Below are positions 1-64,000 of a stretch of DNA of 64,000 nucleotides, in pieces. Source of the DNA: Rhodopseudomonas palustris (lineage in GTDB: Bacteria; Pseudomonadota; Alphaproteobacteria; Rhizobiales; Xanthobacteraceae); NCBI GenBank assembly GCA_016215605.1, contig JACRJB010000054.1:1-64000 (forward strand). The letters are read 5' to 3'. The notes below the pieces were generated by a model. It was not told the origin of the DNA, did no database searches, and saw only the letters and a program-made list of their open reading frames with translations. A program made the position numbers and the translations under genes. Each line of letters opens with the position of its first letter. The stretch's first letter is position 1.

Positions 1-176
1 AGGCCCCCCTTTTTCCAGGCGCCGGTCCCCGAACCGTCCCAAACCAATATCCATCTGCTCCTCCTCGTCCGCGACCGGTATCGAGTCAGAGAAAACAGCT
101 GTTCGCAAGCGCCGACGCAGATGTGTGAATGTCGTAGGGTCAAGCCGGGCGACGACGTTGGGGTCAAAATTCGCCG
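1..176. other. Window edge, no gene recognised
   Basis: No convincing reading frame, RNA gene or repeat is visible between the window edge and the end of the toxin gene. It could be the downstream spacer of the toxin-antitoxin pair or a decayed gene end. Confidence 0.5.
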
Positions 177-470
177 CTACTCTTCGGGACCCCGCGGGCG
201 ACGTGAGGTGTGCCGGATGTGCAAGATCTCGATCTGACCCTGCTGAATCCGATAGAAGATTCGAAACGGATAGCGGACCACCAAGACGGTCCGAACCCCG
301 GATCGCTGGGGAACCCGAGGTGCAGATTCGGGCGCCCGCGCAATCCGCTCAACCACATCTTCAATCCGTCGCCCGATTGATTGGGCGACAGACGGACTTG
401 CCGCTATCGAGTAGTATTCAGCAACCCGAACCAAATCGGCGAGAGCCTGCCGCGAGTAGACGACTTTCAC
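177..470 (-). CDS. RelE/ParE-family toxin
   Basis: 97-aa basic protein with the RelE/ParE layout: an N-terminal VVYSRQALADL strand-helix, an Arg-rich middle, and C-terminal strands VVRYPFRIFYRI and IEILHIRHTSRR. ParE members poison DNA gyrase and RelE members cleave mRNA on the ribosome; the length and C-terminal pattern lean to ParE. The GTG start at 470 overlaps the antitoxin stop by 4 nt (GTGA), so the two genes are translationally coupled. The target is not provable from sequence. Confidence 0.85.
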   Translation of the reverse strand: MKVVYSRQALADLVRVAEYYSIAASPSVAQSIGRRIEDVVERIARAPESAPRVPQRSGVRTVLVVRYPFRIFYRIQQGQIEILHIRHTSRRPRGPEE

Positions 471-697
471 TGTCGAAATTTGGCGAACGCTGCTCTGATC
501 TCGTCGGCGGTCGCCTGCTCGCCCCGATCGAGAGACGCCATCGCGGCGTCGATCTCGCGCAACTCTTCAATGCTGGCCGAATATTCGTGAGCCTGCAATT
601 CGCTTTCGATCTGATCGACGATCGCGACGAGTTCGTCTTGGGCCCTTTCAGGCCAGTTCTCGGCGCGTTCGATCAGGGCTTTGAGATCTGTGCTCAT
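467..697 (-). CDS. Antitoxin partner of the ParE-like toxin
   Basis: 76-aa acidic, largely helical protein beginning MSTDLKALIERAENWPERAQ. It lies directly upstream of the toxin and overlaps it by 4 nt, the usual antitoxin-first order of type II systems. The C-terminal half (EIDAAMASLDRGEQATADEI) resembles the toxin-binding tail of antitoxins found with ParE-like toxins. No clear DNA-binding fold is seen, so autoregulation is not assured. The role rests mainly on context. Confidence 0.75.
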   Translation of the reverse strand: MSTDLKALIERAENWPERAQDELVAIVDQIESELQAHEYSASIEELREIDAAMASLDRGEQATADEIRAAFAKFRQ

Positions 698-754
698 GAT
701 TGAAGACTAGCACGGGGGCCTGTCCCAAACCAGCGAGCCGGGACCGACGTTCGC

Positions 755-2116
755 TCAGCCCTTCTTCCCGAACGCCAGCACGTGCAGCCCCAGGCGGCGG
801 CGGACGATCCAGAACAGCAGCACGGTTTCGAAGGTCAGCGCCGCGGAGGTCGCGGCCGCGGCGCCGTAGCCGCCGAAACGGGGCACCAGCACGAGGCACA
901 GCACCAGATTGGCGGCGAACGCCAGCGCGTAAGCCAGCGCGCACAAATTCTGATGTCCGAGCATGTTCAGCAGCCGCTCGACCGGGCCGATCGCGGCGCG
1001 GACCACCAGGCCGATCGCGGCGACGAACATGATGCCGTAACCTTCGGTGAATTGCGGCCCGAACAGCCACAGCAGCGGCTTGCCCAGCGCCAGCAGCACC
1101 AAGGTGGCTGCCAGCGACGGCCAGAACGTCCAGACGATGGCGTGTTTCACATAGGCCGCCAGGCGGTCGCGATCGCCCGCGGCATGATATTCGGTGAAGC
1201 GGTGCGCCGTGCTCGCCGACATCGCGTAGTGAATGAACGACACCAGCGCCAGCGTCTTCACCACCGCGTAGTAGACGCCGACCTCGTCCGCCGGGCGGAA
1301 CTGCTGCAGCACCAGCACGTCGGTGTAGGACAGCAGCAGATAAAAGCTTTCGACCAGCAGGATCGGCAGCGAGGTCGCGAGCCAGCCGCGGAAGTCGTAG
1401 GCGCGGGGGCCGCTTGCGACATGGCCGCCGAGCTTGCGATTGAGCGCGACCATCTGTCCGATCATCGCGATCCAGACCGCTGCGCAGCTCGCCGCCATCG
1501 CCGCGACCGCGCCGAGCTGGAAGCCGAGCACGAACAGGCCGGCGGTGAAGCCGATGATCAGGCTCTGGCGGATGATGAATTGCGGCATCAGGCCGAGCTT
1601 CATCCAGTCGTGCGAGCGCGCGATGCCGTCCTGGGTGTTGGCGACCACGAAGGCGGGCAGCGTCAGGCAGCCGAGATACAGCGGCAGAACCGTCGCGGGA
1701 TCGATTGAGGACGACAGCGCCCAGATCAGGGCCGCCAGCAGCAACGACACGACGCTGGACGCGGCCAGAGTCGCCCATCGGCTGCCGGACAGGAAGCCGC
1801 GGAGGCGATCGAGGTCGCCGCTGGCGCGATATTCAGGAATGATCTTTTGCGCCGACCCGGAAATGCCGAAGTCGAGCATCGAGCCGAGCAGCAGCACCCA
1901 GGTCCAGACATAGACGTAAACGCCGTAATCGGAGGTCCCCATCCAGCGCGCCAGCAGAATCTGCGCGCCATAGGCCATCGCCGCACTGACGACGCGGATT
2001 AGGAAGATCGTCCCGGCGAGGCGATTGGTCAGCGAGCGCTCGTTCGAGCCTCCGAACAGCGCGCCGAGTCGCGCCTTCAGCCCGGCGAGCGGCGATGTGG
2101 CCGGTGGAGCATCCAT
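755..2116 (-). CDS. Oligosaccharide flippase (Wzx/MATE-like) family protein
   Basis: About 453 aa, hydrophobic throughout, with 12-14 predicted membrane segments. The N-terminal stretch LTNRLAGTIFLIRVVSAAMA followed by ARWMGTSDYGVYVYVW is typical of polysaccharide-biosynthesis flippases of the MOP superfamily, which move lipid-linked sugars across the inner membrane. ATG at 2116 is used here; a TTG at 2125, preceded by GGGG, would add three residues. No glycosyltransferases flank it, so the substrate is unknown. Confidence 0.8.
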   Translation of the reverse strand: MDAPPATSPLAGLKARLGALFGGSNERSLTNRLAGTIFLIRVVSAAMAYGAQILLARWMGTSDYGVYVYVWTWVLLLGSMLDFGISGSAQKIIPEYRASGDLDRLRGFLSGSRWATLAASSVVSLLLAALIWALSSSIDPATVLPLYLGCLTLPAFVVANTQDGIARSHDWMKLGLMPQFIIRQSLIIGFTAGLFVLGFQLGAVAAMAASCAAVWIAMIGQMVALNRKLGGHVASGPRAYDFRGWLATSLPILLVESFYLLLSYTDVLVLQQFRPADEVGVYYAVVKTLALVSFIHYAMSASTAHRFTEYHAAGDRDRLAAYVKHAIVWTFWPSLAATLVLLALGKPLLWLFGPQFTEGYGIMFVAAIGLVVRAAIGPVERLLNMLGHQNLCALAYALAFAANLVLCLVLVPRFGGYGAAAATSAALTFETVLLFWIVRRRLGLHVLAFGKKG

Positions 2117-2264
2117 GACAGCCAAAGCGAACCCCGAATGGCCTGACCGCGGTCATCCACGGTAGCCTGATCCCTCTAGCAACCAGATATTAAGATTCGG
2201 TTGGGTGACGCGGCGGGCGTTGATCGTGAATAATTCGCAAAATCATCTGGCCGGGGTGTAGGCT

Positions 2265-2289
2265 GGAACTTGGAACTCACCCTTTCGTT
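2265..2289 (+). promoter_or_regulatory. Candidate EcfG (general stress) promoter
   Basis: GGAAC at 2265-2269 and CGTT at 2286-2289 are separated by 16 nt, matching the alphaproteobacterial EcfG/RpoE2 consensus GGAAC-N16/17-CGTT. It lies about 90 nt upstream of the small membrane-protein gene at 2378, in the right orientation. Confidence 0.6.
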
Positions 2290-2377
2290 GATGGGCAACC
2301 GACAAACGACGTGTCGCGCGTCGTCGTCCTCGGTGAGGTTATTTGTTACCACCGCGCTTCAAGGCAGGATGTTACCA

Positions 2378-2587
2378 ATGCCGAAATTGACGTCGAAGAC
2401 GATCGGTCTTTTCGCCGCGGCGGGCATCGCCGCGCTCGCCGTTGCCGGCTTGCTCAATGCGCTCACGCTCAAGACGTTCGGATTCACGGGCGAGGCGGTA
2501 CGCGAGGGAGCGTTGAACGTCGCGAGTCTCGTCGTCGCGTTCCTGCTGGTCGCCGGGATCGGCTGGCGACAGAAAGACAAGCGCTGA
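2378..2587 (+). CDS. Small two-helix membrane protein
   Basis: 69 aa: MPKLTSK leader, hydrophobic helix (residues about 8-27), a short polar loop, a second hydrophobic helix (about 46-63) and a charged WRQKDKR tail. ATG at 2378 is preferred because AGGCAGG at 2362-2368 is well spaced; ATG at 2369 is possible. No family recognised. The EcfG-type promoter upstream suggests a general-stress-induced membrane protein, an inference from the promoter only. Confidence 0.65.
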   Translation: MPKLTSKTIGLFAAAGIAALAVAGLLNALTLKTFGFTGEAVREGALNVASLVVAFLLVAGIGWRQKDKR

Positions 2588-2808
2588 CGCGGTTAGAATT
2601 GTTGGAGTTCGCGCTAAGACTTTAGTTCCGCATCCTGGCCCACTTAGTATCTCGGTGTGGTAATTGCGTTGAAACAGATCGAATTGTGCTGTCCTCGGAC
2701 AGTCGGCTCATTCAGCGGGCGAACCGTCTCTTAAGGTCCTCGCTCGTATTTTTGCGGGGCCGGGACGTTGTGCGACCGGCCTGATAGTTCGCAGCCGGAA
2801 GATTGCCC

Positions 2809-3330
2809 GTGAAGCAAACCATTTCGCCGACGGGCGTCGAAGTCTTTTTCGACGCCGACGACATCATTGTCTCCAAAACCGACCTCAAGGGCCGCATCAC
2901 CTACGCCAACAAGGTTTTCACCGATATCTGCGGCTACAGCGAAGCAGAGTTGATCGGACAGCCGCACTCGATCGTGCGTCATCCCGAGATGCCGCGTTGC
3001 GTGTTCAAACTGCTCTGGGACACGCTCGCGGAGGGGCGCGAGATTTTCGCCTATGTCAAGAACATGACGCGCAGGGGCGACCACTACTGGGTGTTCGCTC
3101 ACGTCACGCCGTCGTTCGACGCCGCCAAGCGCATTGTCGGGTATCACTCCAACCGCCGGGTGCCGGATCGCCGCGTGATTGCCGCGCTGGAGCCGGTCTA
3201 CGTCCAGCTGCACGACGTCGAATCGCAGCATCGTAACGGCAAGGACGGCCTTGCCGCCGGCACTCGTCATCTGATCGATTTCGTCAAGGCAAAGAACATT
3301 CCCTATGATCAGCTCGTCTTCTCTCTCTAA
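2809..3330 (+). CDS. Aer-type PAS sensor protein (stand-alone)
   Basis: 173 aa made almost entirely of one PAS domain. Residues about 50-115 carry the signature of the FAD-binding PAS of the aerotaxis receptor Aer: [13 protein letters not shown], then [19 protein letters not shown] and GYHSNRR. It has no transmembrane or signalling domain. GTG at 2809 is chosen over TTG at 2803 because GGAAG at 2797-2801 lies 7 nt away. The 3' end overlaps the next gene, an MCP, by 26 nt, so together they look like a split aerotaxis receptor. Cofactor and partner are inferred. Confidence 0.85.
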
Positions 3331-4630
3331 CGCAGCCGTCTGCCTCGGTGGCGTTGCAGTCTCCGCGCTCGCGGCGTTGGTCGGTCTGTGGACCGGGATG
3401 CCGCTGCTGTCGCAGATCGGGCTCGCCGCGACGCTGGTGTTCGCCGGCCTGCTCGGCCTGATGCTGATGCGGCTCGACCGGACGCTGGTGAATCTCGGCG
3501 CGGTGTGTCAGCGCATCGCCGATGGCGATTTCGAGGCGCGGGTGATCGGCAGCCGCGAAGGCGGCCGGATCGGCGCGCTGCACCACGCCTTCAACGACAT
3601 GATCGACCGCTGCGACGCGTTCGTCCGCGAAGCCAGTGCTGCGATGGGCGCGATCCGCGACGACAAATATTATCGTCACATCCTGCCCGCCGGCCTGCGC
3701 GGCTCGCTGCTGATCGCGAGCGAGACGATCAACGACGCGATGCAGGCGATCGAGACGCGGGTCGCCGCGTTCAACGCCAACACCGCCGAATTCGAAGGCG
3801 CGATCGGCGCGGTGATCGACACGGTGTCGTCGGCGTCGAGCAACATGGGCGACACCGCCGGCAGCCTCAACCGCGGCGTGGTCGCGACCCGCGAACGCGC
3901 CTTGGCGGTGTCTGCGGCTTCGGAGCAGGCTTCGACCAACATGGAGACGGTGGCGGCGGCGACCACCGAGCTGACCGCGTCGGCGAACGAGATTCTCGGC
4001 AGCGTCAATCGCTCGGCCTCGATCGCCAAGACGGCGGTCGGTGCGTCCGATCACGCGCGCGACACGGTCGGCAGCCTGTCGACCGCGACCGAGCGGATCG
4101 GCACCATCGTGCAATTGATCGAGGAGATCGCCTCGCAGACCAATCTGCTGGCGCTGAATGCGACGATCGAGGCCGCACGTGCCGGCGAGGCAGGCAGGGG
4201 GTTCTCGGTGGTGGCGCAGGAGGTGAAGTCGCTGGCCGCGCAGACCGCAAAGGCGACCCACGACATCTCGATGAGCATTGCCGAAGTGCAGGAGACCACA
4301 CGCGCCGCTGTCGATGCGATCTCCAGCATCGGCCAGAGCATCGGCGAGGTCGACGCCATCACCCGGCAGGTTGCGGTGGCGGTCGAAGCGCAGACCGCGG
4401 CGACCAGCGAGGTCGCACGCAACATCGAGCAGGCCTTCGCCGGCATTCGCGACATTTCGTGCAACATCCAGAGCGTCAGCGTCAACGTCGCGGAAACCGA
4501 ACAGCACGCCGGAACGACGCTGACCGCGTCGGGCTCGCTGGCGCAACAGGCGACCACGCTCGGCGATGCGGTGCGAGACTTCCTGCGCTCGTTGCGCCGC
4601 GACGATGCGAACGCGAAACGCGCCGCATAG
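3305..4630 (+). CDS. Methyl-accepting chemotaxis protein without ligand domain
   Basis: 441 aa. Two adjacent hydrophobic segments (about residues 8-28 and 32-52) form a membrane hairpin with almost no periplasmic loop. A HAMP-like linker follows, then a long helical signalling domain. Its hairpin tip, near residues 265-300, reads [20 protein letters not shown] and continues with [18 protein letters not shown], the CheA/CheW contact region. The lack of its own sensor, and the overlap with the Aer-type PAS gene upstream, suggest it takes its input from that PAS protein. Confidence 0.93.
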
Positions 4631-4796
4631 GCACGATTTACGGTTGATGGTTGCGCGTTGAACAAGCAGAGCGTGAGGCTGTCACAGCGCAGCCTTACCA
4701 AGATTTCATCAAGATGAATTCGTCCGTCAGCGGCCGTTCACCTGCAACTTCCTAAATTGTCCGCAGTTCTTGGGTTGGACGAAGGAGGTTGATCCG

Positions 4797-5093
4797 ATGA
4801 AACTCAAACTCGCTGTTGCTGCGGCCGCCGCTCTTGGTGCCGCAGTCCTGTCGCCGGGCATCGCATCCGCGGCAATGCCCAACGGTCTCCCGGGCGCCGC
4901 CAATTCGGCCGGCAGCCAGGCCGCCAACATCGACCAGGTGCGCTACGTCTGTAACGAGTGGGGCCGCTGCTGGTGGCGTCCGAACTACTATGGCGCCTAC
5001 GGCTACTACGGTCCCCGGCGCTACTACGGACCCCCGCGCTTTTACGGCGGCCCGCGCTTCTATGGGCGCCCCGGCTGGGGTCATCGCTGGTAA
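4797..5093 (+). CDS. Secreted Tyr/Gly/Arg-rich small protein
   Basis: 98 aa. Signal peptide (MKLKLAVAAAAALGAAVLSP, cleavage near ASA), a short spacer, a CNEWGRCWW stretch with two cysteines, then a low-complexity tail of YYG, RRYYG and PRFYG repeats ending in GWGHRW. The ATG has a strong Shine-Dalgarno (GAAGGAGG at 4781-4788). Similar short secreted Gly/Tyr peptides are common and uncharacterised in rhizobia and Rhodopseudomonas. Function unknown. Confidence 0.8.
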   Translation: MKLKLAVAAAAALGAAVLSPGIASAAMPNGLPGAANSAGSQAANIDQVRYVCNEWGRCWWRPNYYGAYGYYGPRRYYGPPRFYGGPRFYGRPGWGHRW

Positions 5094-5161
5094 CAGCCAG
5101 TTCGCACGGATGCAGATCGCGGGGCCTTCGGGCCCCGTTGTCGTTTGTGCCAGCGCTCGCG

Positions 5162-5644
5162 CTACGGGGCGGCGGGCTCCGCTCGAACTTCGCTGACGTC
5201 GACCCATTCGGCGCCGACCAGATCCGCCATCCGCTGCGGCGCGATCCGCACCGCGCTGTGGGTCGAGCCGGCCGCCGGCACCACGATATCGAATGCCTGC
5301 AGCGAGACGTCGCAATAGATCGGCAGCGGTTCCTTCAACCCGAACGGACAGACGCCGCCGACTTCATGGCCGGTAAGGTCGGCGACCTCGTGGACGCCGA
5401 GCATCTTGGGCTTGCCGCCGAGCAGTGCCTTGGCCTTCTTGTTGTCGAGCCGCGCCGTGCCGCTGGTCACCACCAGCACGACGCGCTCGCCGACGCGCAG
5501 CGACAGCGTCTTGGCGATCTGCTCCGGCGGCACGCCATAGGCTTCGGCGGCAAGCGGCACGGTGGCCGAACTCATCGTCGATTCCTCGACGGCAATGTCG
5601 GGGGCGTGTTGGGCGAACCAGGTGCGAACGGATTCGAGACTCAT
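5162..5644 (-). CDS. YbaK/EbsC-family aminoacyl-tRNA deacylase
   Basis: 160 aa, full length for the YbaK/ProX-like family, which hydrolyses mischarged aminoacyl-tRNA in trans. Family features: central strands VLVVTSGTARLDNKKAKALL, then GHEVGGVCPFGLKEPLPIYCD and the STHSAVRIAP segment. The frame extends upstream, but MSLESVRTWF at 5644 is the natural start. It may act on Cys-tRNA(Pro) or a related mischarged tRNA; specificity cannot be read from the sequence. Confidence 0.9.
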   Translation of the reverse strand: MSLESVRTWFAQHAPDIAVEESTMSSATVPLAAEAYGVPPEQIAKTLSLRVGERVVLVVTSGTARLDNKKAKALLGGKPKMLGVHEVADLTGHEVGGVCPFGLKEPLPIYCDVSLQAFDIVVPAAGSTHSAVRIAPQRMADLVGAEWVDVSEVRAEPAAP

Positions 5645-5739
5645 GCGGCTCCTTCGGCCAGCGATCTGTGTGCTGGCCTTTGCGCCCGATATGCCGGAAT
5701 CGCCCGCCGCGGGCAAACCCGAGCCGCTGCGATCGCGGC

Positions 5740-6480
5740 TCAGCCGCGGGCCGCGATCTCCGCCAGCGCTGTCAGCGATCCGATGCGATGGTCCGGCTCG
5801 AAGCCGAGCACGTCCATCTGCGTGCGCAGCGCCTTGAACAACGTCTGCGGCGGCAGCGGCCCCGGGCGGCGCAGCTCGCGTGCCATCGCGTCGCGGCCGA
5901 CGCGTTCGATCCAGGCGACGGTGAAGCCGAAGGCCTTGGCGCCGGCGACGTCCCATGGATTCGACGAGACGAACAGCATCTCGCGCGGGGGCAAGCCGAG
6001 CCGCGCTTCGGCGAGCGCATAGGCGTGCGGATGCGGTTTGAACACCTTGGCGGCGTCGACGCTGATGACGTCGTCGAGCACGCGGTCGAGCCCGGTGTTG
6101 CGGACGAGGGCGCCGAGCATGTCCGGACTGCCGTTGGACAGGATCGCACGCTTGCAGGGCGCGAGCGCATCCAGCGCCGTCAGCGCTTCGGGGTAGGGCG
6201 CGAGATCGAGATATTTGGCGAAGATCCGCTCGAACGCCCCGCCGCCGGCCTCGATGCCGAGGCAGTCGAGCGTGTAGGCGAGCGAGTCGCGGGTGACGAC
6301 CGCGAAATCCTCGTAGGTCCCCATCTGCGACCGCAGCCAGGTGTATTCGAGCTGCTTGATTCGCCAGATCTGGGTGATCACCTCGCCGTAGCCGGGAAAC
6401 TCGGTCTCGGTGACCGCGGCGACGGACTGGATGTCGTACAGCGTTCCGTAGGCATCGAACACGACGGCCTTGATGGTCAT
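5740..6480 (-). CDS. Type II haloacid dehalogenase (HAD superfamily)
   Basis: 246 aa with the four HAD motifs: nucleophile Asp9 in VFDAYGTLYD, motif II Ser in AILSNGSPDML, motif III Lys in FKPHPHAYALA, and motif IV Asp in SSNPWDVAGA. The FDAYGTL form and SSNPWD are typical of L-2-haloacid dehalogenases, which replace the halogen of L-2-haloalkanoates with hydroxyl by inversion. The real substrate is unproven. A palindromic repeat separates it from the amidohydrolase gene on the same strand. Confidence 0.9.
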   Translation of the reverse strand: MTIKAVVFDAYGTLYDIQSVAAVTETEFPGYGEVITQIWRIKQLEYTWLRSQMGTYEDFAVVTRDSLAYTLDCLGIEAGGGAFERIFAKYLDLAPYPEALTALDALAPCKRAILSNGSPDMLGALVRNTGLDRVLDDVISVDAAKVFKPHPHAYALAEARLGLPPREMLFVSSNPWDVAGAKAFGFTVAWIERVGRDAMARELRRPGPLPPQTLFKALRTQMDVLGFEPDHRIGSLTALAEIAARG

Positions 6481-6527
6481 GCGCGGCAGCCTCTCAGTTT
6501 GTCTTCAACGCGACGAAGCCTTTCCGT

Positions 6528-6649
6528 CGTCATTGCGAGGAGCATCCGGATCGGCGCTACGCGCCGTCCGGACACAGGGTTCACGACGAAGCCATCCAGA
6601 GGCTCAGTGCACTTCGCTGCTGGATTGCTTCGCTTCGCTCGTAATGACG
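6528..6649. repeat. Palindromic repeat, family A (copy 1)
   Basis: Inverted-repeat element whose ends read CGTCATTGCGAGG and CGTAATGACG, with TGGATTGCTTCGCTTCGCTC inside. Related copies lie at 27151-27235 and 49887-49975. It fills the gap between the amidohydrolase stop and the dehalogenase start. It resembles dispersed REP-like elements of Bradyrhizobiaceae. Confidence 0.8.
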
Positions 6650-6662
6650 AAAGTGGATGGTC

Positions 6663-7532
6663 CTAGATCCCCAGCAGCTTTCGCGCGTTCTGCTTCAGCA
6701 CTTTCGGCCGGACCTCGTCGCGGATCTCGAGCTTGGCGAAATCGGACAGCCAGCGGTCCGGGGTGATCACCGGCCAGTCCGAGCCGAACAGCATCTTGTC
6801 CTGCAACAGGCCGTTGATGTAGCGCACCAGGATCGGCGGGAAGTACTTCGGCGACCAGCCCGACAGGTCGATGTAAACGTTGGGCTTGTGGGTTGCGACC
6901 GACAGCGCTTCCTCCTGCCAGGGGAAGGACGGGTGCGCGAGGATGATCTTCATGTCGGGGAAGTCGACCGCGACGTCGTCCATGTACATTGGGTTGGAGT
7001 ATTTCAGCCGCATCCCCATGCCGCCCGGCATGCCCGAGCCGACGCCGGTCTGGCCGGTGTGGAACAGCGCGATCGCGCCGCCTTCCTGGATCGCCTCGTA
7101 CAGCGGGTAGGCGAGCCGATCGTTCGGATAGAAGCCCTGCATCGTCGGGTGGAACTTGAAGCCCTTGATGCCGTAATCTGCGATCAGCCGCTTGGCCTCG
7201 CGGACGCCGAGCTTGCCCTTGTGCGGGTCGATCGAGGCGAACGGGATCAGCACGTCGGAATTGGCCCGCGTGATCTCGATCATCTCGTCGTTGTTGTAGC
7301 GGCGGAAGCCCGTCTCGCGCTCGGCATCGACCGGGAAGATCACCGCGGCGATCTTCTTGGAGCGATAATAGGCGGCGGTCTCCGGCACGGTCGGCGGATG
7401 CTTGTTCGGCGAGCCGAAATACTCCGCCATGCGCGCCTGGAAATCGTCGTAGCCGTCGTCCGGATGCGAGCCGCACGGTTCTTCGGCGTGGGTATGGATG
7501 TCGATGGCGACCAGATCGTCGGGATTGAGCAT
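6663..7532 (-). CDS. Amidohydrolase_2-family metal-dependent hydrolase
   Basis: 289-aa TIM-barrel hydrolase. Metal-site motifs: IDIHTHAEEP near the N-terminus (HxH), FKFHPTMQGFYPND, LFHTGQTG, ILAHPSFPWQEEAL and the C-terminal FGSDWPVITPDRW aspartate. This is the family of decarboxylases and hydrolases such as ACMSD, resorcylate decarboxylase and 4-oxalomesaconate hydratase, often in aromatic degradation. Substrate unknown; no pathway neighbours help. Confidence 0.88.
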   Translation of the reverse strand: MLNPDDLVAIDIHTHAEEPCGSHPDDGYDDFQARMAEYFGSPNKHPPTVPETAAYYRSKKIAAVIFPVDAERETGFRRYNNDEMIEITRANSDVLIPFASIDPHKGKLGVREAKRLIADYGIKGFKFHPTMQGFYPNDRLAYPLYEAIQEGGAIALFHTGQTGVGSGMPGGMGMRLKYSNPMYMDDVAVDFPDMKIILAHPSFPWQEEALSVATHKPNVYIDLSGWSPKYFPPILVRYINGLLQDKMLFGSDWPVITPDRWLSDFAKLEIRDEVRPKVLKQNARKLLGI

Positions 7533-7710
7533 CGGGCGTTTCCTTGGCCTTCTTGGCGGGGCGGAAGAATTGATTATGGTCTATAACTATTTCCGCGGAC
7601 TGTGAAGTCGGCGAATCGGGGTGTTTCCATCCGATTCCAGCGCGCAGCCGCTGGACTTCGTCGCGGTCCCCGACTTTCTGGCGGAATAGCCAAGCAGGCC
7701 GTCGGTTCGA
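7533..7710. other. Divergent intergenic region
   Basis: Spacer between the amidohydrolase (leftward) and rpmJ (rightward). An AT-rich stretch (TATGGTCTATAACTATTT, about 7575-7592) just upstream of the amidohydrolase may hold its promoter. No gene seen. Confidence 0.4.
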
Positions 7711-7739
7711 TTGACAGGCCGCGCCGCCCTCGTTAGAAA
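7711..7739 (+). promoter_or_regulatory. Sigma-70-type promoter of rpmJ
   Basis: Perfect -35 TTGACA at 7711-7716, a 17-nt spacer and -10-like TAGAAA at 7734-7739, about 95 nt upstream of the rpmJ start. Confidence 0.65.
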
Positions 7740-7833
7740 CCGACCGTCCCGGGCGGAGTGCCGTCGGCGGGAAAGGTATGTTTTACACCTTCGGCCAGTC
7801 CCAAACGGCCTTTCAAACAGTCAGGATAGACCC

Positions 7834-7959
7834 ATGAAGGTCCGTAACTCGCTGAAGTCGCTGCGCTCCCGCCATCGGGACAACCGTCTCGTGCGCCGCA
7901 AGGGCCGGCTCTACGTGATCAACAAGGTGCAGCGCCGCTTCAAGGCCCGCCAGGGCTGA
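7834..7959 (+). CDS. rpmJ: 50S ribosomal protein L36
   Basis: 41 aa, [20 protein letters not shown] then [21 protein letters not shown]. This is the alphaproteobacterial, cysteine-free (zinc-independent) L36, which binds 23S rRNA in the large subunit. It stands alone rather than in the spc operon. SD-like AGGAT lies upstream and a strong sigma-70 promoter at 7711-7739. Confidence 0.97.
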
Positions 7960-8065
7960 GGCCGCGCAACCGCGCCCCGCGCCGGTTCCCGATCGCTTCC
8001 ACCATCACGCCTGTGTGACGCGCGTGCTGCTTTGCAGCGCGCTGTCCTGCGTCTAGACTTGGCGG

Positions 8066-8734
8066 ATGGATTTCGCATCCTCCGCCCGTCGTCATCTGCC
8101 TCGCGCGGCCCTGCTGGTCGCGCTGCTGCCATTGGCGGCGCAGGCTCAGACGCCTGACGCAACGAAAAACGCCCCGCCGAAACACCATCTGGAAAAGCCG
8201 CTGGAGCAGCCCCCGGCGCCACCGGCCAAGCTGCCGCGCGTCGGCGGCGATCAGACCAAGGGGCTGGATTTCCTGTTCGGCGCGCTGAAGGCCGCGCCCG
8301 ACGAGGTCAGCGCCAAACACGTCGAGGCGCGAATCTGGGCGCTCTGGACCCAGACGTCGAGCGACACCACCGCGCTGCTGATGGCGCGTGTGAAGGTCGC
8401 GATGGAGGCCAAGCAATACGACGTCGCGGTCAAGCTGCTCGACGCCGTGGTCAAGCTTCGGCCGGACTATGTCGAGGGCTGGAATCGCCGCGCCACGATC
8501 TTCTATCTGCAGAACGAATATGCCCGCTCGCTCGGCGACATCGAGCAGGTGCTGGCGCGGGAGCCGCGCCATTTCGGGGCGCTGGCCGGCCTCGGCATGA
8601 TCATGCAGGAACTCGGCGACGACAAACGCGCGCTCGACGCCTTCCGCAAGGCGCTCGCGATCAATCCCCATCTCGACAAGGTCCCCGACCTGGTGAAGAC
8701 CTTGTCGGAAAAGGTCGAAGGTCGGGATATCTGA
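8066..8734 (+). CDS. Exported tetratricopeptide-repeat protein
   Basis: 222 aa. An N-terminal signal peptide ends near AQAQT. A Pro-rich spacer (about residues 30-55) and three TPR units (about 110-215) follow, including YDVAVKLLDAVVKLRPDYVE and DDKRALDAFRKALAINPHLD. TPRs mediate protein contacts, probably in the periplasm. A TAGACT hexamer at 8054-8059 ends only 6 nt before the ATG and no SD is evident, so a leaderless transcript is possible. Specific role unknown. Confidence 0.8.
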   Translation: MDFASSARRHLPRAALLVALLPLAAQAQTPDATKNAPPKHHLEKPLEQPPAPPAKLPRVGGDQTKGLDFLFGALKAAPDEVSAKHVEARIWALWTQTSSDTTALLMARVKVAMEAKQYDVAVKLLDAVVKLRPDYVEGWNRRATIFYLQNEYARSLGDIEQVLAREPRHFGALAGLGMIMQELGDDKRALDAFRKALAINPHLDKVPDLVKTLSEKVEGRDI

Positions 8735-8777
8735 GCCCGACGGCGAAACATTCGCGGCCGCAGGGCGTATTTGACCC

Positions 8778-9767
8778 GTGCGAAGAATTTTCCGGTCCCT
8801 GTTCATGATCCTGACCTGCGCCGTCGCAGCGCTCGCCATCCTGGCGCTGCTGACGCAGGCCGGCGTGCTGTGGGTGCAGAACCGGTTTCCGCCACAGGGC
8901 GAGGTCGTCGCGGTCAGTGGGGACGACCTGCATATCGTCGATCTCGGCCCGCGCGGTCTCGCCGAGCCGCCGATCGTGCTGATCCACGGCGCCAGCTCGA
9001 ATCTCGGCGCGATGCGCGCCCCGCTCGGCGACCAACTCGCGCAGCGGCATCGCGTGCTGCTGATCGACCGGCCCGGCCACGGCTGGAGCCGAAGGGACGA
9101 CCTCGCCGATTCGTCGCCGGCGATGCAGGCGCGGGCGGTCGGCGAAGTGCTCGACGGACTGGGGATCTCGCGCGCGATCTTCGTCGTGCATTCGTTGGCC
9201 GGCGCCCTCGGCGCGCGAATGGCGCTCGACCAGCCGGCGCGTGTCGCGGGACTGGTGATGCTCGCGCCGGTGACGCATCCATGGCGCGGCGGCGTCGGGA
9301 CCTACAACCGGGTGATGACCACGCCGGTGATCGGCAAGCTGCTGGCCTATACGATCACGCTGCCGCTCGGCCTGCTGATCACCGACTCGGCAGCACGCGC
9401 GGTATTCGCGCCGCAGACCATGCCCGACGACTACGTCGACACCAGCGCGACGCCGTTGCTGCTGCGGCCTCGCGAGTTCCTCGCCAACAGCTGGGATCTG
9501 ATCACGCTGAAGAACGCGGTGCAGGAGCAGGTCGCGCGCTACCCCCAGATCACCGCTCCGACCGTGCTGATCCACGGCGACGCCGACAAGACCGTTTCGG
9601 TCGACATCCATTCGCGCAATTTTGCCGCAGCGGTGCCGCACGCGAAGCTGATCGTTCTGACGGGTGTCGGCCACATGGTGCAGAACGCCGCGCCCGATCT
9701 GGTGCAGCGCGAGGTCGAGACGTTGATCGCGACGGCCGTCACTAAATCGCACGCAGCGATGCGTTAG
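8778..9767 (+). CDS. Membrane-anchored alpha/beta hydrolase
   Basis: 329 aa with GTG start. An N-terminal hydrophobic anchor (about residues 8-30) is followed by an alpha/beta-hydrolase fold: oxyanion region VLIHGASSN, nucleophile Ser in VVHSLAGALG, acid Asp in LIHGDADKTV and catalytic His in TGVGHMVQNA. All catalytic elements are present, so it is probably an esterase or lipase-like enzyme facing the periplasm. Substrate unknown. It follows the TPR gene by 43 nt and may be cotranscribed. Confidence 0.88.
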   Translation: MRRIFRSLFMILTCAVAALAILALLTQAGVLWVQNRFPPQGEVVAVSGDDLHIVDLGPRGLAEPPIVLIHGASSNLGAMRAPLGDQLAQRHRVLLIDRPGHGWSRRDDLADSSPAMQARAVGEVLDGLGISRAIFVVHSLAGALGARMALDQPARVAGLVMLAPVTHPWRGGVGTYNRVMTTPVIGKLLAYTITLPLGLLITDSAARAVFAPQTMPDDYVDTSATPLLLRPREFLANSWDLITLKNAVQEQVARYPQITAPTVLIHGDADKTVSVDIHSRNFAAAVPHAKLIVLTGVGHMVQNAAPDLVQREVETLIATAVTKSHAAMR

Positions 9768-9805
9768 TCTTCTTCATCAACACCAACCAAAGCAGGAGTT
9801 GCACG

Positions 9806-10234
9806 ATGAGCACGACATTCGGTTCGGCCAAATGGCAGGGCGGCATCAAGGACGGCAAGGGCGCGATCTCGACCAAGAGCGGGGCTCTGTCCGACTATCC
9901 CTACGGCTTCGCCAGCCGGTTTGAAGGCAAGCCGGGCTCCAATCCCGAAGAGCTGATCGGCGCGGCGCACGCCGCCTGTTTCACCATGGCGTTGTCGCTG
10001 ATTCTCGGCGAAGCCAAGCTCACCGCCGAGCAGATGGAGACCAAGGCCGACGTGACGCTGGAGAAGGATGGCGACGGCTTTTCGATCACCGCGGTGCATC
10101 TGACGCTGACCGCCAAGATCCCCGGCGCCGACGACACCACCTTCCAGGAGCTCGCCGGCAAGGCCAAGGCGGGCTGCCCGGTGTCGAAGCTGCTGAATAC
10201 CAAGATCACGCTGGATGCGAAATTGGCGAGCTGA
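9806..10234 (+). CDS. OsmC/Ohr-family peroxiredoxin
   Basis: 142 aa, full length. The family's two redox cysteines are in GAAHAACFTMALS (about residue 54) and KAGCPVSKLL (about residue 119), where they reduce organic hydroperoxides at the expense of dithiols. It reads as OsmC subfamily rather than Ohr. A 15-bp perfect hairpin lies just downstream. Confidence 0.93.
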   Translation: MSTTFGSAKWQGGIKDGKGAISTKSGALSDYPYGFASRFEGKPGSNPEELIGAAHAACFTMALSLILGEAKLTAEQMETKADVTLEKDGDGFSITAVHLTLTAKIPGADDTTFQELAGKAKAGCPVSKLLNTKITLDAKLAS

Positions 10235-10254
10235 GCTTTCAATTAACAGACGAC

Positions 10255-10290
10255 ATCTTGAGGTCGCGAGCGCATTCGCGACCTCAAGAT
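10255..10290 (+). terminator. Hairpin downstream of osmC
   Basis: Perfect inverted repeat with 15-bp arms (ATCTTGAGGTCGCGA and its complement) and a 6-nt loop, 20 nt after the osmC stop. No U-tract follows (ATCATT), so it may act as a 3'-end stabiliser as well as a terminator. Confidence 0.55.
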
Positions 10291-10314
10291 CATTGCGCGA
10301 ACGACCTCTCGGTC

Positions 10315-10463
10315 GTCATTCCGGGGCGCGAGCGTAGCTCGCGAACCCGGAATCCATATTCCCTGTGCTTGCCGTGCGGCACCCGAGACAAGTTCGTTCG
10401 GACTAACCGAATTCACTGATTATGGATTCCGGGTTCGCGCTTCGCGCGCCCCGGAATGACGAA
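10315..10463. repeat. Palindromic repeat, family B
   Basis: Long inverted repeat: the left arm begins GTCATTCCGGGGCGCGAGC and the right arm ends GCGCCCCGGAATGACG, each also containing an AACCCGGAATCCAT-type inner arm. It sits between the convergent osmC and pyk genes. Confidence 0.8.
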
Positions 10464-10504
10464 TGTTGATGACGTGGTGTCGCGCGAAGGCCAACTACGC
10501 GTCC

Positions 10505-11938
10505 TCACACGTCCGTGTCGGTCGGCCCCACATAGGCGATCCGCACCATGTTGGTGGCGCCGGGGGTGCCGAGCGGGACGCCGGCGACGATGATGACGCG
10601 CTGGCCGGATTTGGCGAAGCCGTCGCGGAACGCGATGCGGCCGGCGCGATCGACCATGTCGTCCTGATCCTTGGCGTCCTCGGCGACGACGCAATGCACG
10701 CCCCACACCGCCGAGAGCTTGCGGCCGGTGTTGACGTTCGGCGTGATCGCCACCACCGGCACCTTCGGCCGTTCGCGCGCGACGCGGAGCGCGGTCGAGC
10801 CCGAAGAGGTCCAGCAGATGATCGCCGACAGGTCGAGTGTTTCGGCGACCTGCCGCGCCGCGCCGGCGATGGCGTCGCCGGCGGTGGCCTCCGGCTCCGG
10901 CCGCTGCGCCGTCACCACGGTGCGGTAGATCGAATCGCGTTCAACTTCCTCGCCGATCCGGTTCATCGTCGAAACGGCCTCGACCGGATATTTGCCCGCG
11001 GCGGATTCGGCCGACAGCATGATCGCGTCGGCGCCTTCATACACCGCGGTCGCGACGTCGGAGACTTCGGCGCGGGTCGGCACCGGGCTGGAAATCATCG
11101 ACTCCAGCATCTGGGTCGCGATCACCACCGGCTTGCCGGCGCGGCGCGCCATGCGGGTCATCTGCTTCTGCAGGCTCGGCACCCGCTCCAGCGGCAATTC
11201 GACGCCGAGATCGCCGCGCGCGACCATCAGCGCGTCGGAGACATCGAGGATATCGTCCAGCCGGTCGATCGCTTGCGGCTTTTCGATCTTCGCCATCACG
11301 GCGGCGCGGCCGCGGATCATCCGCTTCGCCTCGGCGACGTCCTCGGCGCGCTGGACGAAGGACAGCGCCACCCAGTCGATGCCGGTCTCGCAGGCGGCCT
11401 CGAGGTCGGCGCGATCCTTGTTGGTCATCGCCGACATCGGCAGGTCGGTATCCGGCAGGCTGACGCCCTTGCGATCGGACATCTTGCCGCCGATCACCAC
11501 GCGGGTGACCGCGCGATCGGGCGAGGTCTCTTCGCAGATCAGCCGGACCTTGCCGTCGTCGAGCAGCAGCGCGTCGCCGACCTTGAGGGCGGATAGAATC
11601 TCCGGATGCGGCAGGCAGACTCGCTCGGCGTCGCCCGGCTCTTTGTTCGAATCCAGCACGAAGCTGGCGCCGTTGTTGAGCTGGATCGGCCCATTGGCGA
11701 ACATGCCGACGCGCAGCTTGGGGCCCTGCAGATCAACGAGAATCCCGATCGGCCTGCCGTAGCTCGACTCGACGTTGCGGATCGTCTTCACCAGTTCCCG
11801 CATCTTGTCGTGCGAGGTGTGGCTCATGTTGATACGGAACACATCGGCGCCGGCTTCGAACAGCTTGCGGATCATCGTGCTGTCGGAAGAGGAGGGGCCC
11901 AGTGTCGCGAGGATCTTGATCCGGCGCAGGCGTCTCAT
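10505..11938 (-). CDS. pyk: Pyruvate kinase
   Basis: 477 aa. Converts phosphoenolpyruvate and ADP to pyruvate and ATP. Motifs: N-terminal RIKILATLGPSSSD, FRINMSHTSHD, metal/PEP-site MAKIEKPQAI (pyruvate kinase signature IxKIE) and VARGDLGVELPLE. The active-site helix contains IATQMLESMI. The C-terminal allosteric domain is present (AIICWTSSGSTALRVARERP). The frame runs far upstream, but MRRLRRIKIL at 11938 is the family start. It overlaps the stop of the DUF1036 gene by 4 nt. Confidence 0.98.
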   Translation of the reverse strand: MRRLRRIKILATLGPSSSDSTMIRKLFEAGADVFRINMSHTSHDKMRELVKTIRNVESSYGRPIGILVDLQGPKLRVGMFANGPIQLNNGASFVLDSNKEPGDAERVCLPHPEILSALKVGDALLLDDGKVRLICEETSPDRAVTRVVIGGKMSDRKGVSLPDTDLPMSAMTNKDRADLEAACETGIDWVALSFVQRAEDVAEAKRMIRGRAAVMAKIEKPQAIDRLDDILDVSDALMVARGDLGVELPLERVPSLQKQMTRMARRAGKPVVIATQMLESMISSPVPTRAEVSDVATAVYEGADAIMLSAESAAGKYPVEAVSTMNRIGEEVERDSIYRTVVTAQRPEPEATAGDAIAGAARQVAETLDLSAIICWTSSGSTALRVARERPKVPVVAITPNVNTGRKLSAVWGVHCVVAEDAKDQDDMVDRAGRIAFRDGFAKSGQRVIIVAGVPLGTPGATNMVRIAYVGPTDTDV

Positions 11939-12528
11939 GGCTTGGTCCCGGCATCGCCCGGCGGAAGGGAAGGCGTCGCGGGGGCGGTGCGACCCGGCGT
12001 CTGCGGGATACCGGGCATGCCGGCGCCCGGCGGCGAACCGCCCGGCAAGCCCGGCAGCTTCTGGGTGTTCTGTTCGTTGCTCTCGGTGAGCTGCACCGTC
12101 CAGGCGCGCTGTTCGCCGGTGTCGACCTCGAAGAATCCGGTGCGGTCGAAGCCGCGGGCGAGGCAGTTTTCGGTGCCCTTGATGGTGAACTCCTTGTCGC
12201 GCGAGCACATGAAGGCCTGGCCGGACCATTCGCCGCCGCGGTCGTAGTCGAGTGCGTAGATATAGTAATAGCGCGCGACCAAAGTGCCGCGCAGCAGCGT
12301 CTCGCAGCTTCGCGACGACACGTTCCACCAGCCCTCGGTGGTCCAGCCGTCGACGTCCTTGTAGCCGAGCGCAATGCCGACGCGGCTCGACGTGTTGTTG
12401 CACAGCCGGAAATCCGCCGCCGCCGGCGCGCCGGCCAGCAGCAGGGTGCACAAGGCCAGCGCCGCCGTCAGGGCGATCGGGAGTCGGCGCTGTTGTGCGA
12501 TGCGGGGGGGAGAATCTGTGCTGATCAT
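11935..12528 (-). CDS. DUF1036 secreted protein
   Basis: 197 aa. Signal peptide (ends APAAA near residue 38), then the DUF1036 domain: FRLCNNTSSRVGIALGYKD, WTTEGWWNVSSRSCETLL and the Tyr-rich YYYIYALDYDRGGEW. A Pro/Gly-rich tail follows. Cysteine pairs suggest periplasmic disulfides. DUF1036 genes commonly precede pyk in alphaproteobacteria; the 4-nt overlap here implies cotranscription. Function unknown. Confidence 0.9.
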   Translation of the reverse strand: MISTDSPPRIAQQRRLPIALTAALALCTLLLAGAPAAADFRLCNNTSSRVGIALGYKDVDGWTTEGWWNVSSRSCETLLRGTLVARYYYIYALDYDRGGEWSGQAFMCSRDKEFTIKGTENCLARGFDRTGFFEVDTGEQRAWTVQLTESNEQNTQKLPGLPGGSPPGAGMPGIPQTPGRTAPATPSLPPGDAGTKP

Positions 12529-12733
12529 GCCGCCAAGCTATAACAAAACGAGAATGATTTCGCGTGACATGACGGGCCTGTCAACGGGGCGTGTCGCCCG
12601 CGCGGGGGCACGTGCCTGCGGGCGGGCTAGACGCGAGCTCGATCTCGGCCATCGTGTTAGAGGCCAGATGTGGCAAAATCCGAGACAGCGCCCATCTGAA
12701 CAGGGCGGCAGCGTGCACGAGAAGGTGACCGAG

Positions 12734-13027
12734 ATGGACGACAGCACCCGGACAGAACTCGAAGCGGCGGCGTTCCGCCGACTGGTTGCGCATCTGCGCG
12801 AGCGCACGGACGTGCAGAACATCGACCTGATGAATCTCGCCGGGTTCTGCCGAAACTGCCTGTCGAACTGGCTGAAGGACGCCGCCGACGCGCAGGGCGT
12901 CGCGCTGAGCCGCGACGAGAGCCGCGAGGCGGTCTACGGCATGCCTTACGACGAGTGGAAGGCCAAGCATCAGAGCGCGGCGACGCCGGCGCAACTCGAT
13001 GCGCTCAAGAAATCCCACAGCCACTGA
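12734..13027 (+). CDS. DUF1244 protein
   Basis: 97 aa with the diagnostic core NIDLMNLAGFCRNCLSNWL (two cysteines three residues apart) and YGMPYDEWKAKHQ. It is a helical protein family restricted mainly to proteobacteria, with no established biochemical role. ATG at 12734 is preceded by GAAGGTG; GTG at 12713 would add seven residues. Its place between pyk/DUF1036 and gapR is a conserved alphaproteobacterial arrangement. Confidence 0.92.
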   Translation: MDDSTRTELEAAAFRRLVAHLRERTDVQNIDLMNLAGFCRNCLSNWLKDAADAQGVALSRDESREAVYGMPYDEWKAKHQSAATPAQLDALKKSHSH

Positions 13028-13201
13028 GGCGAGAGTCCAGCACGCAAATCCGTCGCCGCGATTTCTTCTGTGCGGTCGCTGTGGATGAGCACGATGCCCC
13101 TTGACGGGGGAGGCCGCTGTGGGGACTGTCCCCCGCAGATGCGGCGCGTGGCGTTCATCCCCGCCGCCTTTCCCGATTCATCAAGTCCCCAGGAGTGAAC
13201 G

Positions 13202-13474
13202 ATGGCCAACTCTGCTGCCGCCGTCCAAGACGAGCCCGCGACGCGATTCGCCAAGGACCAGCTCAAGGCCATCATCGAGCGCATCGAGCGGCTGGAAGAA
13301 GAAAAGAAGACGATCTCCGACGACATCCGCGACGTCTACGCCGAGGCCAAGGGCAACGGCTACGACGTCAAGGCGCTGCGCACCATCGTCCGGATGCGCA
13401 AGCAGGACGCCAACGAGCGTGCCGAGCAGGAGACGATCCTCGAGACCTACATGCAGGCGCTCGGGATGCTGTGA
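13202..13474 (+). CDS. gapR: GapR (DUF2312) nucleoid-associated protein
   Basis: 90 aa, full length for GapR. Long helical segment [20 protein letters not shown] with [20 protein letters not shown] and [20 protein letters not shown]. In Caulobacter, GapR encircles overtwisted, positively supercoiled DNA ahead of replication and transcription and helps type II topoisomerases relax it. The ATG has a good SD (CCAGGAGTGAACG). Identification is by family pattern. Confidence 0.95.
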
Positions 13475-13529
13475 GGCGAAAGCCTCCCTTCGTCTGCCAG
13501 CGAGCCTGAGCCTCGCCACAGCAAAGATC

Positions 13530-13664
13530 GTCATCGCCCGCTTATGCGGGCGATCCAGTATCGCAGAGCGTCGATCATGCAATCGGCGTAGTTGCGATAA
13601 CTGTGAAGCCTATTTGGCCGCGCTCTGGTATACTTGGTCGCCCGCCTCGCGGGCGATGACGGGA
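13530..13664. repeat. Palindromic repeat, family D
   Basis: Two hairpins, GTCATCGCCCGCTTATGCGG at 13530 and GTCGCCCGCCTCGCGGGCGA at 13638, in inverted orientation at the ends of a 135-nt unit. It lies between the convergent ends of gapR and the DUF882 gene. Confidence 0.7.
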
Positions 13665-13746
13665 GAGGGTGAGGCGGACGCGGTGCGTCTCTTCACCATG
13701 CAGTTTTTCAGCACAAGCGCTGCCAGGCGATGCCCAGCAGCTGCGC

Positions 13747-15354
13747 TCAGCGCAGCGCGGCGGTGGTGAAGCTGGTGGTCGAGACCGTGCTGACCGCGGG
13801 GCCGCTGAACGCGTCGGCGAACAGGCCCGGCTGCGGATCGTCGCAGAACGTCATGGTGACGGCGACGTCGGGTTTGGCGAAATGCTTGGTCAGCAGCGTC
13901 ATGTCGGCGTCGCCGATCGCGGTGGCGCCGGTGGTGACGGCGCTCGGCATCAGGATCATCGCGCGCATCCAGACGTCGCTGTCGCGGCTGCCGGCCGCCG
14001 TAATCCGCGCCGAATTCGACACCACGCCGGTTTTTCCAGACCCCGTCTTACCCACCACGGTGTCGATCTTGGTCGAGACCACCGGATGCCGGGCCAGCGA
14101 CGACGGCCGCACGCCGGTCGGGATCGGCGCGCTGGCGGTGACGACATGGGGATGCGTAGGCTTCGAGGTCTTTTCGGTCGAACTGGCGGCGAACGCCATC
14201 GCGTTCAACGGCGATTGCGGATCGGCGGCCTCGAGCGCCTGACGGGCGCTGATCGCGGCGACCTGTTGCGGGCTGGCCTGCTTCGGCGCCACCGGAATGT
14301 CGTCCCAGAAGCCGCGGGCATTGATGATGTCGGCCGGGGTCTGGGCCGGGGTCTGCGCCTTCGGCTCGAACTTCGACGTCTGTTTCGCCGGCTTCGCCAC
14401 CGGCAGCGGGACGTTGTTGTCGGCCGAGGCGACCTGGACCGGCAGGGCCGGTTTGGCGCGCGGCATCGGGACCGGCTCGGCGATCGCGACCTTGGCTTCG
14501 GCTTCCTTGACCTCGGCGACCTTGATATCCGGCAGCTTGCCGGCCGGTTTGGCCACCGCCACGGCGGCGCTGGCGCCCTCGTCTTCGTCGTCCGACGACT
14601 TGCCCTTGAACAGGGCGGTCAGGAAATTGGATTTGGACGGCGAAGCGTCGCTGCCGTCGCCACGCCGCTGGATGTCGGCCATCGCCAGCTCATAGCCGCG
14701 CAACGGCTTGCCGTCGGTCGGCAGGTGGACGGTCCGGCCGTCCGGGAAGACGCGAGCGAGCTGATCGGAGGTCATGCGCGGCCAGTGGCGGATCCGGCCG
14801 GTATCGAGATGAACGAACGGCGAGCCCGAGGTCGGGTAGAAGCCAACGCCGCCACGCTGCAGACGGAGGCCGGCGAAGCGGATCTTCTCGAGGGCGACGC
14901 CCGGAATGAAGAAGTCCATCGCATGCCCCAGCGTGTGCTGGCTGTGCCGGGCGACGCCCGAGGAGCGGCGGCGGAGCATCGCGTTGGTGGCCGGGGAGCG
15001 GTAGGCGGAGATGATCTGGATCGGCTGCTTGCCGTCGACGTCGCGATAGACTTCCCAGAGGATGTCGAACAGCGACCGGTCCATCACGGTCTTGTCCTGG
15101 CTGCGCCAGTCCCGCAGGAAGTGATTGAGTTTGCTCAGCGCCTCGTCGTCGTAGCGGCCATTGCGCTTGAAGGTGACGGTGAGGTCTTCGCCGGAATGGG
15201 TGTGGTGGAACGACAGCGTGCGGCTGTCGCCGACGGCGGATGCGTCATGCACGGAGCCGGCACCGGCCAGCAGCAGGGCCGAAGAAAGGGCGGCGCCATA
15301 GCCGGCTTTCGGCAGCGACAGTGATTTCAGACGGCGCGCAAGTCCAGCCAGCAC
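13747..15354 (-). CDS. DUF882 / M15-like murein peptidase (YcbK-type) with long tail
   Basis: About 535 aa from GTG at 15354 (VLAGLARRLKSL); the frame stays open to 15582, so the start is uncertain. After a signal-like hydrophobic segment the DUF882/M15 domain spans about residues 40-190, with zinc-site SQHTLGHAMDFFIPG (SxHxxGxAxD) and FVHLDTGRIRHW. It is predicted to cut or trim peptidoglycan peptides in the periplasm. The remaining about 300 residues are low-complexity Ala/Pro/Lys/Val linker. It lies just downstream of an L,D-transpeptidase on the same strand. Confidence 0.85.
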   Translation of the reverse strand: MLAGLARRLKSLSLPKAGYGAALSSALLLAGAGSVHDASAVGDSRTLSFHHTHSGEDLTVTFKRNGRYDDEALSKLNHFLRDWRSQDKTVMDRSLFDILWEVYRDVDGKQPIQIISAYRSPATNAMLRRRSSGVARHSQHTLGHAMDFFIPGVALEKIRFAGLRLQRGGVGFYPTSGSPFVHLDTGRIRHWPRMTSDQLARVFPDGRTVHLPTDGKPLRGYELAMADIQRRGDGSDASPSKSNFLTALFKGKSSDDEDEGASAAVAVAKPAGKLPDIKVAEVKEAEAKVAIAEPVPMPRAKPALPVQVASADNNVPLPVAKPAKQTSKFEPKAQTPAQTPADIINARGFWDDIPVAPKQASPQQVAAISARQALEAADPQSPLNAMAFAASSTEKTSKPTHPHVVTASAPIPTGVRPSSLARHPVVSTKIDTVVGKTGSGKTGVVSNSARITAAGSRDSDVWMRAMILMPSAVTTGATAIGDADMTLLTKHFAKPDVAVTMTFCDDPQPGLFADAFSGPAVSTVSTTSFTTAALR

Positions 15355-15546
15355 GAAAAGCCCCACCAGAAGGACGACCGAACGGGAACCTTGTCTCAAC
15401 CCCAAGTCGTGAGACAGGGTGACTGCATCGTAACGGCGAGCCGAAAACGATGCCCGTTTCCCCAAGTCGATCGTCAACCATAACCCGCGGACTATGGCGA
15501 AATCGAGCCCGCTGCCGGCATCCTGATGGACAATGGTTAATGGAAA

Positions 15547-15573
15547 GGGCTCAGCCGGAGCTGAGCCCTTGTT
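15547..15573 (-). terminator. Rho-independent-type terminator after the L,D-transpeptidase
   Basis: On the minus strand, AAGGGCTCAGC and GCTGAGCCCTT flank a short loop, followed by a short pyrimidine run (TCC). It is 37 nt past the L,D-transpeptidase stop and would also insulate the DUF882 gene. Confidence 0.6.
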
Positions 15574-15609
15574 CCATTTCAACTTTTTGCCTTAACGCTG
15601 GAACCGCGG

Positions 15610-17763
15610 TCAGCGCGTGAAGCGCTGCTGGGAGCGACGGGTTGGCTGCGGCGGCGGTGCCTGGGGACCGCCAAACAGCCGCTCGAAGAAGTTGAATCCC
15701 GACGATTGCGACGAGCCGGTGTAGTCGCCGGCGATGTTCACGCCCGGCGGCACGCTGGTCGGCCGGGCGTAGCTCGGCTGCGCATGCGCGACCACGGCTT
15801 CGAGGTTCTTGCCCTTGTCGTTCTTCAGCAGCGCCAGCATGGTGGCGTCGCGGCCGTAGATGTCCTTGCGGAGCTGCAGCTTGCCCTCGTCGTCGACGAA
15901 CGCGGTCTGGTAGGTGATGTTGACCGGGATCGGCGTCGGGAATTTCAGGTCGACTTCGCTGCGGCCGTACATCGACCGGATCTTGGCCGGGGTGTAGTCC
16001 TTATCCGGCATGGTGATGTTCAGCAGCGCCGCGGCGTATTGATCCGGATTCTGCACCCGCATGCAGCCGTGGCTGAAGGCGCGCTCGTCCCGGGCGAACA
16101 GATTCTTGTCCGGCGTGTCGTGCTGATACACCAGGAATTTGTTCGGGAAGTTGAAGCGGATCCGGCCGAGCGCATTGGCTTCGCCCGGCGGCTGCGAGAT
16201 GTGGATCGAGCCGTCGCGGTTGCGCGACAGCTTCAGGCCCATGCGGTCGAGCACCGTCGGATCCTGCTGCAGCGCCGGCAGATACTCGTTGTAGATGATC
16301 GACGGCGGCACGTTCCAGGTCGGGTTGACGGTGATGTACTTCATCGTCTCGGTCAGCAGCGGCGTGGCGTGCTTGCCCGGCTTGCCGGTGACCACGCGCG
16401 TGGTCCAGACCTGCGCGCCGCTCTGCATCACCTTCAGCGTGTAGTCCGGAATGTTGAGGATCACATAGGCGTTGCCGATCGCCGACGCGCCGAGCTGGCG
16501 CGGCAGCCAGCGCCAGCGCTCCATGTTGACGATGATGGTGTCGATGGTGCGGTCGCGCTTCGGCGTGTTCATCGCCTTGACGGTGCGGTCGTCCAGAATG
16601 CCGGTCGGCTTCAGGTCGGCGCTGCGCTGGAATTTGCGCACCGCTTCGGCGACCTTGGCGTCGTAGGTGGTGCTGTCGGCATCCTCGGTGACGCCGAGCT
16701 TGGCGCGCAGCTGCGGGACGCGCGGATCGTCCATCGTCACCGCCGGCTGCTTCTTGCGCGCCGGCACGTATTTCAGCGTTTCGCCCTCGGCGATCTTGGC
16801 GGCCGGCTTGTCGCCTTCGCCGCGCAGTTCGGCGAGCTTCTTCTTGAGTTCGCGATACAGCTTGTGCGGCGGGTTGTAACTGTCGAGCGCCGCCGAGGCG
16901 TCCTTGGCGGTGGTGACGTTGGCGAGCACTTCCGCCGGATCGATCGGATGCTCCGGATACAGGATGTCGGACGAGGCCTGCGACCAGTGCATCCGGCCGC
17001 TCTGCGCCTGGCGTGCATAGTCCATCATGCTCTCGGTCAGCCGCAGCTCGGCTTCGGCGAGCGTATCGGGTGAGGTGGCGGCGGCGAAATCCGGCACCGG
17101 GTAGTCGGTCGGATCGAGGCCGTCGGACGCGGCGTCCTTCAGCCGCGCGATCACGCCCTTGCCGGCCGAGGTCAGCTTGCCCGCAGCGGTCCAGACCGGC
17201 GCATAGTCGCGCGCTTCATAGAACTTCTCGACCGCGGCGCGCTCGGCCTTGCGCTCGAAATATTTCGACGCCTTGGTGGCGAGCGTCTCGCGGATCTTGT
17301 CGGCGACCGGCTGATCGGCGGCCGGCACGTTGCTCGCCGCCTTCTGCGGGGCGGGCTCGTCCTTGGTCGCTTGCTCCTTCGCCGGCTGCTTGGCCGGTTC
17401 TGCGGCAGGCGCCGTCGCGGTGGCGGCCGGCGGGGCGGCGACAGGCGGGGTCGCTTCCGGCGCGGCGGCGGTCGGTGCAGGGGCGGCCGGAGCAACCAAG
17501 GCCGGCGCGGCGGCACTGTCGGCCTTGGGTTCGGCCTGCGGCGTCGCAGGGGCGGCGGCGGACTCGAGTTTGAAATCGCCGATCGCCGGCGGCGGCAGGT
17601 CGACCGGTTGCGGCACCGGGACGGCGGCATCGATGGCGAGGTCGGCGGGGGTCTTGGCGGACGATTGCGCGATCGCGGAAGTTGCCGACACGGTCAGGAA
17701 GGTTGCCGCAACGGCCATCAGCACACCTTCGAATCCGCGGCGGCCAGTCGAGTGATCTCGCAT
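15610..17763 (-). CDS. L,D-transpeptidase (YcbB-like)
   Basis: 717 aa. Start at 17763 (MRDHSTGRRG) has SD AAGGGGTG. A signal/anchor helix is followed by about 120 residues of Ala/Pro-rich linker, then a YcbB-type scaffold region. A peptidoglycan-binding repeat (about 370-430, VRKFQRSADLKPTGILDDRT) precedes the YkuD catalytic domain with SHGCMRVQNP near residue 565. The Cys forms 3-3 cross-links between meso-diaminopimelate residues of peptidoglycan. All catalytic residues are present. It may be cell-wall remodelling machinery together with the DUF882 protein. Confidence 0.93.
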   Translation of the reverse strand: MRDHSTGRRGFEGVLMAVAATFLTVSATSAIAQSSAKTPADLAIDAAVPVPQPVDLPPPAIGDFKLESAAAPATPQAEPKADSAAAPALVAPAAPAPTAAAPEATPPVAAPPAATATAPAAEPAKQPAKEQATKDEPAPQKAASNVPAADQPVADKIRETLATKASKYFERKAERAAVEKFYEARDYAPVWTAAGKLTSAGKGVIARLKDAASDGLDPTDYPVPDFAAATSPDTLAEAELRLTESMMDYARQAQSGRMHWSQASSDILYPEHPIDPAEVLANVTTAKDASAALDSYNPPHKLYRELKKKLAELRGEGDKPAAKIAEGETLKYVPARKKQPAVTMDDPRVPQLRAKLGVTEDADSTTYDAKVAEAVRKFQRSADLKPTGILDDRTVKAMNTPKRDRTIDTIIVNMERWRWLPRQLGASAIGNAYVILNIPDYTLKVMQSGAQVWTTRVVTGKPGKHATPLLTETMKYITVNPTWNVPPSIIYNEYLPALQQDPTVLDRMGLKLSRNRDGSIHISQPPGEANALGRIRFNFPNKFLVYQHDTPDKNLFARDERAFSHGCMRVQNPDQYAAALLNITMPDKDYTPAKIRSMYGRSEVDLKFPTPIPVNITYQTAFVDDEGKLQLRKDIYGRDATMLALLKNDKGKNLEAVVAHAQPSYARPTSVPPGVNIAGDYTGSSQSSGFNFFERLFGGPQAPPPQPTRRSQQRFTR

Positions 17764-18057
17764 TCGTGCACCCCTTGGGAGAAGCTGCCCGGCGGGCAGT
17801 TCGTGTTCTTGCTGTTCGGTTTTCGAGTGACCCGTGCGACAAGCGACAACGCGTCTCAAACTCACGATCCAGTCGGACGATACACGTGCCCGGTTCAGGC
17901 GGCCAGCACCGGCCGGACAGACTCACGACAAACTGACCGCGCAGGCTCCAGTTTACAATGTGTTAGCGGCATGCGCGCAGAGCTTTTGCCACGTGTTGCC
18001 AGCTTTGTCTGTCACCACGCCGCAACGGTTCGAATGTTCCGGACCGGTCGATTCGGG
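17764..18057. other. Intergenic spacer
   Basis: About 300 nt between the regulator stop and the L,D-transpeptidase start, both on the minus strand. Apart from the SD of the transpeptidase and a TGTTAGCGGCATGC stretch, nothing definite is seen; the transpeptidase promoter should be here. Confidence 0.4.
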
Positions 18058-18086
18058 GAATTGTGGCCGCGCCGCGGCCACAATTC
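18058..18086 (-). terminator. Hairpin at the end of the sigma-54 regulator gene
   Basis: GAATTGTGGCCGCG and CGCGGCCACAATTC form a long stem 2 nt beyond the stop codon. There is no U-tract, so termination strength is uncertain. Confidence 0.5.
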
Positions 18087-18088
18087 GC

Positions 18089-19591
18089 TCAGCGCGTGTC
18101 CGCCGGAGCCGCCGCTTGTGCCGCGCGAGCCGCTTCCATCTCGTCGAGTTTGCGGTACAGCGTCGATCGGCCGATTTTGAGCCGTCGCGCCACTTCCGAC
18201 ATCTGGCCGCGATAATGCGAGATCGCGAAGCGGATGATCTCGCTTTCGAGTTCGTCCAGCGCGCGGACATCGCCGTCGCCATTCAGCATCGACAGCACAC
18301 CGTGGGTCGGCAGCGGAGCGATCGGCACTTCATTGGCTGCGACGAATTGCGCCGACGTCGGCGGCTCGAGGATCAGCGGTTCGCTGTCGGCTTCGCCGCC
18401 AGGCGCGGTCGGCGGCGCGCTCGCCAGCGGGAAATCGTCGACGCCGAGCTGGTCGCCGTCGCTCATCACCACGGCGCGGTACACCGCGTTCTCGAGCTGG
18501 CGGATATTGCCGGGCCAATCGAGCTGGGCGAGGCGGGCCATCGCTTCGCCGCTGATGCCGCCGATCGTGCGGTTTTCTTCGGCGCAGAACCGCACCAGAA
18601 AGTGCCGGAGCAGCGGCGGAATATCCTCTCGCCGCGCGCGCAGCGGCGGGACCGTCAGCGGCAGCACGTGCAGGCGATAAAACAGATCCTCGCGGAACTG
18701 GCCGGCCTTGACCCGGTCGAGCAGGCGGCGATTGGTCGCCGAGATGATGCGAACGTCGACTTTCAGCGGCTTGCGCCCGCCGACCGCCTCGACCGCGCCT
18801 TCCTGCAGCGCGCGCAGCAGCTTGACCTGCGCCGCCAGCGGCAATTCGCTGACCTCGTCGAGAAACAGCGTGCCGCCGGTGGCTTCGACGAACTTGCCCA
18901 TGTGGCGATCGGTGGCGCCGGTGAACGCGCCCTTCTCGTGGCCGAACAGGATCGACTCGACCAGATTGTCGGGGATCGCGCCGCAATTCACCGCGACGAA
19001 CGGCTTGGCGCGCCGCTCGCTGGAGCCGTGGATGGCGCGCGCGAACATTTCCTTGCCGACGCCGGATTCGCCCTCGATCAGGACCGGGATCGAGGAGCCC
19101 GCGGCCTTCTCGGCGGCGCGCAGCACGGCCGCCATCGCCTCGCTGCGGGTGATGATGTCGGCGAATGTCAGTCGGCCTTCGCGGCTGTGGCGGATGCGCT
19201 GCAGCTCGCCCTTCAGCGCGCTGGCGTTCAGCGCATTGCGCAACGACACCTGCAGCCGTTCGATGCCGACCGGCTTGACGACGAAGTCGTGCGCGCCGGC
19301 GCGCATCGCCGACACCACATTGTCGATGCCGCCATGCGCGGTCTGCACGATCACCGGAACGTTCAGCCCGGAGTCGCGGATCTTGCCGAGCACGCCCATA
19401 CCGTCGAGGCCGGGCATCACCAAATCGAGCACCACGGCGTCGATCGCCGCCGCATCCGGCGCGGTGAGCAGCGCGATCGCGGCATCGCCGCTATCCGCCA
19501 GCACGGCCTCGTAGCCGCACTTCAGCACCATGTTCTCGACCAGCCGGCGCTGCACCGGATCGTCGTCCGCGATCAGAATACGCTCAACCAT
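18089..19591 (-). CDS. NtrC-type sigma-54-dependent response regulator
   Basis: 500 aa. Receiver domain about 1-120 (IADDDPVQ acidic pocket, phospho-Asp in VVLDLVMPG, Lys in FVVKPVG). AAA+ domain about 145-390: Walker [15 protein letters not shown] sigma-54 contact loop intact, Walker [11 protein letters not shown]-finger region [11 protein letters not shown]-terminal Fis HTH ends ...[21 protein letters not shown]. It should activate RpoN-dependent promoters when phosphorylated. No histidine kinase is adjacent, so it is an orphan here. Targets unknown. Confidence 0.95.
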
Positions 19592-19652
19592 TCCGCTCTC
19601 AAGCCTGGAGTGTCCCGAATTGGTGCACCATGGGCGTCAAAGCGTTAATGGT

Positions 19653-20303
19653 TCATGAAAGTGTCGAAAGCATTGCGAAGGCGTGCGGCCAAATTTCCAG
19701 TACGCCGCGATAGATCATATCGAACGCCACATAGAGAATGATGGCGAGGCCGACATAGGCGATCCAGCGATGCTTCTGCAGCAGCTTGGCGATGAAGCTC
19801 GCAGCCAGACCCATCAGCGCAATCGACAGGCCGAGGCCGAAGATCAGGATGATCGGGTGTTCGCGCGCGGCGCCGGCCACGGCGAGCACGTTGTCGAGCG
19901 ACATCGACACGTCGGCGAGCGTGATCTGCCACACCGCCTGGCCGAGCGTCTTGGTCGGCGGGCCCTCGATCTCCGCGCCGTCTTCGTCCAGTTGCTGCGG
20001 CTGATGGCTCCGCAGTTCGCGCCACATCTTCCAGCACACCCACAGCAGCAGCACGCCGCCGGCCAGCAGCAGGCCGAGGATCTGCAGCAGCTGCACGGTG
20101 ACGCTGGCGAAGGCGATGCGCAACACGGTGGCGGCGATGATGCCGATCAGGATCGCCTTGCCGCGCTGTTCCTTCGGCAGGCCGGCGGCCGCGAGACCGA
20201 TCACCACGGCGTTGTCGCCGGCCAGCACCAGGTCGATCATGATGACCTGGGCCAGTGCGGCCAGGCCTTCGGGCGTAAAGACGGCGAGAAGTTCGTTCAT
20301 CAT
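19653..20303 (-). CDS. TerC-family integral membrane protein (YjbE-like)
   Basis: 216 aa with 6-7 membrane helices and the TerC metal-site segments MIDLVLAGDNAVVIGLAA and TLADVSMSLDNVLAVAG (two conserved DN pairs). TerC-family proteins are linked to manganese or other metal efflux and metallation of exported enzymes. Two ATGs, at 20303 and 20300, follow GGAGAGG; the second has better spacing. The leader is highly structured and can pair with the ribosome-binding site. Confidence 0.92.
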   Translation of the reverse strand: MMNELLAVFTPEGLAALAQVIMIDLVLAGDNAVVIGLAAAGLPKEQRGKAILIGIIAATVLRIAFASVTVQLLQILGLLLAGGVLLLWVCWKMWRELRSHQPQQLDEDGAEIEGPPTKTLGQAVWQITLADVSMSLDNVLAVAGAAREHPIILIFGLGLSIALMGLAASFIAKLLQKHRWIAYVGLAIILYVAFDMIYRGVLEIWPHAFAMLSTLS

Positions 20304-20406
20304 CGGGCCTCTCCGTGAGCGTCCAGTCCGACATCACAGTTCGTACGAACTGCCAGAGGGGCCCGGTCCTTGGACGTCTTGCTGTGATCGGACGACAGCG
20401 TCCGAT
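20304..20406 (-). promoter_or_regulatory. Structured leader of the terC gene
   Basis: On the minus strand: a hairpin (ATCGGACG/CGTCCGAT, 20387-20406), a 16-nt perfect palindrome CAGTTCGTACGAACTG (20337-20352), and GGGCCCCTCT (about 20356-20365) complementary to AGAGGCCCG over the SD. A CGTCCA/TGGACG pairing crosses the SD-sequestering one, as in switching or pseudoknotted leaders. Confidence 0.5.
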
Positions 20407-20418
20407 CGGTTCATCGAC

Positions 20419-20718
20419 TTACTCGGTTTGATCGGATCGCGGCACGAGACGCACCAGCTGATCCGGATCGATCATGATCGAGACTGCAACACCGGCATAG
20501 ACCAGCAGCCCGGCGGCATCGAGCCAGGTCGCGCTTCGCGGCCGGTCGCGCAACAGGATTCCGATCAGCGCGACGCCGGCCGCGGCGGCAAGCAGTACCG
20601 TCGCCACCGCAGGAGCCAGCGCGTCCGGCGCGACCACCGCGCGCAGCCCCAGCGTAACCGCGAGCAGCGCAAGCAGGCCGGCGGCGACTTGAAGCTTCCC
20701 GCGATCTGCGCTGGACAT
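20419..20718 (-). CDS. Small three-helix membrane protein
   Basis: 99 aa from ATG 20718 (MSSADRGKLQVAAG, SD GAGGA); an ATG at 20742 would add eight residues. Three hydrophobic helices: VAAGLLALLAVTLGL, ALAPAVATVLLAAAAGVALI and AAGLLVYAGVAVSIM. No family recognised. It is upstream of terC on the same strand with 115 nt between, so readthrough into the terC leader is possible. Confidence 0.6.
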   Translation of the reverse strand: MSSADRGKLQVAAGLLALLAVTLGLRAVVAPDALAPAVATVLLAAAAGVALIGILLRDRPRSATWLDAAGLLVYAGVAVSIMIDPDQLVRLVPRSDQTE

Positions 20719-20954
20719 GCATTCCTCGACTGAAGTCCTCATGTCGTAGTGACGGCGGTGGTTGCGATCAAGTGACGCGGGATGCCGCGAGGGCGCGCCG
20801 CCTTGTCGCAGGGAGAACACGAATCGCGGTCATGTCTCCACAGGGAACCCGCCGGACCGCGCGCCGGAGTTGTGCCTTGAAAGAGGCGCTTGCGAAGGCC
20901 ACGTGTCAGCTAGTAGCGTTTTGCAACGCAATTGACGTCCTTCCGAAGGTTTAC

Positions 20955-22856
20955 ATGCCGAAATCAGCCACCTCCCGCGCCGCCAAGACGTCCCGTGCCG
21001 TGAAGACGTCCCGCAAGCCCTCATCGAGCAAACCGGCGCCCGCCAAGCCGGCCAAGAAGGCCGCGGCGATGACTCGAAAGCCGGCCAAACTGCCGGAATG
21101 GAATCTGGCGGATCTGTATCCGGCGATCGATGCCCCGGAAGTGGCCGCCGATCTCGACCGGCTGGATGCCGAGTGCGCGTCGTTCGAAGCCGACTTCAAG
21201 GGCAGGCTCGCCGAGGAAGCCGCCAAGGACAGCGGCGGCGCCTGGCTCGCCAGCGCGGTGAAGCGCTACGAGGCGATCGAGGATCTCGCCGGCCGGCTCG
21301 GCTCCTATGCCGGCCTCGTTCATGCCGGCGACAGCGTCGATCCGGTGAAGTCGAAATTCTATGGCGACGTGTCGGAGCGGCTGACGGCGGCCTCGGTGCA
21401 CCTGCTGTTCTTCACGCTCGAACTCAACCGCGTTGATGACGCCGTGCTGGAGCGAGCGATGCAGACGCCGGAGCTCGGCCACTATCGGCCGTGGATCGAG
21501 GATCTGCGCAAGGACAAGCCGTATCAGTTGGAAGATCGCGTCGAGCAGCTGTTCCACGAGAAGTCGCAGACCGGCTACGGCGCCTTCAACCGGCTGTTCG
21601 ACCAGACCATCTCCGGGCTGCGCTTCAAGCTCGGCGGCAAGGAGCTGGCGATCGAGCCGACGCTGAATTTGCTGCAGGACCGCACGCCGGCCAAGCGCAA
21701 GGCCGCCGCCGACGCGCTGGCCAAGACCTTCAAGGCCAACGAGCGCACCTTCGCGCTGATCACCAACACGCTCGCCAAGGACAAGGAAATCTCCGATCGC
21801 TGGCGCGGTTTCGAGGACGTCGCCGACTCGCGGCATCTCAACAACCGCGTCGAGCGCGAAGTCGTCGATGCGCTGGTCGCATCGGTGCGCGGCGCCTATC
21901 CGAAACTGTCGCATCGCTACTACAAGCTGAAGGCCGGCTGGTTCGGCAAGAAGAAGCTGCCGCATTGGGACCGCAACGCGCCGCTGCCGTTCGCCGCCAC
22001 CGGCAGCATCGCCTGGCCCGAGGCGCGTAACATGGTGCTGACCGCCTACAACGCGTTCTCGCCGGAAATGGCGCGGATCGCCGAGCGGTTCTTCACCGAT
22101 CGCTGGATTGATGCGCCGGTGCGGCCCGGCAAGGCGCCGGGCGCGTTCTCGCATCCGACCACGCCCTCGGCGCATCCCTATGTGCTGATGAACTACCAGG
22201 GCAAGCCGCGCGACGTGATGACGCTCGCTCACGAACTCGGCCATGGCGTGCACCAGGTGCTCGCCGCCGGCAACGGCGCGCTGATGGCGCCGACGCCGCT
22301 GACGCTGGCCGAAACCGCCAGCGTGTTCGGCGAGATGCTGACCTTCCGCCGGCTGCTCGCGCAGACCAAGAACGCCAAGCAGCGCCAGGCGCTGCTCGCC
22401 GGCAAGGTCGAGGACATGATCAACACGGTGGTCCGGCAGATCGCGTTCTATTCGTTCGAGCGCGCGATCCACACCGAGCGCCGCAGCGGCGAACTCACGG
22501 CGCAGCGGATCGGCGAGATCTGGCTGAGCGTGCAGAGCGAAAGCCTGGGGCCGGCGATCGAGATCAAGCCGGGCTACGAGAGCTTCTGGATGTACATCCC
22601 GCACTTCATCCATTCGCCGTTCTACGTCTACGCCTATGCGTTCGGCGACTGCCTGGTGAACTCGCTCTACGCGGTCTACGAGCACGCCCAGGAAGGCTTC
22701 GCCGAGCGCTATTTGGCGATGCTCTCGGCCGGCGGCACCAAGCACTATTCCGAACTGCTGAAGCCGTTCGGCCTCGACGCCAAGGACCCGGCGTTCTGGG
22801 ACGGCGGCCTGTCGGTGATCGCCGGGATGATCGACGAGCTGGAGGCGATGGGGTAG
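20955..22856 (+). CDS. M3-family oligoendopeptidase (PepF-like)
   Basis: 633 aa. Zinc motif HELGH in MTLAHELGHGVHQ near residue 425, with the downstream Glu in TLAETASVFGEML, as in M3 peptidases that cleave cytoplasmic oligopeptides. The first 38 residues are a Lys/Ser/Ala/Pro-rich extension; translation could instead begin at MTRKPAKLPEW (21069). ATG 20955 has SD GAAGG. The length matches M3B clade PepF plus this extension. Confidence 0.93.
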   Translation: MPKSATSRAAKTSRAVKTSRKPSSSKPAPAKPAKKAAAMTRKPAKLPEWNLADLYPAIDAPEVAADLDRLDAECASFEADFKGRLAEEAAKDSGGAWLASAVKRYEAIEDLAGRLGSYAGLVHAGDSVDPVKSKFYGDVSERLTAASVHLLFFTLELNRVDDAVLERAMQTPELGHYRPWIEDLRKDKPYQLEDRVEQLFHEKSQTGYGAFNRLFDQTISGLRFKLGGKELAIEPTLNLLQDRTPAKRKAAADALAKTFKANERTFALITNTLAKDKEISDRWRGFEDVADSRHLNNRVEREVVDALVASVRGAYPKLSHRYYKLKAGWFGKKKLPHWDRNAPLPFAATGSIAWPEARNMVLTAYNAFSPEMARIAERFFTDRWIDAPVRPGKAPGAFSHPTTPSAHPYVLMNYQGKPRDVMTLAHELGHGVHQVLAAGNGALMAPTPLTLAETASVFGEMLTFRRLLAQTKNAKQRQALLAGKVEDMINTVVRQIAFYSFERAIHTERRSGELTAQRIGEIWLSVQSESLGPAIEIKPGYESFWMYIPHFIHSPFYVYAYAFGDCLVNSLYAVYEHAQEGFAERYLAMLSAGGTKHYSELLKPFGLDAKDPAFWDGGLSVIAGMIDELEAMG

Positions 22857-22878
22857 GGTACGTCCCGTACAACACTTG

Positions 22879-22907
22879 TTGAACGTCAAATTAGGGCATG
22901 TTATACA
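22879..22907 (+). promoter_or_regulatory. Promoter of the AbrB/Doc toxin-antitoxin operon
   Basis: TTGAAC at 22879-22884, a 17-nt spacer and TATACA at 22902-22907. The -10 overlaps the palindrome at 22897-22920, as expected for autorepression. Confidence 0.7.
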
Positions 22908-22920
22908 GATGTATAACGTG
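22897..22920. promoter_or_regulatory. Palindromic operator of the AbrB/Doc operon
   Basis: CATGTTATAC-AGAT-GTATAACGTG: 10-bp arms with one mismatch, overlapping the -10 hexamer and 67 nt upstream of the antitoxin start. The location and symmetry suit an antitoxin-toxin autoregulatory site. Confidence 0.6.
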
Positions 22921-22986
22921 TCCTGATGCTTTTCAGATGAGGCTTGGACCTTATCTGCGCAATTGTGCGCACCTCGGAGGCTCATC

Positions 22987-23211
22987 ATGAAAATCGAGAT
23001 CAAGAAGATCGGCAATTCCGATGGTCTGTTGCTGCCGAAAGAACTGATGCAGAGGCTCGATCTGAAGCGCGGCCAGGAACTGCACATCACAGAGCTTGCC
23101 GGAGGCGGCTTCCAGGCGATGCCCTACGACCCCGACTTCGAGCGGACGATGGAGATCGCCGACGAGGTGATGGAAAAATACAAGGACACGCTCGCCGCCC
23201 TTGCTAAATGA
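22987..23211 (+). CDS. AbrB/MazE-type antitoxin
   Basis: 74 aa. The N-terminal swapped-hairpin AbrB fold (MKIEIKKIGNSDGLLLPKEL, LDLKRGQELHITEL) binds DNA. The C-terminal tail (FERTMEIADEVMEKYKDTLA) is the likely toxin-neutralising segment. Good SD (GGAGG) before ATG 22987. It lies 12 nt upstream of the Doc toxin and probably represses its own promoter through the palindrome at 22897-22920. Confidence 0.9.
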   Translation: MKIEIKKIGNSDGLLLPKELMQRLDLKRGQELHITELAGGGFQAMPYDPDFERTMEIADEVMEKYKDTLAALAK

Positions 23212-23223
23212 TCGGAAGTCCGG

Positions 23224-23616
23224 ATGGGTGAGCCCGTTGAACCGCTGTGGATCGCCCACGAGCAGGCCATCGCCATGCACGCCCGCCAGCTGCGTCGCTT
23301 CGGCGGAGCGCCGGGCTTGCGGGACGAGGGAATGCTGCGTTCGGCGCTTGAGCGCCCGATCAACAAATGGCGCTACGAGCCCTCTGATCTCGCCGAGCTG
23401 GCGGCCGCTTACACCTTCGGTCTTGCGAAAAATCATGCTTTCGTCGACGGCAACAAGCGGATCGCCTTCATGGCGATGGTCGTCTTCCTGATCAAGAACG
23501 GCATTGCTTTTGATCCCGCTCCTGCTCATGCCACCTCGATCATCATCTCCCTCGCCGCGGGCGAGGTTAGTGAGGCGAGCTTGACCCGCTGGATCAGGGA
23601 CAACTGGCCGGCTTAG
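23224..23616 (+). CDS. Doc-family (Fic fold) toxin
   Basis: 130 aa. The Doc/Fic active motif is intact as HAFVDGNKRIAF (HxFx-D-GNKR) near residue 75. In phage P1, Doc phosphorylates EF-Tu and stops translation. N-terminal residues PLWIAHEQAIAMHARQLRRF match the Doc family. It follows its AbrB-type antitoxin. Confidence 0.92.
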   Translation: MGEPVEPLWIAHEQAIAMHARQLRRFGGAPGLRDEGMLRSALERPINKWRYEPSDLAELAAAYTFGLAKNHAFVDGNKRIAFMAMVVFLIKNGIAFDPAPAHATSIIISLAAGEVSEASLTRWIRDNWPA

Positions 23617-23964
23617 AATTTTTCAAGCGAAGCGGCAGCTTGGCCGGTCGCGAACCCGCCGTTCAGGAGCTGGCGCCAATCGCCCGGCCTTGGTCTGATC
23701 ACCACATCAGCCGCTTCAGTGTGCACTGCGCAAATTCGGTGGACGAACCGCAGAGCGGAATAATCGCCGCAGTTTGTTGCAAGCGCCTCCGAAGTGCTTG
23801 TCGTATTGACCAGTTAAGATCACACTGCATCGTCGCGGGGACGACGGCCGAGCTGATTTGGAATGATCCAAACTGGTTAGGTGCGTGCGGTGCAGCGCCG
23901 TTGCCCTCGCATTGGGATTGCGCTAATGGCACAGCACTTTCACGAAAATCGCTCGGAGAAGACG
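23617..23964. other. Intergenic region upstream of the transhydrogenase cluster
   Basis: About 350 nt without a gene. It contains a perfect inverted repeat TTTGGA-ATGA-TCCAAA at 23857-23872, about 95 nt upstream of the CoxIV-like gene, a candidate operator. No clear sigma-70 promoter found. Confidence 0.4.
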
Positions 23965-24117
23965 ATGGCTGAGAAACACGACCTTGCCTACACCACCGCT
24001 TCGGGCAACGACTACGCTGCCCACGAGCAAACCTATGAAGGTTTCATCAAGCTGGTGAAGTATGGCTCGGCGGCCGTGATCGCGATCGTCGCCTTGATGG
24101 CGATCTTCCTGACCTGA
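23965..24117 (+). CDS. aa3-type cytochrome c oxidase subunit IV-like peptide
   Basis: 50 aa: a soluble N-terminus (MAEKHDLAYTTASGNDYAAH) and one C-terminal membrane helix (SAAVIAIVALMAIFLT). This matches the bacterial aa3 CoxIV family, a single-helix peptide found on some aa3 oxidases. It is not near cox genes but 78 nt upstream of pntAA, so it may be made with, or even serve, the transhydrogenase. SD GGAGAAG is present. Confidence 0.85.
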   Translation: MAEKHDLAYTTASGNDYAAHEQTYEGFIKLVKYGSAAVIAIVALMAIFLT

Positions 24118-24195
24118 CTTCGACCTGAGTGCATCGCCGGAAAGCGGTGTCGAGACTGATAGCTCACGCGCGCGCCAGGCGCCGCAGGAGGCTCC

Positions 24196-25320
24196 ATGAA
24201 AATTGCTGTTGCCAAAGAACTCGATGCTTCTGAACCGCGCGTCGCGGCGACGCCCGACTCGGTGAAGAAGCTGAAGGCGCTGGGTGCCGACGTCGTGGTC
24301 GAACCGGGTGCCGGCATCAAGTCCGGCCTGCTGGACGCCGAGTTCGCCGCCGTCGGCGCCACCGTCAGCGCGGATGCGCTGAAGGATGCCGACATCGTTC
24401 TGAAAGTGAAGCGTCCGGAAGCCTCCGAGCTCGCCGCCTACAAGCGCGGCGCGCTGGTGATGGCGATCATGGATCCCTACGGCAACGACGCCGCGCTGAA
24501 GAGCATGGCGGACGCCGGCGTCACCGCCTTCGCGATGGAGCTGATGCCCCGCATCACCCGTGCCCAGGTGATGGACGTGCTGTCGAGCCAGGCCAACCTC
24601 GCCGGCTATCGCGCGGTGATCGACGCCGCCGAGCAGTTCGGCCGGGTGTTCCCGATGATGATGACCGCGGCCGGCACCGTGCCCGCCGCCAAGGTGTTCA
24701 TCATGGGCGTCGGCGTCGCCGGCCTGCAGGCGATCGCGACCGCGCGCCGGCTCGGCGCCATCGTCACTGCGACCGACGTCCGTCCCGCCACCAAGGAGCA
24801 GGTCGAGAGCTTGGGCGCCAAGTTCCTCGCGGTCGAGGACGAGGAGTTCAAGAACGCGCAGACCGCTGGCGGCTACGCCAAGGAAATGTCGAAAGAGTAT
24901 CAGGCCAAACAGGCCGCGCTGACTGCCGAGCACATCAAGAAGCAGGACATCGTCATCACCACCGCGCTGATCCCGGGCCGGCCCGCGCCGCGCCTCGTCA
25001 CCGCCGAGATGGTGAAGTCGATGAAGCCGGGCTCGGTGCTGGTCGATCTCGCGGTCGAGCGCGGCGGCAACGTCGAGGGTGCGAGGCCGGGCGAAGTCGT
25101 CGAGATCGACGGCGTCAAGATCGTCGGTTTCACCAACGTCGCCGGCCGCGTCGCCGCGTCGGCGTCGAGCCTGTATGCGCGCAATCTGGTCAGCTTCATC
25201 GAGACGCTGGTCAACAAGGACAGCAAGGCGCTGGCGGTGAATTGGGACGACGACCTGGTCAAGGCCACCGCGCTGACGCGCGACGGCGCCGTCGTTCACC
25301 CGAACTTCCAGCCGAAGTAA
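24196..25320 (+). CDS. pntAA: NAD(P) transhydrogenase alpha subunit, domain I
   Basis: 374 aa, the NAD(H)-binding component of the proton-translocating transhydrogenase (NADH + NADP+ + H+ out <-> NAD+ + NADPH + H+ in). The Rossmann segment is VFIMGVGVAGLQAIATARRL with TDVRP following. The mobile loop lies around ALTAEHIKKQDIVITTALIP. It ends before any membrane segment, the split three-gene form seen in Rhodospirillum. SD GCAGGAGG. Confidence 0.97.
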   Translation: MKIAVAKELDASEPRVAATPDSVKKLKALGADVVVEPGAGIKSGLLDAEFAAVGATVSADALKDADIVLKVKRPEASELAAYKRGALVMAIMDPYGNDAALKSMADAGVTAFAMELMPRITRAQVMDVLSSQANLAGYRAVIDAAEQFGRVFPMMMTAAGTVPAAKVFIMGVGVAGLQAIATARRLGAIVTATDVRPATKEQVESLGAKFLAVEDEEFKNAQTAGGYAKEMSKEYQAKQAALTAEHIKKQDIVITTALIPGRPAPRLVTAEMVKSMKPGSVLVDLAVERGGNVEGARPGEVVEIDGVKIVGFTNVAGRVAASASSLYARNLVSFIETLVNKDSKALAVNWDDDLVKATALTRDGAVVHPNFQPK

Positions 25321-25332
25321 AGGAAAGCCGCC

Positions 25333-25656
25333 ATGGAGCATGTCGTGCAGGCCGTCGATCCGTTCGTGTTTCGGCTGTCGATTTTCGTTCTGGCCGTGTT
25401 CGTCGGCTATTTCGTGGTGTGGGCGGTGACGCCTGCGCTGCATACCCCGCTGATGTCGGTCACCAACGCGATCTCCTCGGTGATCGTGGTCGGCGCGCTG
25501 CTCGCGGTCGGCGTGTCGCTGGTCGGCAGTGACAACGGGCCGCTGTGGGCGCGCGGCTTCGGTTTCGTCGCGCTGATCTTCGCGTGTATCAACATCTTCG
25601 GCGGGTTCCTTGTCACCCAGCGCATGCTGGCGATGTACAAGAAGAAGCAGAAGTGA
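25333..25656 (+). CDS. pntAB: NAD(P) transhydrogenase alpha subunit, membrane part
   Basis: 107 aa with three to four hydrophobic helices ([53 protein letters not shown]). It supplies part of the proton channel with PntB. It starts 12 nt after pntAA, with SD AGGAAAG. Confidence 0.97.
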
Positions 25657-25669
25657 GTAGGGGCCGTCG

Positions 25670-27073
25670 ATGAACGCCAATCTTTCCGCACTTCTGTATC
25701 TGATCGCAGGCGTCCTGTTCATTCTGTCGCTGCGCGGTCTGTCGTCGCCGGCCACCAGCCGTCAGGGCAACCTGATGGGCATGACCGGCATGGGGATCGC
25801 GGTCCTCACCACGCTGGCGGGCCATCCGCCGGCCGACTTCCTCGGCTGGGTGCTGGTGCTGCTCGGCATCGCCATCGGCGGCGGCATCGGCGCGGTGATC
25901 GCCAAGCGCGTGCCGATGACCTCGATGCCCGAACTGGTCGCCGCCTTCCACTCGCTGGTCGGCATGGCGGCGGTGCTGGTCGCCGCCGGCGCGTTCTACG
26001 CGCCCGCCGCGTTCGACATCGGCGTCCCCGGCAACATCCACGGCTCCAGCCTGGTTGAAATGTCGCTCGGCGTCGCGATCGGCGCGCTGACCTTCACCGG
26101 CTCGGTGATCGCGTTCCTCAAGCTGTCGGGCCGCATGTCCGGCGCGCCCATCATCCTGCCGGCGCGTCATGCGGTGAACATCGCGCTCGGCGTCATCATG
26201 CTGGTGTCGATCATCGTGCTGGTGATCACCGGTCATGAATACGCGTTCTGGGTGATCACCGCCGTCGCGCTGCTGCTCGGCATCCTGATCATCATCCCGA
26301 TCGGCGGCGCCGACATGCCGGTCGTGATCTCGATGCTGAACTCGTATTCGGGCTGGGCCGCGGCCGGCATCGGCTTCACGCTGGGCAACTCGGCGCTGAT
26401 CATCACCGGCGCGCTGGTCGGCTCCTCGGGCGCGATCCTGTCCTACATCATGTGCAAGGGCATGAACCGCTCCTTCATCTCGGTGATCCTCGGCGGCTTC
26501 GGCGGCGAGACTGCCGCTGCCGCCGGCGGCGGCGGCGAACAGCGCCCGGCCAAGCTCGGCTCGGCGGACGACGCCGCCTTCATCATGAAGAACGCCCAGA
26601 AGGTCATCATCGTGCCGGGCTACGGCATGGCGGTGGCACAGGCCCAGCACGCGCTGCGTGAAATGGCCGACACGCTGAAGAAGGAAGGCGTCGAGGTGAA
26701 GTACGCGATTCATCCGGTCGCCGGCCGTATGCCGGGCCACATGAACGTGCTGCTCGCCGAAGCCAACGTGCCGTACGACGAGGTGTTCGAGCTCGAGGAC
26801 ATCAACTCCGAGTTCGCGCAGTCGGACGTCGCCTTCGTGATCGGCGCCAACGACGTCACCAACCCGGCGGCCGAAGAGGATCCGTCCTCGCCGATCTACG
26901 GCATGCCGGTGCTGCAGGTCTGGAAGGCCGGGACCGTGATGTTCATCAAGCGCTCGCTCGCGTCCGGCTACGCCGGCATCGACAACCCGCTGTTCTATCG
27001 CGACAACACGATGATGCTGCTCGGCGACGCCAAGAAGATGACCGAAAACATCGTCAAGGCGATGAATCACTGA
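25670..27073 (+). CDS. pntB: NAD(P) transhydrogenase beta subunit
   Basis: 467 aa. The N-terminal two thirds form eight or nine membrane helices. The C-terminal domain III binds NADP(H): VIIVPGYGMAVAQAQHALRE, GRMPGHMNVLLAEANVPYDE, VIGANDVTNPAA and the phosphate-binding KRS in FIKRSLASGYAG. Last gene of the operon, followed by a strong terminator. Confidence 0.97.
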   Translation: MNANLSALLYLIAGVLFILSLRGLSSPATSRQGNLMGMTGMGIAVLTTLAGHPPADFLGWVLVLLGIAIGGGIGAVIAKRVPMTSMPELVAAFHSLVGMAAVLVAAGAFYAPAAFDIGVPGNIHGSSLVEMSLGVAIGALTFTGSVIAFLKLSGRMSGAPIILPARHAVNIALGVIMLVSIIVLVITGHEYAFWVITAVALLLGILIIIPIGGADMPVVISMLNSYSGWAAAGIGFTLGNSALIITGALVGSSGAILSYIMCKGMNRSFISVILGGFGGETAAAAGGGGEQRPAKLGSADDAAFIMKNAQKVIIVPGYGMAVAQAQHALREMADTLKKEGVEVKYAIHPVAGRMPGHMNVLLAEANVPYDEVFELEDINSEFAQSDVAFVIGANDVTNPAAEEDPSSPIYGMPVLQVWKAGTVMFIKRSLASGYAGIDNPLFYRDNTMMLLGDAKKMTENIVKAMNH

Positions 27074-27096
27074 CGCTTCGACGTCTCGAATGACGA

Positions 27097-27125
27097 ACGC
27101 CCGGCCGCAAGGCCGGGCGTTTTTG
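27097..27125 (+). terminator. Terminator of the pnt operon
   Basis: Stem CGCCCGGC/GCCGGGCG with loop CGCAAG, followed by TTTTT, 25 nt after pntB. A classical rho-independent terminator. Confidence 0.92.
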
Positions 27126-27150
27126 CTTCAGGCGAAGAAAAACGCTTCAG

Positions 27151-27235
27151 CCGTCATTGCGAGCGAAGTGAAGCAATCCAGCTCGGTGCACGCAGCCCCT
27201 GGATTGCTTCGTCGCTTCGCTCCTCCCAATGACGG
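27151..27235. repeat. Palindromic repeat, family A (copy 2)
   Basis: Ends CCGTCATTGCGAGCGAAG and CCAATGACGG, with AAGCAATCCAG / TGGATTGCTTCG inside. It lies between the convergent pntB and VOC genes. Confidence 0.8.
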
Positions 27236-27246
27236 AGAAGGCGGCT

Positions 27247-27624
27247 TTACCCCATCCGGTGCATCACGCAGAGCTTGTTGCCGTCGGGATCGCGCAGATA
27301 GGCGAGGTAGAGCTTCATGTCGCCCATCGCACGGACGCCGGGCGGGTCTTCGCAGGTGGTTGCGCCGTTGGCGACGCCGGTGGCGTGCCAGGCGTCGGCT
27401 TCTTCCTGGGATTTGGCGAGGAAGCCGATCGTTCCGCCATTGGCCGCCGTCGCCGGCTCGCCATTGATCGGCTTGCTGACCGCGAAGGTCCCGGTCTTGG
27501 TGCGGTAGAAGATCCGGTGCCGGTCGACCACGGCCGGCGGGACGCCGAGCGTGCCGAGCAGCTTGTCGTAGAACGACTTCGCCGCCTCGAGGTCGTTGGT
27601 GCCGATCATGATGTGTGAAAACAT
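27247..27624 (-). CDS. VOC (glyoxalase/bleomycin-resistance fold) protein
   Basis: 125 aa. Paired beta-alpha-beta-beta-beta modules with MFSHIMIGTNDLEAAKSFYD at the N-terminus and LYLAYLRDPDGNKLCVMHR at the C-terminus, the usual VOC ends. The His in the first strand and the downstream DPDGN region could hold a metal. Members include lactoylglutathione lyase and extradiol dioxygenases; the function here is unassigned. Confidence 0.85.
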   Translation of the reverse strand: MFSHIMIGTNDLEAAKSFYDKLLGTLGVPPAVVDRHRIFYRTKTGTFAVSKPINGEPATAANGGTIGFLAKSQEEADAWHATGVANGATTCEDPPGVRAMGDMKLYLAYLRDPDGNKLCVMHRMG

Positions 27625-27839
27625 GGTGCTCCCTTGCGTGGTTTCTTGATTTCATCTGCGAGGATGACGCCCGACTATACGCATCGCGCCGGATTTGGCG
27701 AGGGTCGCCGCCGGACTGGCGGACCGCCGCAGGGCCTCGCCGCATGCGGCCTCTGCCTTGCTGGCGGTGTTCGGGCGGCAGGCCTTGGTGGTAAGCAATT
27801 CGCGGCCATTTTGCCGTTCGTGTCATAAGGAAGACGCCC

Positions 27840-28127
27840 ATGCCGCTCGCCGCGCAATCCGATGTTCAGATCGATAATGACGAGGTCCGCGTCACCGAAT
27901 GGCGACTGGCGCCCGGCGCCGCCACCGGTCCTCACCGGCACGGCATGGACTATGTCATCGTCCCGGTGGCGGACGCCGAGATGACGATCGTCGCGCCGGA
28001 CGGCACCCGCTCGACGGCGCAGCTCAGGACCGGAAAATCCTACTTCCGGAAGGCCGGGGTCGAGCACGACGTGCTCAACGAAAGCGCGACCGAGATCGTG
28101 TTTCTGGAGGTCGAGCTCAAAGCTTAA
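27840..28127 (+). CDS. Small cupin-fold protein
   Basis: 95 aa forming one cupin barrel: motif 1 PGAATGPHRHGMDYVIVPV (two His for metal) and motif 2 KSYFRKAGVEHDVLNES. It starts at ATG 27840 after TAAGGAAG. Function unknown; possibly a small metal-dependent enzyme or sensor. A strong terminator follows. Confidence 0.85.
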   Translation: MPLAAQSDVQIDNDEVRVTEWRLAPGAATGPHRHGMDYVIVPVADAEMTIVAPDGTRSTAQLRTGKSYFRKAGVEHDVLNESATEIVFLEVELKA

Positions 28128-28138
28128 CCGCGTCTTAA
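28124..28138. promoter_or_regulatory. CtrA-box-like sequence
   Basis: TTAA at 28124-28127 and TTAA at 28135-28138 are separated by exactly 7 nt (TTAACCGCGTCTTAA), matching the CtrA consensus TTAA-N7-TTAA. It overlaps the cupin stop codon, about 140 nt upstream of the next gene. Confidence 0.3.
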
Positions 28139-28160
28139 GCGTTGTGGACCAGCTTCGTGG

Positions 28161-28185
28161 AGGGCGCGCCGCGGCGCGCCCTTTT
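28161..28185 (+). terminator. Terminator after the cupin gene
   Basis: GGGCGCGCC/GGCGCGCCC stem with a 2-nt loop and TTTT tail, 35 nt past the cupin stop. Confidence 0.88.
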
Positions 28186-28274
28186 GCACGTTCTGATGCC
28201 ACCGATCCGTCGCAGTTGATCCCTCAATCAGCCTCAAACATCGACCATCAAGCGTGCGGGGAAGAGGCTCGGCA

Positions 28275-29219
28275 ATGCTGAAATACATCACCGAAAAACT
28301 GATCGGGCAGATTCTGCCGTCGGTGGTCGCCACCGTCATCGGCGCGTATGTCGTGAACCAGTACATCGCTCGGCCGAACACGCCGCCCGCCGCTCATGAA
28401 GCCAAGGTGGACGCGGCCAAGGCCGAGTCCTCGAAGCCGGCGTCGGCATCCGGCGCGGCGGCGCTGACCGCTGCGGTCCCGGACGCCGAGAAGGCCGATT
28501 TCATCAAGGTCGATCAATTCAGCCGGACCGATACGGCCAAGGCCAAGCCGGCCGCCGACAAGCCGTCGCCGCGGCACGCCATCGCCCGCGACAAGGCCGC
28601 GGCGGAGAAGGAGAAGGCGGCCGCCGACAAGCTGGCTGCCGAGAAGGCTGCAGCGGACAAGGCCGCGGCTGAGAAAGCGCTCGCCGAGAAGGCCGCCGCG
28701 AAGCCGGCCGTCGCCACCGCGGCGCCGGAGCCCGCCAAAACGCAGGAAAAGACCCAGGACGAGCGCCGTGAGGCGAATCGCGACCCCAACGACCTGGTCA
28801 GGGCCGCCGTCGAGCGGCTGCGCGCCTCCGAATCGGCGAAGCCGCTGACCGAGGTCACCAGCCGCGCCCCCGAGCCGCTCAAGGTGCCGGACACCGTGAA
28901 GGCTGCCGAGCCGCTGAAAGCGCCCGAGTCGCTGCGCGCGGCTCAGGAGCAGCCGCGCAGCACCGGCGCGCTGCAGCCGCTGCCGCCGCCGGTCAATGTC
29001 GCCGGTCCGGCCGCGGGCCCGATGACGACGGGATCCAGCATCGTCGGGGCGGCGCCGGCGCCGAGGACCACGGTGGACGCCAGCTATGACGGGCCGCGGA
29101 TTGCGCCGCCGGCCGATATCCCGACCGCTGCCGAGGTTGCCCCGGCGCCGAAGCCGTCAGTGGCGGAGGATGTCCTTTTCGCCGCGAAATCGGTGTTCCA
29201 CGCGGTTCTGCCGCGGTAA
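28275..29219 (+). CDS. Membrane-anchored Ala/Lys/Pro-rich protein
   Basis: 314 aa. A single N-terminal hydrophobic helix (ILPSVVATVIGAYVVNQYIA, residues about 12-31) precedes a long low-complexity region. Residues about 95-160 are a charged coiled-coil-like block of AADKAAAEKA-type heptads. A Pro/Ala/Val region completes the protein. ATG 28275 has SD GAAGAGG. The architecture recalls TolA-like periplasm-spanning helices, but no conserved domain is recognised. Confidence 0.75.
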   Translation: MLKYITEKLIGQILPSVVATVIGAYVVNQYIARPNTPPAAHEAKVDAAKAESSKPASASGAAALTAAVPDAEKADFIKVDQFSRTDTAKAKPAADKPSPRHAIARDKAAAEKEKAAADKLAAEKAAADKAAAEKALAEKAAAKPAVATAAPEPAKTQEKTQDERREANRDPNDLVRAAVERLRASESAKPLTEVTSRAPEPLKVPDTVKAAEPLKAPESLRAAQEQPRSTGALQPLPPPVNVAGPAAGPMTTGSSIVGAAPAPRTTVDASYDGPRIAPPADIPTAAEVAPAPKPSVAEDVLFAAKSVFHAVLPR

Positions 29220-29245
29220 TACGCCAGCGCAGCTTTGATCCGACC

Positions 29246-29271
29246 AATGCCCGGCTTTGCCGGGCATTTTT
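29246..29271 (+). terminator. Terminator
   Basis: ATGCCCGGC/GCCGGGCAT stem with a short loop, followed by TTTTT, 26 nt after the Ala/Lys-rich protein gene. Confidence 0.9.
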
Positions 29272-29330
29272 GTGCGCGTGATGCGTCGGCGGAGGGCAGG
29301 CGATGCAGCGGCGCCCGAGAGGCCCCAAAA

Positions 29331-29358
29331 CGCAAAACGCGGGCCCAAGGCCCGCGTT
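29331..29358 (-). terminator. Terminator of rpsU
   Basis: On the minus strand, ACGCGGGCC-TTG-GGCCCGCGT is followed by TTTGCGTTTT, 29 nt past the rpsU stop. Confidence 0.88.
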
Positions 29359-29386
29359 TCGAAAACCAGATTTGTATTTCGATCGA

Positions 29387-29680
29387 TCAGCGCGGACCGC
29401 GCGGACCGGCGCCAGGGCCGGCAGCAGCGCCGGGACGGCCGCGATCGGCGCCGAACGCCGGCTTCGGCTTCATCGGCAGCAGGCCTTCGCGCTGCAGCTT
29501 CTTGCGGGCCAGCTTGCGGGCGCGGCGCACGGCTTCGGCCTTTTCACGGGCCTTCTTCTCGGACGGCTTCTCGTAATGACCGCGGAGCTTCATCTCGCGG
29601 AAAATGCCCTCGCGCTGCATCTTCTTCTTGAGCGCCTTGAGAGCTTGATCGACGTTGTTATCGCGAACGAGAACCTGCAC
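29387..29680 (-). CDS. rpsU: 30S ribosomal protein S21
   Basis: 97 aa. The N-terminal about 70 residues are canonical S21 ([20 protein letters not shown], then [20 protein letters not shown]). S21 is a basic small-subunit protein near the anti-SD region of 16S rRNA. The C-terminal about 25 residues are a Gly/Ala/Pro/Arg extension ending PGAGPRGPR, as seen in related alphaproteobacteria. Confidence 0.96.
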
Positions 29681-29850
29681 GCGGCATCCTCTTTGACTGG
29701 TCCGATGAGTCTGGTCGGATTTGAATTTCTGAAACAGGCGGGGCCGACAACGGCCAGGCCCTCAGCCTTAAGGGCGCGGATGTATCAGATCGGACCCGCG
29801 ATGTCCACCTCGGCTGAGGATAAGTTTTTGCGACATTGGTCGGCGGCGGT

Positions 29851-30954
29851 TCAGCGTTTTCCGGCCTGTTCGACCACGGTGACGTGGCCCATCTTGCGGC
29901 CGGGCAGGGCGGTACGCTTGCCGTAAAGATGCACCGTCGCCCCCGGAACCGTCAGCCAGCGCGCATAATCGTCGACGTCGTGGCCGATCAGGTTGGTCAT
30001 GGTCACGGCGCCGTGGCGCAGCGGCTCCGCCAGAGGCCAGCCGGCGATCGCCCGGATATGCTGCTCGAATTGCGACACCGAGGCGCCGTCCAGCGTCCAG
30101 TGGCCGGAATTGTGCACGCGCGGGGCAACCTCGTTGACCAGCACCTTGGCGCCGCCGTCACCCGGCACCACGAACATCTCGACCCCGAGCACGCCGACAT
30201 AATTCAGCGCATCGGCGATCGACGTCGCGATCCGCCGCGCCTCGGCGGCGATGGTATCGCTCACCGCCGCGGGGGCGCGCGATACCTTCAGGATGTGGTC
30301 GCGGTGCTCGTTCTCGGTGACGTCGTAGCACACCACCTGGCCGTCGCTGCCGCGCGCGGCGATCACCGACACCTCGCGCTCGAACGGCACGAACGCCTCG
30401 AGGATCGCGGCGCGGGTTTCCAGCTTCTCCCAGGCCGCATCGGCGTCGTCGCCGTCGCGCAGCATGACCTGGCCCTTGCCGTCATAGCCGAACCGGCGGG
30501 TCTTCAGCACCGCCGGCAGACCGAGCCTAGCGATCGCGGCGCTCAGCGTCTGCGCCGAGGTGACGTCGGCATAGGCCGCGGTGCCGATGCCGAGTTTGCT
30601 GACGAAATCCTTCTCGGCGAGCCGGTCCTGGGTGGTTTCCAGGATCTGGTAGTCGGGCAGCACCGGCTTCCGCGCCGCCAGCACCAAAGCGGCCGAGGCC
30701 GGCACGTTCTCGAATTCGTAGGTGATGACGTCGACGTCGGCGGCGAACATTTCCAGCGCTTCGACGTCGGCATATTCGGCGCAGGTCGCGTTCTGGACCA
30801 CGTCGAACGCCGGCGAATCCGGGTCGGGCGAGAACACGTGGCAGCGCAGCCCGAGCCGCGCCGCGGCCATCGCCAGCATCCGGCCGAGCTGACCGCCGCC
30901 GAGAATGCCGATGGTATCGCCGGGTTTGAGAGCCTGCCGAGTGGGACCGGTCAC
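29851..30954 (-). CDS. purK: 5-(carboxyamino)imidazole ribonucleotide synthase
   Basis: 367-aa ATP-grasp enzyme that carboxylates AIR to N5-CAIR in purine synthesis. Dinucleotide-like start [20 protein letters not shown], then [10 protein letters not shown], the ATP-grasp core [14 protein letters not shown], and [20 protein letters not shown] with [14 protein letters not shown]. It overlaps purE by 4 nt, so the two sequential enzymes are coupled. Confidence 0.97.
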
Positions 30955-31439
30955 GCCGAGCCCTCCGGCCGGGCCGCGATCGCATCGGTCTGCTTCTTGC
31001 GCCAGGCCGTCAGCCGTTCCGCCAGCGCGTCGTCGTTCAGCGCCAGCACGCTGGCGGCCAGCAGGGCGGCGTTGACCGCGCCGGCCTTGCCGATCGCCAG
31101 CGTTCCGACCGGGATGCCGGCCGGCATCTGCACGATCGAATACAGCGAATCCACGCCGGACAGCGCCTTCGACTCGACCGGCACGCCGAACACCGGCAGC
31201 TCGGTCAGCGCCGCCGTCATGCCCGGCAAATGCGCCGCGCCGCCGGCCCCGGCGATGATCACCTTGAAGCCGGCCGCTTTGGCGCCCTTGGCGAAGCCGT
31301 AGAGGCGGTCGGGGGTGCGGTGGGCGGAGACGATCTGCGCGTCATGGGCGACGCCGAGCGCGGTCAGGGTCTCGGCGGCATGCCGCATCGTGTCCCAGTC
31401 CGACTGGCTGCCCATGATGATCGCGACGGGGGCTCTCAT
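30951..31439 (-). CDS. purE: N5-CAIR mutase
   Basis: 162 aa class I PurE, converting N5-CAIR to CAIR directly after PurK. Motifs: [25 protein letters not shown] (catalytic His) and [14 protein letters not shown]. First gene of a purEK operon. Confidence 0.97.
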
Positions 31440-31553
31440 TCGATCGATTCTTTCGAGAATCCAGAAACATAGGGGAAATCATAGGGTCCGCCGGGGCTGC
31501 CGCCAAGGCGAAGGGAATGCACTATCCTTTCTTGGTGAAGACCGGCAAGTGTT

Positions 31554-32264
31554 GTGGTGGTTCTTGCGCTGATTCTGATGAAAAAGACGCCTCCCCGATC
31601 CCCCTCATCGCCCCGGTCGGCGCACAAGGCTGGCGCTGCCGTCGGCAAGCGGCCGCTCGCGCGGGTCGGCGGCGGCCGGCTGCCGGCCGATGCCGAGGGC
31701 AAGATCCGGCGGCTGAAGGCGCAGCTGGCGGCGGCGCTGGCGCAGATCGACGAACTGCGCGCCTCGGCCGAGACCGACTTCCTGCTTGGCATCTCAAATC
31801 GCCGCGGGTTCGAGCGCGAACTCGCCCGTGCACTCGCCTATATCAAGCGCTACGGCGCCGGCGGCGCCCTGATCCTGCTCGACGTCGACCGGCTCAAGCC
31901 GGTCAATGATACCTACGGCCACGCCGCGGGCGACGTCGTCCTGAAAGCTGTAGTCGAGGCACTGCTCGGCCACGTTCGCTCGTCCGATCTGATCGGCCGG
32001 CTCGGCGGCGACGAGTTTGCGTTGCTGCTGTGGAATCTGAGCGAGGCCGACGCCCGCACCAAGGCGGCAGCGCTGGAGCAGACGGTGGACCGGCTCGCGA
32101 TCCAGTTCGGCGCCCACGTCGTCACCTCGGGCATCTCGGCCGGCGTGGCGATGCTGGCGCCCGACATGGACGTCGCGGAGGCGCTGGCCAGCGCGGACCG
32201 TGCGATGTACGCGCGCAAGGCCGAACGCCGCGCCGCGTCGGGCGCGCCGCCGCTCAGGCGATGA
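31554..32264 (+). CDS. Diguanylate cyclase (GGDEF)
   Basis: 236 aa. A basic, disordered N-terminus and short coiled coil (EGKIRRLKAQLAAALAQIDE) precede a complete GGDEF domain: ILLDVDRLKPVNDTYGH metal site, GGDEF intact in IGRLGGDEFALLL, and an inhibitory I-site RSSD five residues before it. Predicted active c-di-GMP synthase with product inhibition and no obvious sensor. The start is uncertain: GTG at 31554/31557 or ATG at 31578. Confidence 0.88.
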   Translation: MVVLALILMKKTPPRSPSSPRSAHKAGAAVGKRPLARVGGGRLPADAEGKIRRLKAQLAAALAQIDELRASAETDFLLGISNRRGFERELARALAYIKRYGAGGALILLDVDRLKPVNDTYGHAAGDVVLKAVVEALLGHVRSSDLIGRLGGDEFALLLWNLSEADARTKAAALEQTVDRLAIQFGAHVVTSGISAGVAMLAPDMDVAEALASADRAMYARKAERRAASGAPPLRR

Positions 32265-32460
32265 TGTCGGGCGTGATCTGATCTTCGATGAAGGCGATGC
32301 GGTCGCGCAGCGCCAGCTTGCGCTTCTTCAGCCGCTGCAACCGCAACAGATCGGGCGCGGGCGACTGGTGCAACGCGTCGATCGCCGCATCGAGATCGCG
32401 GTGTTCCTGCTGCAGCTTCGCGAGCTCGGCCCCGAGCTCGCCTTCGTCTTCGTCGGTCAT
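32254..32460 (-). CDS. DUF465 (YdcH-like) small protein, copy 1
   Basis: 68 aa, acidic start (MTDEDEGELGAELAKLQQEH) then a helical hairpin with LQRLKKRKLALRDRIAFIED, the DUF465 signature. Its 3' end overlaps the convergent diguanylate cyclase gene by 11 nt. Role unknown; a paralogue lies 360 nt away on the other strand. Confidence 0.85.
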   Translation of the reverse strand: MTDEDEGELGAELAKLQQEHRDLDAAIDALHQSPAPDLLRLQRLKKRKLALRDRIAFIEDQITPDIIA

Positions 32461-32822
32461 GACCAGAAACAGCTTGAGCCGGCTCGCTGAAGCGCGAGCC
32501 GCCGCGGGGAGTGAAGGATCAGTAGCAGGACGATTATCGCCTTTGCGGAGGTTGCGAGCAAGCGGCGCAGCTTCGCAGTTCGTCGAAGGCGACCTTCGGC
32601 GGGGAATGATTGCGAAGGCGTTAACATCGCCGCGGCGGCCCGCCGGCTTGCGGCAAACCGGTGGCAAACCAGCGGCAGCGATACGACCGATCTAATCACG
32701 AATCGTTTCGCATGGTCGGGTAATTATGACGCACGTATTTCAAACCTATCGACAGCCGCAACGAGAGATGTACACTCGATTGTCCGGATGGAATCTAGTC
32801 TCACTCACAGAGGAGGTTTCGT

Positions 32823-33005
32823 ATGGCACTTCAGGCGCATCTCGTTGAACTTGAACGCAAACACAAAGTTCTTGAGTCCGAATTGCACGACGCGCTCGCC
32901 CATCCCTCCACGGACGATCTGCGCATCGCCGATCTGAAACGCCGCAAGCTCAAGGTCCGGGACGAAATCAACCGGCTGAAGCAAGTCTCCGGCACACTCC
33001 ACTGA
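32823..33005 (+). CDS. DUF465 (YdcH-like) small protein, copy 2
   Basis: 60 aa: MALQAHLVELERKHKVLESE, then RIADLKRRKLKVRDEINRLK, the same helical hairpin as the copy at 32254-32460. Excellent SD (AGAGGAGG). The two divergent copies suggest an old local duplication. Function unknown. Confidence 0.88.
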   Translation: MALQAHLVELERKHKVLESELHDALAHPSTDDLRIADLKRRKLKVRDEINRLKQVSGTLH

Positions 33006-33323
33006 TCACCCCTTCCGCAGTGCAACAGGATTCGCTGCCACCCTCTCGCGCATGACCAGTATGCGCTGAAGGGCTCGGCGATCCGGTTGCGGGCATCCGG
33101 TCTGCGCCACCCGTCCGGGACGCTTACGCGTCGGCGCCAAGACCGGATCCGCCCTGCAACTGCGGTCCGGCGCAACCTCGATCGGCCGCCCCCGTGTTGT
33201 CGTGAGCCGCTTGGTTGTTCGCGATCGAGCGCGGTTCAATCCGCTGAGGCGCGGCGCGGCTCAGCGTTGTCAGTGCAATTGACAGGTTGGCGCACTCACG
33301 TTTGCACGCTCAGGCTTGCACGC
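33006..33323. other. Convergent intergenic region
   Basis: About 320 nt between the second DUF465 gene and the oxidoreductase stop. The only structure noticed is two tandem copies of a 15-nt unit, GCACGCTCAGGCTTG, from about 33303, running into the oxidoreductase stop codon. Confidence 0.5.
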
Positions 33324-34430
33324 TCAGGCTTGCGCCGTGAGATCGCCGACGTGGTCGGCGATCGCCAGCGATGCGGTCAGCCCCGGCGATTCGATCCCGA
33401 ACAGGTTGATCAGCCCGGCGACGCCATGCGCCTCCGGCCCCTGGATCACGAAATCCTGCACGGCGATCGCGGGCGGCACGATCTTCGGCCGCATTCCCGA
33501 ATAGCCCGGCGCCAGCGCGCCGTCGGGAAGCCCCGGCCAGTATTTGCGGATCGCCGGATAGAACCGCTCCGCCCGCGCCGGATCGACCACGTAGTCGATC
33601 GCGTCGATCCACTCGACGTCCGGCCCGAATTTGGCCTGTCCGGCCAGATCCAGCGTCAGATGCACGCCGAGCCCGCCGGGCTCGGGCACCGGATAGATCA
33701 GCCGCGAGAACGGCGCCCGCGCGTTGCAGGTGAAGTAATTGCCCTTTGCCAGATAAGCGTCCGGCACCAGCGCCGCCGGCATCGGCGCGATGCTGCGCGC
33801 CACCGCCGGCGCCGCGAGCCCCGCAGCGTTGATCAGCAGCCGGCACCCCAGCGTCATCGGCGCCTCGCCGCCTACCTCGATCGCGAAGCCGCCGGCATCG
33901 GCACTGGCCCGCAGCAGCGGCGCGTGGAAGGCGAACGCCGCGCCCGCCGCCTCGGCGTCGCCGCGCAGCGCCAGCATGTAGGCGTGGCTGTCGACGATCC
34001 CGGTCGACGGCGACAGCAGCGCCGCGACGCAAGCGAGCGCCGGCTCCATCGCCCGCGCCTCGGCGCCGTCGAGCGCGCGCAGATCGTCGACGCCGTTCGC
34101 GGCGGCATGGGCGCGGATCGAGGCCAGTTTCTCGGCCTCGGCCGCCGTGGTCGCGACGATCAGCTTGCCGCAATTGCGATGGGGCACGCCGTGGTCGCGG
34201 CAATAGGCGTACAGCGCGTGCCGTCCGCCGACGCAGAGCCGCGCCATCAGGCTGCCGGCGCGATAATAGATCCCGGCGTGGATCACCTCGCTGTTGCGCG
34301 ACGAGGTGCCGGTGCCGATCGCTTCGGCGGCCTCCAGCACGATCACCTCGCGCCCCGCCTGCGCCAGCCGCCGCGCGATTGCGAGACCGACCACTCCAGC
34401 GCCGATCACGACGCATTCGACCTGTTCCAT
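33324..34430 (-). CDS. FAD-dependent oxidoreductase (L2HGDH/DAO family)
   Basis: 368 aa. An N-terminal Rossmann GxGxxG ([20 protein letters not shown]) is followed by [14 protein letters not shown], which with KGNYFTC and a C-terminal [15 protein letters not shown] matches the L-2-hydroxyglutarate dehydrogenase-like branch of the DAO family. It probably oxidises a 2-hydroxyacid and passes electrons to the quinone pool; substrate not proven. A divergent regulatory region separates it from the GGDEF-EAL gene. Confidence 0.88.
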
Positions 34431-34501
34431 CCGCCTACCGTCCCGCCCTTCACGCGTGTCAAACGCGCTGTGTTATCGCGGGATTAACCATCGCAGGTCA
34501 A

Positions 34502-34515
34502 TTGATGAAAATCAG
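34502..34515. promoter_or_regulatory. FNR/FixK-box-like sequence
   Basis: TTGATGAAAATCAG matches the FNR/FixK consensus TTGAT-N4-ATCAA at 9 of 10 positions. It lies between the divergent FAD oxidoreductase (72 nt) and GGDEF-EAL (88 nt) start codons. Confidence 0.4.
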
Positions 34516-34602
34516 GTCAACGGCCCGGCCAAGTGGCTGTGGCGTTTACGTGTTCCCAACACGTGGCCAATCAAAGTCATCCGGCAATTTGCTGGGTGTT
34601 TC

Positions 34603-37281
34603 ATGGTGCTGAGGATTGGGAAGGCGGCCAGCGGAGCGGCGGGGGCGGCGGCGGTGACTTTGCTTTTCGCGTCCGTCGCGAATGCGGCCTCCGGCTTCGA
34701 GCCCAACAATTATATCGGAGGTTTTGAACCCGAGCTGATCTGGGAGCTGCTGATTGGCGGCTTCGTCCTGGCGTCTTTCACCAGCGCCATCGCGTTGTGG
34801 GCGACCGCGCTGGTTCGCAAGCTGCGCCGCGCCCAGCGCCGCAAGAACGTGCTGGTCGACTCGGTGCTCAACAAGCTCCAGCAGGGTGTCGTGATCACCG
34901 ATGCGAACGGCCGTCTGGTGTTCTGCAACGACCGCTATCTCGAAATCTACGGCCTACAGCGCTCCGACGTGCCGCGCGGCATCGCCGGTCGCGACATGCT
35001 GGCGCTGCGCCGCGCGCGCGGGTCGCTCGACCTCAGCAACGAGGAGTTCCTGCGCAGCGCCGGGACGCCCGAAGGCTTCATCAGCGAACTGCCGGACGGC
35101 CGCTTCGTGCAGGTCAAATTCTCGCGGTTGGCCAATGGCGGCACGATCTCGACCCATGACGACTGCACCGAACTGCGCCGGGTGTCGAAGCAACTCGAGA
35201 CCACCACCCAGTTCCTGGAATCGGTGATCGACAACATCCCGGTCTGCGTCGCGGCCAAGAGCATCGAGGACGGCCGCTACATCCTCGCCAACCGCGCCTT
35301 CGAGAAATTGTCGCGGCTGCCGCGCGAGCGGATCATCGGCGCCACCGCCGAGGACCTGTATCCGCCGCGCTCCGCCGCAGCCATCCGCGAAGCCGACCGC
35401 ACTGCGCTGGAATCCGGCAAGAAGGGATTCCGCTCCGAACTGACGATCGAATTCGGCAAGCGCGAACTGGTTCTGGCGACCGACCGCGTGGTCGCCCACA
35501 ACGAGCGCAACGAGCCGGAGTTCATCATTGCGCTGTTCGAGGACGTCACCGATCGCCAGGTGCTGGCCCGCGAACTCGACAAGACACGGAAGTTCCTCGA
35601 ACTGGTGATCGACAACATCCCGGTCGCGCTGACCGTGCAGAACACCAGCAGCGGCCGTTACCTGCTCGCCAATCGCGGCGCCGAGATCATCCTCAACCGC
35701 CGCCGCGAGGACGCGATCGGCCTGACCTGCGGCGAAATCTTCAATCCCAAGGAAGCCCGGCTGATCGGCGAGCGCGACGAGCTCGCGATCCGTAAACGCG
35801 AGCTGATGGTCGAAGAGCATCCGATCAGCACCCGCAACGGCCTGCGCCTGTTCGTCACCCGCCGCATCACCGTCGCCGACGAGGCGGGCGCGGAGAACTA
35901 TCTGATCAAGACCCACGTCGACGTCACCGATCGCCGCCAGACCGAGGCGCGAATGGCGCACATGGCGTATCACGACGGCCTGACCGATCTGCCGAACCGC
36001 ACCGCCTTCCTGAAGGCGCTGTCGCAGATGATCGAGGCTTGCGACACCCCGCTCGACCAGTTCGCGGTGCTGTCGGTCGATCTCGACGGGCTTTCCGAAA
36101 TCAACGACGTGTTCGGCCACGCCATCGGCGATCAACTGCTGATCGAGGTCGCGCGCCGGATCGAGCAGGCGTCGCAGGGCGGCGTGGTGGCGCGGCTCAG
36201 CGGCGACGAATTCGGGCTGCTGATCGACGGGCCGCAGCCGGAAGCGGGATACGAACTCGCCGAGCGGGTGGCGAAGGCGCTGGCGAGCGGCTTCGAGATC
36301 GAGGGCAAGACCGTCCGGACCGGCGCCACCACCGGCATCGCGTTGTTTCCGCGCGACGGCCGGGACGCGGCTTCGCTGCTCGCCAATGCCGGCGCGGCGC
36401 TGTTCCGCGCCAAGGCGCAGACGCGCGGCTCGATCAGCGTGTTCGCCCCCGAGATGGACATGCAGATCCGCGACCGCCGCGTGCTGCATCAGGATCTGTC
36501 GAACGCCATCCGCAACGGCGAATTGTCGCTGTACTACCAGCCGCAGGCGGCGAGCCGCAAACAGATCGGCGAGACCGACATCGTCGGCTTCGAGGCGTTG
36601 GCGCGCTGGCGGCATCCGACCCGCGGCTTCGTGCCGCCGGGCGAGTTCATTCCGCTCGCCGAAGAGAGCGGCCTGATCGTCGAGGTCGGCGAGTGGATCC
36701 TGCGCGAGGCCTGCCGCGAAGCGGCGTCCTGGCCGAGGCCGCTGCAGGTCGCGGTGAATCTGTCGCCGGCGCAATTCCTGAACACCGACCTGGTCGCCTT
36801 CGTGCACCAGGTGCTGCTCGAAACCGGGCTGCAGCCCGGCCGACTCGAACTGGAAATCACCGAAGGCGTGCTGATCGAGGATTTCGAACGCGGCCTGACC
36901 CTGCTGCGCCGGCTGAAGACGCTCGGCGTCCGGATCTCGATGGACGATTTCGGCAGCGGCTACTCGTCGCTGACCTATCTGCAGGCGTTCCCGTTCGACA
37001 AGATCAAGATCGACCGCGCCTTCATCATGAATCTCGGCCGCAACGTCCAGTCGGCGGCGATCGTTCGCGCGGTGATCGGGCTCGGCCACGGCCTCGGCGT
37101 GTCGCTGGTGGCGGAAGGCGTCGAGACCCAGGAGCAGCTCGATTTCCTGGTCGACGAAGGCTGCGACGCGGTGCAGGGCTATCTGATCGGGCGGCCGGCG
37201 CCGATCGATCAATATCCCTGCATGGTCGGGCTGGCGTCGCGCGTCAGCACCGCCGCCGTCCTCGCGCGACAGGCGAGCTGA
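34603..37281 (+). CDS. PAS-PAS-PAS-GGDEF-EAL c-di-GMP enzyme
   Basis: 892 aa. A signal-like segment and one membrane helix (about 43-65), then three PAS domains (about 80-190, 200-320, 325-450). GGDEF follows from about 460 and EAL from about 640. The cyclase motif is SGDEF (RLSGDEFGLLI), so synthesis may be weak or regulatory. The phosphodiesterase residues are intact: FEALARW, NLSPAQF, LELEITEG and DDFGSGYSSLTYL. Predicted to hydrolyse c-di-GMP in response to PAS-sensed signals at the membrane. ATG 34603 is the best start. Confidence 0.93.
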   Translation: MVLRIGKAASGAAGAAAVTLLFASVANAASGFEPNNYIGGFEPELIWELLIGGFVLASFTSAIALWATALVRKLRRAQRRKNVLVDSVLNKLQQGVVITDANGRLVFCNDRYLEIYGLQRSDVPRGIAGRDMLALRRARGSLDLSNEEFLRSAGTPEGFISELPDGRFVQVKFSRLANGGTISTHDDCTELRRVSKQLETTTQFLESVIDNIPVCVAAKSIEDGRYILANRAFEKLSRLPRERIIGATAEDLYPPRSAAAIREADRTALESGKKGFRSELTIEFGKRELVLATDRVVAHNERNEPEFIIALFEDVTDRQVLARELDKTRKFLELVIDNIPVALTVQNTSSGRYLLANRGAEIILNRRREDAIGLTCGEIFNPKEARLIGERDELAIRKRELMVEEHPISTRNGLRLFVTRRITVADEAGAENYLIKTHVDVTDRRQTEARMAHMAYHDGLTDLPNRTAFLKALSQMIEACDTPLDQFAVLSVDLDGLSEINDVFGHAIGDQLLIEVARRIEQASQGGVVARLSGDEFGLLIDGPQPEAGYELAERVAKALASGFEIEGKTVRTGATTGIALFPRDGRDAASLLANAGAALFRAKAQTRGSISVFAPEMDMQIRDRRVLHQDLSNAIRNGELSLYYQPQAASRKQIGETDIVGFEALARWRHPTRGFVPPGEFIPLAEESGLIVEVGEWILREACREAASWPRPLQVAVNLSPAQFLNTDLVAFVHQVLLETGLQPGRLELEITEGVLIEDFERGLTLLRRLKTLGVRISMDDFGSGYSSLTYLQAFPFDKIKIDRAFIMNLGRNVQSAAIVRAVIGLGHGLGVSLVAEGVETQEQLDFLVDEGCDAVQGYLIGRPAPIDQYPCMVGLASRVSTAAVLARQAS

Positions 37282-37314
37282 TCGCCCGCCCGTCGCCGCC
37301 GCAGCCGAGTCGGC

Positions 37315-38256
37315 TCAAGCTTTGGTTGGATTGCCGCCGAACGCCACCGGCGTCTGCGGCCGCTCGTCGACATGCAGCGTGAACAGGTCCGGCCGCGCAT
37401 AGTGGCCGACCGCATCGAAGTCGAGCGTCGATCCGAGAATGTCGTCGGTGTCGATGTCGGCGGTGAGGATGCCTTCTTCGTCGAGCAGCGGCCCGGCGAG
37501 CACTTCGCCGAGCGGCCCGACGATCACCGAGCGGCCGTGCATCATCCACTCGTCCGCGCCGGCTTCGATCCGGGTGGCGTAGTCCGCCGGGAAATCCGAG
37601 CGGCGCATCACCTGGCAGGCGCCGATCACGAAGCAGCGGCCCTCCAGCGCGATGTGGCGCATGGTGGCGATCCAGCTCTCGCGGTCGTCGGCGGTCGGCG
37701 CCGCCCAGATCTGCACGCCCTTGGCGTAGTACGCCGCGCGCATCAGCGGCATGTAGTGCTCCCAGCAGATCGCGCCACCGAGCTTGCCGTAGGGCGTGTC
37801 GACCACAGTCAGCGTCGAGCCGTCGCCGAAGCCCCACACCAGCCGCTCCGAGCCGGTCGGCATGATCTTGCGGTGAATGCCGAGTAGGCCGTTCGGCGCC
37901 AGATACAGCGCCGTGCAATACAGCGTGCCGCCCTCGCGTTCGATCACGCCGACCACGGCGTGGATGGCGTGCTCGGCGCAGGCGGCGACGAGCTGGTCGA
38001 CCTCGGGACCCGGGATGCTGATCGAGCCGCGGACGTAGCGGGCGAAATCCGCGCGGCCTTCCGGCGTGCGGCGGCCGATCGCGCAGCCGAAGTCGAGGCC
38101 CTTCGGATAGCCGCCGATGAAGGCTTCGGGAAACACCGCGAGCTGGACGCCCTTGGCGGCGGCTTCGCCGATCAGCGCGACGGTGCGGGCGGTCGCGGCA
38201 GCGGCGTCGAACGGAACGGTGGTCGCCTGAACGGCCGCGACTTTCAGTTTGGCCAT
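37315..38256 (-). CDS. Nitrilase
   Basis: 313 aa. Catalytic triad visible: Glu44 in AVFPEAFIGGYPKG, Lys130 in IHRKIMPTGSERLVWGFGDG, and Cys164 in GGAICWEHYMPLMR. The CWEHYMPL form is that of true nitrilases (nitrile to acid plus ammonia) rather than amidases. Last gene of an apparent leftward operon with a flavin-reductase-like gene and a nitrate/sulfonate-type ABC importer, suggesting use of an imported nitrile as a nitrogen source. Confidence 0.93.
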   Translation of the reverse strand: MAKLKVAAVQATTVPFDAAAATARTVALIGEAAAKGVQLAVFPEAFIGGYPKGLDFGCAIGRRTPEGRADFARYVRGSISIPGPEVDQLVAACAEHAIHAVVGVIEREGGTLYCTALYLAPNGLLGIHRKIMPTGSERLVWGFGDGSTLTVVDTPYGKLGGAICWEHYMPLMRAAYYAKGVQIWAAPTADDRESWIATMRHIALEGRCFVIGACQVMRRSDFPADYATRIEAGADEWMMHGRSVIVGPLGEVLAGPLLDEEGILTADIDTDDILGSTLDFDAVGHYARPDLFTLHVDERPQTPVAFGGNPTKA

Positions 38257-38267
38257 TTGATGAGTCC

Positions 38268-38939
38268 TTATGATGCGGTGGTGAGAGTGATCTGAGCGTC
38301 CCGCCACAGCGGACGGTCGAGATCGAACAAATCGCGGGTGCGGGTGTAGGCGGAGGCGCCGTGCATGCGGCCGACGAGATCGAGCGCGGCATGATCGACG
38401 CGCGGGCGCTGCGGATCGCCGGTCAGAACATGCTGAGCGTAGTGCGCGTGCAGCACTTCGCCGACCACCATCGCCTGACCGGGGCCGGTGTCGAGCCAAT
38501 GCGTGCGGCGGCATTCGAATGCGACCGGCGAGGCGGCGATGCGCGGCGGTGCGATCGCGACGCTGGGCAGTGTCCCAAGCCCCGCGAGGTCGAGTTCGTC
38601 GACCTCCGGCGGAGCCTCGACGCAGGTGGCGTTCATCGCCTCGACCAGATTGAACGGCACGAGGTTGACGACGAATTCGCCGGTGGCGCGGATGTTGGCG
38701 GCCGTATCCTTCGGCGCGTCGGGCCGCGCCAGAATGCCGAGCGCGACCACCGGCCGGTCGGAGCCGAACATGTTGAAGAACGAGTAGGGCGCCGCGTTGA
38801 TACAGCCGTCGGGCGAGCGCGTGACGACCCAGGCGATCGGGCGCGGCATGATGGTCGAGGCCATCAACCGATAGCGATCCGCGCCGGACATCTGGGCGAA
38901 GTCGAAGTGGCGTTGTGGCTGTGATACCAAGTCGTGCAT
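38268..38939 (-). CDS. Flavin reductase-like FMN-binding protein
   Basis: 223 aa with the split-barrel flavin reductase pattern: STIMPRPIAWVVTRSPDGCI, NAAPYSFFNMFGSDRP and VNLVPFNLVEAMN. These bind FMN and may supply reduced flavin or reduce small substrates. It starts 166 nt after the binding-protein gene and ends 11 nt before the nitrilase. Its part in nitrile metabolism is unclear. Confidence 0.85.
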   Translation of the reverse strand: MHDLVSQPQRHFDFAQMSGADRYRLMASTIMPRPIAWVVTRSPDGCINAAPYSFFNMFGSDRPVVALGILARPDAPKDTAANIRATGEFVVNLVPFNLVEAMNATCVEAPPEVDELDLAGLGTLPSVAIAPPRIAASPVAFECRRTHWLDTGPGQAMVVGEVLHAHYAQHVLTGDPQRPRVDHAALDLVGRMHGASAYTRTRDLFDLDRPLWRDAQITLTTAS

Positions 38940-38956
38940 TTTGGCTAACGGTTCTC

Positions 38957-39046
38957 GTCATGGCCGGGCTCGGCCCGGCCATCCACGGTCTTACTTGAAG
39001 TCGTCGCCCAAAGGCGTGGATGGCCGGCACAAGGCCGGCCATGACG
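38957..39046. repeat. Palindromic repeat, family C
   Basis: Ends GTCATGGCCGGGCTCGGCCC and AAGGCCGGCCATGACGG in inverted orientation. It sits inside the nitrilase operon, between the binding-protein and flavin reductase genes. Confidence 0.8.
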
Positions 39047-39105
39047 GTGTTGAACGGAAGTGCCTAACGTCATTGACGACGGACGCGGAGCGTCGTGTCG
39101 ACCGA

Positions 39106-40161
39106 TCAGGCGCGGGTGATCTTCACGCTCTTCGGGTCGAAGCCCTTGGCCGCGGCTTCCTTGTCGGCGGCGCTGGCGATCGTGGTGTCGACGAACTTGG
39201 TCACGTCGGGCACGCGCGGCAGCAGCTTGTTTTCGACGCCCCATTTGGCGAGCGTGTCCATCTTGGCGATCTGCGCCGGCGTCAGCGTTGCCTTGATGTC
39301 GGTGAACGACTTGGCGCTCCACGCCGGATCGTAGCTCGACGCCTTCTCCAGCACTTCGACCGGAATGTTCTTGGCGGGCTCCAGCGTGCGGAACCAGCCG
39401 TTGACCAGATCGTGGTTCTGGCTGGCGAAGAACAGCGCTTCGGAATTCGCCTTCAGCGTGCGCTTCAGCACGTCCGGACGGTCCTTGAAGAAGCGGTTGT
39501 TGGCGGCGAGCGCGATCACCGGCGTGACGTTCTGCGACACCACCTGGGCGAAGCCGGCATTCTCGAAGAACGACACGAACGGATCGTAAGTGAAGAACGC
39601 GTCGATGCGCTGCGAACCGACCGCGTCGGCGAGTTCGGCGGGGCCGACATTGACGAAGGTGACGTCCTTGCCCGGTGTCAGCCCGGCCTTCGCCACGGCT
39701 TCCTGCGCGTTCTGGAACGCGGTGATGCCGAAGGTGCCGAACACCTGCTTGCCCTTCAGGCCGGCGAGATCGGTGATACCGGACTTCTTGGTGGTGAGCA
39801 CGGCCGAGCGGAAGATCGCCTGCGACGACACCGTGGTGACCGGCGCGCCGATCGCCATCGTGGTGACGGCCGCGAAGTCGGACAGCGTGCCGATATCGGC
39901 CGCGCCCGAGACCAGCGCCTCGGTGATCGCCGGCGACGCGGCGAGCTGGATCATCTCCATCTTCAGGCCGTTGCGCTCCGCGATGTCGGTGCGCATCAGC
40001 ACGTGGGCGATCTGGGCCGACACCGTGGTGGTGTTGAACCAGCCCATCTTGACGACGTCGGCTCCCTGCGCGCGCAGGATCGACGGCGCCGCGAGCGGCA
40101 TGGTGGCGGCAAAGCCGGCGGCGAGCTGTCCGAAGCGGCGGCGCGATAGATTGATGGTCAC
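39106..40161 (-). CDS. ABC importer periplasmic binding protein (NMT1/SsuA-like)
   Basis: 351 aa. Twin-arginine signal (LSRRRFGQLAAGFAATMPLA), so possibly Tat-exported. The mature part follows the nitrate/sulfonate/taurine binding-protein pattern (VKMGWFNTTTVSAQIAHVLM, ALVSGAADIGTLSDFAAVT, FGTFGITAFQNAQEAV). It should capture a small anionic or neutral ligand for the adjacent ATPase and permease. Ligand unknown; the nitrilase in the operon suggests a nitrile or related nitrogen compound. Confidence 0.88.
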   Translation of the reverse strand: MTINLSRRRFGQLAAGFAATMPLAAPSILRAQGADVVKMGWFNTTTVSAQIAHVLMRTDIAERNGLKMEMIQLAASPAITEALVSGAADIGTLSDFAAVTTMAIGAPVTTVSSQAIFRSAVLTTKKSGITDLAGLKGKQVFGTFGITAFQNAQEAVAKAGLTPGKDVTFVNVGPAELADAVGSQRIDAFFTYDPFVSFFENAGFAQVVSQNVTPVIALAANNRFFKDRPDVLKRTLKANSEALFFASQNHDLVNGWFRTLEPAKNIPVEVLEKASSYDPAWSAKSFTDIKATLTPAQIAKMDTLAKWGVENKLLPRVPDVTKFVDTTIASAADKEAAAKGFDPKSVKITRA

Positions 40162-40164
40162 GGC

Positions 40165-41019
40165 TTAGTCCCCCTTTTGCCATTCAGGCTTCAGCGTCTC
40201 CCAGAGGTCTTTGACCGTGGAGACGAACCATGGATCGGAACGCATTTCGGCGGTGCGCGGCCGCGGCAGCGGCACCAGCACTTCGTCGCGCACCCGGCCG
40301 GGGCGCGGGCTCATCACCACGACGCGGTCGGCGAGAAACACCGCCTCGTCGATGCCGTGGGTGACGAAGATGACGGTCTTGCCGGCCTCGGTGGAGATGC
40401 GGGCGATTTCTTCCTGCAGCAGCACGCGGGTTTGCGCGTCGAGCGCGCCGAACGGCTCGTCCATCAAGAGGATGTCGGGATCGGGCGCCAGCGCGCGAGC
40501 GATCGCGGCGCGCTGCTTCATGCCGCCGGACATCTGATGCGGATATTTGTCTTCGAAGCCGGAGAGATGCACGGTGGCGATCAGCGCCCGGGCGATCTCG
40601 GCGCGCTGCGCCTTCGGTAGGCCCTTCGCCTTGAGGCCGAACTCGACGTTCTGCTGCACCGTCATCCAGCCGAACAGCGCGTAGTCCTGAAACACCACGG
40701 TCCGCGAGGCGTCGGGCTTGGAGATCGGCCGGCCGTTCTGCAGGATGTGGCCGCTGGAGGCCGACTGGAAGCCGGCGATGATGCCGAGCAGCGTCGACTT
40801 TCCGCAGCCCGACGGGCCGAGCAGCGAGATGAACTCGCCCTTCTTGATGCGTAGCGACACGCCGTCGAGCGCGATCACCGCCTGGTGGGTCGTCTTGGAG
40901 TCGTAGACCTTGCCGACGTTGCGGATGTCGATCTGGACTTCGGCGGCTGCGGCGCGGGCGGCGGTGGCCGGCGCGGCAGCGGGGATAGCGGCGGTTGCCA
41001 ATGCGAGATTTGCGGTCAT
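40165..41019 (-). CDS. ABC importer ATPase (nitrate/sulfonate/taurine type)
   Basis: 284 aa with an Ala-rich N-terminal extension of about 25 residues. Walker A LLGPSGCGKSTLL, signature HQMSGGMKQRAAIARAL, Walker B DILLMDEPFGALD and H-loop VTHGIDEAV are intact. It lies 3 nt upstream of the binding-protein gene and 9 nt downstream of the permease gene, in one operon. Confidence 0.95.
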   Translation of the reverse strand: MTANLALATAAIPAAAPATAARAAAAEVQIDIRNVGKVYDSKTTHQAVIALDGVSLRIKKGEFISLLGPSGCGKSTLLGIIAGFQSASSGHILQNGRPISKPDASRTVVFQDYALFGWMTVQQNVEFGLKAKGLPKAQRAEIARALIATVHLSGFEDKYPHQMSGGMKQRAAIARALAPDPDILLMDEPFGALDAQTRVLLQEEIARISTEAGKTVIFVTHGIDEAVFLADRVVVMSPRPGRVRDEVLVPLPRPRTAEMRSDPWFVSTVKDLWETLKPEWQKGD

Positions 41020-41028
41020 GGGTGTGCC

Positions 41029-41862
41029 TCAGCTGCGCTCGGAAGGAGCCCACGCGTTCACGCGCCGCTCGATGCGTTCAAGGATCGCCGACATTGCGAA
41101 GCCGACCAGTCCGATCGTCACCATGCCGGCGACGACGTTGTTGATCTGGAAGAGCATGCGCGACTGCTGGATCAGGTAGCCGAGGCCGGTCTGGGCGGCG
41201 ATCAGCTCGGCGGTGACGACGCACATCCAGCCGACGCCGAGCGCGATGCGCAGGCCCGGCAGGATGATCGGCAGCGAGGCGGGGATCAGCACGTCGGTGA
41301 ACAGCTGCCAGGGCTTGGCGCCGAGGCACAGCGCGGCGTTCATCTGGTTGCGGTCGAGGCCGCGGATCGCCGTGTAGGTGGCGATGAACACCGGGAAGAC
41401 GGCGCCGAGGAACACCAGGAAGTAAGAGGCGGCATCGCCGAGCCCGAACCACAGGATGGTGATCGGGATCCAGGCCAGAGGCGGGATCGGCCGCAGCGCC
41501 TCGATCACCGGCCGCACGTAATCCGAGACCGTGCGCCACCAGCCGCACAGCAGGCCGAGCGCCAGCCCGACGATGCAGGCGAACAGAAAGCCGACCGCGA
41601 CGCGTTGCAGGCTGGCGCCGAGATGGATCCACAGCGAGCCGTCGAGCGCGAGCTGCCACAGCGCCTCGGCGATCGCCACCGGCGAGGGCAGCAGGAAGCC
41701 GTCGACCAAATTGAGCTGCGTCACCGCCTGCCAGATCGCGAAGAACGCCGTCAGCCCGACCGCCGCCCGCATCGGCCGGCCCGCGAAGGCGGTCTGCAGC
41801 ATCGTGGTTCGTGGCCTCGTCGTTTCGACCGGCAGGCGGCCCGCATCGGCTTCGGCTTCCAT
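41029..41862 (-). CDS. ABC importer permease (nitrate/sulfonate/taurine type)
   Basis: 277 aa, about six membrane helices. The permease EAA-like loop reads ALCLGAKPWQLFTDVLIPAS LP, and EALRPIPPLAWIPITILWFG is typical of the SsuC/TauC family. ATG 41862 has SD GGAGGA; the frame runs upstream without support. First gene of the leftward operon; its start is 49 nt from the nearer operator copy. Confidence 0.93.
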   Translation of the reverse strand: MEAEADAGRLPVETTRPRTTMLQTAFAGRPMRAAVGLTAFFAIWQAVTQLNLVDGFLLPSPVAIAEALWQLALDGSLWIHLGASLQRVAVGFLFACIVGLALGLLCGWWRTVSDYVRPVIEALRPIPPLAWIPITILWFGLGDAASYFLVFLGAVFPVFIATYTAIRGLDRNQMNAALCLGAKPWQLFTDVLIPASLPIILPGLRIALGVGWMCVVTAELIAAQTGLGYLIQQSRMLFQINNVVAGMVTIGLVGFAMSAILERIERRVNAWAPSERS

Positions 41863-41910
41863 CCGCAAATCCTCCGTTCGTCGTGCTCGGCATCTCAGGA
41901 CTGGCTCAGA

Positions 41911-41938
41911 ATGGAATATGTCGGATAATTCCGTCAAT
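41911..41938. promoter_or_regulatory. Operator copy 1 (TGTCGG-N6-CCGTCA)
   Basis: 28-nt unit nearly repeated at 42041-42068, with a palindromic core TGTCGG-N6-CCGTCA. It lies 49 nt upstream of the permease start, where it could repress or activate the nitrilase-transporter operon. Confidence 0.6.
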
Positions 41939-42040
41939 CTGATTCGTTTGTCGGGCGGTATATAAATCGGGCAAAAACTCGAAAATACTGCATATCATCA
42001 CGCCAGTTGCCGGCGACGTGGGCATATTGAGCAATCAGCA

Positions 42041-42068
42041 TTGGAATTTGTCGGGAAAATCCGACAAT
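42041..42068. promoter_or_regulatory. Operator copy 2 (TTGTCGG-N6-CCGACAA)
   Basis: Perfect 7-bp inverted repeat TTGTCGG / CCGACAA at 42048-42067, within a 28-nt unit repeated at 41911-41938 in the same orientation, exactly 130 bp apart. It lies 54 nt upstream of the regulator gene. Confidence 0.65.
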
Positions 42069-42121
42069 AGACGTTGGGACCCGGATCGGACATGGTCGGC
42101 CGGCATCCGCGGGGTGGGACG

Positions 42122-42898
42122 ATGGTGGATATCGAAGGAAAACTGGCCCGGATCGGCATCACCGGGACGCTGTACAAGCTGTATCTGACCGCAGTCGGCC
42201 TCGGCGGCGCGTCGGTGACGGCGGTTGCCGCCAAGGCCGGGCTGCCGCGCACCACCGCGCATGACGCGCTCGCCAAGCTGGAAGCCGAGGGGCTGGTCCG
42301 GTTCGTCGACCACGGCAAGCGGCGTTTCGTCGTCGCCCAGGAGCCGGGCATCCTGCTGGAGCGGCTCGAGGCGCGGCGGACGATGCTCGAAGACGTCATG
42401 CCGGTGCTGCGCTCGATGTATCATCACGAGAGCGGCCAGCCCAACGTCCGCTTCCATCCGGGGCCGGACGGTATCCGCACCACGCTGTGGGACACGTTGT
42501 CCGGCGGCGACAAGGTGCTGCGCGCGACGCTGTCGATGCGCGAATTGATGGCCGAGCCCGGCCTCGAAGAGATGGAGCGCTATCTGCTCGAACGCGCCCG
42601 CCGCGGCATCTGGCTGCGGGTGATCCGCTCCGCCGAGCGCGACATCGCGCCGATCTGGCCGTCGAGCCAGGAGCACCGCCGCGAGCTGCGCTACGCGCCG
42701 CATGAACACACGCTGGCGATGACCTGCTTCATCTACGGCAACAAGGTCTGTCTGATCTCGTCCGCCCGCGAAAGCTACGGCCTGATCATCGACAGCGCCG
42801 AGTTCGCGAAGTTTCAGGCGTCGATGTTCGATGCGATGTGGAGTCTCAGTACGCCGGACGCCGAGCCGGCGATTCACACGCCCGACGCCGAGGTCTGA
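42122..42898 (+). CDS. TrmB-family-like transcriptional regulator
   Basis: 258 aa. N-terminal winged HTH (about 1-75: LARIGITGTLYKLYLTAVGL, then AVAAKAGLPRTTAHDALAKL and FVDHGKRRFVVAQEP) of the TrmB/MarR-like kind. A C-terminal effector domain follows (RATLSMRELMAEPGLEEMER, IYGNKVCLISSARESYGLII), resembling the TrmB phospholipase-D-like module. Divergent from the nitrilase-transporter operon with duplicated operators between, so it is the likely local regulator. ATG 42122 has a GGGGTGGG SD. Confidence 0.8.
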   Translation: MVDIEGKLARIGITGTLYKLYLTAVGLGGASVTAVAAKAGLPRTTAHDALAKLEAEGLVRFVDHGKRRFVVAQEPGILLERLEARRTMLEDVMPVLRSMYHHESGQPNVRFHPGPDGIRTTLWDTLSGGDKVLRATLSMRELMAEPGLEEMERYLLERARRGIWLRVIRSAERDIAPIWPSSQEHRRELRYAPHEHTLAMTCFIYGNKVCLISSARESYGLIIDSAEFAKFQASMFDAMWSLSTPDAEPAIHTPDAEV

Positions 42899-43021
42899 CG
42901 CCGCCGCCGACGTCGCGCGGCGTACCGAGCCCGTCCTTCGCGGCTGTTGAGCGCCGTGCGATTGGCCGCTACAGCTTGCCGGTTGTGTTTGGATCAGAGC
43001 TGGGCTGTCGAGGCGCTGGGG

Positions 43022-44161
43022 ATGACTGAGGACGCTGGAGATCCGGCCGATCTTGCCGGAGCGCCGCTGCTGCAAATCGAGTCCGTTGAAAAGCGCTTCG
43101 GCGGCTTCGTCGCCGTCGACGGGCTGTCGCTCGACATCAAGGCCGGCGAGTTCTTCGCGCTGCTCGGGCCGAGCGGCTGCGGCAAAACCACGCTGCTGCG
43201 GATGCTCGCCGGTTTCGAGACGCCGGACCGCGGCCGCATCCTGCTCGACGGCCAGGACATCGCCGCTGTGCTGCCGCACCAGCGCCCGGTCAACATGATG
43301 TTCCAGAACTACGCGCTGTTTCCGCATCTGTCGGTGGCGAACAACATCGCGTTCGGGCTGAAGCGCGCCGGCCTGCCGCGACGCGAGATCAGAGAGCGCG
43401 TCGCCGAGATGGTGGCGCTGGTGAAGCTCGAAGGCCTGGAGAAGCGCAAGCCCGATCAGCTGTCCGGCGGTCAGCAGCAGCGCGTCGCGCTGGCGCGTGC
43501 GCTGGCGCGGCGGCCGCGGCTGTTGCTGCTCGACGAGCCGATGGCAGCGCTCGACAAGAAGCTGCGCGAAAGCACCCAGCTCGAATTGATGGCGCTGCAG
43601 AAGCGGCTCGGCACCAGCTTCGTCATCGTCACCCATGATCAGGAGGAGGCGATGACGGTCGCCGACCGGATCGGCGTGATGCAGGCCGGCCGGCTCGAAC
43701 AGGTGGCGACGCCGCGGCAGCTCTACGAGACGCCGGCGTCGCGCTGGGTCGCGGAGTTCGTCGGCGACGTCAACATGCTCGACGGCAGCATCGCGGCGCG
43801 CGAGCACGGCCGGCTGAGCGTCACGACCAGCGGCGCCGGCACGGTCGCCGCCGCCGAGCCGCGTCAGCCGCTGACCGCGACGTCGATCAGCGTCGCGATC
43901 CGGCCGGAGAAGATCAAGCTGTCGCGGCGCGGGCCGGCCGCCGACGTCGGCCATGCCGACGCCATCAACCGGCTCGACGGCGAGATCGCCGAGGTCGGCT
44001 ATTACGGCGGCCTGACCAGCTACAAGATCCGGCTCGACGCCGGCGCGACGCTGCTGGCGAAGATGGCCAACACCACGCGACTCGACGTCGACGCCTACCG
44101 CACCGGCCAGCACGTGGTGGCGTGGTTCTCACCCGACGATTGCGTCGTGCTCGAGCGATGA
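43022..44161 (+). CDS. PotA-type ABC importer ATPase
   Basis: 379 aa. Walker A LLGPSGCGKTTLL, signature DQLSGGQQQRVALARAL, Walker B LLLLDEPMAALDKK and H-loop VTHDQEEAMTVADR. A C-terminal TOBE domain (about 280-375) marks the spermidine/putrescine-type group. It is followed after 10 nt by the PotB-type permease. No cognate binding-protein gene is seen next to it. Confidence 0.94.
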   Translation: MTEDAGDPADLAGAPLLQIESVEKRFGGFVAVDGLSLDIKAGEFFALLGPSGCGKTTLLRMLAGFETPDRGRILLDGQDIAAVLPHQRPVNMMFQNYALFPHLSVANNIAFGLKRAGLPRREIRERVAEMVALVKLEGLEKRKPDQLSGGQQQRVALARALARRPRLLLLDEPMAALDKKLRESTQLELMALQKRLGTSFVIVTHDQEEAMTVADRIGVMQAGRLEQVATPRQLYETPASRWVAEFVGDVNMLDGSIAAREHGRLSVTTSGAGTVAAAEPRQPLTATSISVAIRPEKIKLSRRGPAADVGHADAINRLDGEIAEVGYYGGLTSYKIRLDAGATLLAKMANTTRLDVDAYRTGQHVVAWFSPDDCVVLER

Positions 44162-44171
44162 GGGCGGTCCG

Positions 44172-45089
44172 ATGAGCAGCGCGCGGCGGATCTTCACCCG
44201 GCCGGCCCGCCTGGCGGCGATCGCGCCGTATCTGTGGATGGCGTTGTTCTTCCTGGTGCCGTTCGGCTTCGTGGTGAAGATCAGCCTGTCGCAGAGCGCG
44301 ATCGCGCAGCCGCCCTACACGCCGCTGTTCGATCTCGCCGCCGGCTGGGACGCGCTGACGGCGGCGTTCGCTGCGCTGTCGGTCGACAATTTCCGGCTGC
44401 TGATGTCGGACAATCTCTACGTGCTGTCGTATCTGCGCAGCCTCACCGTCGCCGCGGTGTCGACCGCTATCCTGCTGCTGATCGGCTATCCGATCGCGTA
44501 CGCGATGGCGCGGCTGCCGCGCGGCTGGCAGCCGTTCGCGATGATGCTGGTGATCGTGCCGTTCTGGACCTCGTTCCTGATCCGGATCTACGCCTGGATC
44601 AACATCCTTCAGCACGACGGCCTGCTCAACAAGACGCTGCTGGCGCTGCATCTGATCTCGGCGCCGCTGGTGTGGCTGTCGACCGACACTGCGATGTATG
44701 TCGGTATCGTCTATTCCTATCTGCCGTTCATGGTGCTGCCGCTGTACGCGACGCTCGCCAAGCTGCCGCATGCGCTCGGCGAGGCCGCGGCCGATCTCGG
44801 CGCCTCGCCGCGCCAGGCGTTCTGGCTGGTGACGTTTCCGCTGTCGCTACCCGGCATCGGTGCCGGCGTGCTGCTGTGCTTCATTCCGATCGTCGGCGAA
44901 TTCGTCATCCCGGATCTTTTGGCCGGCTCCGGCTCGCAGATGATCGGGCAGACGCTGTGGCTGGAGTTCTTCACCAACCGCGACTGGCCGGTGGCCTCCG
45001 CGATCGCGGTCGTCCTGCTCGGCGTGCTGCTGCTCCCGCTGCTTATCTACGAGCGCGTGCAGCGCCGCCAGCTCGAAGGAGGGCGGTGA
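44172..45089 (+). CDS. PotB-type ABC importer permease
   Basis: 305 aa, six membrane helices and the EAA loop LGEAAADLGASPRQAFWLVT. PotB-like features include IAYAMARLPRGWQPFAMMLV and FWTSFLIRIYAWINIL. Its partner PotC-type permease is not adjacent but at 49063, beyond about 4 kb of unrelated genes. An ATG overlaps the stop (TGATG at 45087-45091), as if potC once began here. Confidence 0.94.
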   Translation: MSSARRIFTRPARLAAIAPYLWMALFFLVPFGFVVKISLSQSAIAQPPYTPLFDLAAGWDALTAAFAALSVDNFRLLMSDNLYVLSYLRSLTVAAVSTAILLLIGYPIAYAMARLPRGWQPFAMMLVIVPFWTSFLIRIYAWINILQHDGLLNKTLLALHLISAPLVWLSTDTAMYVGIVYSYLPFMVLPLYATLAKLPHALGEAAADLGASPRQAFWLVTFPLSLPGIGAGVLLCFIPIVGEFVIPDLLAGSGSQMIGQTLWLEFFTNRDWPVASAIAVVLLGVLLLPLLIYERVQRRQLEGGR

Positions 45090-45148
45090 TGATCAGGGAC
45101 GCGGCGCTGGCTCGATCAACCCTCCGACTTCATCGGACCTGCAAGTAG
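45089..45148 (+). pseudogene. Possible severed 5' end of potC
   Basis: A 19-codon frame opening at an ATG that overlaps the potB stop: MIRDAALARSTLRLHRTCK. The overlap is the usual coupling between PotB and PotC genes, and ALAR could align with the FSRF start of the downstream PotC. This suggests the original potC start was cut off by inserted DNA. Weak evidence. Confidence 0.3.
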
Positions 45149-45198
45149 TTGTTTCGACCGCGTGGGCGACGGTCTCGGCTCGAATCCACCTTCGTCGG

Positions 45199-45221
45199 CT
45201 CGGTCCATCTAGTGGACCGAG
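45199..45221. promoter_or_regulatory. Perfect palindrome upstream of the binding-protein gene
   Basis: CTCGGTCCA-TCTAG-TGGACCGAG: 9-bp perfect arms, 98 nt upstream of the binding-protein start. It could be the operator of the IclR-type regulator encoded next, or a terminator (TTTCTTTT follows 7 nt later). Confidence 0.45.
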
Positions 45222-45274
45222 GGTTCATTTCTTTTGACATCGCTCCGAGCTGATGCCAAAGACGCTGATTGGAA

Positions 45275-45303
45275 AGCCCCGCACGAAAAGACGGGGCTCG
45301 TTT
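45275..45303 (+). terminator. Leader hairpin / terminator-like stem
   Basis: AGCCCCG and CGGGGCT with a 10-nt loop and a short CGTTT tail, ending just upstream of the binding-protein SD. It could be an attenuator or the leftover end of an older transcription unit. Confidence 0.45.
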
Positions 45304-45319
45304 CGCGGGAGAGAACACC

Positions 45320-46516
45320 ATGTTGAGATATGCCCTGCTGCTGAGCGCGACCGTTTCGCTCGCCATGCTGCCAAGCGCCAAGGCGCAGGAGCAACCTTTC
45401 AAGATCGGCGTCTCGAACGATCAATCCGGTCCTTATGCCGATCAGGGAGGGCCGGGATCGGTTCTCGCCGCGCGCATGGCGGTCGAGGATTTCGGTGGCA
45501 AGGTGCTTGGACGCACGATCGAGGTCGTTGTCGCCGACAATCAGAACAAGCCCGATCTCGCGTCGCAGATCGCGCGGCGCTTCTTCGAAGTCGAAGGTGT
45601 CAGCGCCATCACCGACGGCGGGACGTCGGCAGCCGGACTCGCCGCGCAAGGCATGGCGACTCAACTCAACAAGACCATGCTCAACACGGCCGGCACCGCT
45701 CCGGGCTTCAGTGGCGCCCTCTGCTCTGCGTCGGGCACGCAATGGGCGACCAGTTCCTACGCACTCGCGAACACGGTGGTGAAGGACCTGGTCCGCGAGG
45801 GCGGAAAGAAGTGGTTCTTCGTGACGACGGATTCGGCCTTCGGAAATGCCCTCGAGCCGGAAACCGTGAAGGCGATCAAGGCCGCGGGTGGAACGATGCT
45901 CGGCAGCGTCAAGCATCCGATCAATACGGCCGACTTCTCGTCGTTCCTGTTGCAGGCGCAAGGCTCCGGCGCGGATGTCGTCGCCTTGGCCGTCGGCGGC
46001 TCCGATCTGATCACCGCCATGAAGCAGGCCAAGGAGTTCGCGATCCCCGGCCGCATGGTCGCGCTCTATGTCAGTCAGCCCGAGGTCGACTCGATGGGCC
46101 CGGAGACCGCGCAAGGCCTGCATTTCGCGACGCCCTTCTACTGGAATCTCAACGAGACGACGCGTGCCTGGTCGAAGCGTTTCGTCGAACGGCACAAGAA
46201 GATGCCGAGCATGATCCACGCCAACACCTATGTGGCGGTCACGCATTATCTGAAGGCGGTCGCGGCCGTCGGGTCGGACAAGGGCACGGATGTCGTCGCG
46301 AAGATGAAAGAGATGCCGATCGGCGACAAGGCGCTGATCCAGAATGCGTCGATCAAGGACAATGGTCGCGTGGTGATGGACATGTATGTCGCGCGTGCCA
46401 AGAAGCCGGGTGCCGCGGCGATGCCGGGCGACAGCTTCGAGATCGTCGGCACCGTCCCCGCGAACGACGCCTTCGAGGACATCGCTCTGTCCGGATGTCC
46501 CTTGCTGAAGAAGTAA
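45320..46516 (+). CDS. Branched-chain-amino-acid-type periplasmic binding protein
   Basis: 398 aa. Signal peptide (LLLSATVSLAMLPSAKAQ), then a type I periplasmic binding fold of the LivK/urea/aromatic-acid class: FKIGVSNDQSGPYADQGGPG, IEVVVADNQNKPDLASQIAR, ITDGGTSAAGLAAQG and WFFVTTDSAFGNAL. This group in Rhodopseudomonas often binds aromatic acids or amino acids. No permease or ATPase of this class is encoded nearby, so it must share another transporter or act as a sensor. Confidence 0.92.
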   Translation: MLRYALLLSATVSLAMLPSAKAQEQPFKIGVSNDQSGPYADQGGPGSVLAARMAVEDFGGKVLGRTIEVVVADNQNKPDLASQIARRFFEVEGVSAITDGGTSAAGLAAQGMATQLNKTMLNTAGTAPGFSGALCSASGTQWATSSYALANTVVKDLVREGGKKWFFVTTDSAFGNALEPETVKAIKAAGGTMLGSVKHPINTADFSSFLLQAQGSGADVVALAVGGSDLITAMKQAKEFAIPGRMVALYVSQPEVDSMGPETAQGLHFATPFYWNLNETTRAWSKRFVERHKKMPSMIHANTYVAVTHYLKAVAAVGSDKGTDVVAKMKEMPIGDKALIQNASIKDNGRVVMDMYVARAKKPGAAAMPGDSFEIVGTVPANDAFEDIALSGCPLLKK

Positions 46517-47352
46517 CGACCTTGCCCGACGCAGCCAAGATCCCCGTCAACGCCTTGCTGCGCGGGCTTCTCGTTCTCGAAGCCGTGAATGCCTACGGCC
46601 CGGTCGGTCTGTCGGATGTCCGCGACATCACGGGACTGCCGAAGGCGACCGCGTTGCGGCTGCTCGAAAGCCTTCGGCAGGTCGGGTACCTCTCCTTCGA
46701 CGAGACGGCGCGCACCTACACCGTCGGGCTGCGCGCGCTGGCCTTGTCGAACAACATCTCGCACCAGAACGATCTGGTGGAGACGGCTCGGCCGATCATG
46801 GACCGGCTGCGCCTGAAACTCGGCTGGCCGTCCGATCTCGCGATCTTCCAGCTGGACAAGATGGTCATCGTCGACACCAACCGGAAGCCGGGCATGCTGT
46901 CGAGCAATCGTTCGATCGGATCGCGCGTGCCGATGATGGCGTCCGCAACCGGACGCGTCTATCTCGCCAATATGCCCCCGGCCGAACGCGCCGAGCTGCT
47001 CGGGAGATTGCGTTCGTCGAGCGATCCGTTCGAGAAGCTGGCGCGCAATGCGAAGGCCGTCGACAGACTCGTCAAGACGACGCTGGAACGCGGCTACGCG
47101 ATTTCCGATCAGGAATTTTTGAAGACGAACCGTGGCGCCGCCGTTGCCGTCGAACATGGTGACGAAGTCGTCTGCGTCATCAATCTGATTGCGATCGCGT
47201 CGCTGGCGACACTCGAGGACATCGAGCGTCGCTATATTCCGATGCTGTTCGAGGCCAAGGCCGAACTCGAAGAGCAGATCCGCGGCGCTTTCCCGCCGCG
47301 ACATGCGAACGCAGCGCCGGCCAAACGCGGGATTGGGAAAGTCGACAGATGA
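46495..47352 (+). CDS. IclR-family transcriptional regulator
   Basis: 285 aa. Winged HTH (about 15-75: LLRGLLVLEAVNAYGPVGLS, DITGLPKATALRLLESLRQV) and a C-terminal effector domain (SRVPMMASATGRVYLANMPP, RNAKAVDRLVKTTLERGYAI). IclR proteins typically control catabolic operons and bind the substrate or an intermediate. ATG 46495 overlaps the upstream gene by 22 nt; a TTG at 46522 is an alternative start. The 3' end overlaps the GST gene by 4 nt. Confidence 0.92.
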   Translation: MSLAEEVTTLPDAAKIPVNALLRGLLVLEAVNAYGPVGLSDVRDITGLPKATALRLLESLRQVGYLSFDETARTYTVGLRALALSNNISHQNDLVETARPIMDRLRLKLGWPSDLAIFQLDKMVIVDTNRKPGMLSSNRSIGSRVPMMASATGRVYLANMPPAERAELLGRLRSSSDPFEKLARNAKAVDRLVKTTLERGYAISDQEFLKTNRGAAVAVEHGDEVVCVINLIAIASLATLEDIERRYIPMLFEAKAELEEQIRGAFPPRHANAAPAKRGIGKVDR

Positions 47353-47969
47353 AGCTCTATCACTCGACCGCTTCGCCCTTCGTGCGCAAGGTGATGGTGC
47401 TTGCGCATGAAACCGGCTTGGTCAGCCGCCTCGACCTGGTATCGGCGGTTGTCAGTCCGGTCGCCCGCGACGCGGGCGTCGTCGCACACAACCCGACGGG
47501 CCACATCCCCACTTTACTTCTGGATGACGGGACCGCCCTCTACGACAGTGCGGTGATCTGCCAGTATCTCGACACGTTGCACGATGGTCCGCCAATGCTT
47601 CCGGCCGAACCTCTGGCACGGGCGCGCGCGCTTTGCCTGCAGGCGCTCGGCGACGGGATCATGAACGCCGGGGTGTTGATCCGCTTCGAGAACGCGCTGC
47701 GACCGCCCGATCTGCGCTGGCCGGCTTGGCTCGACGGGCAGACCTCGAAAATCCAATCGAGCCTCGATGCGCTGGAGCGCGACTGGCTGGCGTATCTGGA
47801 GCAGCAGATCGATATCGGGACCATCTCGGTCGCGTGTGCGCTCGGCTACATCGATTTTCGTGAGCTTCGCCCTGGTTGGCGGACAGCGGTGCCGGCGCTC
47901 GCCGATTGGCATGCGCGTTTCGCGCAGCGAGGCTCGATGCAGCAGACGCAACTTCGCGCCATTGCGTGA
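47349..47969 (+). CDS. Glutathione S-transferase family protein
   Basis: 206 aa. Thioredoxin-fold N-terminal domain (MKLYHSTASPFVRKVMVLAH, Ser/Cys-type active region SPFVRK) with the conserved NPTGHIPTLLLDDG cis-Pro and LYDSAVICQYLD glutathione-binding segment. An all-helical C-terminal domain follows. It belongs to the YfcG/YibF-like bacterial GSTs, used for detoxification or for glutathione-dependent ether or dehalogenation steps. It is coupled to the IclR gene and followed by an SDR. Confidence 0.9.
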   Translation: MKLYHSTASPFVRKVMVLAHETGLVSRLDLVSAVVSPVARDAGVVAHNPTGHIPTLLLDDGTALYDSAVICQYLDTLHDGPPMLPAEPLARARALCLQALGDGIMNAGVLIRFENALRPPDLRWPAWLDGQTSKIQSSLDALERDWLAYLEQQIDIGTISVACALGYIDFRELRPGWRTAVPALADWHARFAQRGSMQQTQLRAIA

Positions 47970-48002
47970 CGTTGCGACAAACGGACCGGAGAGGAGACAA
48001 TC

Positions 48003-48737
48003 GTGAGCGGCATCTTCAAGGACAGCGTCATCCTCATCACGGGCGGAGCGGCCGGCATCGGGCGTGCGACCGGCGAACTGCTTGCCCAGCAAGGCGGGCG
48101 CATCAACATCCTCGATCTTTCCGTTGACAATGTCCCAGCTGATTGGACGGCCTATCGGGGCAGCGTGACCGACGATGCCGCAATCCGGTCCGCCGTCGAC
48201 GACATCGCCGCCCGCGAGGGCCGGATCGACATTCTCGTCAACAATGCAGGCGTGAGTTTCTACGGCGGCATCGAGGACGGCACGATGGACGATTGGTCGC
48301 GTGTGATCGACGTCAATCTCATCAGCGTCGCGCGCGTCTCGCGTCTGACCCTGCCTCACCTGCGCAAGTCCAGCCATCCGGCGATCGTGAACATCGCGTC
48401 GTGCCTGTCGCAGACCGGCCTCGCACGCCGTGCGCTCTATTCGGCGACGAAAGGCGGGGTCGAGGCGCTGACGCGGGCGATGGCTGCCGATCTTCTGTCG
48501 GAAGGCATCCGCGTCAATTGCGTCAATCCCGGCACCGTCGATACGGATTTCGTGCGCGGCCTCGCGGCGCAGGCCGGACGGGACGTCAGCGAGTTCGCCG
48601 CCCGGCAGGCGACGGGACACATGGTGTCTCCGGACGAGGTCGCCCACGCCATCGCTTACCTGGCGCGTCCCGGTGCGAGGTCCACCGTCGGATCCATCCT
48701 GACCGTCGAAGCCGGCTTCGGTCAACTGCATCGCTGA
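48003..48737 (+). CDS. Short-chain dehydrogenase/reductase
   Basis: 244 aa, classical SDR: cofactor motif ITGGAAGIGRATG, NNAG at about 80-83, catalytic Ser in NIASCLSQTG, and Tyr-Lys in YSATKGG. An Asp after the second strand (NILDLS) indicates NAD preference. GTG start with SD GGAGAGGAG. The GST-SDR pair resembles modules of glutathione-dependent aromatic or ether catabolism, but the substrate is unknown. Confidence 0.94.
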   Translation: MSGIFKDSVILITGGAAGIGRATGELLAQQGGRINILDLSVDNVPADWTAYRGSVTDDAAIRSAVDDIAAREGRIDILVNNAGVSFYGGIEDGTMDDWSRVIDVNLISVARVSRLTLPHLRKSSHPAIVNIASCLSQTGLARRALYSATKGGVEALTRAMAADLLSEGIRVNCVNPGTVDTDFVRGLAAQAGRDVSEFAARQATGHMVSPDEVAHAIAYLARPGARSTVGSILTVEAGFGQLHR

Positions 48738-49062
48738 TGCGCCGATTCACGGCGACGTCGGATCGCGCCACGATTCATCTGCGTCTGCGATCTCGCACGG
48801 TCTCCCTGGGGTAGCAAGCAGCCGTGGCGCACGTCGATCGCCACGGAGCCCGCGTGGCGATCGTGCGTTGCGGATATCAAGGATTCGATTGCCCGACTGC
48901 GCCCAATGATGGCAAATTGAGCCATCCGGGGGAGGTGCCCCACCGGAGAATCGAGCTTGTGCTCCATCCGCCGAAGTCCGGCGGTTCGAGAACAGCCTGA
49001 TCCATCGGAGCGTCTGCGTTGTCCGGAAGCGGCGGCGGAGAGCAAGAAGGCCGTGCCTGCCC
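48738..49062. other. Right junction region of the insert
   Basis: About 325 nt without a recognisable gene. It contains a 10-bp stem CGATCGCCAC/GTGGCGATCG (48835-48863), a possible end of the SDR transcript. The segment directly before potC has no clear ribosome-binding site. Confidence 0.5.
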
Positions 49063-49863
49063 ATGACGTTCTCCCGCTTCAACCTGGTCTCGCTGACGCT
49101 CGGGCTGGCGTTTCTGTATCTGCCGATCGTCATCATGGTGATCTACTCGTTCAACGACTCCCGCCTGGTGACGGTGTGGGGCGGCTGGTCGCTGCGTTGG
49201 TACCGCGAGTTCTTCCAGGACGAGGCGATGCTCGCGGCCGCGTGGATGAGTCTGCGTGTCGCGCTGGCGTCGGCGACGGCGGCCGCTGTGCTCGGCACGC
49301 TGGCGGCGGTGGCGCTGTCGCGGGCCGGTCATTTCGGCGGCCGCACGCTGTTTTCCGGGATGCTGTATGCGCCGCTGGTGATGCCCGAAGTGATCACCGG
49401 CCTGTCGCTGCTGCTGCTGTTCGTCGCGCTGAATGTCGAGCGCGGGTTCTGGACGGTGACGATCGCCCACACCACGCTGACGATGTGCTTCGTCGCGGTG
49501 GTGGTGCAGTCGCGCCTGCACGCGCTCGATCGCAGCGTCGAAGAGGCGGCGATGGATCTCGGCTGCGGCCCGATCGAGGCGTTCTGTTTGGCCACCGTGC
49601 CGCTGATCTGGCCGGCGATCGCGGCCGGCTGGATGCTGGCCTTCGCGCTGTCGCTCGACGATCTGGTGATCGCCAGCTTCACCACCGGCCCGGGCTCGGC
49701 GACGCTGCCGATCCGGATCTATTCGGAAGTGCGGCTCGGCGTGAAGCCGGAGATCAACGCGATCTGCACGCTGATCATCGCGGTGGTGACGGTGGCGATC
49801 GTGATCGCGTCGCTGGCGTCGAAACTGTCCCGCGCCAGGGCCGACAGCGCCGCGCCGATGTGA
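49063..49863 (+). CDS. PotC-type ABC importer permease
   Basis: 266 aa, six membrane helices. The EAA loop reads VEEAAMDLGCGPIEAFCLAT, with PotC hallmarks FLYLPIVIMVIYSFNDSRLV, and FALSLDDLVIASFTTGPGS near the C-terminus. It completes a PotA-PotB-PotC set with the genes at 43022-45089 but is separated from them by about 4 kb. MTFSRFNLVS may be a secondary start created when the original 5' end was displaced. Likely still functional if transcribed. Confidence 0.92.
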   Translation: MTFSRFNLVSLTLGLAFLYLPIVIMVIYSFNDSRLVTVWGGWSLRWYREFFQDEAMLAAAWMSLRVALASATAAAVLGTLAAVALSRAGHFGGRTLFSGMLYAPLVMPEVITGLSLLLLFVALNVERGFWTVTIAHTTLTMCFVAVVVQSRLHALDRSVEEAAMDLGCGPIEAFCLATVPLIWPAIAAGWMLAFALSLDDLVIASFTTGPGSATLPIRIYSEVRLGVKPEINAICTLIIAVVTVAIVIASLASKLSRARADSAAPM

Positions 49864-49886
49864 GCGCGAAGTGACGCACCTCCTCT

Positions 49887-49975
49887 CCGTCAGTGCGAGG
49901 AGGCGAAGCCGACGAAGCAATCCAAAGGCGCGGTGCACTGAGTTCTGGATTGCTTCGCTGCGCTCGCAATGACGG
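49887..49975. repeat. Palindromic repeat, family A (copy 3)
   Basis: Ends CCGTCAGTGCGAGG and CGCAATGACGG, with GAAGCAATCC and GGATTGCTTC inside. It lies between the convergent potC and AsmA genes. Confidence 0.8.
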
Positions 49976-50005
49976 AAGCGCTTCTGCCGCGCGCGGGCTC
50001 GCTAA

Positions 50006-50040
50006 CCCGTCATGCCCGGCACAAGGCCGGCCATGACGGG
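50006..50040. repeat. Palindromic repeat, family C (short copy)
   Basis: Single hairpin CCCGTCATGCCCGGC / GGCCGGCCATGACGGG, related to the ends of the element at 38957-39046. It immediately follows a family A element. Confidence 0.75.
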
Positions 50041-50064
50041 TGCGGCGAGTCGCACCTGAACGAA

Positions 50065-52029
50065 TCAGTTCGCCTTCGGCTCGGCGTTCGGTGCGGTGGC
50101 CGCCGGCGCGGCCGGCGGTTCGGCGGCATCGGGCTCGGCTTTGCGGCTGCCGGTGCCGCCGGTGATGCGCTCCAGCACCGAGCGGACCGCGTCGCGGGTC
50201 TTCTTGTCCTTCACCGCGTCGAGCAGCGGCGCCGAGGCGGGCGAGCGGCGGATCAGGCTTTCCGGGTCGGGGAAGATCAACGGATCGTCCCACGGCCCTT
50301 CGACGATGAACGGCAGGTTGAAGCCCGGCGCGCCCGGCGCATTGGCGAGGCTGGCGACGCCCTTGAGGTCGTATTCGCGCGACGGCACCGAGGCGGTGCC
50401 GGTCAGCGAGATCCTTGCGGTCGGGCCTTCGATCCGGATGTCGTCGGCGGTGGCGACGCCGTCGCTGAACCGGACCGCGATGTTGAGGCTGTTGAACGGC
50501 GTCTTGCCGTTGCGGAAATTGCCGCCGCCGGACAGCGGCCGCCGCTCCAGCCGCTTCAGCAATTGCTCGACGTTGAATCCGGTGATGGCGCCGTCGTGGC
50601 CGGTCAGCAGCGCCGAGCCGTCGAGCGATTGCGCCAGCCCGAACGGGCTCGAGCCCGACGCTTCCAGCGAGATGCTGAGATTGCCGCGCCCCGACAGGTT
50701 GCGCACGCCGAGCAGGTCGGTGGCGCAGGCTTCGAGGTCGACGTCGTTGAACTGGAACTGGGTTTTGATGTTGGCGACGCTGTCGCGGCGGGTGACGCCG
50801 AGGGTGCCGCGGACGATGCCGCCATAGATCTGCGCCTCGCCGACGCTGAGCGCCAGCGCGCCGCCGCGCAGATTGGCGCTGAGCGCGGTGCGCCCCAGCG
50901 CCGACGAGCCGAACACCACCTTCGCCGCCGACAGCCGGACGTCGAGATCGACCGGGTTGGCGGAGCCGAGATCGAACAATTGCCGGTTCCAGTCGCGGGC
51001 GCCGGTGGTCAGCAGCTTGATCGTCGACAGATAGGGCGTGACGTCGATGGTGCCGGCCGCCAGCGTCGCCTGCAGGCCCTGATGGCCGCCGGCGATGGTG
51101 TAGGTCATCACGCCTTCGGCGACGTTCTTGTCGAGCTCGATGTTTACGTTGGTCAGCGCGATCGACGGTCCGACCAGATTGGCGCGCGCCTTCATGGCGA
51201 AGCGGCCGAAGCCACCGGCGCCGGGCGGCTCCTGGCCGGCCCAGCGCAGCGCGTTGCGCAGCGAGGCACTGTCGGCCGAGAGGGTGCCTTCCAGCACCAG
51301 GGTCGATTTGTTGCCGATCGCGCCGTCGAACGCGATCTTCATCGGCGCGCCGGCGAGCCGCAGTTTCAGGCCCGAACGCTCGCCCGCCAAAGCGGCGATG
51401 AAATCGTTGACGCTGATGCTGCCGTCGAGCCGTTCGCCGCGCCAGTCGAATTGCCCGGCGGCGGCGAAGGTGCGCGAGATCGACGGCCACGCCAGCGACA
51501 GGTCGATGTCGCCGATGGTTTCGAAGACGCGGGCGGAGGCGTCGCGATAGGTCAGCACGCCGTCCTGCAGCCGGATCTCGGAAAACGACACCTGATCGTC
51601 GAGACCGGGCTTCATCGTTCGCGTCAGGCTCTTGATGAACGGCGTCCAGTTGCTGCCGCCGTCGGCGTCGCGGACGACGCGGATGGTCGGCTGGATCAGC
51701 ACGACGTCGGCGATCTCGAACCGGCGCAGCAACAGCGGCAGCAGCCGCAGATTGGCGGTGAGCGTCTGGACGCTGAGCGCGCTGTCGGCGCCATCGTCGT
51801 TGCTCTTCAGGCGCACCGCCTTGAAGGTGACGTAGCTGCGCGGGAAGATCGCGACCTCGATGTCGCCGTCGATCGCCAGGTCGAGTCCGGTCGCGGCGCG
51901 CAGCTGCTGCTCGACCGCCTGGCGCATCGCGCCGCGATCGATCAGCAGCGACAGCGCCGCCGCGCAGACCACGGCCAAGGCGATGAGCGCCGCAATCGAC
52001 ACCCCGAGGCGCTTGATTCCTTGGGCCAT
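50065..52029 (-). CDS. AsmA-family protein
   Basis: 654 aa. N-terminal membrane helix (KRLGVSIAALIALAVVCAAA), then a long beta-rich region with AsmA features: ATGLDLAIDGDIEVAIFPRS near the N-terminus, and C-terminal FNVEQLLKRLERRPLSGGGN and SLNIAVRFSDGVATADDIRI. AsmA/TamB/YhdP-type proteins bridge the periplasm and influence phospholipid transport and outer-membrane assembly. ATG 52029 (MAQGIKRLGV) chosen over the longer open frame. Confidence 0.9.
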   Translation of the reverse strand: MAQGIKRLGVSIAALIALAVVCAAALSLLIDRGAMRQAVEQQLRAATGLDLAIDGDIEVAIFPRSYVTFKAVRLKSNDDGADSALSVQTLTANLRLLPLLLRRFEIADVVLIQPTIRVVRDADGGSNWTPFIKSLTRTMKPGLDDQVSFSEIRLQDGVLTYRDASARVFETIGDIDLSLAWPSISRTFAAAGQFDWRGERLDGSISVNDFIAALAGERSGLKLRLAGAPMKIAFDGAIGNKSTLVLEGTLSADSASLRNALRWAGQEPPGAGGFGRFAMKARANLVGPSIALTNVNIELDKNVAEGVMTYTIAGGHQGLQATLAAGTIDVTPYLSTIKLLTTGARDWNRQLFDLGSANPVDLDVRLSAAKVVFGSSALGRTALSANLRGGALALSVGEAQIYGGIVRGTLGVTRRDSVANIKTQFQFNDVDLEACATDLLGVRNLSGRGNLSISLEASGSSPFGLAQSLDGSALLTGHDGAITGFNVEQLLKRLERRPLSGGGNFRNGKTPFNSLNIAVRFSDGVATADDIRIEGPTARISLTGTASVPSREYDLKGVASLANAPGAPGFNLPFIVEGPWDDPLIFPDPESLIRRSPASAPLLDAVKDKKTRDAVRSVLERITGGTGSRKAEPDAAEPPAAPAATAPNAEPKAN

Positions 52030-52155
52030 CGCCAATGAATATCCGGATCGAATGATGGGTATGAAAAGGGAGGGCCCGCCGGCCCCGTCGGGAGGCAACT
52101 TGATCGGTTTTCTTGTCTCTTTCAAGGCCTTCCGGGCCGCAGCGGGTGGACGCAA

Positions 52156-52185
52156 TTGACGGCCCGCGGGGTTTTTGCCTAATAG
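52156..52185 (+). promoter_or_regulatory. Sigma-70-type promoter of scoAB
   Basis: TTGACG at 52156-52161, an 18-nt spacer and TAATAG at 52180-52185, about 40 nt upstream of scoA. Confidence 0.6.
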
Positions 52186-52226
52186 ACCCAATCGCAGAAC
52201 AGCCCCTCTCATCAGGTCCCTGCATC

Positions 52227-52943
52227 ATGAACAAGGTTTATCCCGACGCCGAATCGGCACTCGCTGGAATCCTGCGGGACGGCATGATGATCATGTCCGG
52301 CGGTTTCGGGCTGTGCGGCATCGCCGAGACGCTGTCGGACGCGCTGCGCGAGTCCGGGGTCAAGGATCTCACCGTGGTCTCGAACAATGCCGGCGTCGAC
52401 GGCATCGGCCTCTCCAGGCTGCTGGAGACCCGCCAGATCAAGAAGATGATTTCGTCCTATGTGGGCGAGAACAAGCTGTTCGCCCAGCAGTTCCTGGCGG
52501 GCGAACTGGAGCTCGAATTCGCCCCGCAGGGCACGCTGGCCGAGCGCATCCGCGCCGGCGGAGCCGGCATCCCGGCGTTCTTCACCAAGACCGGCGTCGG
52601 CACGCTGGTCGCCGAGGGCAAGGAAATCCGCGAATTCGACGGCGAGAAATACGTGATGGAGCGCGGCCTGTTCGGCGATCTGGCGATCGTCCACGCCTGG
52701 AAGGGCGATACCGCCGGCAACCTCGTGTATCGAAAGACTGCGCGCAACTTCAATCCGATGATGGCGACCGCGGCCAAGATCACCATCGCCGAGGTCGAGC
52801 ATCTGGTGCCGGCCGGCGAGATCGATCCGGATCACATCCACACCCCGGGCATCTTCGTCCAGCGCATCATCGAAGTCGGCACCGCCAAGAAGCACATCGA
52901 GCAGCGCACCACCCGCAAGCGCCCCGCGGCCGCGGCAACCTGA
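52227..52943 (+). CDS. scoA: Succinyl-CoA:3-ketoacid CoA-transferase subunit A
   Basis: 238 aa. Class I CoA-transferase alpha chain: [20 protein letters not shown] glycine motif, [20 protein letters not shown] and [12 protein letters not shown]-type [18 protein letters not shown]. With subunit B it moves CoA from succinyl-CoA to acetoacetate for ketone-body or PHB-derived carbon use. 11 nt separate it from scoB. Confidence 0.95.
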
Positions 52944-52954
52944 GGAGACCTCTG

Positions 52955-53605
52955 ATGGCCTGGACCCGCGAACAGATGGCTGCCCGCGCCGCCAAGGAAT
53001 TGCGCGACGGCTTCTACGTCAATCTCGGCATCGGCATTCCGACGCTGGTGTCGAACTACATCCCCGACGGCGTCGACGTCGTGCTGCAGAGCGAGAACGG
53101 CATGCTCGGCATGGGCCCGTTCCCCTACGAGGGCGACGAGGATCCGGACCTGATCAACGCCGGCAAGCAGACCGTCACCGAACTGCCGTCGACCAGCTAC
53201 TTCTCGTCGGCCGATTCGTTCGCGATGGTGCGCGGCGGCCACATCGACCTGTCGATCCTCGGCGCCATGCAGGTCGCCCAGAACGGCGATCTCGCCAACT
53301 GGATGATCCCCGGCAAGATGGTCAAGGGCATGGGCGGCGCGATGGACCTCGTCGCCGGCGTCAAGCGGGTCGTGGTGGTGATGGAGCATTCCGCCAAGGA
53401 CGGCCCGAAGCTGTTGAAGTCGTGCAACCTGCCGCTGACCGGCGAGCGCGTCGTCGACATGGTGGTCACCGATCTGGCGGTGTTCACCATCGACAAGCAC
53501 GGCAATGACGGCATGGCGCTGATCGAACTCGCCGACGGCGTCACCCTCGACCAGGTCAAGGAAAAGACCGAAGCCGAGTTCCGTGTCGCGCTGAAGAACG
53601 CGTAG
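52955..53605 (+). CDS. scoB: Succinyl-CoA:3-ketoacid CoA-transferase subunit B
   Basis: 216 aa. Beta chain with the catalytic Glu in [14 protein letters not shown] (SENG motif), [19 protein letters not shown] at the start, and the [19 protein letters not shown] and [19 protein letters not shown] segments. SD GAGGAGA. Full length. Confidence 0.96.
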
Positions 53606-53711
53606 TTCGCTTCGTCACTACGTCGGGTGGGCAAAGGCACGCAGCGTCGTGCCTACGCCGCACCAGAGCGCTTTATCGATTGATCGAATCTGGCCTTTTC
53701 AGAGGCACTGA

Positions 53712-53826
53712 GTCCTCATCCTGAGGAGCCCGGCGAAGCCGGGCGTCTCGAAGGATGGCGCCACGCAGTGCCGGTGGCGCATGGTTCGAGACGGCGCTGC
53801 GCGCCTCCTCACCACGAGGATGTGCT
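53712..53826. repeat. Palindromic repeat, family E
   Basis: Inverted unit: TCCTCATCCTGAGGAGCCC with CGTCTCGAAGGATGG on one side, and GGTTCGAGACGGCGC with CCTCCTCACCACGAGGATG on the other. A partial extra copy (TCGAAGGATGACGG) follows near 53850. Between the convergent scoB and secreted-protein genes. Confidence 0.75.
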
Positions 53827-53887
53827 TGTGGCACGAGGCGTTCCTTGGCGCGCCTCGAAGGATGACGGTGTGCTTGTGGGAGGGCTT

Positions 53888-54517
53888 CTACCGTCGCCCG
53901 CCTGCGAACATCGGCGACTCGCCGGGCAGCAGGTTGGAGCGGATGTCGCTGTCGATGGCGCCGTTCGGCTGGACGTAGCCGGCCGAGAACGACAGGCTGA
54001 GATTCGACGTCGGCCGGATCTCGACCCCGGCGTGGACGGCGGTGGCCGCGGTGCTGCCGCTGGCGAAGCCGGGCGAGGTCAGCGAGGTGAAGACGTCGGG
54101 CTGGTACTTCAACTGATCGACACCGCCGAACAGCGTCACCGGCAGGCCGCCGACGCCCTTGAAGTTGTAGCCGTATTGCGAGCCTTCCAGGGCCAGCGAA
54201 CCGAAATTGCCGAACGCGCCGGCGCCGCCGATCCCGCCGCCGCGCCAGCCGAGGCCGCTGGCGAAAGCATTCACGGGCGCGCTGTAGCTACGGGCGACGA
54301 AGCCGGTGCGGAAGCCGTCCTCGTCGACGCTGCTCAGCGCCGCAAAGCCCGGCACGTCGCTCCAGCCCGCCGTGCCCGCGCTGTCGGCCACGCCGCCGCC
54401 GAAGCCGAACGGCCCGCCGGGAACCCAATACCGGATCGGCGCGGACTGCGCGAACGCCGCCTGCGCACCGAGGCACAGCAGGGCGGCGAGGCCGTATCGG
54501 GCAAGTGAGCGAGACAT
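53888..54517 (-). CDS. Secreted Gly/Ala-rich protein
   Basis: 209 aa. Signal peptide MSRSLARYGLAALLCLGAQA with AFAQ cleavage, then a Gly/Phe/Ala-rich domain with alternating hydrophobic stretches (WRGGGIGGAGAFGNFGSLAL, FTSLTSPGFASGSTAATAVH, LSLSFSAGYVQPNG) that look beta-strand forming. It could be an outer-membrane or surface protein; no family named. ATG 54517 is preceded by GGAAG; ATG 54532 is an alternative. Confidence 0.7.
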   Translation of the reverse strand: MSRSLARYGLAALLCLGAQAAFAQSAPIRYWVPGGPFGFGGGVADSAGTAGWSDVPGFAALSSVDEDGFRTGFVARSYSAPVNAFASGLGWRGGGIGGAGAFGNFGSLALEGSQYGYNFKGVGGLPVTLFGGVDQLKYQPDVFTSLTSPGFASGSTAATAVHAGVEIRPTSNLSLSFSAGYVQPNGAIDSDIRSNLLPGESPMFAGGRR

Positions 54518-54730
54518 CCAAGCTTCCGTCATGGCGAGAATTATACGCGCCGGAGCACTCCGAGGCCAGCCGGTGCTGCGCATGGTCGCATCGGTCGAGC
54601 CGTTCCATCTTCGACGAGATGAGGGCAGTAGCGTGGCGGGGCACGCAGGGTGGGCAACGCGACCGTGCCCACCGTCAGCCTCGATCAGATGCACCGAATT
54701 TTCGCGTGCACCCTACCTGCGCCTGGCGCT

Positions 54731-56392
54731 TCACTCCGGCAGGTCGGAGAACCGCGTCAGCCAGATCACCGGGGGGATGCTGGCGGCGACGATGATCAGG
54801 GCGGCGAGGGCGCCCTCTTCGAAGCTGCCGCGGCTGGCGTATTGGTAGATCGAGGTCGCCAGCGTCTCGACGTTCAGCGGCCGCAGCAGCAGCGTCGCCG
54901 GCAGTTCCTTCAGGCAGTCGACGAACACCAGGATCGCGGCGCCGACCAGCGCCGGCCGCAGCAACGGCAGATCGACCTTCGCCAGCGTCACCAGCCGCGA
55001 GGCGCCGGCGGCACGGGCGGAATCGTCGTAGTCCCGCGGAATCCGCTCGAAGCCGGCTTTCAACAGCCCGGTCGGCACCGCAAGAAAGCGGATCACATAG
55101 GCGGCGACCACCGCGCCGCCCGAGCTCATCAGCAGCAGGCCGGGCGAGCCGAGACCGACCGCCTGCGCGAGGTTCGCCACCATGCCGTCGAGCGCCAGCA
55201 GCGGCGTCAGCAGGCCGAGCGCCAGCACCAGTCCGGGCAGCGCGTAGCCGAGCTGCGCCACCGCCACCGAGGCGGCGGCCGCGCGGCCGGGGCGCCAGCG
55301 CGCGGCGAGGATCACCACGAGGGCGAGGCCGAGCGCCAGCAGCGTCGCGATCGAGGCCAGCGTCACCGTATGCAGTGCGTCGCGCGCCAGCGACGGATCG
55401 ATCCGTCCGGCGAGGCTGCGGCGCAGGCTTTCGCCGAGCAGATACGCCGCCGGCACCACGAAGCCGAGCAGCACTGGAACGAGACATGCGGCGCAGGCCA
55501 GCGCGCCCTTGGCGCCGTGCAGCGGCGTGCGCGGCCGCAGCCGCGGGTTCTCCGCGGAGAATTCGGTGCTGGCATTGCGCCGGCCGATCCGCTCGATGGT
55601 GATCAGCAGCGCGGCGAAGCCGAGCAGCACCAGCGACAATTGCGCCGCCCCGGCGAGGCTGCCGCGATTGAGCCAGGTGGTGAACACCGAGACCGTCAGC
55701 GTCCGCACGCCGAGATACTCGCTGGCGCCGATGTCGTTCAGCGTTTCCAGCGCCGCGAGCGCGACGCCGACCGCGAGCGCCGGCCGCGCCATCGGCAGCA
55801 CGACGCGGCGCAGGATGGTGAGGCGCGAGGCGCCGAGCGTCCGCGCCGCCTCGATCGCATCGGCGCTCTGCGCCTGGAACACCGCGCGCGCCGACAAGTA
55901 CACGTAGGGATACAGCACCAGCGCGAGCAGCAGCACCGCACCGGGCAGCGAGCGCAGTTGCGGCAGCCATTGCACCGCCTGCGCCGCCGGCATCAGCAGC
56001 GTCAGCGTGCGATGCGCGAGGCCAAGCGGCTCGACCAGATCGACATAAACATACGCAGAAAGATAGGTCGGTACCGACAGCGGCAGTGGCAACAGCCAGA
56101 TCAGCGCGGTGCGGCCGGCAAAATCGTGCGACGACACCAGCCAGGCGGTGCCGCCGCCGATCAACAGCGTCAGAACGCCGACGCCGAGCAGGAGCGCCGC
56201 GGTGTCGCGCAGCGCCTGCGGCAGCACGTAGGCGAGCAGATGCGGCCAGACCTCTGCGGCCGGCTGCAGCGCGGTGACCGCGAGGCTGACCACCGGCGCC
56301 GCGACGATCAGCGCCGTGAGGAGAGCAATGCCGAGAGCGATGCGTTCGATGCGGGATAATCCGCGGCGAGATGCGCGTGGATGAGGCGACAC
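54731..56392 (-). CDS. Iron(III)-type ABC importer permease (SfuB/FbpB-like)
   Basis: About 553 aa with roughly 12 membrane helices in two homologous halves, each with an EAA-like loop (IEAARTLGASRLTILRRVVL; YDDSARAAGASRLVTLAKVD). This is the fused double-permease layout of Fe3+ (SfuB/FbpB) importers. The start is uncertain: the frame extends into the family F repeat upstream; GTG 56392 (VSPHPRASRR) is used. The binding protein is encoded upstream. No ATPase gene is present here. Confidence 0.9.
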   Translation of the reverse strand: MSPHPRASRRGLSRIERIALGIALLTALIVAAPVVSLAVTALQPAAEVWPHLLAYVLPQALRDTAALLLGVGVLTLLIGGGTAWLVSSHDFAGRTALIWLLPLPLSVPTYLSAYVYVDLVEPLGLAHRTLTLLMPAAQAVQWLPQLRSLPGAVLLLALVLYPYVYLSARAVFQAQSADAIEAARTLGASRLTILRRVVLPMARPALAVGVALAALETLNDIGASEYLGVRTLTVSVFTTWLNRGSLAGAAQLSLVLLGFAALLITIERIGRRNASTEFSAENPRLRPRTPLHGAKGALACAACLVPVLLGFVVPAAYLLGESLRRSLAGRIDPSLARDALHTVTLASIATLLALGLALVVILAARWRPGRAAAASVAVAQLGYALPGLVLALGLLTPLLALDGMVANLAQAVGLGSPGLLLMSSGGAVVAAYVIRFLAVPTGLLKAGFERIPRDYDDSARAAGASRLVTLAKVDLPLLRPALVGAAILVFVDCLKELPATLLLRPLNVETLATSIYQYASRGSFEEGALAALIIVAASIPPVIWLTRFSDLPE

Positions 56393-56409
56393 GGCGGTGC
56401 CGCCTGCTT

Positions 56410-56550
56410 CCCTCTCCCCTTGTGGGAGAGGGTGCCCGAGCGCAGCGAGGGCGGGTGAGGGGGCTTGCCGCCGCGCCTCGTCCCGCCCCCTCACCCGTCT
56501 CGAATTCGCTTCGCTCATTCGAGCCACCCTCTCCCACGAGGGGAGAGGGA
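56410..56550. repeat. Palindromic repeat, family F (within an operon)
   Basis: Inverted element: CCCTCTCCCCTTGTGGGAGA at one end and TCTCCCACGAGGGGAGAGGG at the other, with GCGGGTGAGGGGG / CCCCCTCACCCG inside. It lies between the iron-binding-protein stop and the permease start, inside an apparent operon. Confidence 0.85.
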
Positions 56551-56573
56551 GTAGGTGCGCATCCCGCTCATCG

Positions 56574-57584
56574 TCAGTTGTCGAACCCGACCTTGTCGAC
56601 CAGCGTCGAGGCGGTCTTGCGCTCGGCGGCGATCTTGGCGATCGGCAGCGAGTCGGCGGTCAGCTTGCCGTAGCCGGCGATGGTCGGATTCAGCGCCACG
56701 CCGGGGCGGATCGGATATTCGTAGTTGGCGTCGGCGTAGATCTGCTGCGCCTTGTCGCCGACCAGCCATTCGATCAGCTTGATGCCGTTGTCCTTGTTCG
56801 GCGCGTGCTTCGCCAGCAGCACGCCGGACAGGTTGACGTGGGTGCCGCCGCCCTCGAAGGTCGGCAGGACGACGCGGGTCGCGTCCGCCCAGGCCTTCTT
56901 GTCGGGGTCCTTCAGCATCAGCGCCCAGTAATAGGTGTTGCCGATGCCGAGGTCGCATTTGCCCGCGGCGACGTCGCGCGCGGTCTCACGGTCTCCGCCC
57001 GACGGCTTCTGCGCCAGATTGGCCTTCAGCCCGCGCAGCCAGGCTTCGGCTTTCTCGGCGCCGTGCTTGGCCACATAAGCGGCGAACAGCGCGTTGTTGT
57101 AGATGTGCTGGCCGGACCGGATGCAGATCTTGCCCTTCCATTTCGGATCGGCCAGTTCCTCGTAGGTGATCGCATCCTGCTTGACGCGGTCCTTCGAGGC
57201 GTAGATCACCCGCGCCCGCATCGAGATGCCGGCCCAGTGACCGTCGGGATCGCGATAGCGCGGCGGCACGATCTCGTCGATCACCGCCGACTTGATCGGC
57301 TGGGTGATGCCGGCCTGGACCGCCTCGTCGATCCGCCCGATATCCACCGTCAGCAGCACGTCGGCGGGGCTCTTGTCGCCCTCCGCCTTGATCCGCTGCT
57401 CCAGCCCGGAACTCGCCGAGATCACGTTGACGGCGATGCCGGTGTCCTTGGTGAAGGCATCGAACAGCGGCTGCACCAGCTTGGTCTCGCGATAGGTGTA
57501 GACGTTGACCTCGTCGGCGGCGAACGCCTGCAGCGGCAGGAGGGCGGCAGCGAAGGCGAGGGCGGCAGCGCGGAAGCGGCTCAT
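56574..57584 (-). CDS. Iron(III) ABC importer periplasmic binding protein (FbpA/FutA-like)
   Basis: 336 aa. Signal peptide (AAALAFAAALLPLQAFAADE). The mature start VNVYTYRETKLVQPLFDAFT is the FutA/IdiA form. DLGIGNTYYWALML contains the Tyr pair that ligates Fe3+ in this family, and the C-terminal region includes YEYPIRPGVALN. It delivers ferric iron to the double permease downstream. ATG 57584 selected from the signal peptide. Confidence 0.93.
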   Translation of the reverse strand: MSRFRAAALAFAAALLPLQAFAADEVNVYTYRETKLVQPLFDAFTKDTGIAVNVISASSGLEQRIKAEGDKSPADVLLTVDIGRIDEAVQAGITQPIKSAVIDEIVPPRYRDPDGHWAGISMRARVIYASKDRVKQDAITYEELADPKWKGKICIRSGQHIYNNALFAAYVAKHGAEKAEAWLRGLKANLAQKPSGGDRETARDVAAGKCDLGIGNTYYWALMLKDPDKKAWADATRVVLPTFEGGGTHVNLSGVLLAKHAPNKDNGIKLIEWLVGDKAQQIYADANYEYPIRPGVALNPTIAGYGKLTADSLPIAKIAAERKTASTLVDKVGFDN

Positions 57585-57733
57585 GCAGCGGGCTCCAGAA
57601 TGGCAGTTGAGACCCGGTGTCAGTAGCTCAGCGCACCGCACGACGGCCGCGACGGAATGTCGCGATTAGAGCGATTCCAGCCCGGTTCACGGGCTGTCCA
57701 CACACCTCGGCCGGGCGGGCGGACCGGCCTTCG

Positions 57734-57937
57734 TCAGAGTAAATCCTGGCCGTCGCCGCTCTGGCAGGACGGGCACTTGCAATTGTGGAAATTGACGTCG
57801 GTGGCGAGATATTCCTGGCCGCAATGGATGCAGGCGATCCGCAAATGCGGACGCTTGTCGGCGCTGACGGTGCGGTCGACCAGGTACTGCCCGAGCGAAT
57901 TCTGATCGCCGACGGCGACGTGATAGTTCGCGACCAT
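57734..57937 (-). CDS. Small zinc-ribbon protein
   Basis: 67 aa. Two CxxC knuckles: CIHC (about residues 36-39) and CPSC (about 55-58), with an extra Cys in HNCKCPSC, giving a likely zinc ribbon. The N-terminal part (MVANYHVAVGDQNSLGQYLV) is conserved-looking but unassigned. Possibly a small nucleic-acid- or protein-binding factor. Function unknown. Confidence 0.7.
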   Translation of the reverse strand: MVANYHVAVGDQNSLGQYLVDRTVSADKRPHLRIACIHCGQEYLATDVNFHNCKCPSCQSGDGQDLL

Positions 57938-58120
57938 AGCGTCCCCCGCATCTCGCGTCTGCGAGATATCCTAGCACACAGCCCGCGGGGGAAAGCAAAT
58001 GCGATCGTTGCGAGCGAATCGCGCTTATTGCTCCCGATCGGGTTCCATTCGGCTGGTCGCGACGCCCGCCGCAGCCTCGGCGGTATCCTGGCAAGGCTAC
58101 GGGATCGGTTCAGCCCGCGC

Positions 58121-59743
58121 TCATCGATCGGCGGCCTGCGCGCCGCGGCCGTTGTCGTCCAGTGCGCGGCGCAGCCGCCGGATGATCACGCTGCGGGCGC
58201 GGGCGTCGGCCGCCGCCTCGATGCGCTCGTTGATGTCGAGGATGAGCTTCGACATGTCGTTGTGCCAGTCGAGCTTGACCACGGCCTCCGGCTCGAGCCG
58301 CCGGCGATGCTTGCCGTCGAGCGGCGTCGGCACCGCGGCGGCGAGTTCGTAGACGTCGTCGAGCACCGGCTGGAAGATCTTCGCCGCCGGCAGCTCGCCG
58401 CCGCCGATCCGCTCGGCCAGCGCGGCGATCGCCGCTTCCTCGCCATGGGCGAGAAACAGACCGCGCTCGATCGGGCGCCGCGCGGTGATCCAGCGTGCCA
58501 GTTCGCCGGCATCGGCATGGCCGGAGTAATCGTCGATGCGGCGGATCTTCGCCTTGACCCGGATCTCCTCGCCCATGATCCGCACCGAGGTCGCGCCGTC
58601 TTCGAGGAAGCGGCCGAGCGTGCCGTGCGCCTGATAGCCCACCAGCAGCACGGTGCCGTTGCTGCGGCACAGCCAGCGCTTGAGATGATGGCGGATGCGG
58701 CCTGCGTCGCACATCCCGCTGGCGGCGATGATGATGTGGAAGCCGCTGAGCTTGGCGATCGCCTTGCTCTCCTCGACGGTCTCGGTGAAGCGCAGATGCG
58801 GCGACGCCAGCAGCCGCTCGACGTCGACGTCCTCGTCGAGATCGGCGGCGTGGCGGCGGAACACTTCGGTGGCGCGGATCGCCAGCGGCGAGTCGAGAAA
58901 GATCGGCGCCGACGGGATCGTGCCTTGCTGCATCAGGTCGATCAGATCGACGATCAGCTCCTGGGTCCGCTCGACCGCGAAGGCCGGGATCACCAGCGCG
59001 CCGCGCGCGGCGGCGGCGGCATTGACCTCCGCGGCCAATCGCTCATGGCGGAGCTGCGGTGAGGTCGGCTCGCGGGTGCGGTCGCCATAAGTGCTTTCGC
59101 AGATCACATAGTCGAAATGCGCCGGCGCCTCCGGATCGGGCTGCAGCAATTTGCCGTCGGGCCCGATGTCGCCAGAGGCGAGCACGCGCAGCGCCGAGGA
59201 CGAGCGGCCCTCGCCGGCGATCTCGATCTCGATCGACGCCGAGCCGAGCAGATGCCCGGCATTCCAGTAGCGGGCGCGGACGCCGGGGATCACGTTGGTC
59301 CAGGTCTCGTAGTCGACCGGCCGAAACGATTGCAGCGTTGCGATGGCGTCGGCCTGGGTGTAGATCGGGCTCACCTCCGGCCGGCCGCGCGCCGCATTGC
59401 GCCGGTTCAGCATGGTCACTTCGGACTCCTGGATGCTGCCGGCGTCGGGCAGCATGTAGGAGCACAGATCGATCGTGCCGCGGGTCGCGAAGATCGGGCC
59501 GGCGAAGCCCTCGCGCACCAGCTTCGGCAGCAGTCCGCAATGATCGATATGCGCATGCGTCAGCAGCACCGCGTCGATGCTCGACGCCTTGAACGGGAAG
59601 TCGCCGTAGTTCAGTTCCTTCAGCGTCTTCTGCCCTTGGAACAGGCCGCAATCGACCAGGAAGCGCTTGCCCTTGGTTTCGAACAAGTAACACGAGCCGG
59701 TGACGGTGCGCGCGGCGCCGCAGAATCGGATGGTGACGCTCAT
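58121..59743 (-). CDS. Beta-CASP metallo-beta-lactamase nuclease (RNA exonuclease-like)
   Basis: 540 aa. MBL motifs: THAHIDHCGLLPKL (HxHxDH), GHLLGSASIEIE, SGDIGPDGKLL. Beta-CASP motifs: FAVERTQELIVDL, SGMCDAGRIRHHL, and SGHADAGELARW near the C-terminus. A C-terminal extension carries KLDWHNDMSKLILDINERIE. The family processes or degrades RNA (CPSF73/RNase J-like; YSH1/MBL group). It overlaps the PRPP synthetase gene by 4 nt and closes a three-gene operon, where it could supply nucleotides from RNA. The start [11 protein letters not shown] has SD GGAGAG. Confidence 0.93.
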   Translation of the reverse strand: MSVTIRFCGAARTVTGSCYLFETKGKRFLVDCGLFQGQKTLKELNYGDFPFKASSIDAVLLTHAHIDHCGLLPKLVREGFAGPIFATRGTIDLCSYMLPDAGSIQESEVTMLNRRNAARGRPEVSPIYTQADAIATLQSFRPVDYETWTNVIPGVRARYWNAGHLLGSASIEIEIAGEGRSSSALRVLASGDIGPDGKLLQPDPEAPAHFDYVICESTYGDRTREPTSPQLRHERLAAEVNAAAAARGALVIPAFAVERTQELIVDLIDLMQQGTIPSAPIFLDSPLAIRATEVFRRHAADLDEDVDVERLLASPHLRFTETVEESKAIAKLSGFHIIIAASGMCDAGRIRHHLKRWLCRSNGTVLLVGYQAHGTLGRFLEDGATSVRIMGEEIRVKAKIRRIDDYSGHADAGELARWITARRPIERGLFLAHGEEAAIAALAERIGGGELPAAKIFQPVLDDVYELAAAVPTPLDGKHRRRLEPEAVVKLDWHNDMSKLILDINERIEAAADARARSVIIRRLRRALDDNGRGAQAADR

Positions 59744-60654
59744 GCTGATCTCTCCGGGGGCGTGCGGATTTCGCAGGCGAGCGCGTCGGCGAACAGGTCG
59801 TCGAGCGCAATCGCGTTGGTCGGATGCGGCACGGTGGTGGTGGAGCGGATCGAGCGGATGCCCGCCGCGGTGAAGGCGCCGATCATCTCGGCCGGAAACA
59901 GCGCGTGGGTGATCATCGCATCGACCGACGTCGCGCCGGCGGCGCGCAGCGCCTGCGCGCAGGTGATCAGTGTGCCGCCCGATGAGACGATGTCGTCGAC
60001 CAGCAAGGCCGGACGGCCAGCGATCAAACTGGGATCGTCGAAGACAATCTCGACCGAGCGATCGCCGCGGCGGATTTTTCGCGCGACCGCGGAGCCTGTG
60101 CCGATCAGCGTCGCCAGCGCCTCGACCCATGGCCGAGACTCGGCGTCGGGGCCGACCACGACCGTCGCCGGATCGAGCCCGCTGGCGCGTAGCGCCGCCG
60201 CGATCGTCGGCATCGCCGAAAGGTCGTCGGCCTCGATGCCCGGAAACACCTCGCCCAGCGTCGCGATGCGGTGCAGATGCGCATCGACGGTGATGACGCG
60301 ATCGACCAGCGAGGCCAGCAGCTTGCCGATCGCCTTCTGGCTGATCGCCTCGCCGGGGTGAAACGCGACGTCCTGGCGCATGTAGCAGAGATACGGCGCC
60401 AGCAGCACCAACCGGGTACAGCCACCGCGGCGTAGCGCTTCCGCCGCGAACAGGATCGTCAGCAATTTCTCGTTCGGCTGGTCGAGCGGCACGTACAAGA
60501 TCGTGGTCGGCGTCGCCGGCCCGATCGTCACCGCGATCTCGCCGTCGGGGAAGCGATGCTGCGCGATCGTGTGCACCGGCACGCCGAGGCGTTCCCCGAG
60601 CCGCTCGGCATCGGCGCGCGCCGCGGTGAGGCACTGGATTGCTGCAGTGCTCAC
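59740..60654 (-). CDS. prs: Ribose-phosphate pyrophosphokinase, archaeal (class III)-like
   Basis: 304 aa. PRPP-binding loop [17 protein letters not shown] is intact, and [12 protein letters not shown] is the usual early motif. The segment [20 protein letters not shown] matches the RQDxxFxPGEAIS form of archaeal class III enzymes rather than the bacterial class I loop. It makes PRPP from ribose 5-phosphate and ATP (class III also accepts ADP). GTG start overlapping the phosphorylase stop (GTGA). It is probably a second, specialised Prs, not the housekeeping one. Confidence 0.9.
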
Positions 60655-62195
60655 GACACCAGCTCCACCGCGGACGGCGTGTGGTGATTGATGGTGAAGC
60701 CGGAGTCCGCCTGCGCCGCGGCGACCGCGAGGTCGAATTCGGAGCGCTCCGACGCGTAGATCCGGTAGATCGCTTCGCCCTTGGCGGCGCGGTCGCCGAT
60801 CTTCTTGAACAGGTCGATGCCCGCGCCCTTGGCGAGCGGCGCGCCGGCGGTGCGGGCGAGGCGGTTGATACGCAGGCAGTCGATCGCGCTGACGATGCCG
60901 TCGTTCGGCGCCAGCACGTCGGCGGCGTGCGCGCCGAGTTCGGTGCGGCAGGTCGAGGGACCCTGCGCGTCGATGATCTGCTGCATCTTCTTCAGCGCCG
61001 CGCCGCTGTCGAGTAATTCCTTCGCGCGCGCGTAGCCGGCGCCGCCGCGCAGCTGCGGATCGTATTCGAGCAGATGCGCGGCCAGCCGCAGCGACTTCTC
61101 ACGCAGGTCCGCGGGCGCGCCCGGCTCGTTGCCGAGCACCGCCATCACGTCGCGCGCCTCCAGCACCGGGCCGATGCCGCGGCCGATCGGCTGGCGGCCG
61201 TCGGTGGTCACCACTTCGACCGCGATGCCGAAATGATCGCCGACGAATTCGAACAGCTTGCGCAGCCGCATCGCCTCGTTGGTGGTCGCCACCTTGGCGC
61301 TGGGCCCGACCGGGAAGTCGACCAACAGATGCGTCGAGCCGGCGGCGAGCTTCTTCGACATGATCGAGGCGACCATCTGCTCCGGCGTGTCGAGACTGAG
61401 CGGGCGCTCCACCGAAATCAGGATGTCGTCGGCTGGCGACAGATTGACGTGGCCGCCCCACACCAGACAGCCGCCGCAGCTGTGGACCACCTGCTTCATC
61501 TGCTCGACGTCGAGATCGACCCGCGCCAGCACCTCCATCGTGTCGGCGGTGCCGGCCGGCGAGGTGATCGCCCGCGACGAGGTCTTCGGGATCAGCAGGC
61601 CGTGGGCGGCGACGATCGGCACCACGATCATCGTGGTGCGATTGCCGGGGATGCCGCCGATGCAATGCTTGTCGACGACGATCGGATTGTCCCAACGCAG
61701 CTTGGTGCCGACCGAGGCCATCGCGCCGACCAGCGCCAGCAATTCCTCGGTCGAGGTGAAGCGCGCAGCGCTGATCAGGAAGGCGGCGATCTCCATGTCG
61801 GAGTAACGGAAATGCGCGATATCGCCGATGATCGCGGTGATCTCCGCATCCGTCAGCTTGCGGCCCTGGATCTTGGCGCGCACCGCATCCATGCTCGCCG
61901 GCGGCCGCGCCGGCGTCACCGTCACCGCGCTGCCGACCGGTTCGTTGAAGCGGCGGAATGCCGGCTCCGACAGGCCGAGTTCGCCGGGGCCGATCAGCGC
62001 GTCGTCGTCGGTGATCATCAGCGTCGCCAGCAGCACCTTCGAATTGATCCGCAGCTCGACGCGGCTGAAGCCGCGGAACACGTCGGCGTGCAGGGCGCGC
62101 GAGCGGCGCGAGATCACCGCGACGTTCTCGCGGCCGGTGTCGAGGCTGATCCGCCGGATCGTCAGCGGCGGGCGGGTGAGATCGGGGGCATTCAC
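60651..62195 (-). CDS. AMP phosphorylase-type nucleoside phosphorylase
   Basis: 514 aa, about 70 residues longer than bacterial thymidine phosphorylase. The extra N-terminal domain ([20 protein letters not shown]) and the core [20 protein letters not shown] / [20 protein letters not shown] match the AMP phosphorylase branch known from Thermococcus. That enzyme converts nucleoside 5'-monophosphates and phosphate to base and ribose 1,5-bisphosphate. It is commonly annotated as putative thymidine phosphorylase. GTG start at 62195. First gene of the operon, with a TTGACCGTGGTCAA box 112 nt upstream. Confidence 0.92.
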
Positions 62196-62306
62196 AACGG
62201 CGGGGCTCCGCGTGGCGGCCGGTCGGCCGGGTCAGGAGCGCATGCCGCAGCAGGGGTGCCGCGTCATGCGCGCGGAGGAGGCTAGGAGTTTGCGCGCCCG
62301 ATCAGA

Positions 62307-62320
62307 TTGACCGTGGTCAA
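62307..62320. promoter_or_regulatory. FNR/FixK-type box (site A)
   Basis: Perfect palindrome TTGACCGTGGTCAA, matching the Crp/Fnr consensus TTGAC-N4-GTCAA. It lies between the divergent phosphorylase operon (112 nt) and the DUF1858 gene (113 nt). Confidence 0.75.
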
Positions 62321-62372
62321 TGTCGAATGCGGCGCGCGGACGCAGCTCACATGCCTCCGATGCGCGGGAAGG

Positions 62373-62386
62373 TTGTTGCGGGACAA
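62373..62386. promoter_or_regulatory. Crp/Fnr-type box variant (site B)
   Basis: TTGTTGCGGGACAA keeps the TTG-N8-CAA frame with inner TTGT...ACAA arms. It is centred about 53 nt upstream of the DUF1858 start codon. Confidence 0.5.
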
Positions 62387-62432
62387 CGATCGGTTCGGCG
62401 ATGGCGCTCACTTTGCAGCGAGGGAGAGGACC

Positions 62433-62684
62433 ATGCTCATTCACCGCACCAGCGTCGTCGAGGACGTGATGCGCGACTGGCCGGCGACGATCCGGACGTT
62501 TCTGGATTTCAAGCTGGCCTGTGTCGGCTGCCCGATCGCGACGTTTCACACCGTCGCGGATTCCTGCCACGAGCACGGCATCGACGAGGCCGCCTTCCTC
62601 GCCGCGCTACGCGCGGTGGTCGTGCGCGTCGTCGATCAGGGTTCTTTGCCGTCGGACGTCTGTTCGGCCAGCACCACGAGCTGA
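62433..62684 (+). CDS. DUF1858 redox-disulfide protein (hybrid-cluster-associated)
   Basis: 83 aa. The DUF1858 core has CVGCPIATFHTVADSCHEHG with a CxxC at residues 30-33. This domain is associated with hybrid-cluster (prismane) proteins and anaerobic metabolism and is thought to form a redox disulfide. Strong SD (AGGGAGAGG) before ATG 62433. It is flanked upstream by Crp/Fnr-type boxes. Its 3' end overlaps the convergent regulator gene by 49 nt. Confidence 0.9.
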   Translation: MLIHRTSVVEDVMRDWPATIRTFLDFKLACVGCPIATFHTVADSCHEHGIDEAAFLAALRAVVVRVVDQGSLPSDVCSASTTS

Positions 62685-63346
62685 TGCGGCTCGCGCAGAA
62701 CGATCTTCTGCCGGCCGCTCTCGATCAGGCCGCGCTGCTCCCACCCGCTGAGCAGCCGGCTGACGGTGTGCAGCGTGGTGCCGGTCATCTGCGCGATGTC
62801 CTGGCGGCTGATCGGGAAATCGATCTGCACGCCGTTCTCGACCTTGCGGCCGGATTGTTTGGCGAGTCGCAGCAGCGCGTGGGCGACGCGCTGCTCGACC
62901 TGCTGGGTCGACATTTCGATGACCCGCGAATGGGTTTCCTGCAGCCGGCTGCCGACCGTGCGCAGCGTGTTGGTGGCGAGCGACGGATATGTCTCCACCA
63001 GCCGCGGCCAGGCGGCGCTCGGCCACGCCAGCACGATGCTGTCGTCGACCGCGGTCGCGGTCGCCGGATAGCGTTGCAGCCCGATCGCCATCGCCACGCC
63101 CAGCGTCTCGCCGGGCGTGACGTAGCGCACCACGACCTGCTCGCCGGCCGGCGTCACCTTGCTGGCGCGGACATGGCCGTGCAGCAGCACGAAGAACGAA
63201 TGCGCGTCTTCGCCCTGCTCGAACACGTGCGCATTCTTCGGAACCCGCACCGACCGCGCCTCCTGCAGGATGGCGTCGAGCTCGTCGGCGGCCAGCCCGG
63301 CGAACAGCGGCAGCTTCGCGACGAGGGAGGTGTCGATGGTCGCCAT
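62636..63346 (-). CDS. Crp/Fnr-family transcriptional regulator without Fe-S cysteines
   Basis: 236 aa. Cyclic-nucleotide-like sensor domain (about 10-130: LPLFAGLAADELDAILQEAR, FFVLLHGHVRASKV), dimer helix, and a C-terminal winged HTH (DIAQMTGTTLHTVSRLLSGW). It has no cysteines where FNR carries its [4Fe-4S] ligands, so it is closer to FixK/DNR/NnrR regulators. The recognition helix reads T-LHTVSR, with His where FNR has Glu, which may shift its half-site preference. It may control the DUF1858 gene and nucleotide operon. Start MATIDTSLVAK at 63346. Confidence 0.93.
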   Translation of the reverse strand: MATIDTSLVAKLPLFAGLAADELDAILQEARSVRVPKNAHVFEQGEDAHSFFVLLHGHVRASKVTPAGEQVVVRYVTPGETLGVAMAIGLQRYPATATAVDDSIVLAWPSAAWPRLVETYPSLATNTLRTVGSRLQETHSRVIEMSTQQVEQRVAHALLRLAKQSGRKVENGVQIDFPISRQDIAQMTGTTLHTVSRLLSGWEQRGLIESGRQKIVLREPHQLVVLAEQTSDGKEP

Positions 63347-63777
63347 GCGATGTCTCGGAGGTGATGGTCCTGCGCCAGCTAAATCGCGATTGGGCGCAAG
63401 GAGCAAGAGGGGAGCCGCGTTCGCCGAAGCGATCGCATGGACGACTTCGTGGGATTGAGCTCAAGGCTTCGCGTTGGTGAACACAGCGGGACGAACAGAT
63501 GTCTCGCAATTTCATTGTGGCAGGTTGTCGCACGACAAAGCGGGGCAATTCGATCGTCGCACGCGATTTTGTGCGTCCGTCGTGATCAGCGAGCAGGTTT
63601 TGCGTAACGCTCTTCACCTGCGTCGGTGCGCTATCAGACGCACACACTGTCAGTCGGCAGCCTGAAGCCGCTACGTCATCGATCGCTGAGTGAGACAGCC
63701 AGGGCTGCTTAGTGAGCGGTTAATTATTACCAACCATAAGACCGAGCATCAAAAGATACGATCCTGAAAGGATGACG
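63347..63777. other. Divergent intergenic region before the MCP gene
   Basis: About 430 nt with no gene. It contains site C at 63525-63538 and an AT-rich segment (TTAATTATTACC, about 63720) that may hold the MCP promoter. A TTGAGCTCAA near 63455 has the wrong spacing for an FNR box. Confidence 0.5.
63525..63538. promoter_or_regulatory. Crp/Fnr-type box variant (site C)
   Basis: TTGTCGCACGACAA: TTGTC-N4-GACAA with perfect 6-bp arms, 179 nt upstream of the Crp/Fnr regulator start. It shares the TTGT...ACAA arms of site B. Candidate autoregulatory site. Confidence 0.5.
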
Positions 63778-64000
63778 ATGGCTTGGATCCAGAATCGACG
63801 AATGATCACGAAGTTTGCGCTGATCGTGGGTGTGCTTGGGACAATCATGCTCGTGTCGACTGGGGCAACGGTCTATCGACTGAAGAATATCGACGACATC
63901 TACTCCGACCTCATCTCGCGCGTCGATCGCGCGGCCACGACCGTGGCGCGTTCGACCGCGCGCGTGAATGCGTATTTCTCGAACGCCCTGCAACTGACGC
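63778..64000 (+). CDS. Methyl-accepting chemotaxis protein (N-terminal part)
   Basis: Truncated by the window edge; 74 codons visible. Short cytoplasmic start, membrane helix (TKFALIVGVLGTIMLVSTGA), then the beginning of a four-helix-type periplasmic domain (VYRLKNIDDIYSDLISRVDR). This is the usual N-terminus of an MCP or similar sensor. ATG 63778 is chosen because GAAAGG lies 7 nt upstream; ATG 63772 is possible. The signalling domain should follow outside the window. Confidence 0.75.
   Translation, partial: MAWIQNRRMITKFALIVGVLGTIMLVSTGATVYRLKNIDDIYSDLISRVDRAATTVARSTARVNAYFSNALQLT

Follow-up and report, generated by a model that had tools for sequence, protein, structure and literature searches.

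What does a three-gene operon of archaeal appearance do in a phototrophic bacterium? The window analyzed here, 64,000 nucleotides of a Rhodopseudomonas palustris contig (JACRJB010000054.1, positions 1 to 64,000), is part of an alphaproteobacterial genome and encodes, on the minus strand at 58121-62195, a phosphorylase, a PRPP synthetase (Prs) paralogue and a beta-CASP nuclease, in that order (Table 1). A first-pass annotation had described three genes overlapping by 4 nt, and both the coordinates and the overlaps were confirmed, with GTGA at the phosphorylase/Prs junction (60654-60651) and ATGA at the Prs/beta-CASP junction (59743-59740) read directly from the sequence. The motifs it quoted for the phosphorylase and the Prs are also found in the window proteins. 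The nuclease frame also has an upstream in-frame start, one that overlaps the Prs gene.

Table 1. Features of the operon and its divergent neighborhood, in window coordinates.
Feature	Position	Strand	Basis
NMP (AMP)-phosphorylase-type protein, 514 aa	60651..62195	-	TIGR02645/NF003338 scores, AMP-site residues, tree
Divergent PRPP synthetase paralogue (PRK07199), 304 aa	59740..60654	-	Profile score, substrate-loop residues, structure match
Beta-CASP metallo-beta-lactamase-fold nuclease, TTHA0252/aCPSF1-like	58121..59743	-	Domains, motif alignment
FNR/FixK/NnrR-type palindrome	62307..62320	.	Sole exact TTGAYN4RTCAA in window
DUF1858 protein, hybrid-cluster-protein-associated, 83 aa, divergent neighbor	62433..62684	+	Profile/domain matches
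Crp/Fnr-family regulator, candidate for box control	62636..63346	-	Profile/domain matches

A recurrent module in Proteobacteria

Relatives of the module occur in many Proteobacteria, where they are currently labelled 'thymidine phosphorylase'; family members also carry the public label 'thymidine phosphorylase family protein'. Of 133 proteobacterial phosphorylase loci, 95 carry a Prs gene immediately downstream of the phosphorylase; the nuclease was not found in the stretch examined in 56, and neither Prs, nuclease nor PhnN was found in 13. These loci are not independent, 80 of the 133 being nearest relatives of the window protein and at least one pair (L065 and L174) being identical. At the level of whole genomes, a PRK07199 match above cut-off is present in 29/54 phosphorylase-positive and 0/26 negative genomes (Fisher p = 6e-7), the negatives having been hand-picked from families that also hold positives; near-misses to the cut-off of 322 bits are the negative genome G051 (312.2 bits) and the positive genome G365 (302.6 bits). 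Neighborhoods were read at 53 loci, which represent 52 of the 54 positive genomes; the partial matches in G069 and G072 were left out. The combination of phosphorylase, divergent Prs and beta-CASP nuclease is thereby supported as a genuine recurrent module. The closest named relative of the phosphorylase, at 89%, is from Rhodopseudomonas sp. B29 (L103), in which relatives of the Crp/Fnr regulator and DUF1858 genes also lie upstream of the phosphorylase. Across loci, nearby genes include P-type ATPases, PEP synthase, universal stress protein and Fnr-like regulators.

The third protein carries Beta-Casp, Lactamase_B and RMMBL domains. Its nearest solved structure by sequence is the TTHA0252 RNase (250.7 bits), with whose counterparts its HAHIDH, GHLLGS, GDIG, ESTYGDR, SGHA and HGEE motifs align. 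Domains and metal-binding motifs are common to the window nuclease and the beta-CASP nucleases TTHA0252 and aCPSF1/FttA; however, the window protein scores 251.7 against the aCPSF1 equivalog, below the cut-off of 580.2, and this match runs only from position 175 on.

The phosphorylase active site and its ancestry

By hmmscan, the window phosphorylase passes NF003338 (707.7 bits, cut-off 434) and TIGR02645 (692.8 bits, cut-off 434.6). It misses the AMP_phos equivalog TIGR03327 (496.1 versus 535 bits), and we therefore file it under the TIGR02645 subfamily rather than with the archaeal equivalog. Residues 11-502 match TIGR02645 positions 1-491, so that the N-terminal domain absent from DeoA is present, whereas DeoA-type matches to this model start only at about position 88. 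The nearest solved structure by sequence is 4ga5 (345.5 bits), deposited as 'putative thymidine phosphorylase', which we take to be the T. kodakarensis AMP phosphorylase.

The equivalents of S194, T198, S199, D256 and K288 (T. kodakarensis numbering), presumably the AMP-contacting residues of the UniProt entry, are all present in the aligned window protein. Those of S194, T198, S199 and K288 are kept in 110/110 module proteins, 10/10 PhnN fusions (see below) and 6/6 archaeal enzymes; by contrast, the same four positions are G, G, H and F in 12/12 DeoA-type proteins. The D256 equivalent is likewise kept in 110/110 module proteins and is E in 12/12 DeoA proteins, and it is missing from 2 of the 10 fusions. 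One locus, with a phosphorylase piece shorter than 430 aa, was left out of this alignment. The diagnostic residues are weaker in 19 'lone' proteins (S194 in 12/19, T198 in 15/19, S199 in 17/19, D256 in 10/19 and K288 in 15/19), a group set by clustering in which BLAST gives six members a Prs, nuclease or PhnN and leaves 13.

A phosphorylase tree of 100 rows was built with every module member from the class survey, 24 randomly drawn from the named members, and all lone and fusion proteins; it also took 6 archaeal rows and 7 of the 12 DeoA proteins. DeoA-type and AMPpase-type proteins are separated by a branch with 100% SH-aLRT, which, together with the residue pattern, bears out the earlier assignment of an AMP-phosphorylase-type core. 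A tree with archaeal homologues had been proposed along with that assignment. Run here for the phosphorylase, it nests the window protein in a separate proteobacterial group, with the six sampled archaeal sequences, five of which come from haloarchaeal plasmids, as its sister, and this tree with only six archaeal sequences gives no sign of a recent archaeal transfer. The description 'archaeal-like' is thus apt for the active site; as to recent descent it finds no support in this small sample, and the Prs score given below falls under the archaeal-type cut-off. With the T. kodakarensis AMP/NMP phosphorylase (TK0352; PDB 4ga4-4ga6), the window protein has in common its family, AMP-site residues and N-terminal domain, and the same product, ribose 1,5-bisphosphate (R15P), would be expected, although the two fall in different groups of the tree.

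PhnN fusions and the PRPP synthetase paralogue

PhnN is the E. coli-type ribose 1,5-bisphosphokinase that converts R15P to PRPP, and the enzyme encoded by nadC uses PRPP. In ten other loci PhnN is fused to the phosphorylase, the fusions forming one clade (100% in the tree), and nadC lies beside all ten; within the 133 surveyed loci, NadC is near the phosphorylase in exactly 3, which are the 3 fusion loci there. In a further two loci PhnN stands next to the phosphorylase in divergent orientation, which brings the loci with PhnN fused or adjacent to 12. Two fusions (L217 and L221) have no recognizable N-terminal phosphorylase domain, and two long frames were rejected as fusions, L060 giving no PhnN match and L222 having no PhnN found. 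Based on the conserved NMP-type active site and the PhnN fusions, we strongly infer that the phosphorylase splits NMPs with phosphate into free base and R15P. PRPP is the most likely destination of this predicted product, and the fusions favor the earlier proposal that the sugar phosphate returns to PRPP.

PhnN and the Prs were not seen together at these loci: of 96 loci with Prs, none showed a PhnN-like ORF, taken as one scoring more than 45 bits against the fused PhnN domain used as query. Genome-wide, PhnN is not linked to the phosphorylase (15/54 positive and 7/26 negative genomes), so whole-genome co-occurrence is null as support and only local adjacency and fusion speak. A PhnN search, also suggested at first pass, returned one in the window genome, within a phn locus, beside phnM and with phnH further upstream. 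Two frames beside phnM (L097) tried as further phn genes gave no match, and a third is PhnH. In the window operon, the place that PhnN holds in the fusion and adjacent loci is taken by the Prs-family protein.

The window Prs scores 386.4 bits against PRK07199 by hmmscan (cut-off 322). It had been called class III-like, and of this the FxPGEAIS loop, common to archaeal class III, stands, whereas the archaeal-type PRK00934 cut-off is missed (162.1 versus 296 bits). Its nearest solved structure by sequence is 1u9y (103.1 bits). When the window protein is aligned with 81 of the 88 cluster members, those of 270-345 aa, H126, K193, R195, D220 and D221 are kept in 82/82 PRK07199-type proteins; we take H126, K193, R195 and the VDD PRPP loop to be catalytic and substrate residues of PRPP synthetases. 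With every catalytic residue that was checked in place, ordinary activity on R5P is possible. These residues are common to class I housekeeping and archaeal class III enzymes and, as far as the relevant part of the preprint goes, to the further PRPP synthetase classes proposed there (PMC13252144). The paralogue differs from housekeeping class I enzymes in its substrate loops, with E172/S173 where the 11 housekeeping Prs compared have GG, and with L127-H128-R129, W176 and S224 in place of A-G-Q, R and D; these changes are invariant, and the catalytic residues are intact. The window genome also encodes a housekeeping Prs separately. The way in which the paralogue and PhnN swap as partners of the phosphorylase suggests that the paralogue itself may take R15P.

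Low-oxygen expression of the Bradyrhizobium counterpart and competing readings

The palindrome precedes the phosphorylase start by 112-125 nt and so falls between the phosphorylase and the divergent DUF1858 gene, which may share it. Exact TTGAYN4RTCAA occurs once in the 64 kb against 0.15 expected, and at least once in 15 of 100 shuffles. Upstream of the phosphorylase, the exact box is found in 10/95 loci versus 71/1210 other ORFs of the same loci; with one mismatch allowed, these figures are 35/95 and 151/1210. Because the upstream regions of these other ORFs are also box-rich, the box holds only partly as a module-specific signal.

In Bradyrhizobium diazoefficiens, bll3117-bll3116-bll3115 encode the same three kinds of protein in the same order; they are reported to be induced under microoxia and to show lower levels in a fixK2 mutant (PMC9104804, PMC6515984). 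The relevant passages of PMC6515984 place these genes outside the set of direct FixK2 targets defined in 2008, describe them as not induced in bacteroids, and list them under a laxer threshold, outside the core microoxic proteome; FixK2 control is classed differently in the corresponding passages of PMC9104804. Both sets of passages give expression data and propose no function. The box reported for these genes, ATGATCTGGGTCAA, is also found upstream of the phosphorylase in Bradyrhizobium loci L111 and L114, whereas the window box differs in sequence and sits further upstream. Expression under a Crp/Fnr-FixK-type box is supported for the Bradyrhizobium counterpart and would be a prediction for the window operon. 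As to the first-pass idea of an energy-starvation salvage route, what has been published on this counterpart is induction at low oxygen rather than by energy starvation as such.

Could the operon serve ordinary nucleoside salvage, with a thymidine/pyrimidine-nucleoside phosphorylase and an extra ordinary PRPP synthetase? Public annotation, the missed AMP_phos cut-off and the intact Prs catalytic residues agree with this, and the window genome has no second DeoA-like protein beyond a partial 23.8-bit match, so the phosphorylase may have a nucleoside role there. However, a separate DeoA-type protein is found in at least 21 of the 54 phosphorylase-positive genomes, every module protein aligned has NMP-type and not DeoA-type residues, and fusion to an R15P kinase argues against a nucleoside phosphorylase because the product of that enzyme is ribose 1-phosphate, for which such a fusion would be pointless. 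We consider nucleoside salvage quite unlikely. Highly improbable is the carbon-fixation route raised at first pass, an archaeal NMP shunt in a phototroph in which R15P becomes ribulose 1,5-bisphosphate and is fixed by the organism's own RuBisCOs. An NMP-phosphorylase-type enzyme is present, and the genome encodes both a form II RuBisCO and a large subunit resembling form I, but 0/4 of its RuBisCO-family proteins pass the form III cut-off (TIGR03326). The suggested search for an R15P isomerase (TIGR00511) gave 0/54 phosphorylase-positive genomes over cut-off, the window genome included, and the sole IF-2B-family protein of the latter is MtnA, beside MTA phosphorylase, with 410.7 bits to TIGR00512 versus 143.2 to TIGR00511 (cut-off 314.1). 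Because isomerase and form III RuBisCO are both missing over cut-off, we rejected the feeding of R15P to RuBisCO. The window genome differs in these two respects from the archaeal NMP shunt as presented in the relevant part of PMC9700705, and also in that its phosphorylase has a Prs-family protein and a nuclease as partners.

With PhnN over cut-off lacking in 23 of the 29 PRK07199-positive genomes and the isomerase in all 54, the Prs paralogue is left as a candidate R15P taker, next to other conceivable ones such as phosphatases. Alternatively, the operon might act as an adenylate valve at low oxygen, in which the phosphorylase removes Prs-made AMP, or the Prs catalyzes its reverse reaction, well known for such enzymes (PRPP + AMP to R5P + ATP), and R15P is a by-product or signal. 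Such a valve fits the low-oxygen induction of the Bradyrhizobium counterpart, the intact catalytic residues of the paralogue, the 4-nt gene coupling, and the nearby P-type ATPase, PEP synthase, universal stress protein and Fnr-like regulator genes; it is nevertheless unlikely, as it leaves unexplained both the PhnN fusions and the finding that Prs and PhnN were not seen in one locus. We think it probable, instead, that this low-oxygen-type operon salvages the ribose 5-phosphate part of nucleotides, from NMP through R15P to PRPP, and does not serve RuBisCO. In this salvage the beta-CASP nuclease would yield or accompany RNA breakdown, the phosphorylase would convert NMP and phosphate to base and R15P, and R15P would reach PRPP via PhnN where present, as in the window genome, and/or via the partner Prs paralogue, the putative functional counterpart of PhnN in most operons, with transcription presumably under the Crp/Fnr-FixK-type box. 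Cells draw on PRPP to build nucleotides and NAD.

A bolder form of the salvage reading, which we hold only tentatively, is a proteobacterial nucleotide-to-PRPP shunt in which a neofunctionalized PRK07199 converts R15P to PRPP and replaces PhnN, and in which the PhnN fusion of the related clade and NadC form a PRPP-recycling cycle (quinolinate to nicotinate, or PRPP recharged for NAD synthesis). Archaea form R15P as an intermediate, and phosphonate breakdown yields it as a by-product. A recurrent, low-oxygen-regulated bacterial operon that makes R15P from nucleotides and passes it to PRPP would, if true, give R15P a mainstream proteobacterial role, correct a widespread 'thymidine phosphorylase' label and provide a function for an operon of the Bradyrhizobium microoxic response that has so far lacked an explanation, and the role of the second, divergent PRPP synthetase would be directly testable with three small enzymes. 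In the relevant part of PMC11452294, phnN is treated as PhnN only, and 'phosphorylase' is absent from the main text; the bug27-nadC-phnN neighborhood described there resembles the fusion loci found here, and Variovorax is among the organisms in both.

Gene families of the operon

The first-pass annotation had described three genes joined by 4-nt overlaps, and the junction sequences bear this out (table). The host is an alphaproteobacterium resembling Rhodopseudomonas (89% to Rhodopseudomonas sp. B29 in the phosphorylase).

Features of the operon and its flanks
Feature	Coordinates	Strand	Details
Three-gene operon	62195 to 58121	-	4-base overlap at each junction
Phosphorylase/Prs junction	60654-60651	-	GTGA
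Prs/nuclease junction	59743-59740	-	ATGA
TTGAYN4RTCAA box	62307-62320		112-125 nt upstream of phosphorylase start; only exact one in 64 kb
Cys-rich small frame (CIHCG...CKCPSC)	57755-57943	-	~180 nt behind nuclease gene, same strand

In profile searches, the phosphorylase scores 707.7 bits against NF003338 (cut-off 434) and 692.8 bits against TIGR02645 (cut-off 434.6), both named for thymidine phosphorylase, and falls below the cut-off of the AMP phosphorylase equivalog TIGR03327 (496.1 vs 535 bits). Its closest solved relative by sequence is 4ga5, which we take to be the Thermococcus kodakarensis AMP phosphorylase. The second gene is a PRK07199 match (386.4 bits, cut-off 322). It had been called archaeal-like, which holds for its closest solved relative, an archaeal Prs, but not for the archaeal-type model PRK00934 (162.1 bits, cut-off 296). 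A separate, ordinary Prs is encoded in the same genome (383.5 bits to TIGR01251; 496.1 to PRK01259). The third gene carries Lactamase_B, Beta-Casp and RMMBL domains and is closest to the TTHA0252 RNase, confirming its earlier identification as a beta-CASP nuclease. The Cys-rich frame behind it could be part of the operon transcript.

Phosphorylase type and recurrence of the module

We aligned 157 phosphorylases: 110 from modules (loci where a Prs, a nuclease or both lie nearby, the window's included), 19 grouped as lone, 10 fused to PhnN, 6 archaeal and 12 DeoA-type. T. kodakarensis positions 194, 198, 199 and 288 are S, T, S and K in 110/110 module, 10/10 fusion and 6/6 archaeal proteins, versus G, G, H and F in 12/12 DeoA-type proteins; position 256 is D in 110/110, 8/10 and 6/6, respectively, and E in 12/12 DeoA. 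We take these five positions to be AMP contacts. The lone group is less strict (12, 15, 17 and 15 of 19 at 194, 198, 199 and 288; 10/19 at 256). In a 100-row tree including the archaeal homologues, as the first-pass annotation had proposed, with SH-aLRT as the sole support measure, a 100% branch separates the DeoA-type rows. The 87 bacterial rows cluster together (93%), with the 6 archaeal rows (82%) next to them, and the window's protein falls among Nitrobacteraceae. Residues and tree together argue for an NMP-type rather than a thymidine-type phosphorylase; the name 'thymidine phosphorylase' is probably wrong for these proteins. The earlier assignment as AMP phosphorylase agrees with the archaeal enzymes at the AMP-site residues, though not with the equivalog cut-off.

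A phosphorylase passes the cut-off in 54 of 385 genomes of the window's class. We examined 133 neighbourhoods: 53 loci (window included) from 52 of these 54 genomes, and 80 from the nearest named relatives. In 95 of them, Prs immediately follows the phosphorylase on the same strand. Counted on any strand and at any distance within the stretch examined, Prs and nuclease occur together in 58 loci, Prs alone of these partners in 38, the nuclease alone in 19, PhnN alone in 5 and none of them in 13; the nuclease comes either last, as in the window, or first (nuclease-phosphorylase-Prs). PRK07199 exceeds its cut-off in 29/54 phosphorylase-positive genomes versus 0/26 negative genomes picked within those families (p 6e-7, a value that ignores kinship, the loci being related by descent); one negative genome nearly passes (312.2 bits vs 322). 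The module is real and recurrent. Our search of the open-access literature found nothing joining AMP phosphorylase, PRPP synthetase and bacteria, and nothing on nucleoside monophosphate phosphorylase in bacteria; five papers touch on AMP phosphorylase, R15P and Proteobacteria together, and we claim no priority.

Probable destination of ribose 1,5-bisphosphate

A search of 80 genomes with the PhnN model TIGR02322 returned three matches in the same open frame as a phosphorylase. By translation and hmmscan, these frames are single continuous proteins, an N-terminal PhnN (164-192 bits, cut-off 156) followed by the phosphorylase. A plasmid search yielded three named fusions, from Variovorax sp. SRS16, Pacificitalea manganoxidans and Paraburkholderia sp. 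22B1P (publicly annotated 'phnN' in two, and not at all in the third), and a phylum search of 398 genomes four more; the PhnN part of these seven was assigned by BLASTP against a single fused PhnN domain (134-171 bits, 42-46% identity). In the 100-row tree, all ten fusions fall into a single clade (100%) within the bacterial phosphorylases, and in two (L217, L221) the phosphorylase part has no recognisable N-terminal domain. In 10/10 fusion loci (L090, L091, L096, L215-L221) nadC is directly upstream, and several carry TRAP-TAXI or Bug/TTT transporters; of the 133 loci surveyed, the only ones with NadC close to the phosphorylase are the 3 fusion loci among them.

PhnN is described in PMC11452294 and PMC9700705 as converting ribose 1,5-bisphosphate (R15P) to PRPP. 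Because an R15P kinase is fused to them, we infer that R15P is the product of these phosphorylases and is passed on to PRPP; the fusion is our strongest support for both. The return of sugar phosphate to PRPP, proposed earlier, gains from the fusions but not from the genome-wide distribution of PhnN, which is no commoner with the phosphorylase (15/54) than without it (7/26). An adjacent, divergent PhnN gene occurs in two further loci, and no PhnN-like ORF in the 96 loci with Prs. NadC and the fusion might together run a PRPP-recycling cycle in which quinolinate is decarboxylated to nicotinate, or the fusion might supply PRPP to NadC. The arrangement bug27-nadC-phnN is noticed in PMC11452294, whose main text lacks the word 'phosphorylase', and we found nothing in the open-access literature joining PhnN and thymidine phosphorylase.

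The first-pass annotation had also suggested, as one possibility beside energy-starvation salvage, a ribose-to-carbon-fixation route, in which R15P would reach RuBisCO as in archaea. The isomerase search it called for, run with TIGR00511, scored nothing above the cut-off across all 54 phosphorylase-positive genomes, the window's included, and the sole IF-2B protein of the window's genome is MtnA, adjoining an MTA phosphorylase. That genome's four RuBisCO-family proteins (L001-L004, on contigs C67, C64, C25 and C33) comprise a large subunit whose 803.9 bits to PRK04208 we read as form I, a form II enzyme (906.8 bits against the 489-bit cut-off of PRK13475) and a pair of RuBisCO-like proteins; 0/4 pass the form III model. 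By these models, we reject the archaeal route. Compared with the known NMP phosphorylase pathway, the bacterial one would be of the same kind with a different exit, the phosphorylase yielding R15P and this PRPP, with the Prs paralogue and the nuclease presumably taking part.

Across 82 PRK07199 proteins compared with 11 housekeeping Prs, H126, K193, R195, D220 and D221 are invariant, so by this residue test the paralogue is not a dead enzyme. Housekeeping-constant positions are replaced: G172 by E and D224 by S (82/82 each), R176 by W (78/82) and G173 by S (76/82). A-G-Q at 127-129 becomes L-H-R in 82/82 (G at 128 in 10/11 housekeeping proteins), and the GGT motif keeps its second G in only 23/82. 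We take stretch 170-173 to be the pyrophosphate loop. Because neither PhnN nor the isomerase passes its cut-off in 23 of the 29 PRK07199-positive genomes, R15P would there be without its two known takers. That the paralogue takes R15P itself is a tentative reading, which we hold at less than even odds. Several new bacterial Prs classes are defined in a preprint (PMC13252144), the main text of which lacks the word 'phosphorylase'.

Probable low-oxygen control and neighbouring genes

An exact TTGAYN4RTCAA box is expected 0.15 times in the 64-kb window. Among 95 phosphorylase-first loci, the upstream region holds an exact box in 10 and one with at most one mismatch in 35; dinucleotide shuffles give 0.09 and 2.4. 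Boxes are also frequent upstream of 1210 other ORFs from these loci (71 exact, 151 with at most one mismatch): the module sits in Fnr-rich islands.

Bradyrhizobium diazoefficiens bll3117-bll3116-bll3115 matches the window's operon in its three gene products and their order. According to PMC6515984, these genes are up in microoxia as RNA and protein; they stand in its laxer list rather than the core list, outside the direct FixK2 regulon of 2008, and are not induced in bacteroids. By contrast, PMC9104804 reports that fixK2 deletion lowers bll3117 6.6-fold and bll3115 30.6-fold, and places them in a predicted operon whose putative FixK2 box, ATGATCTGGGTCAA, lies at -74. Bradyrhizobium loci L111 and L114 carry the same box upstream of their phosphorylase genes. 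That the window's operon is the counterpart of bll3117-3115 rests on gene order and on 74-76% identity to other Bradyrhizobium phosphorylases. The operon is probably oxygen-regulated.

Bradyrhizobium loci L108, L109, L111, L114, L115 and L146 share a cluster c19 gene upstream of the phosphorylase; in L111 it was identified as bacterial Ku (NHEJ). In L061, L062, L069 and L083, an MbnB/TglH/ChrH-type RiPP-modifying enzyme is found beside the module together with DUF2063 and DoxX proteins. In L085-L089 and L092-L095, from alphaproteobacterial genomes of 1.4-2.3 Mb, the phosphorylase has neither Prs nor nuclease nor PhnN; L092, L093 and L095 have an Hsp70-like gene (cluster c6) nearby. On a Legionella anisa plasmid (L255:78-7538), an alternative F1F0 ATPase operon directly follows a phosphorylase-Prs pair, which again hints at a setting of energy or ion stress.
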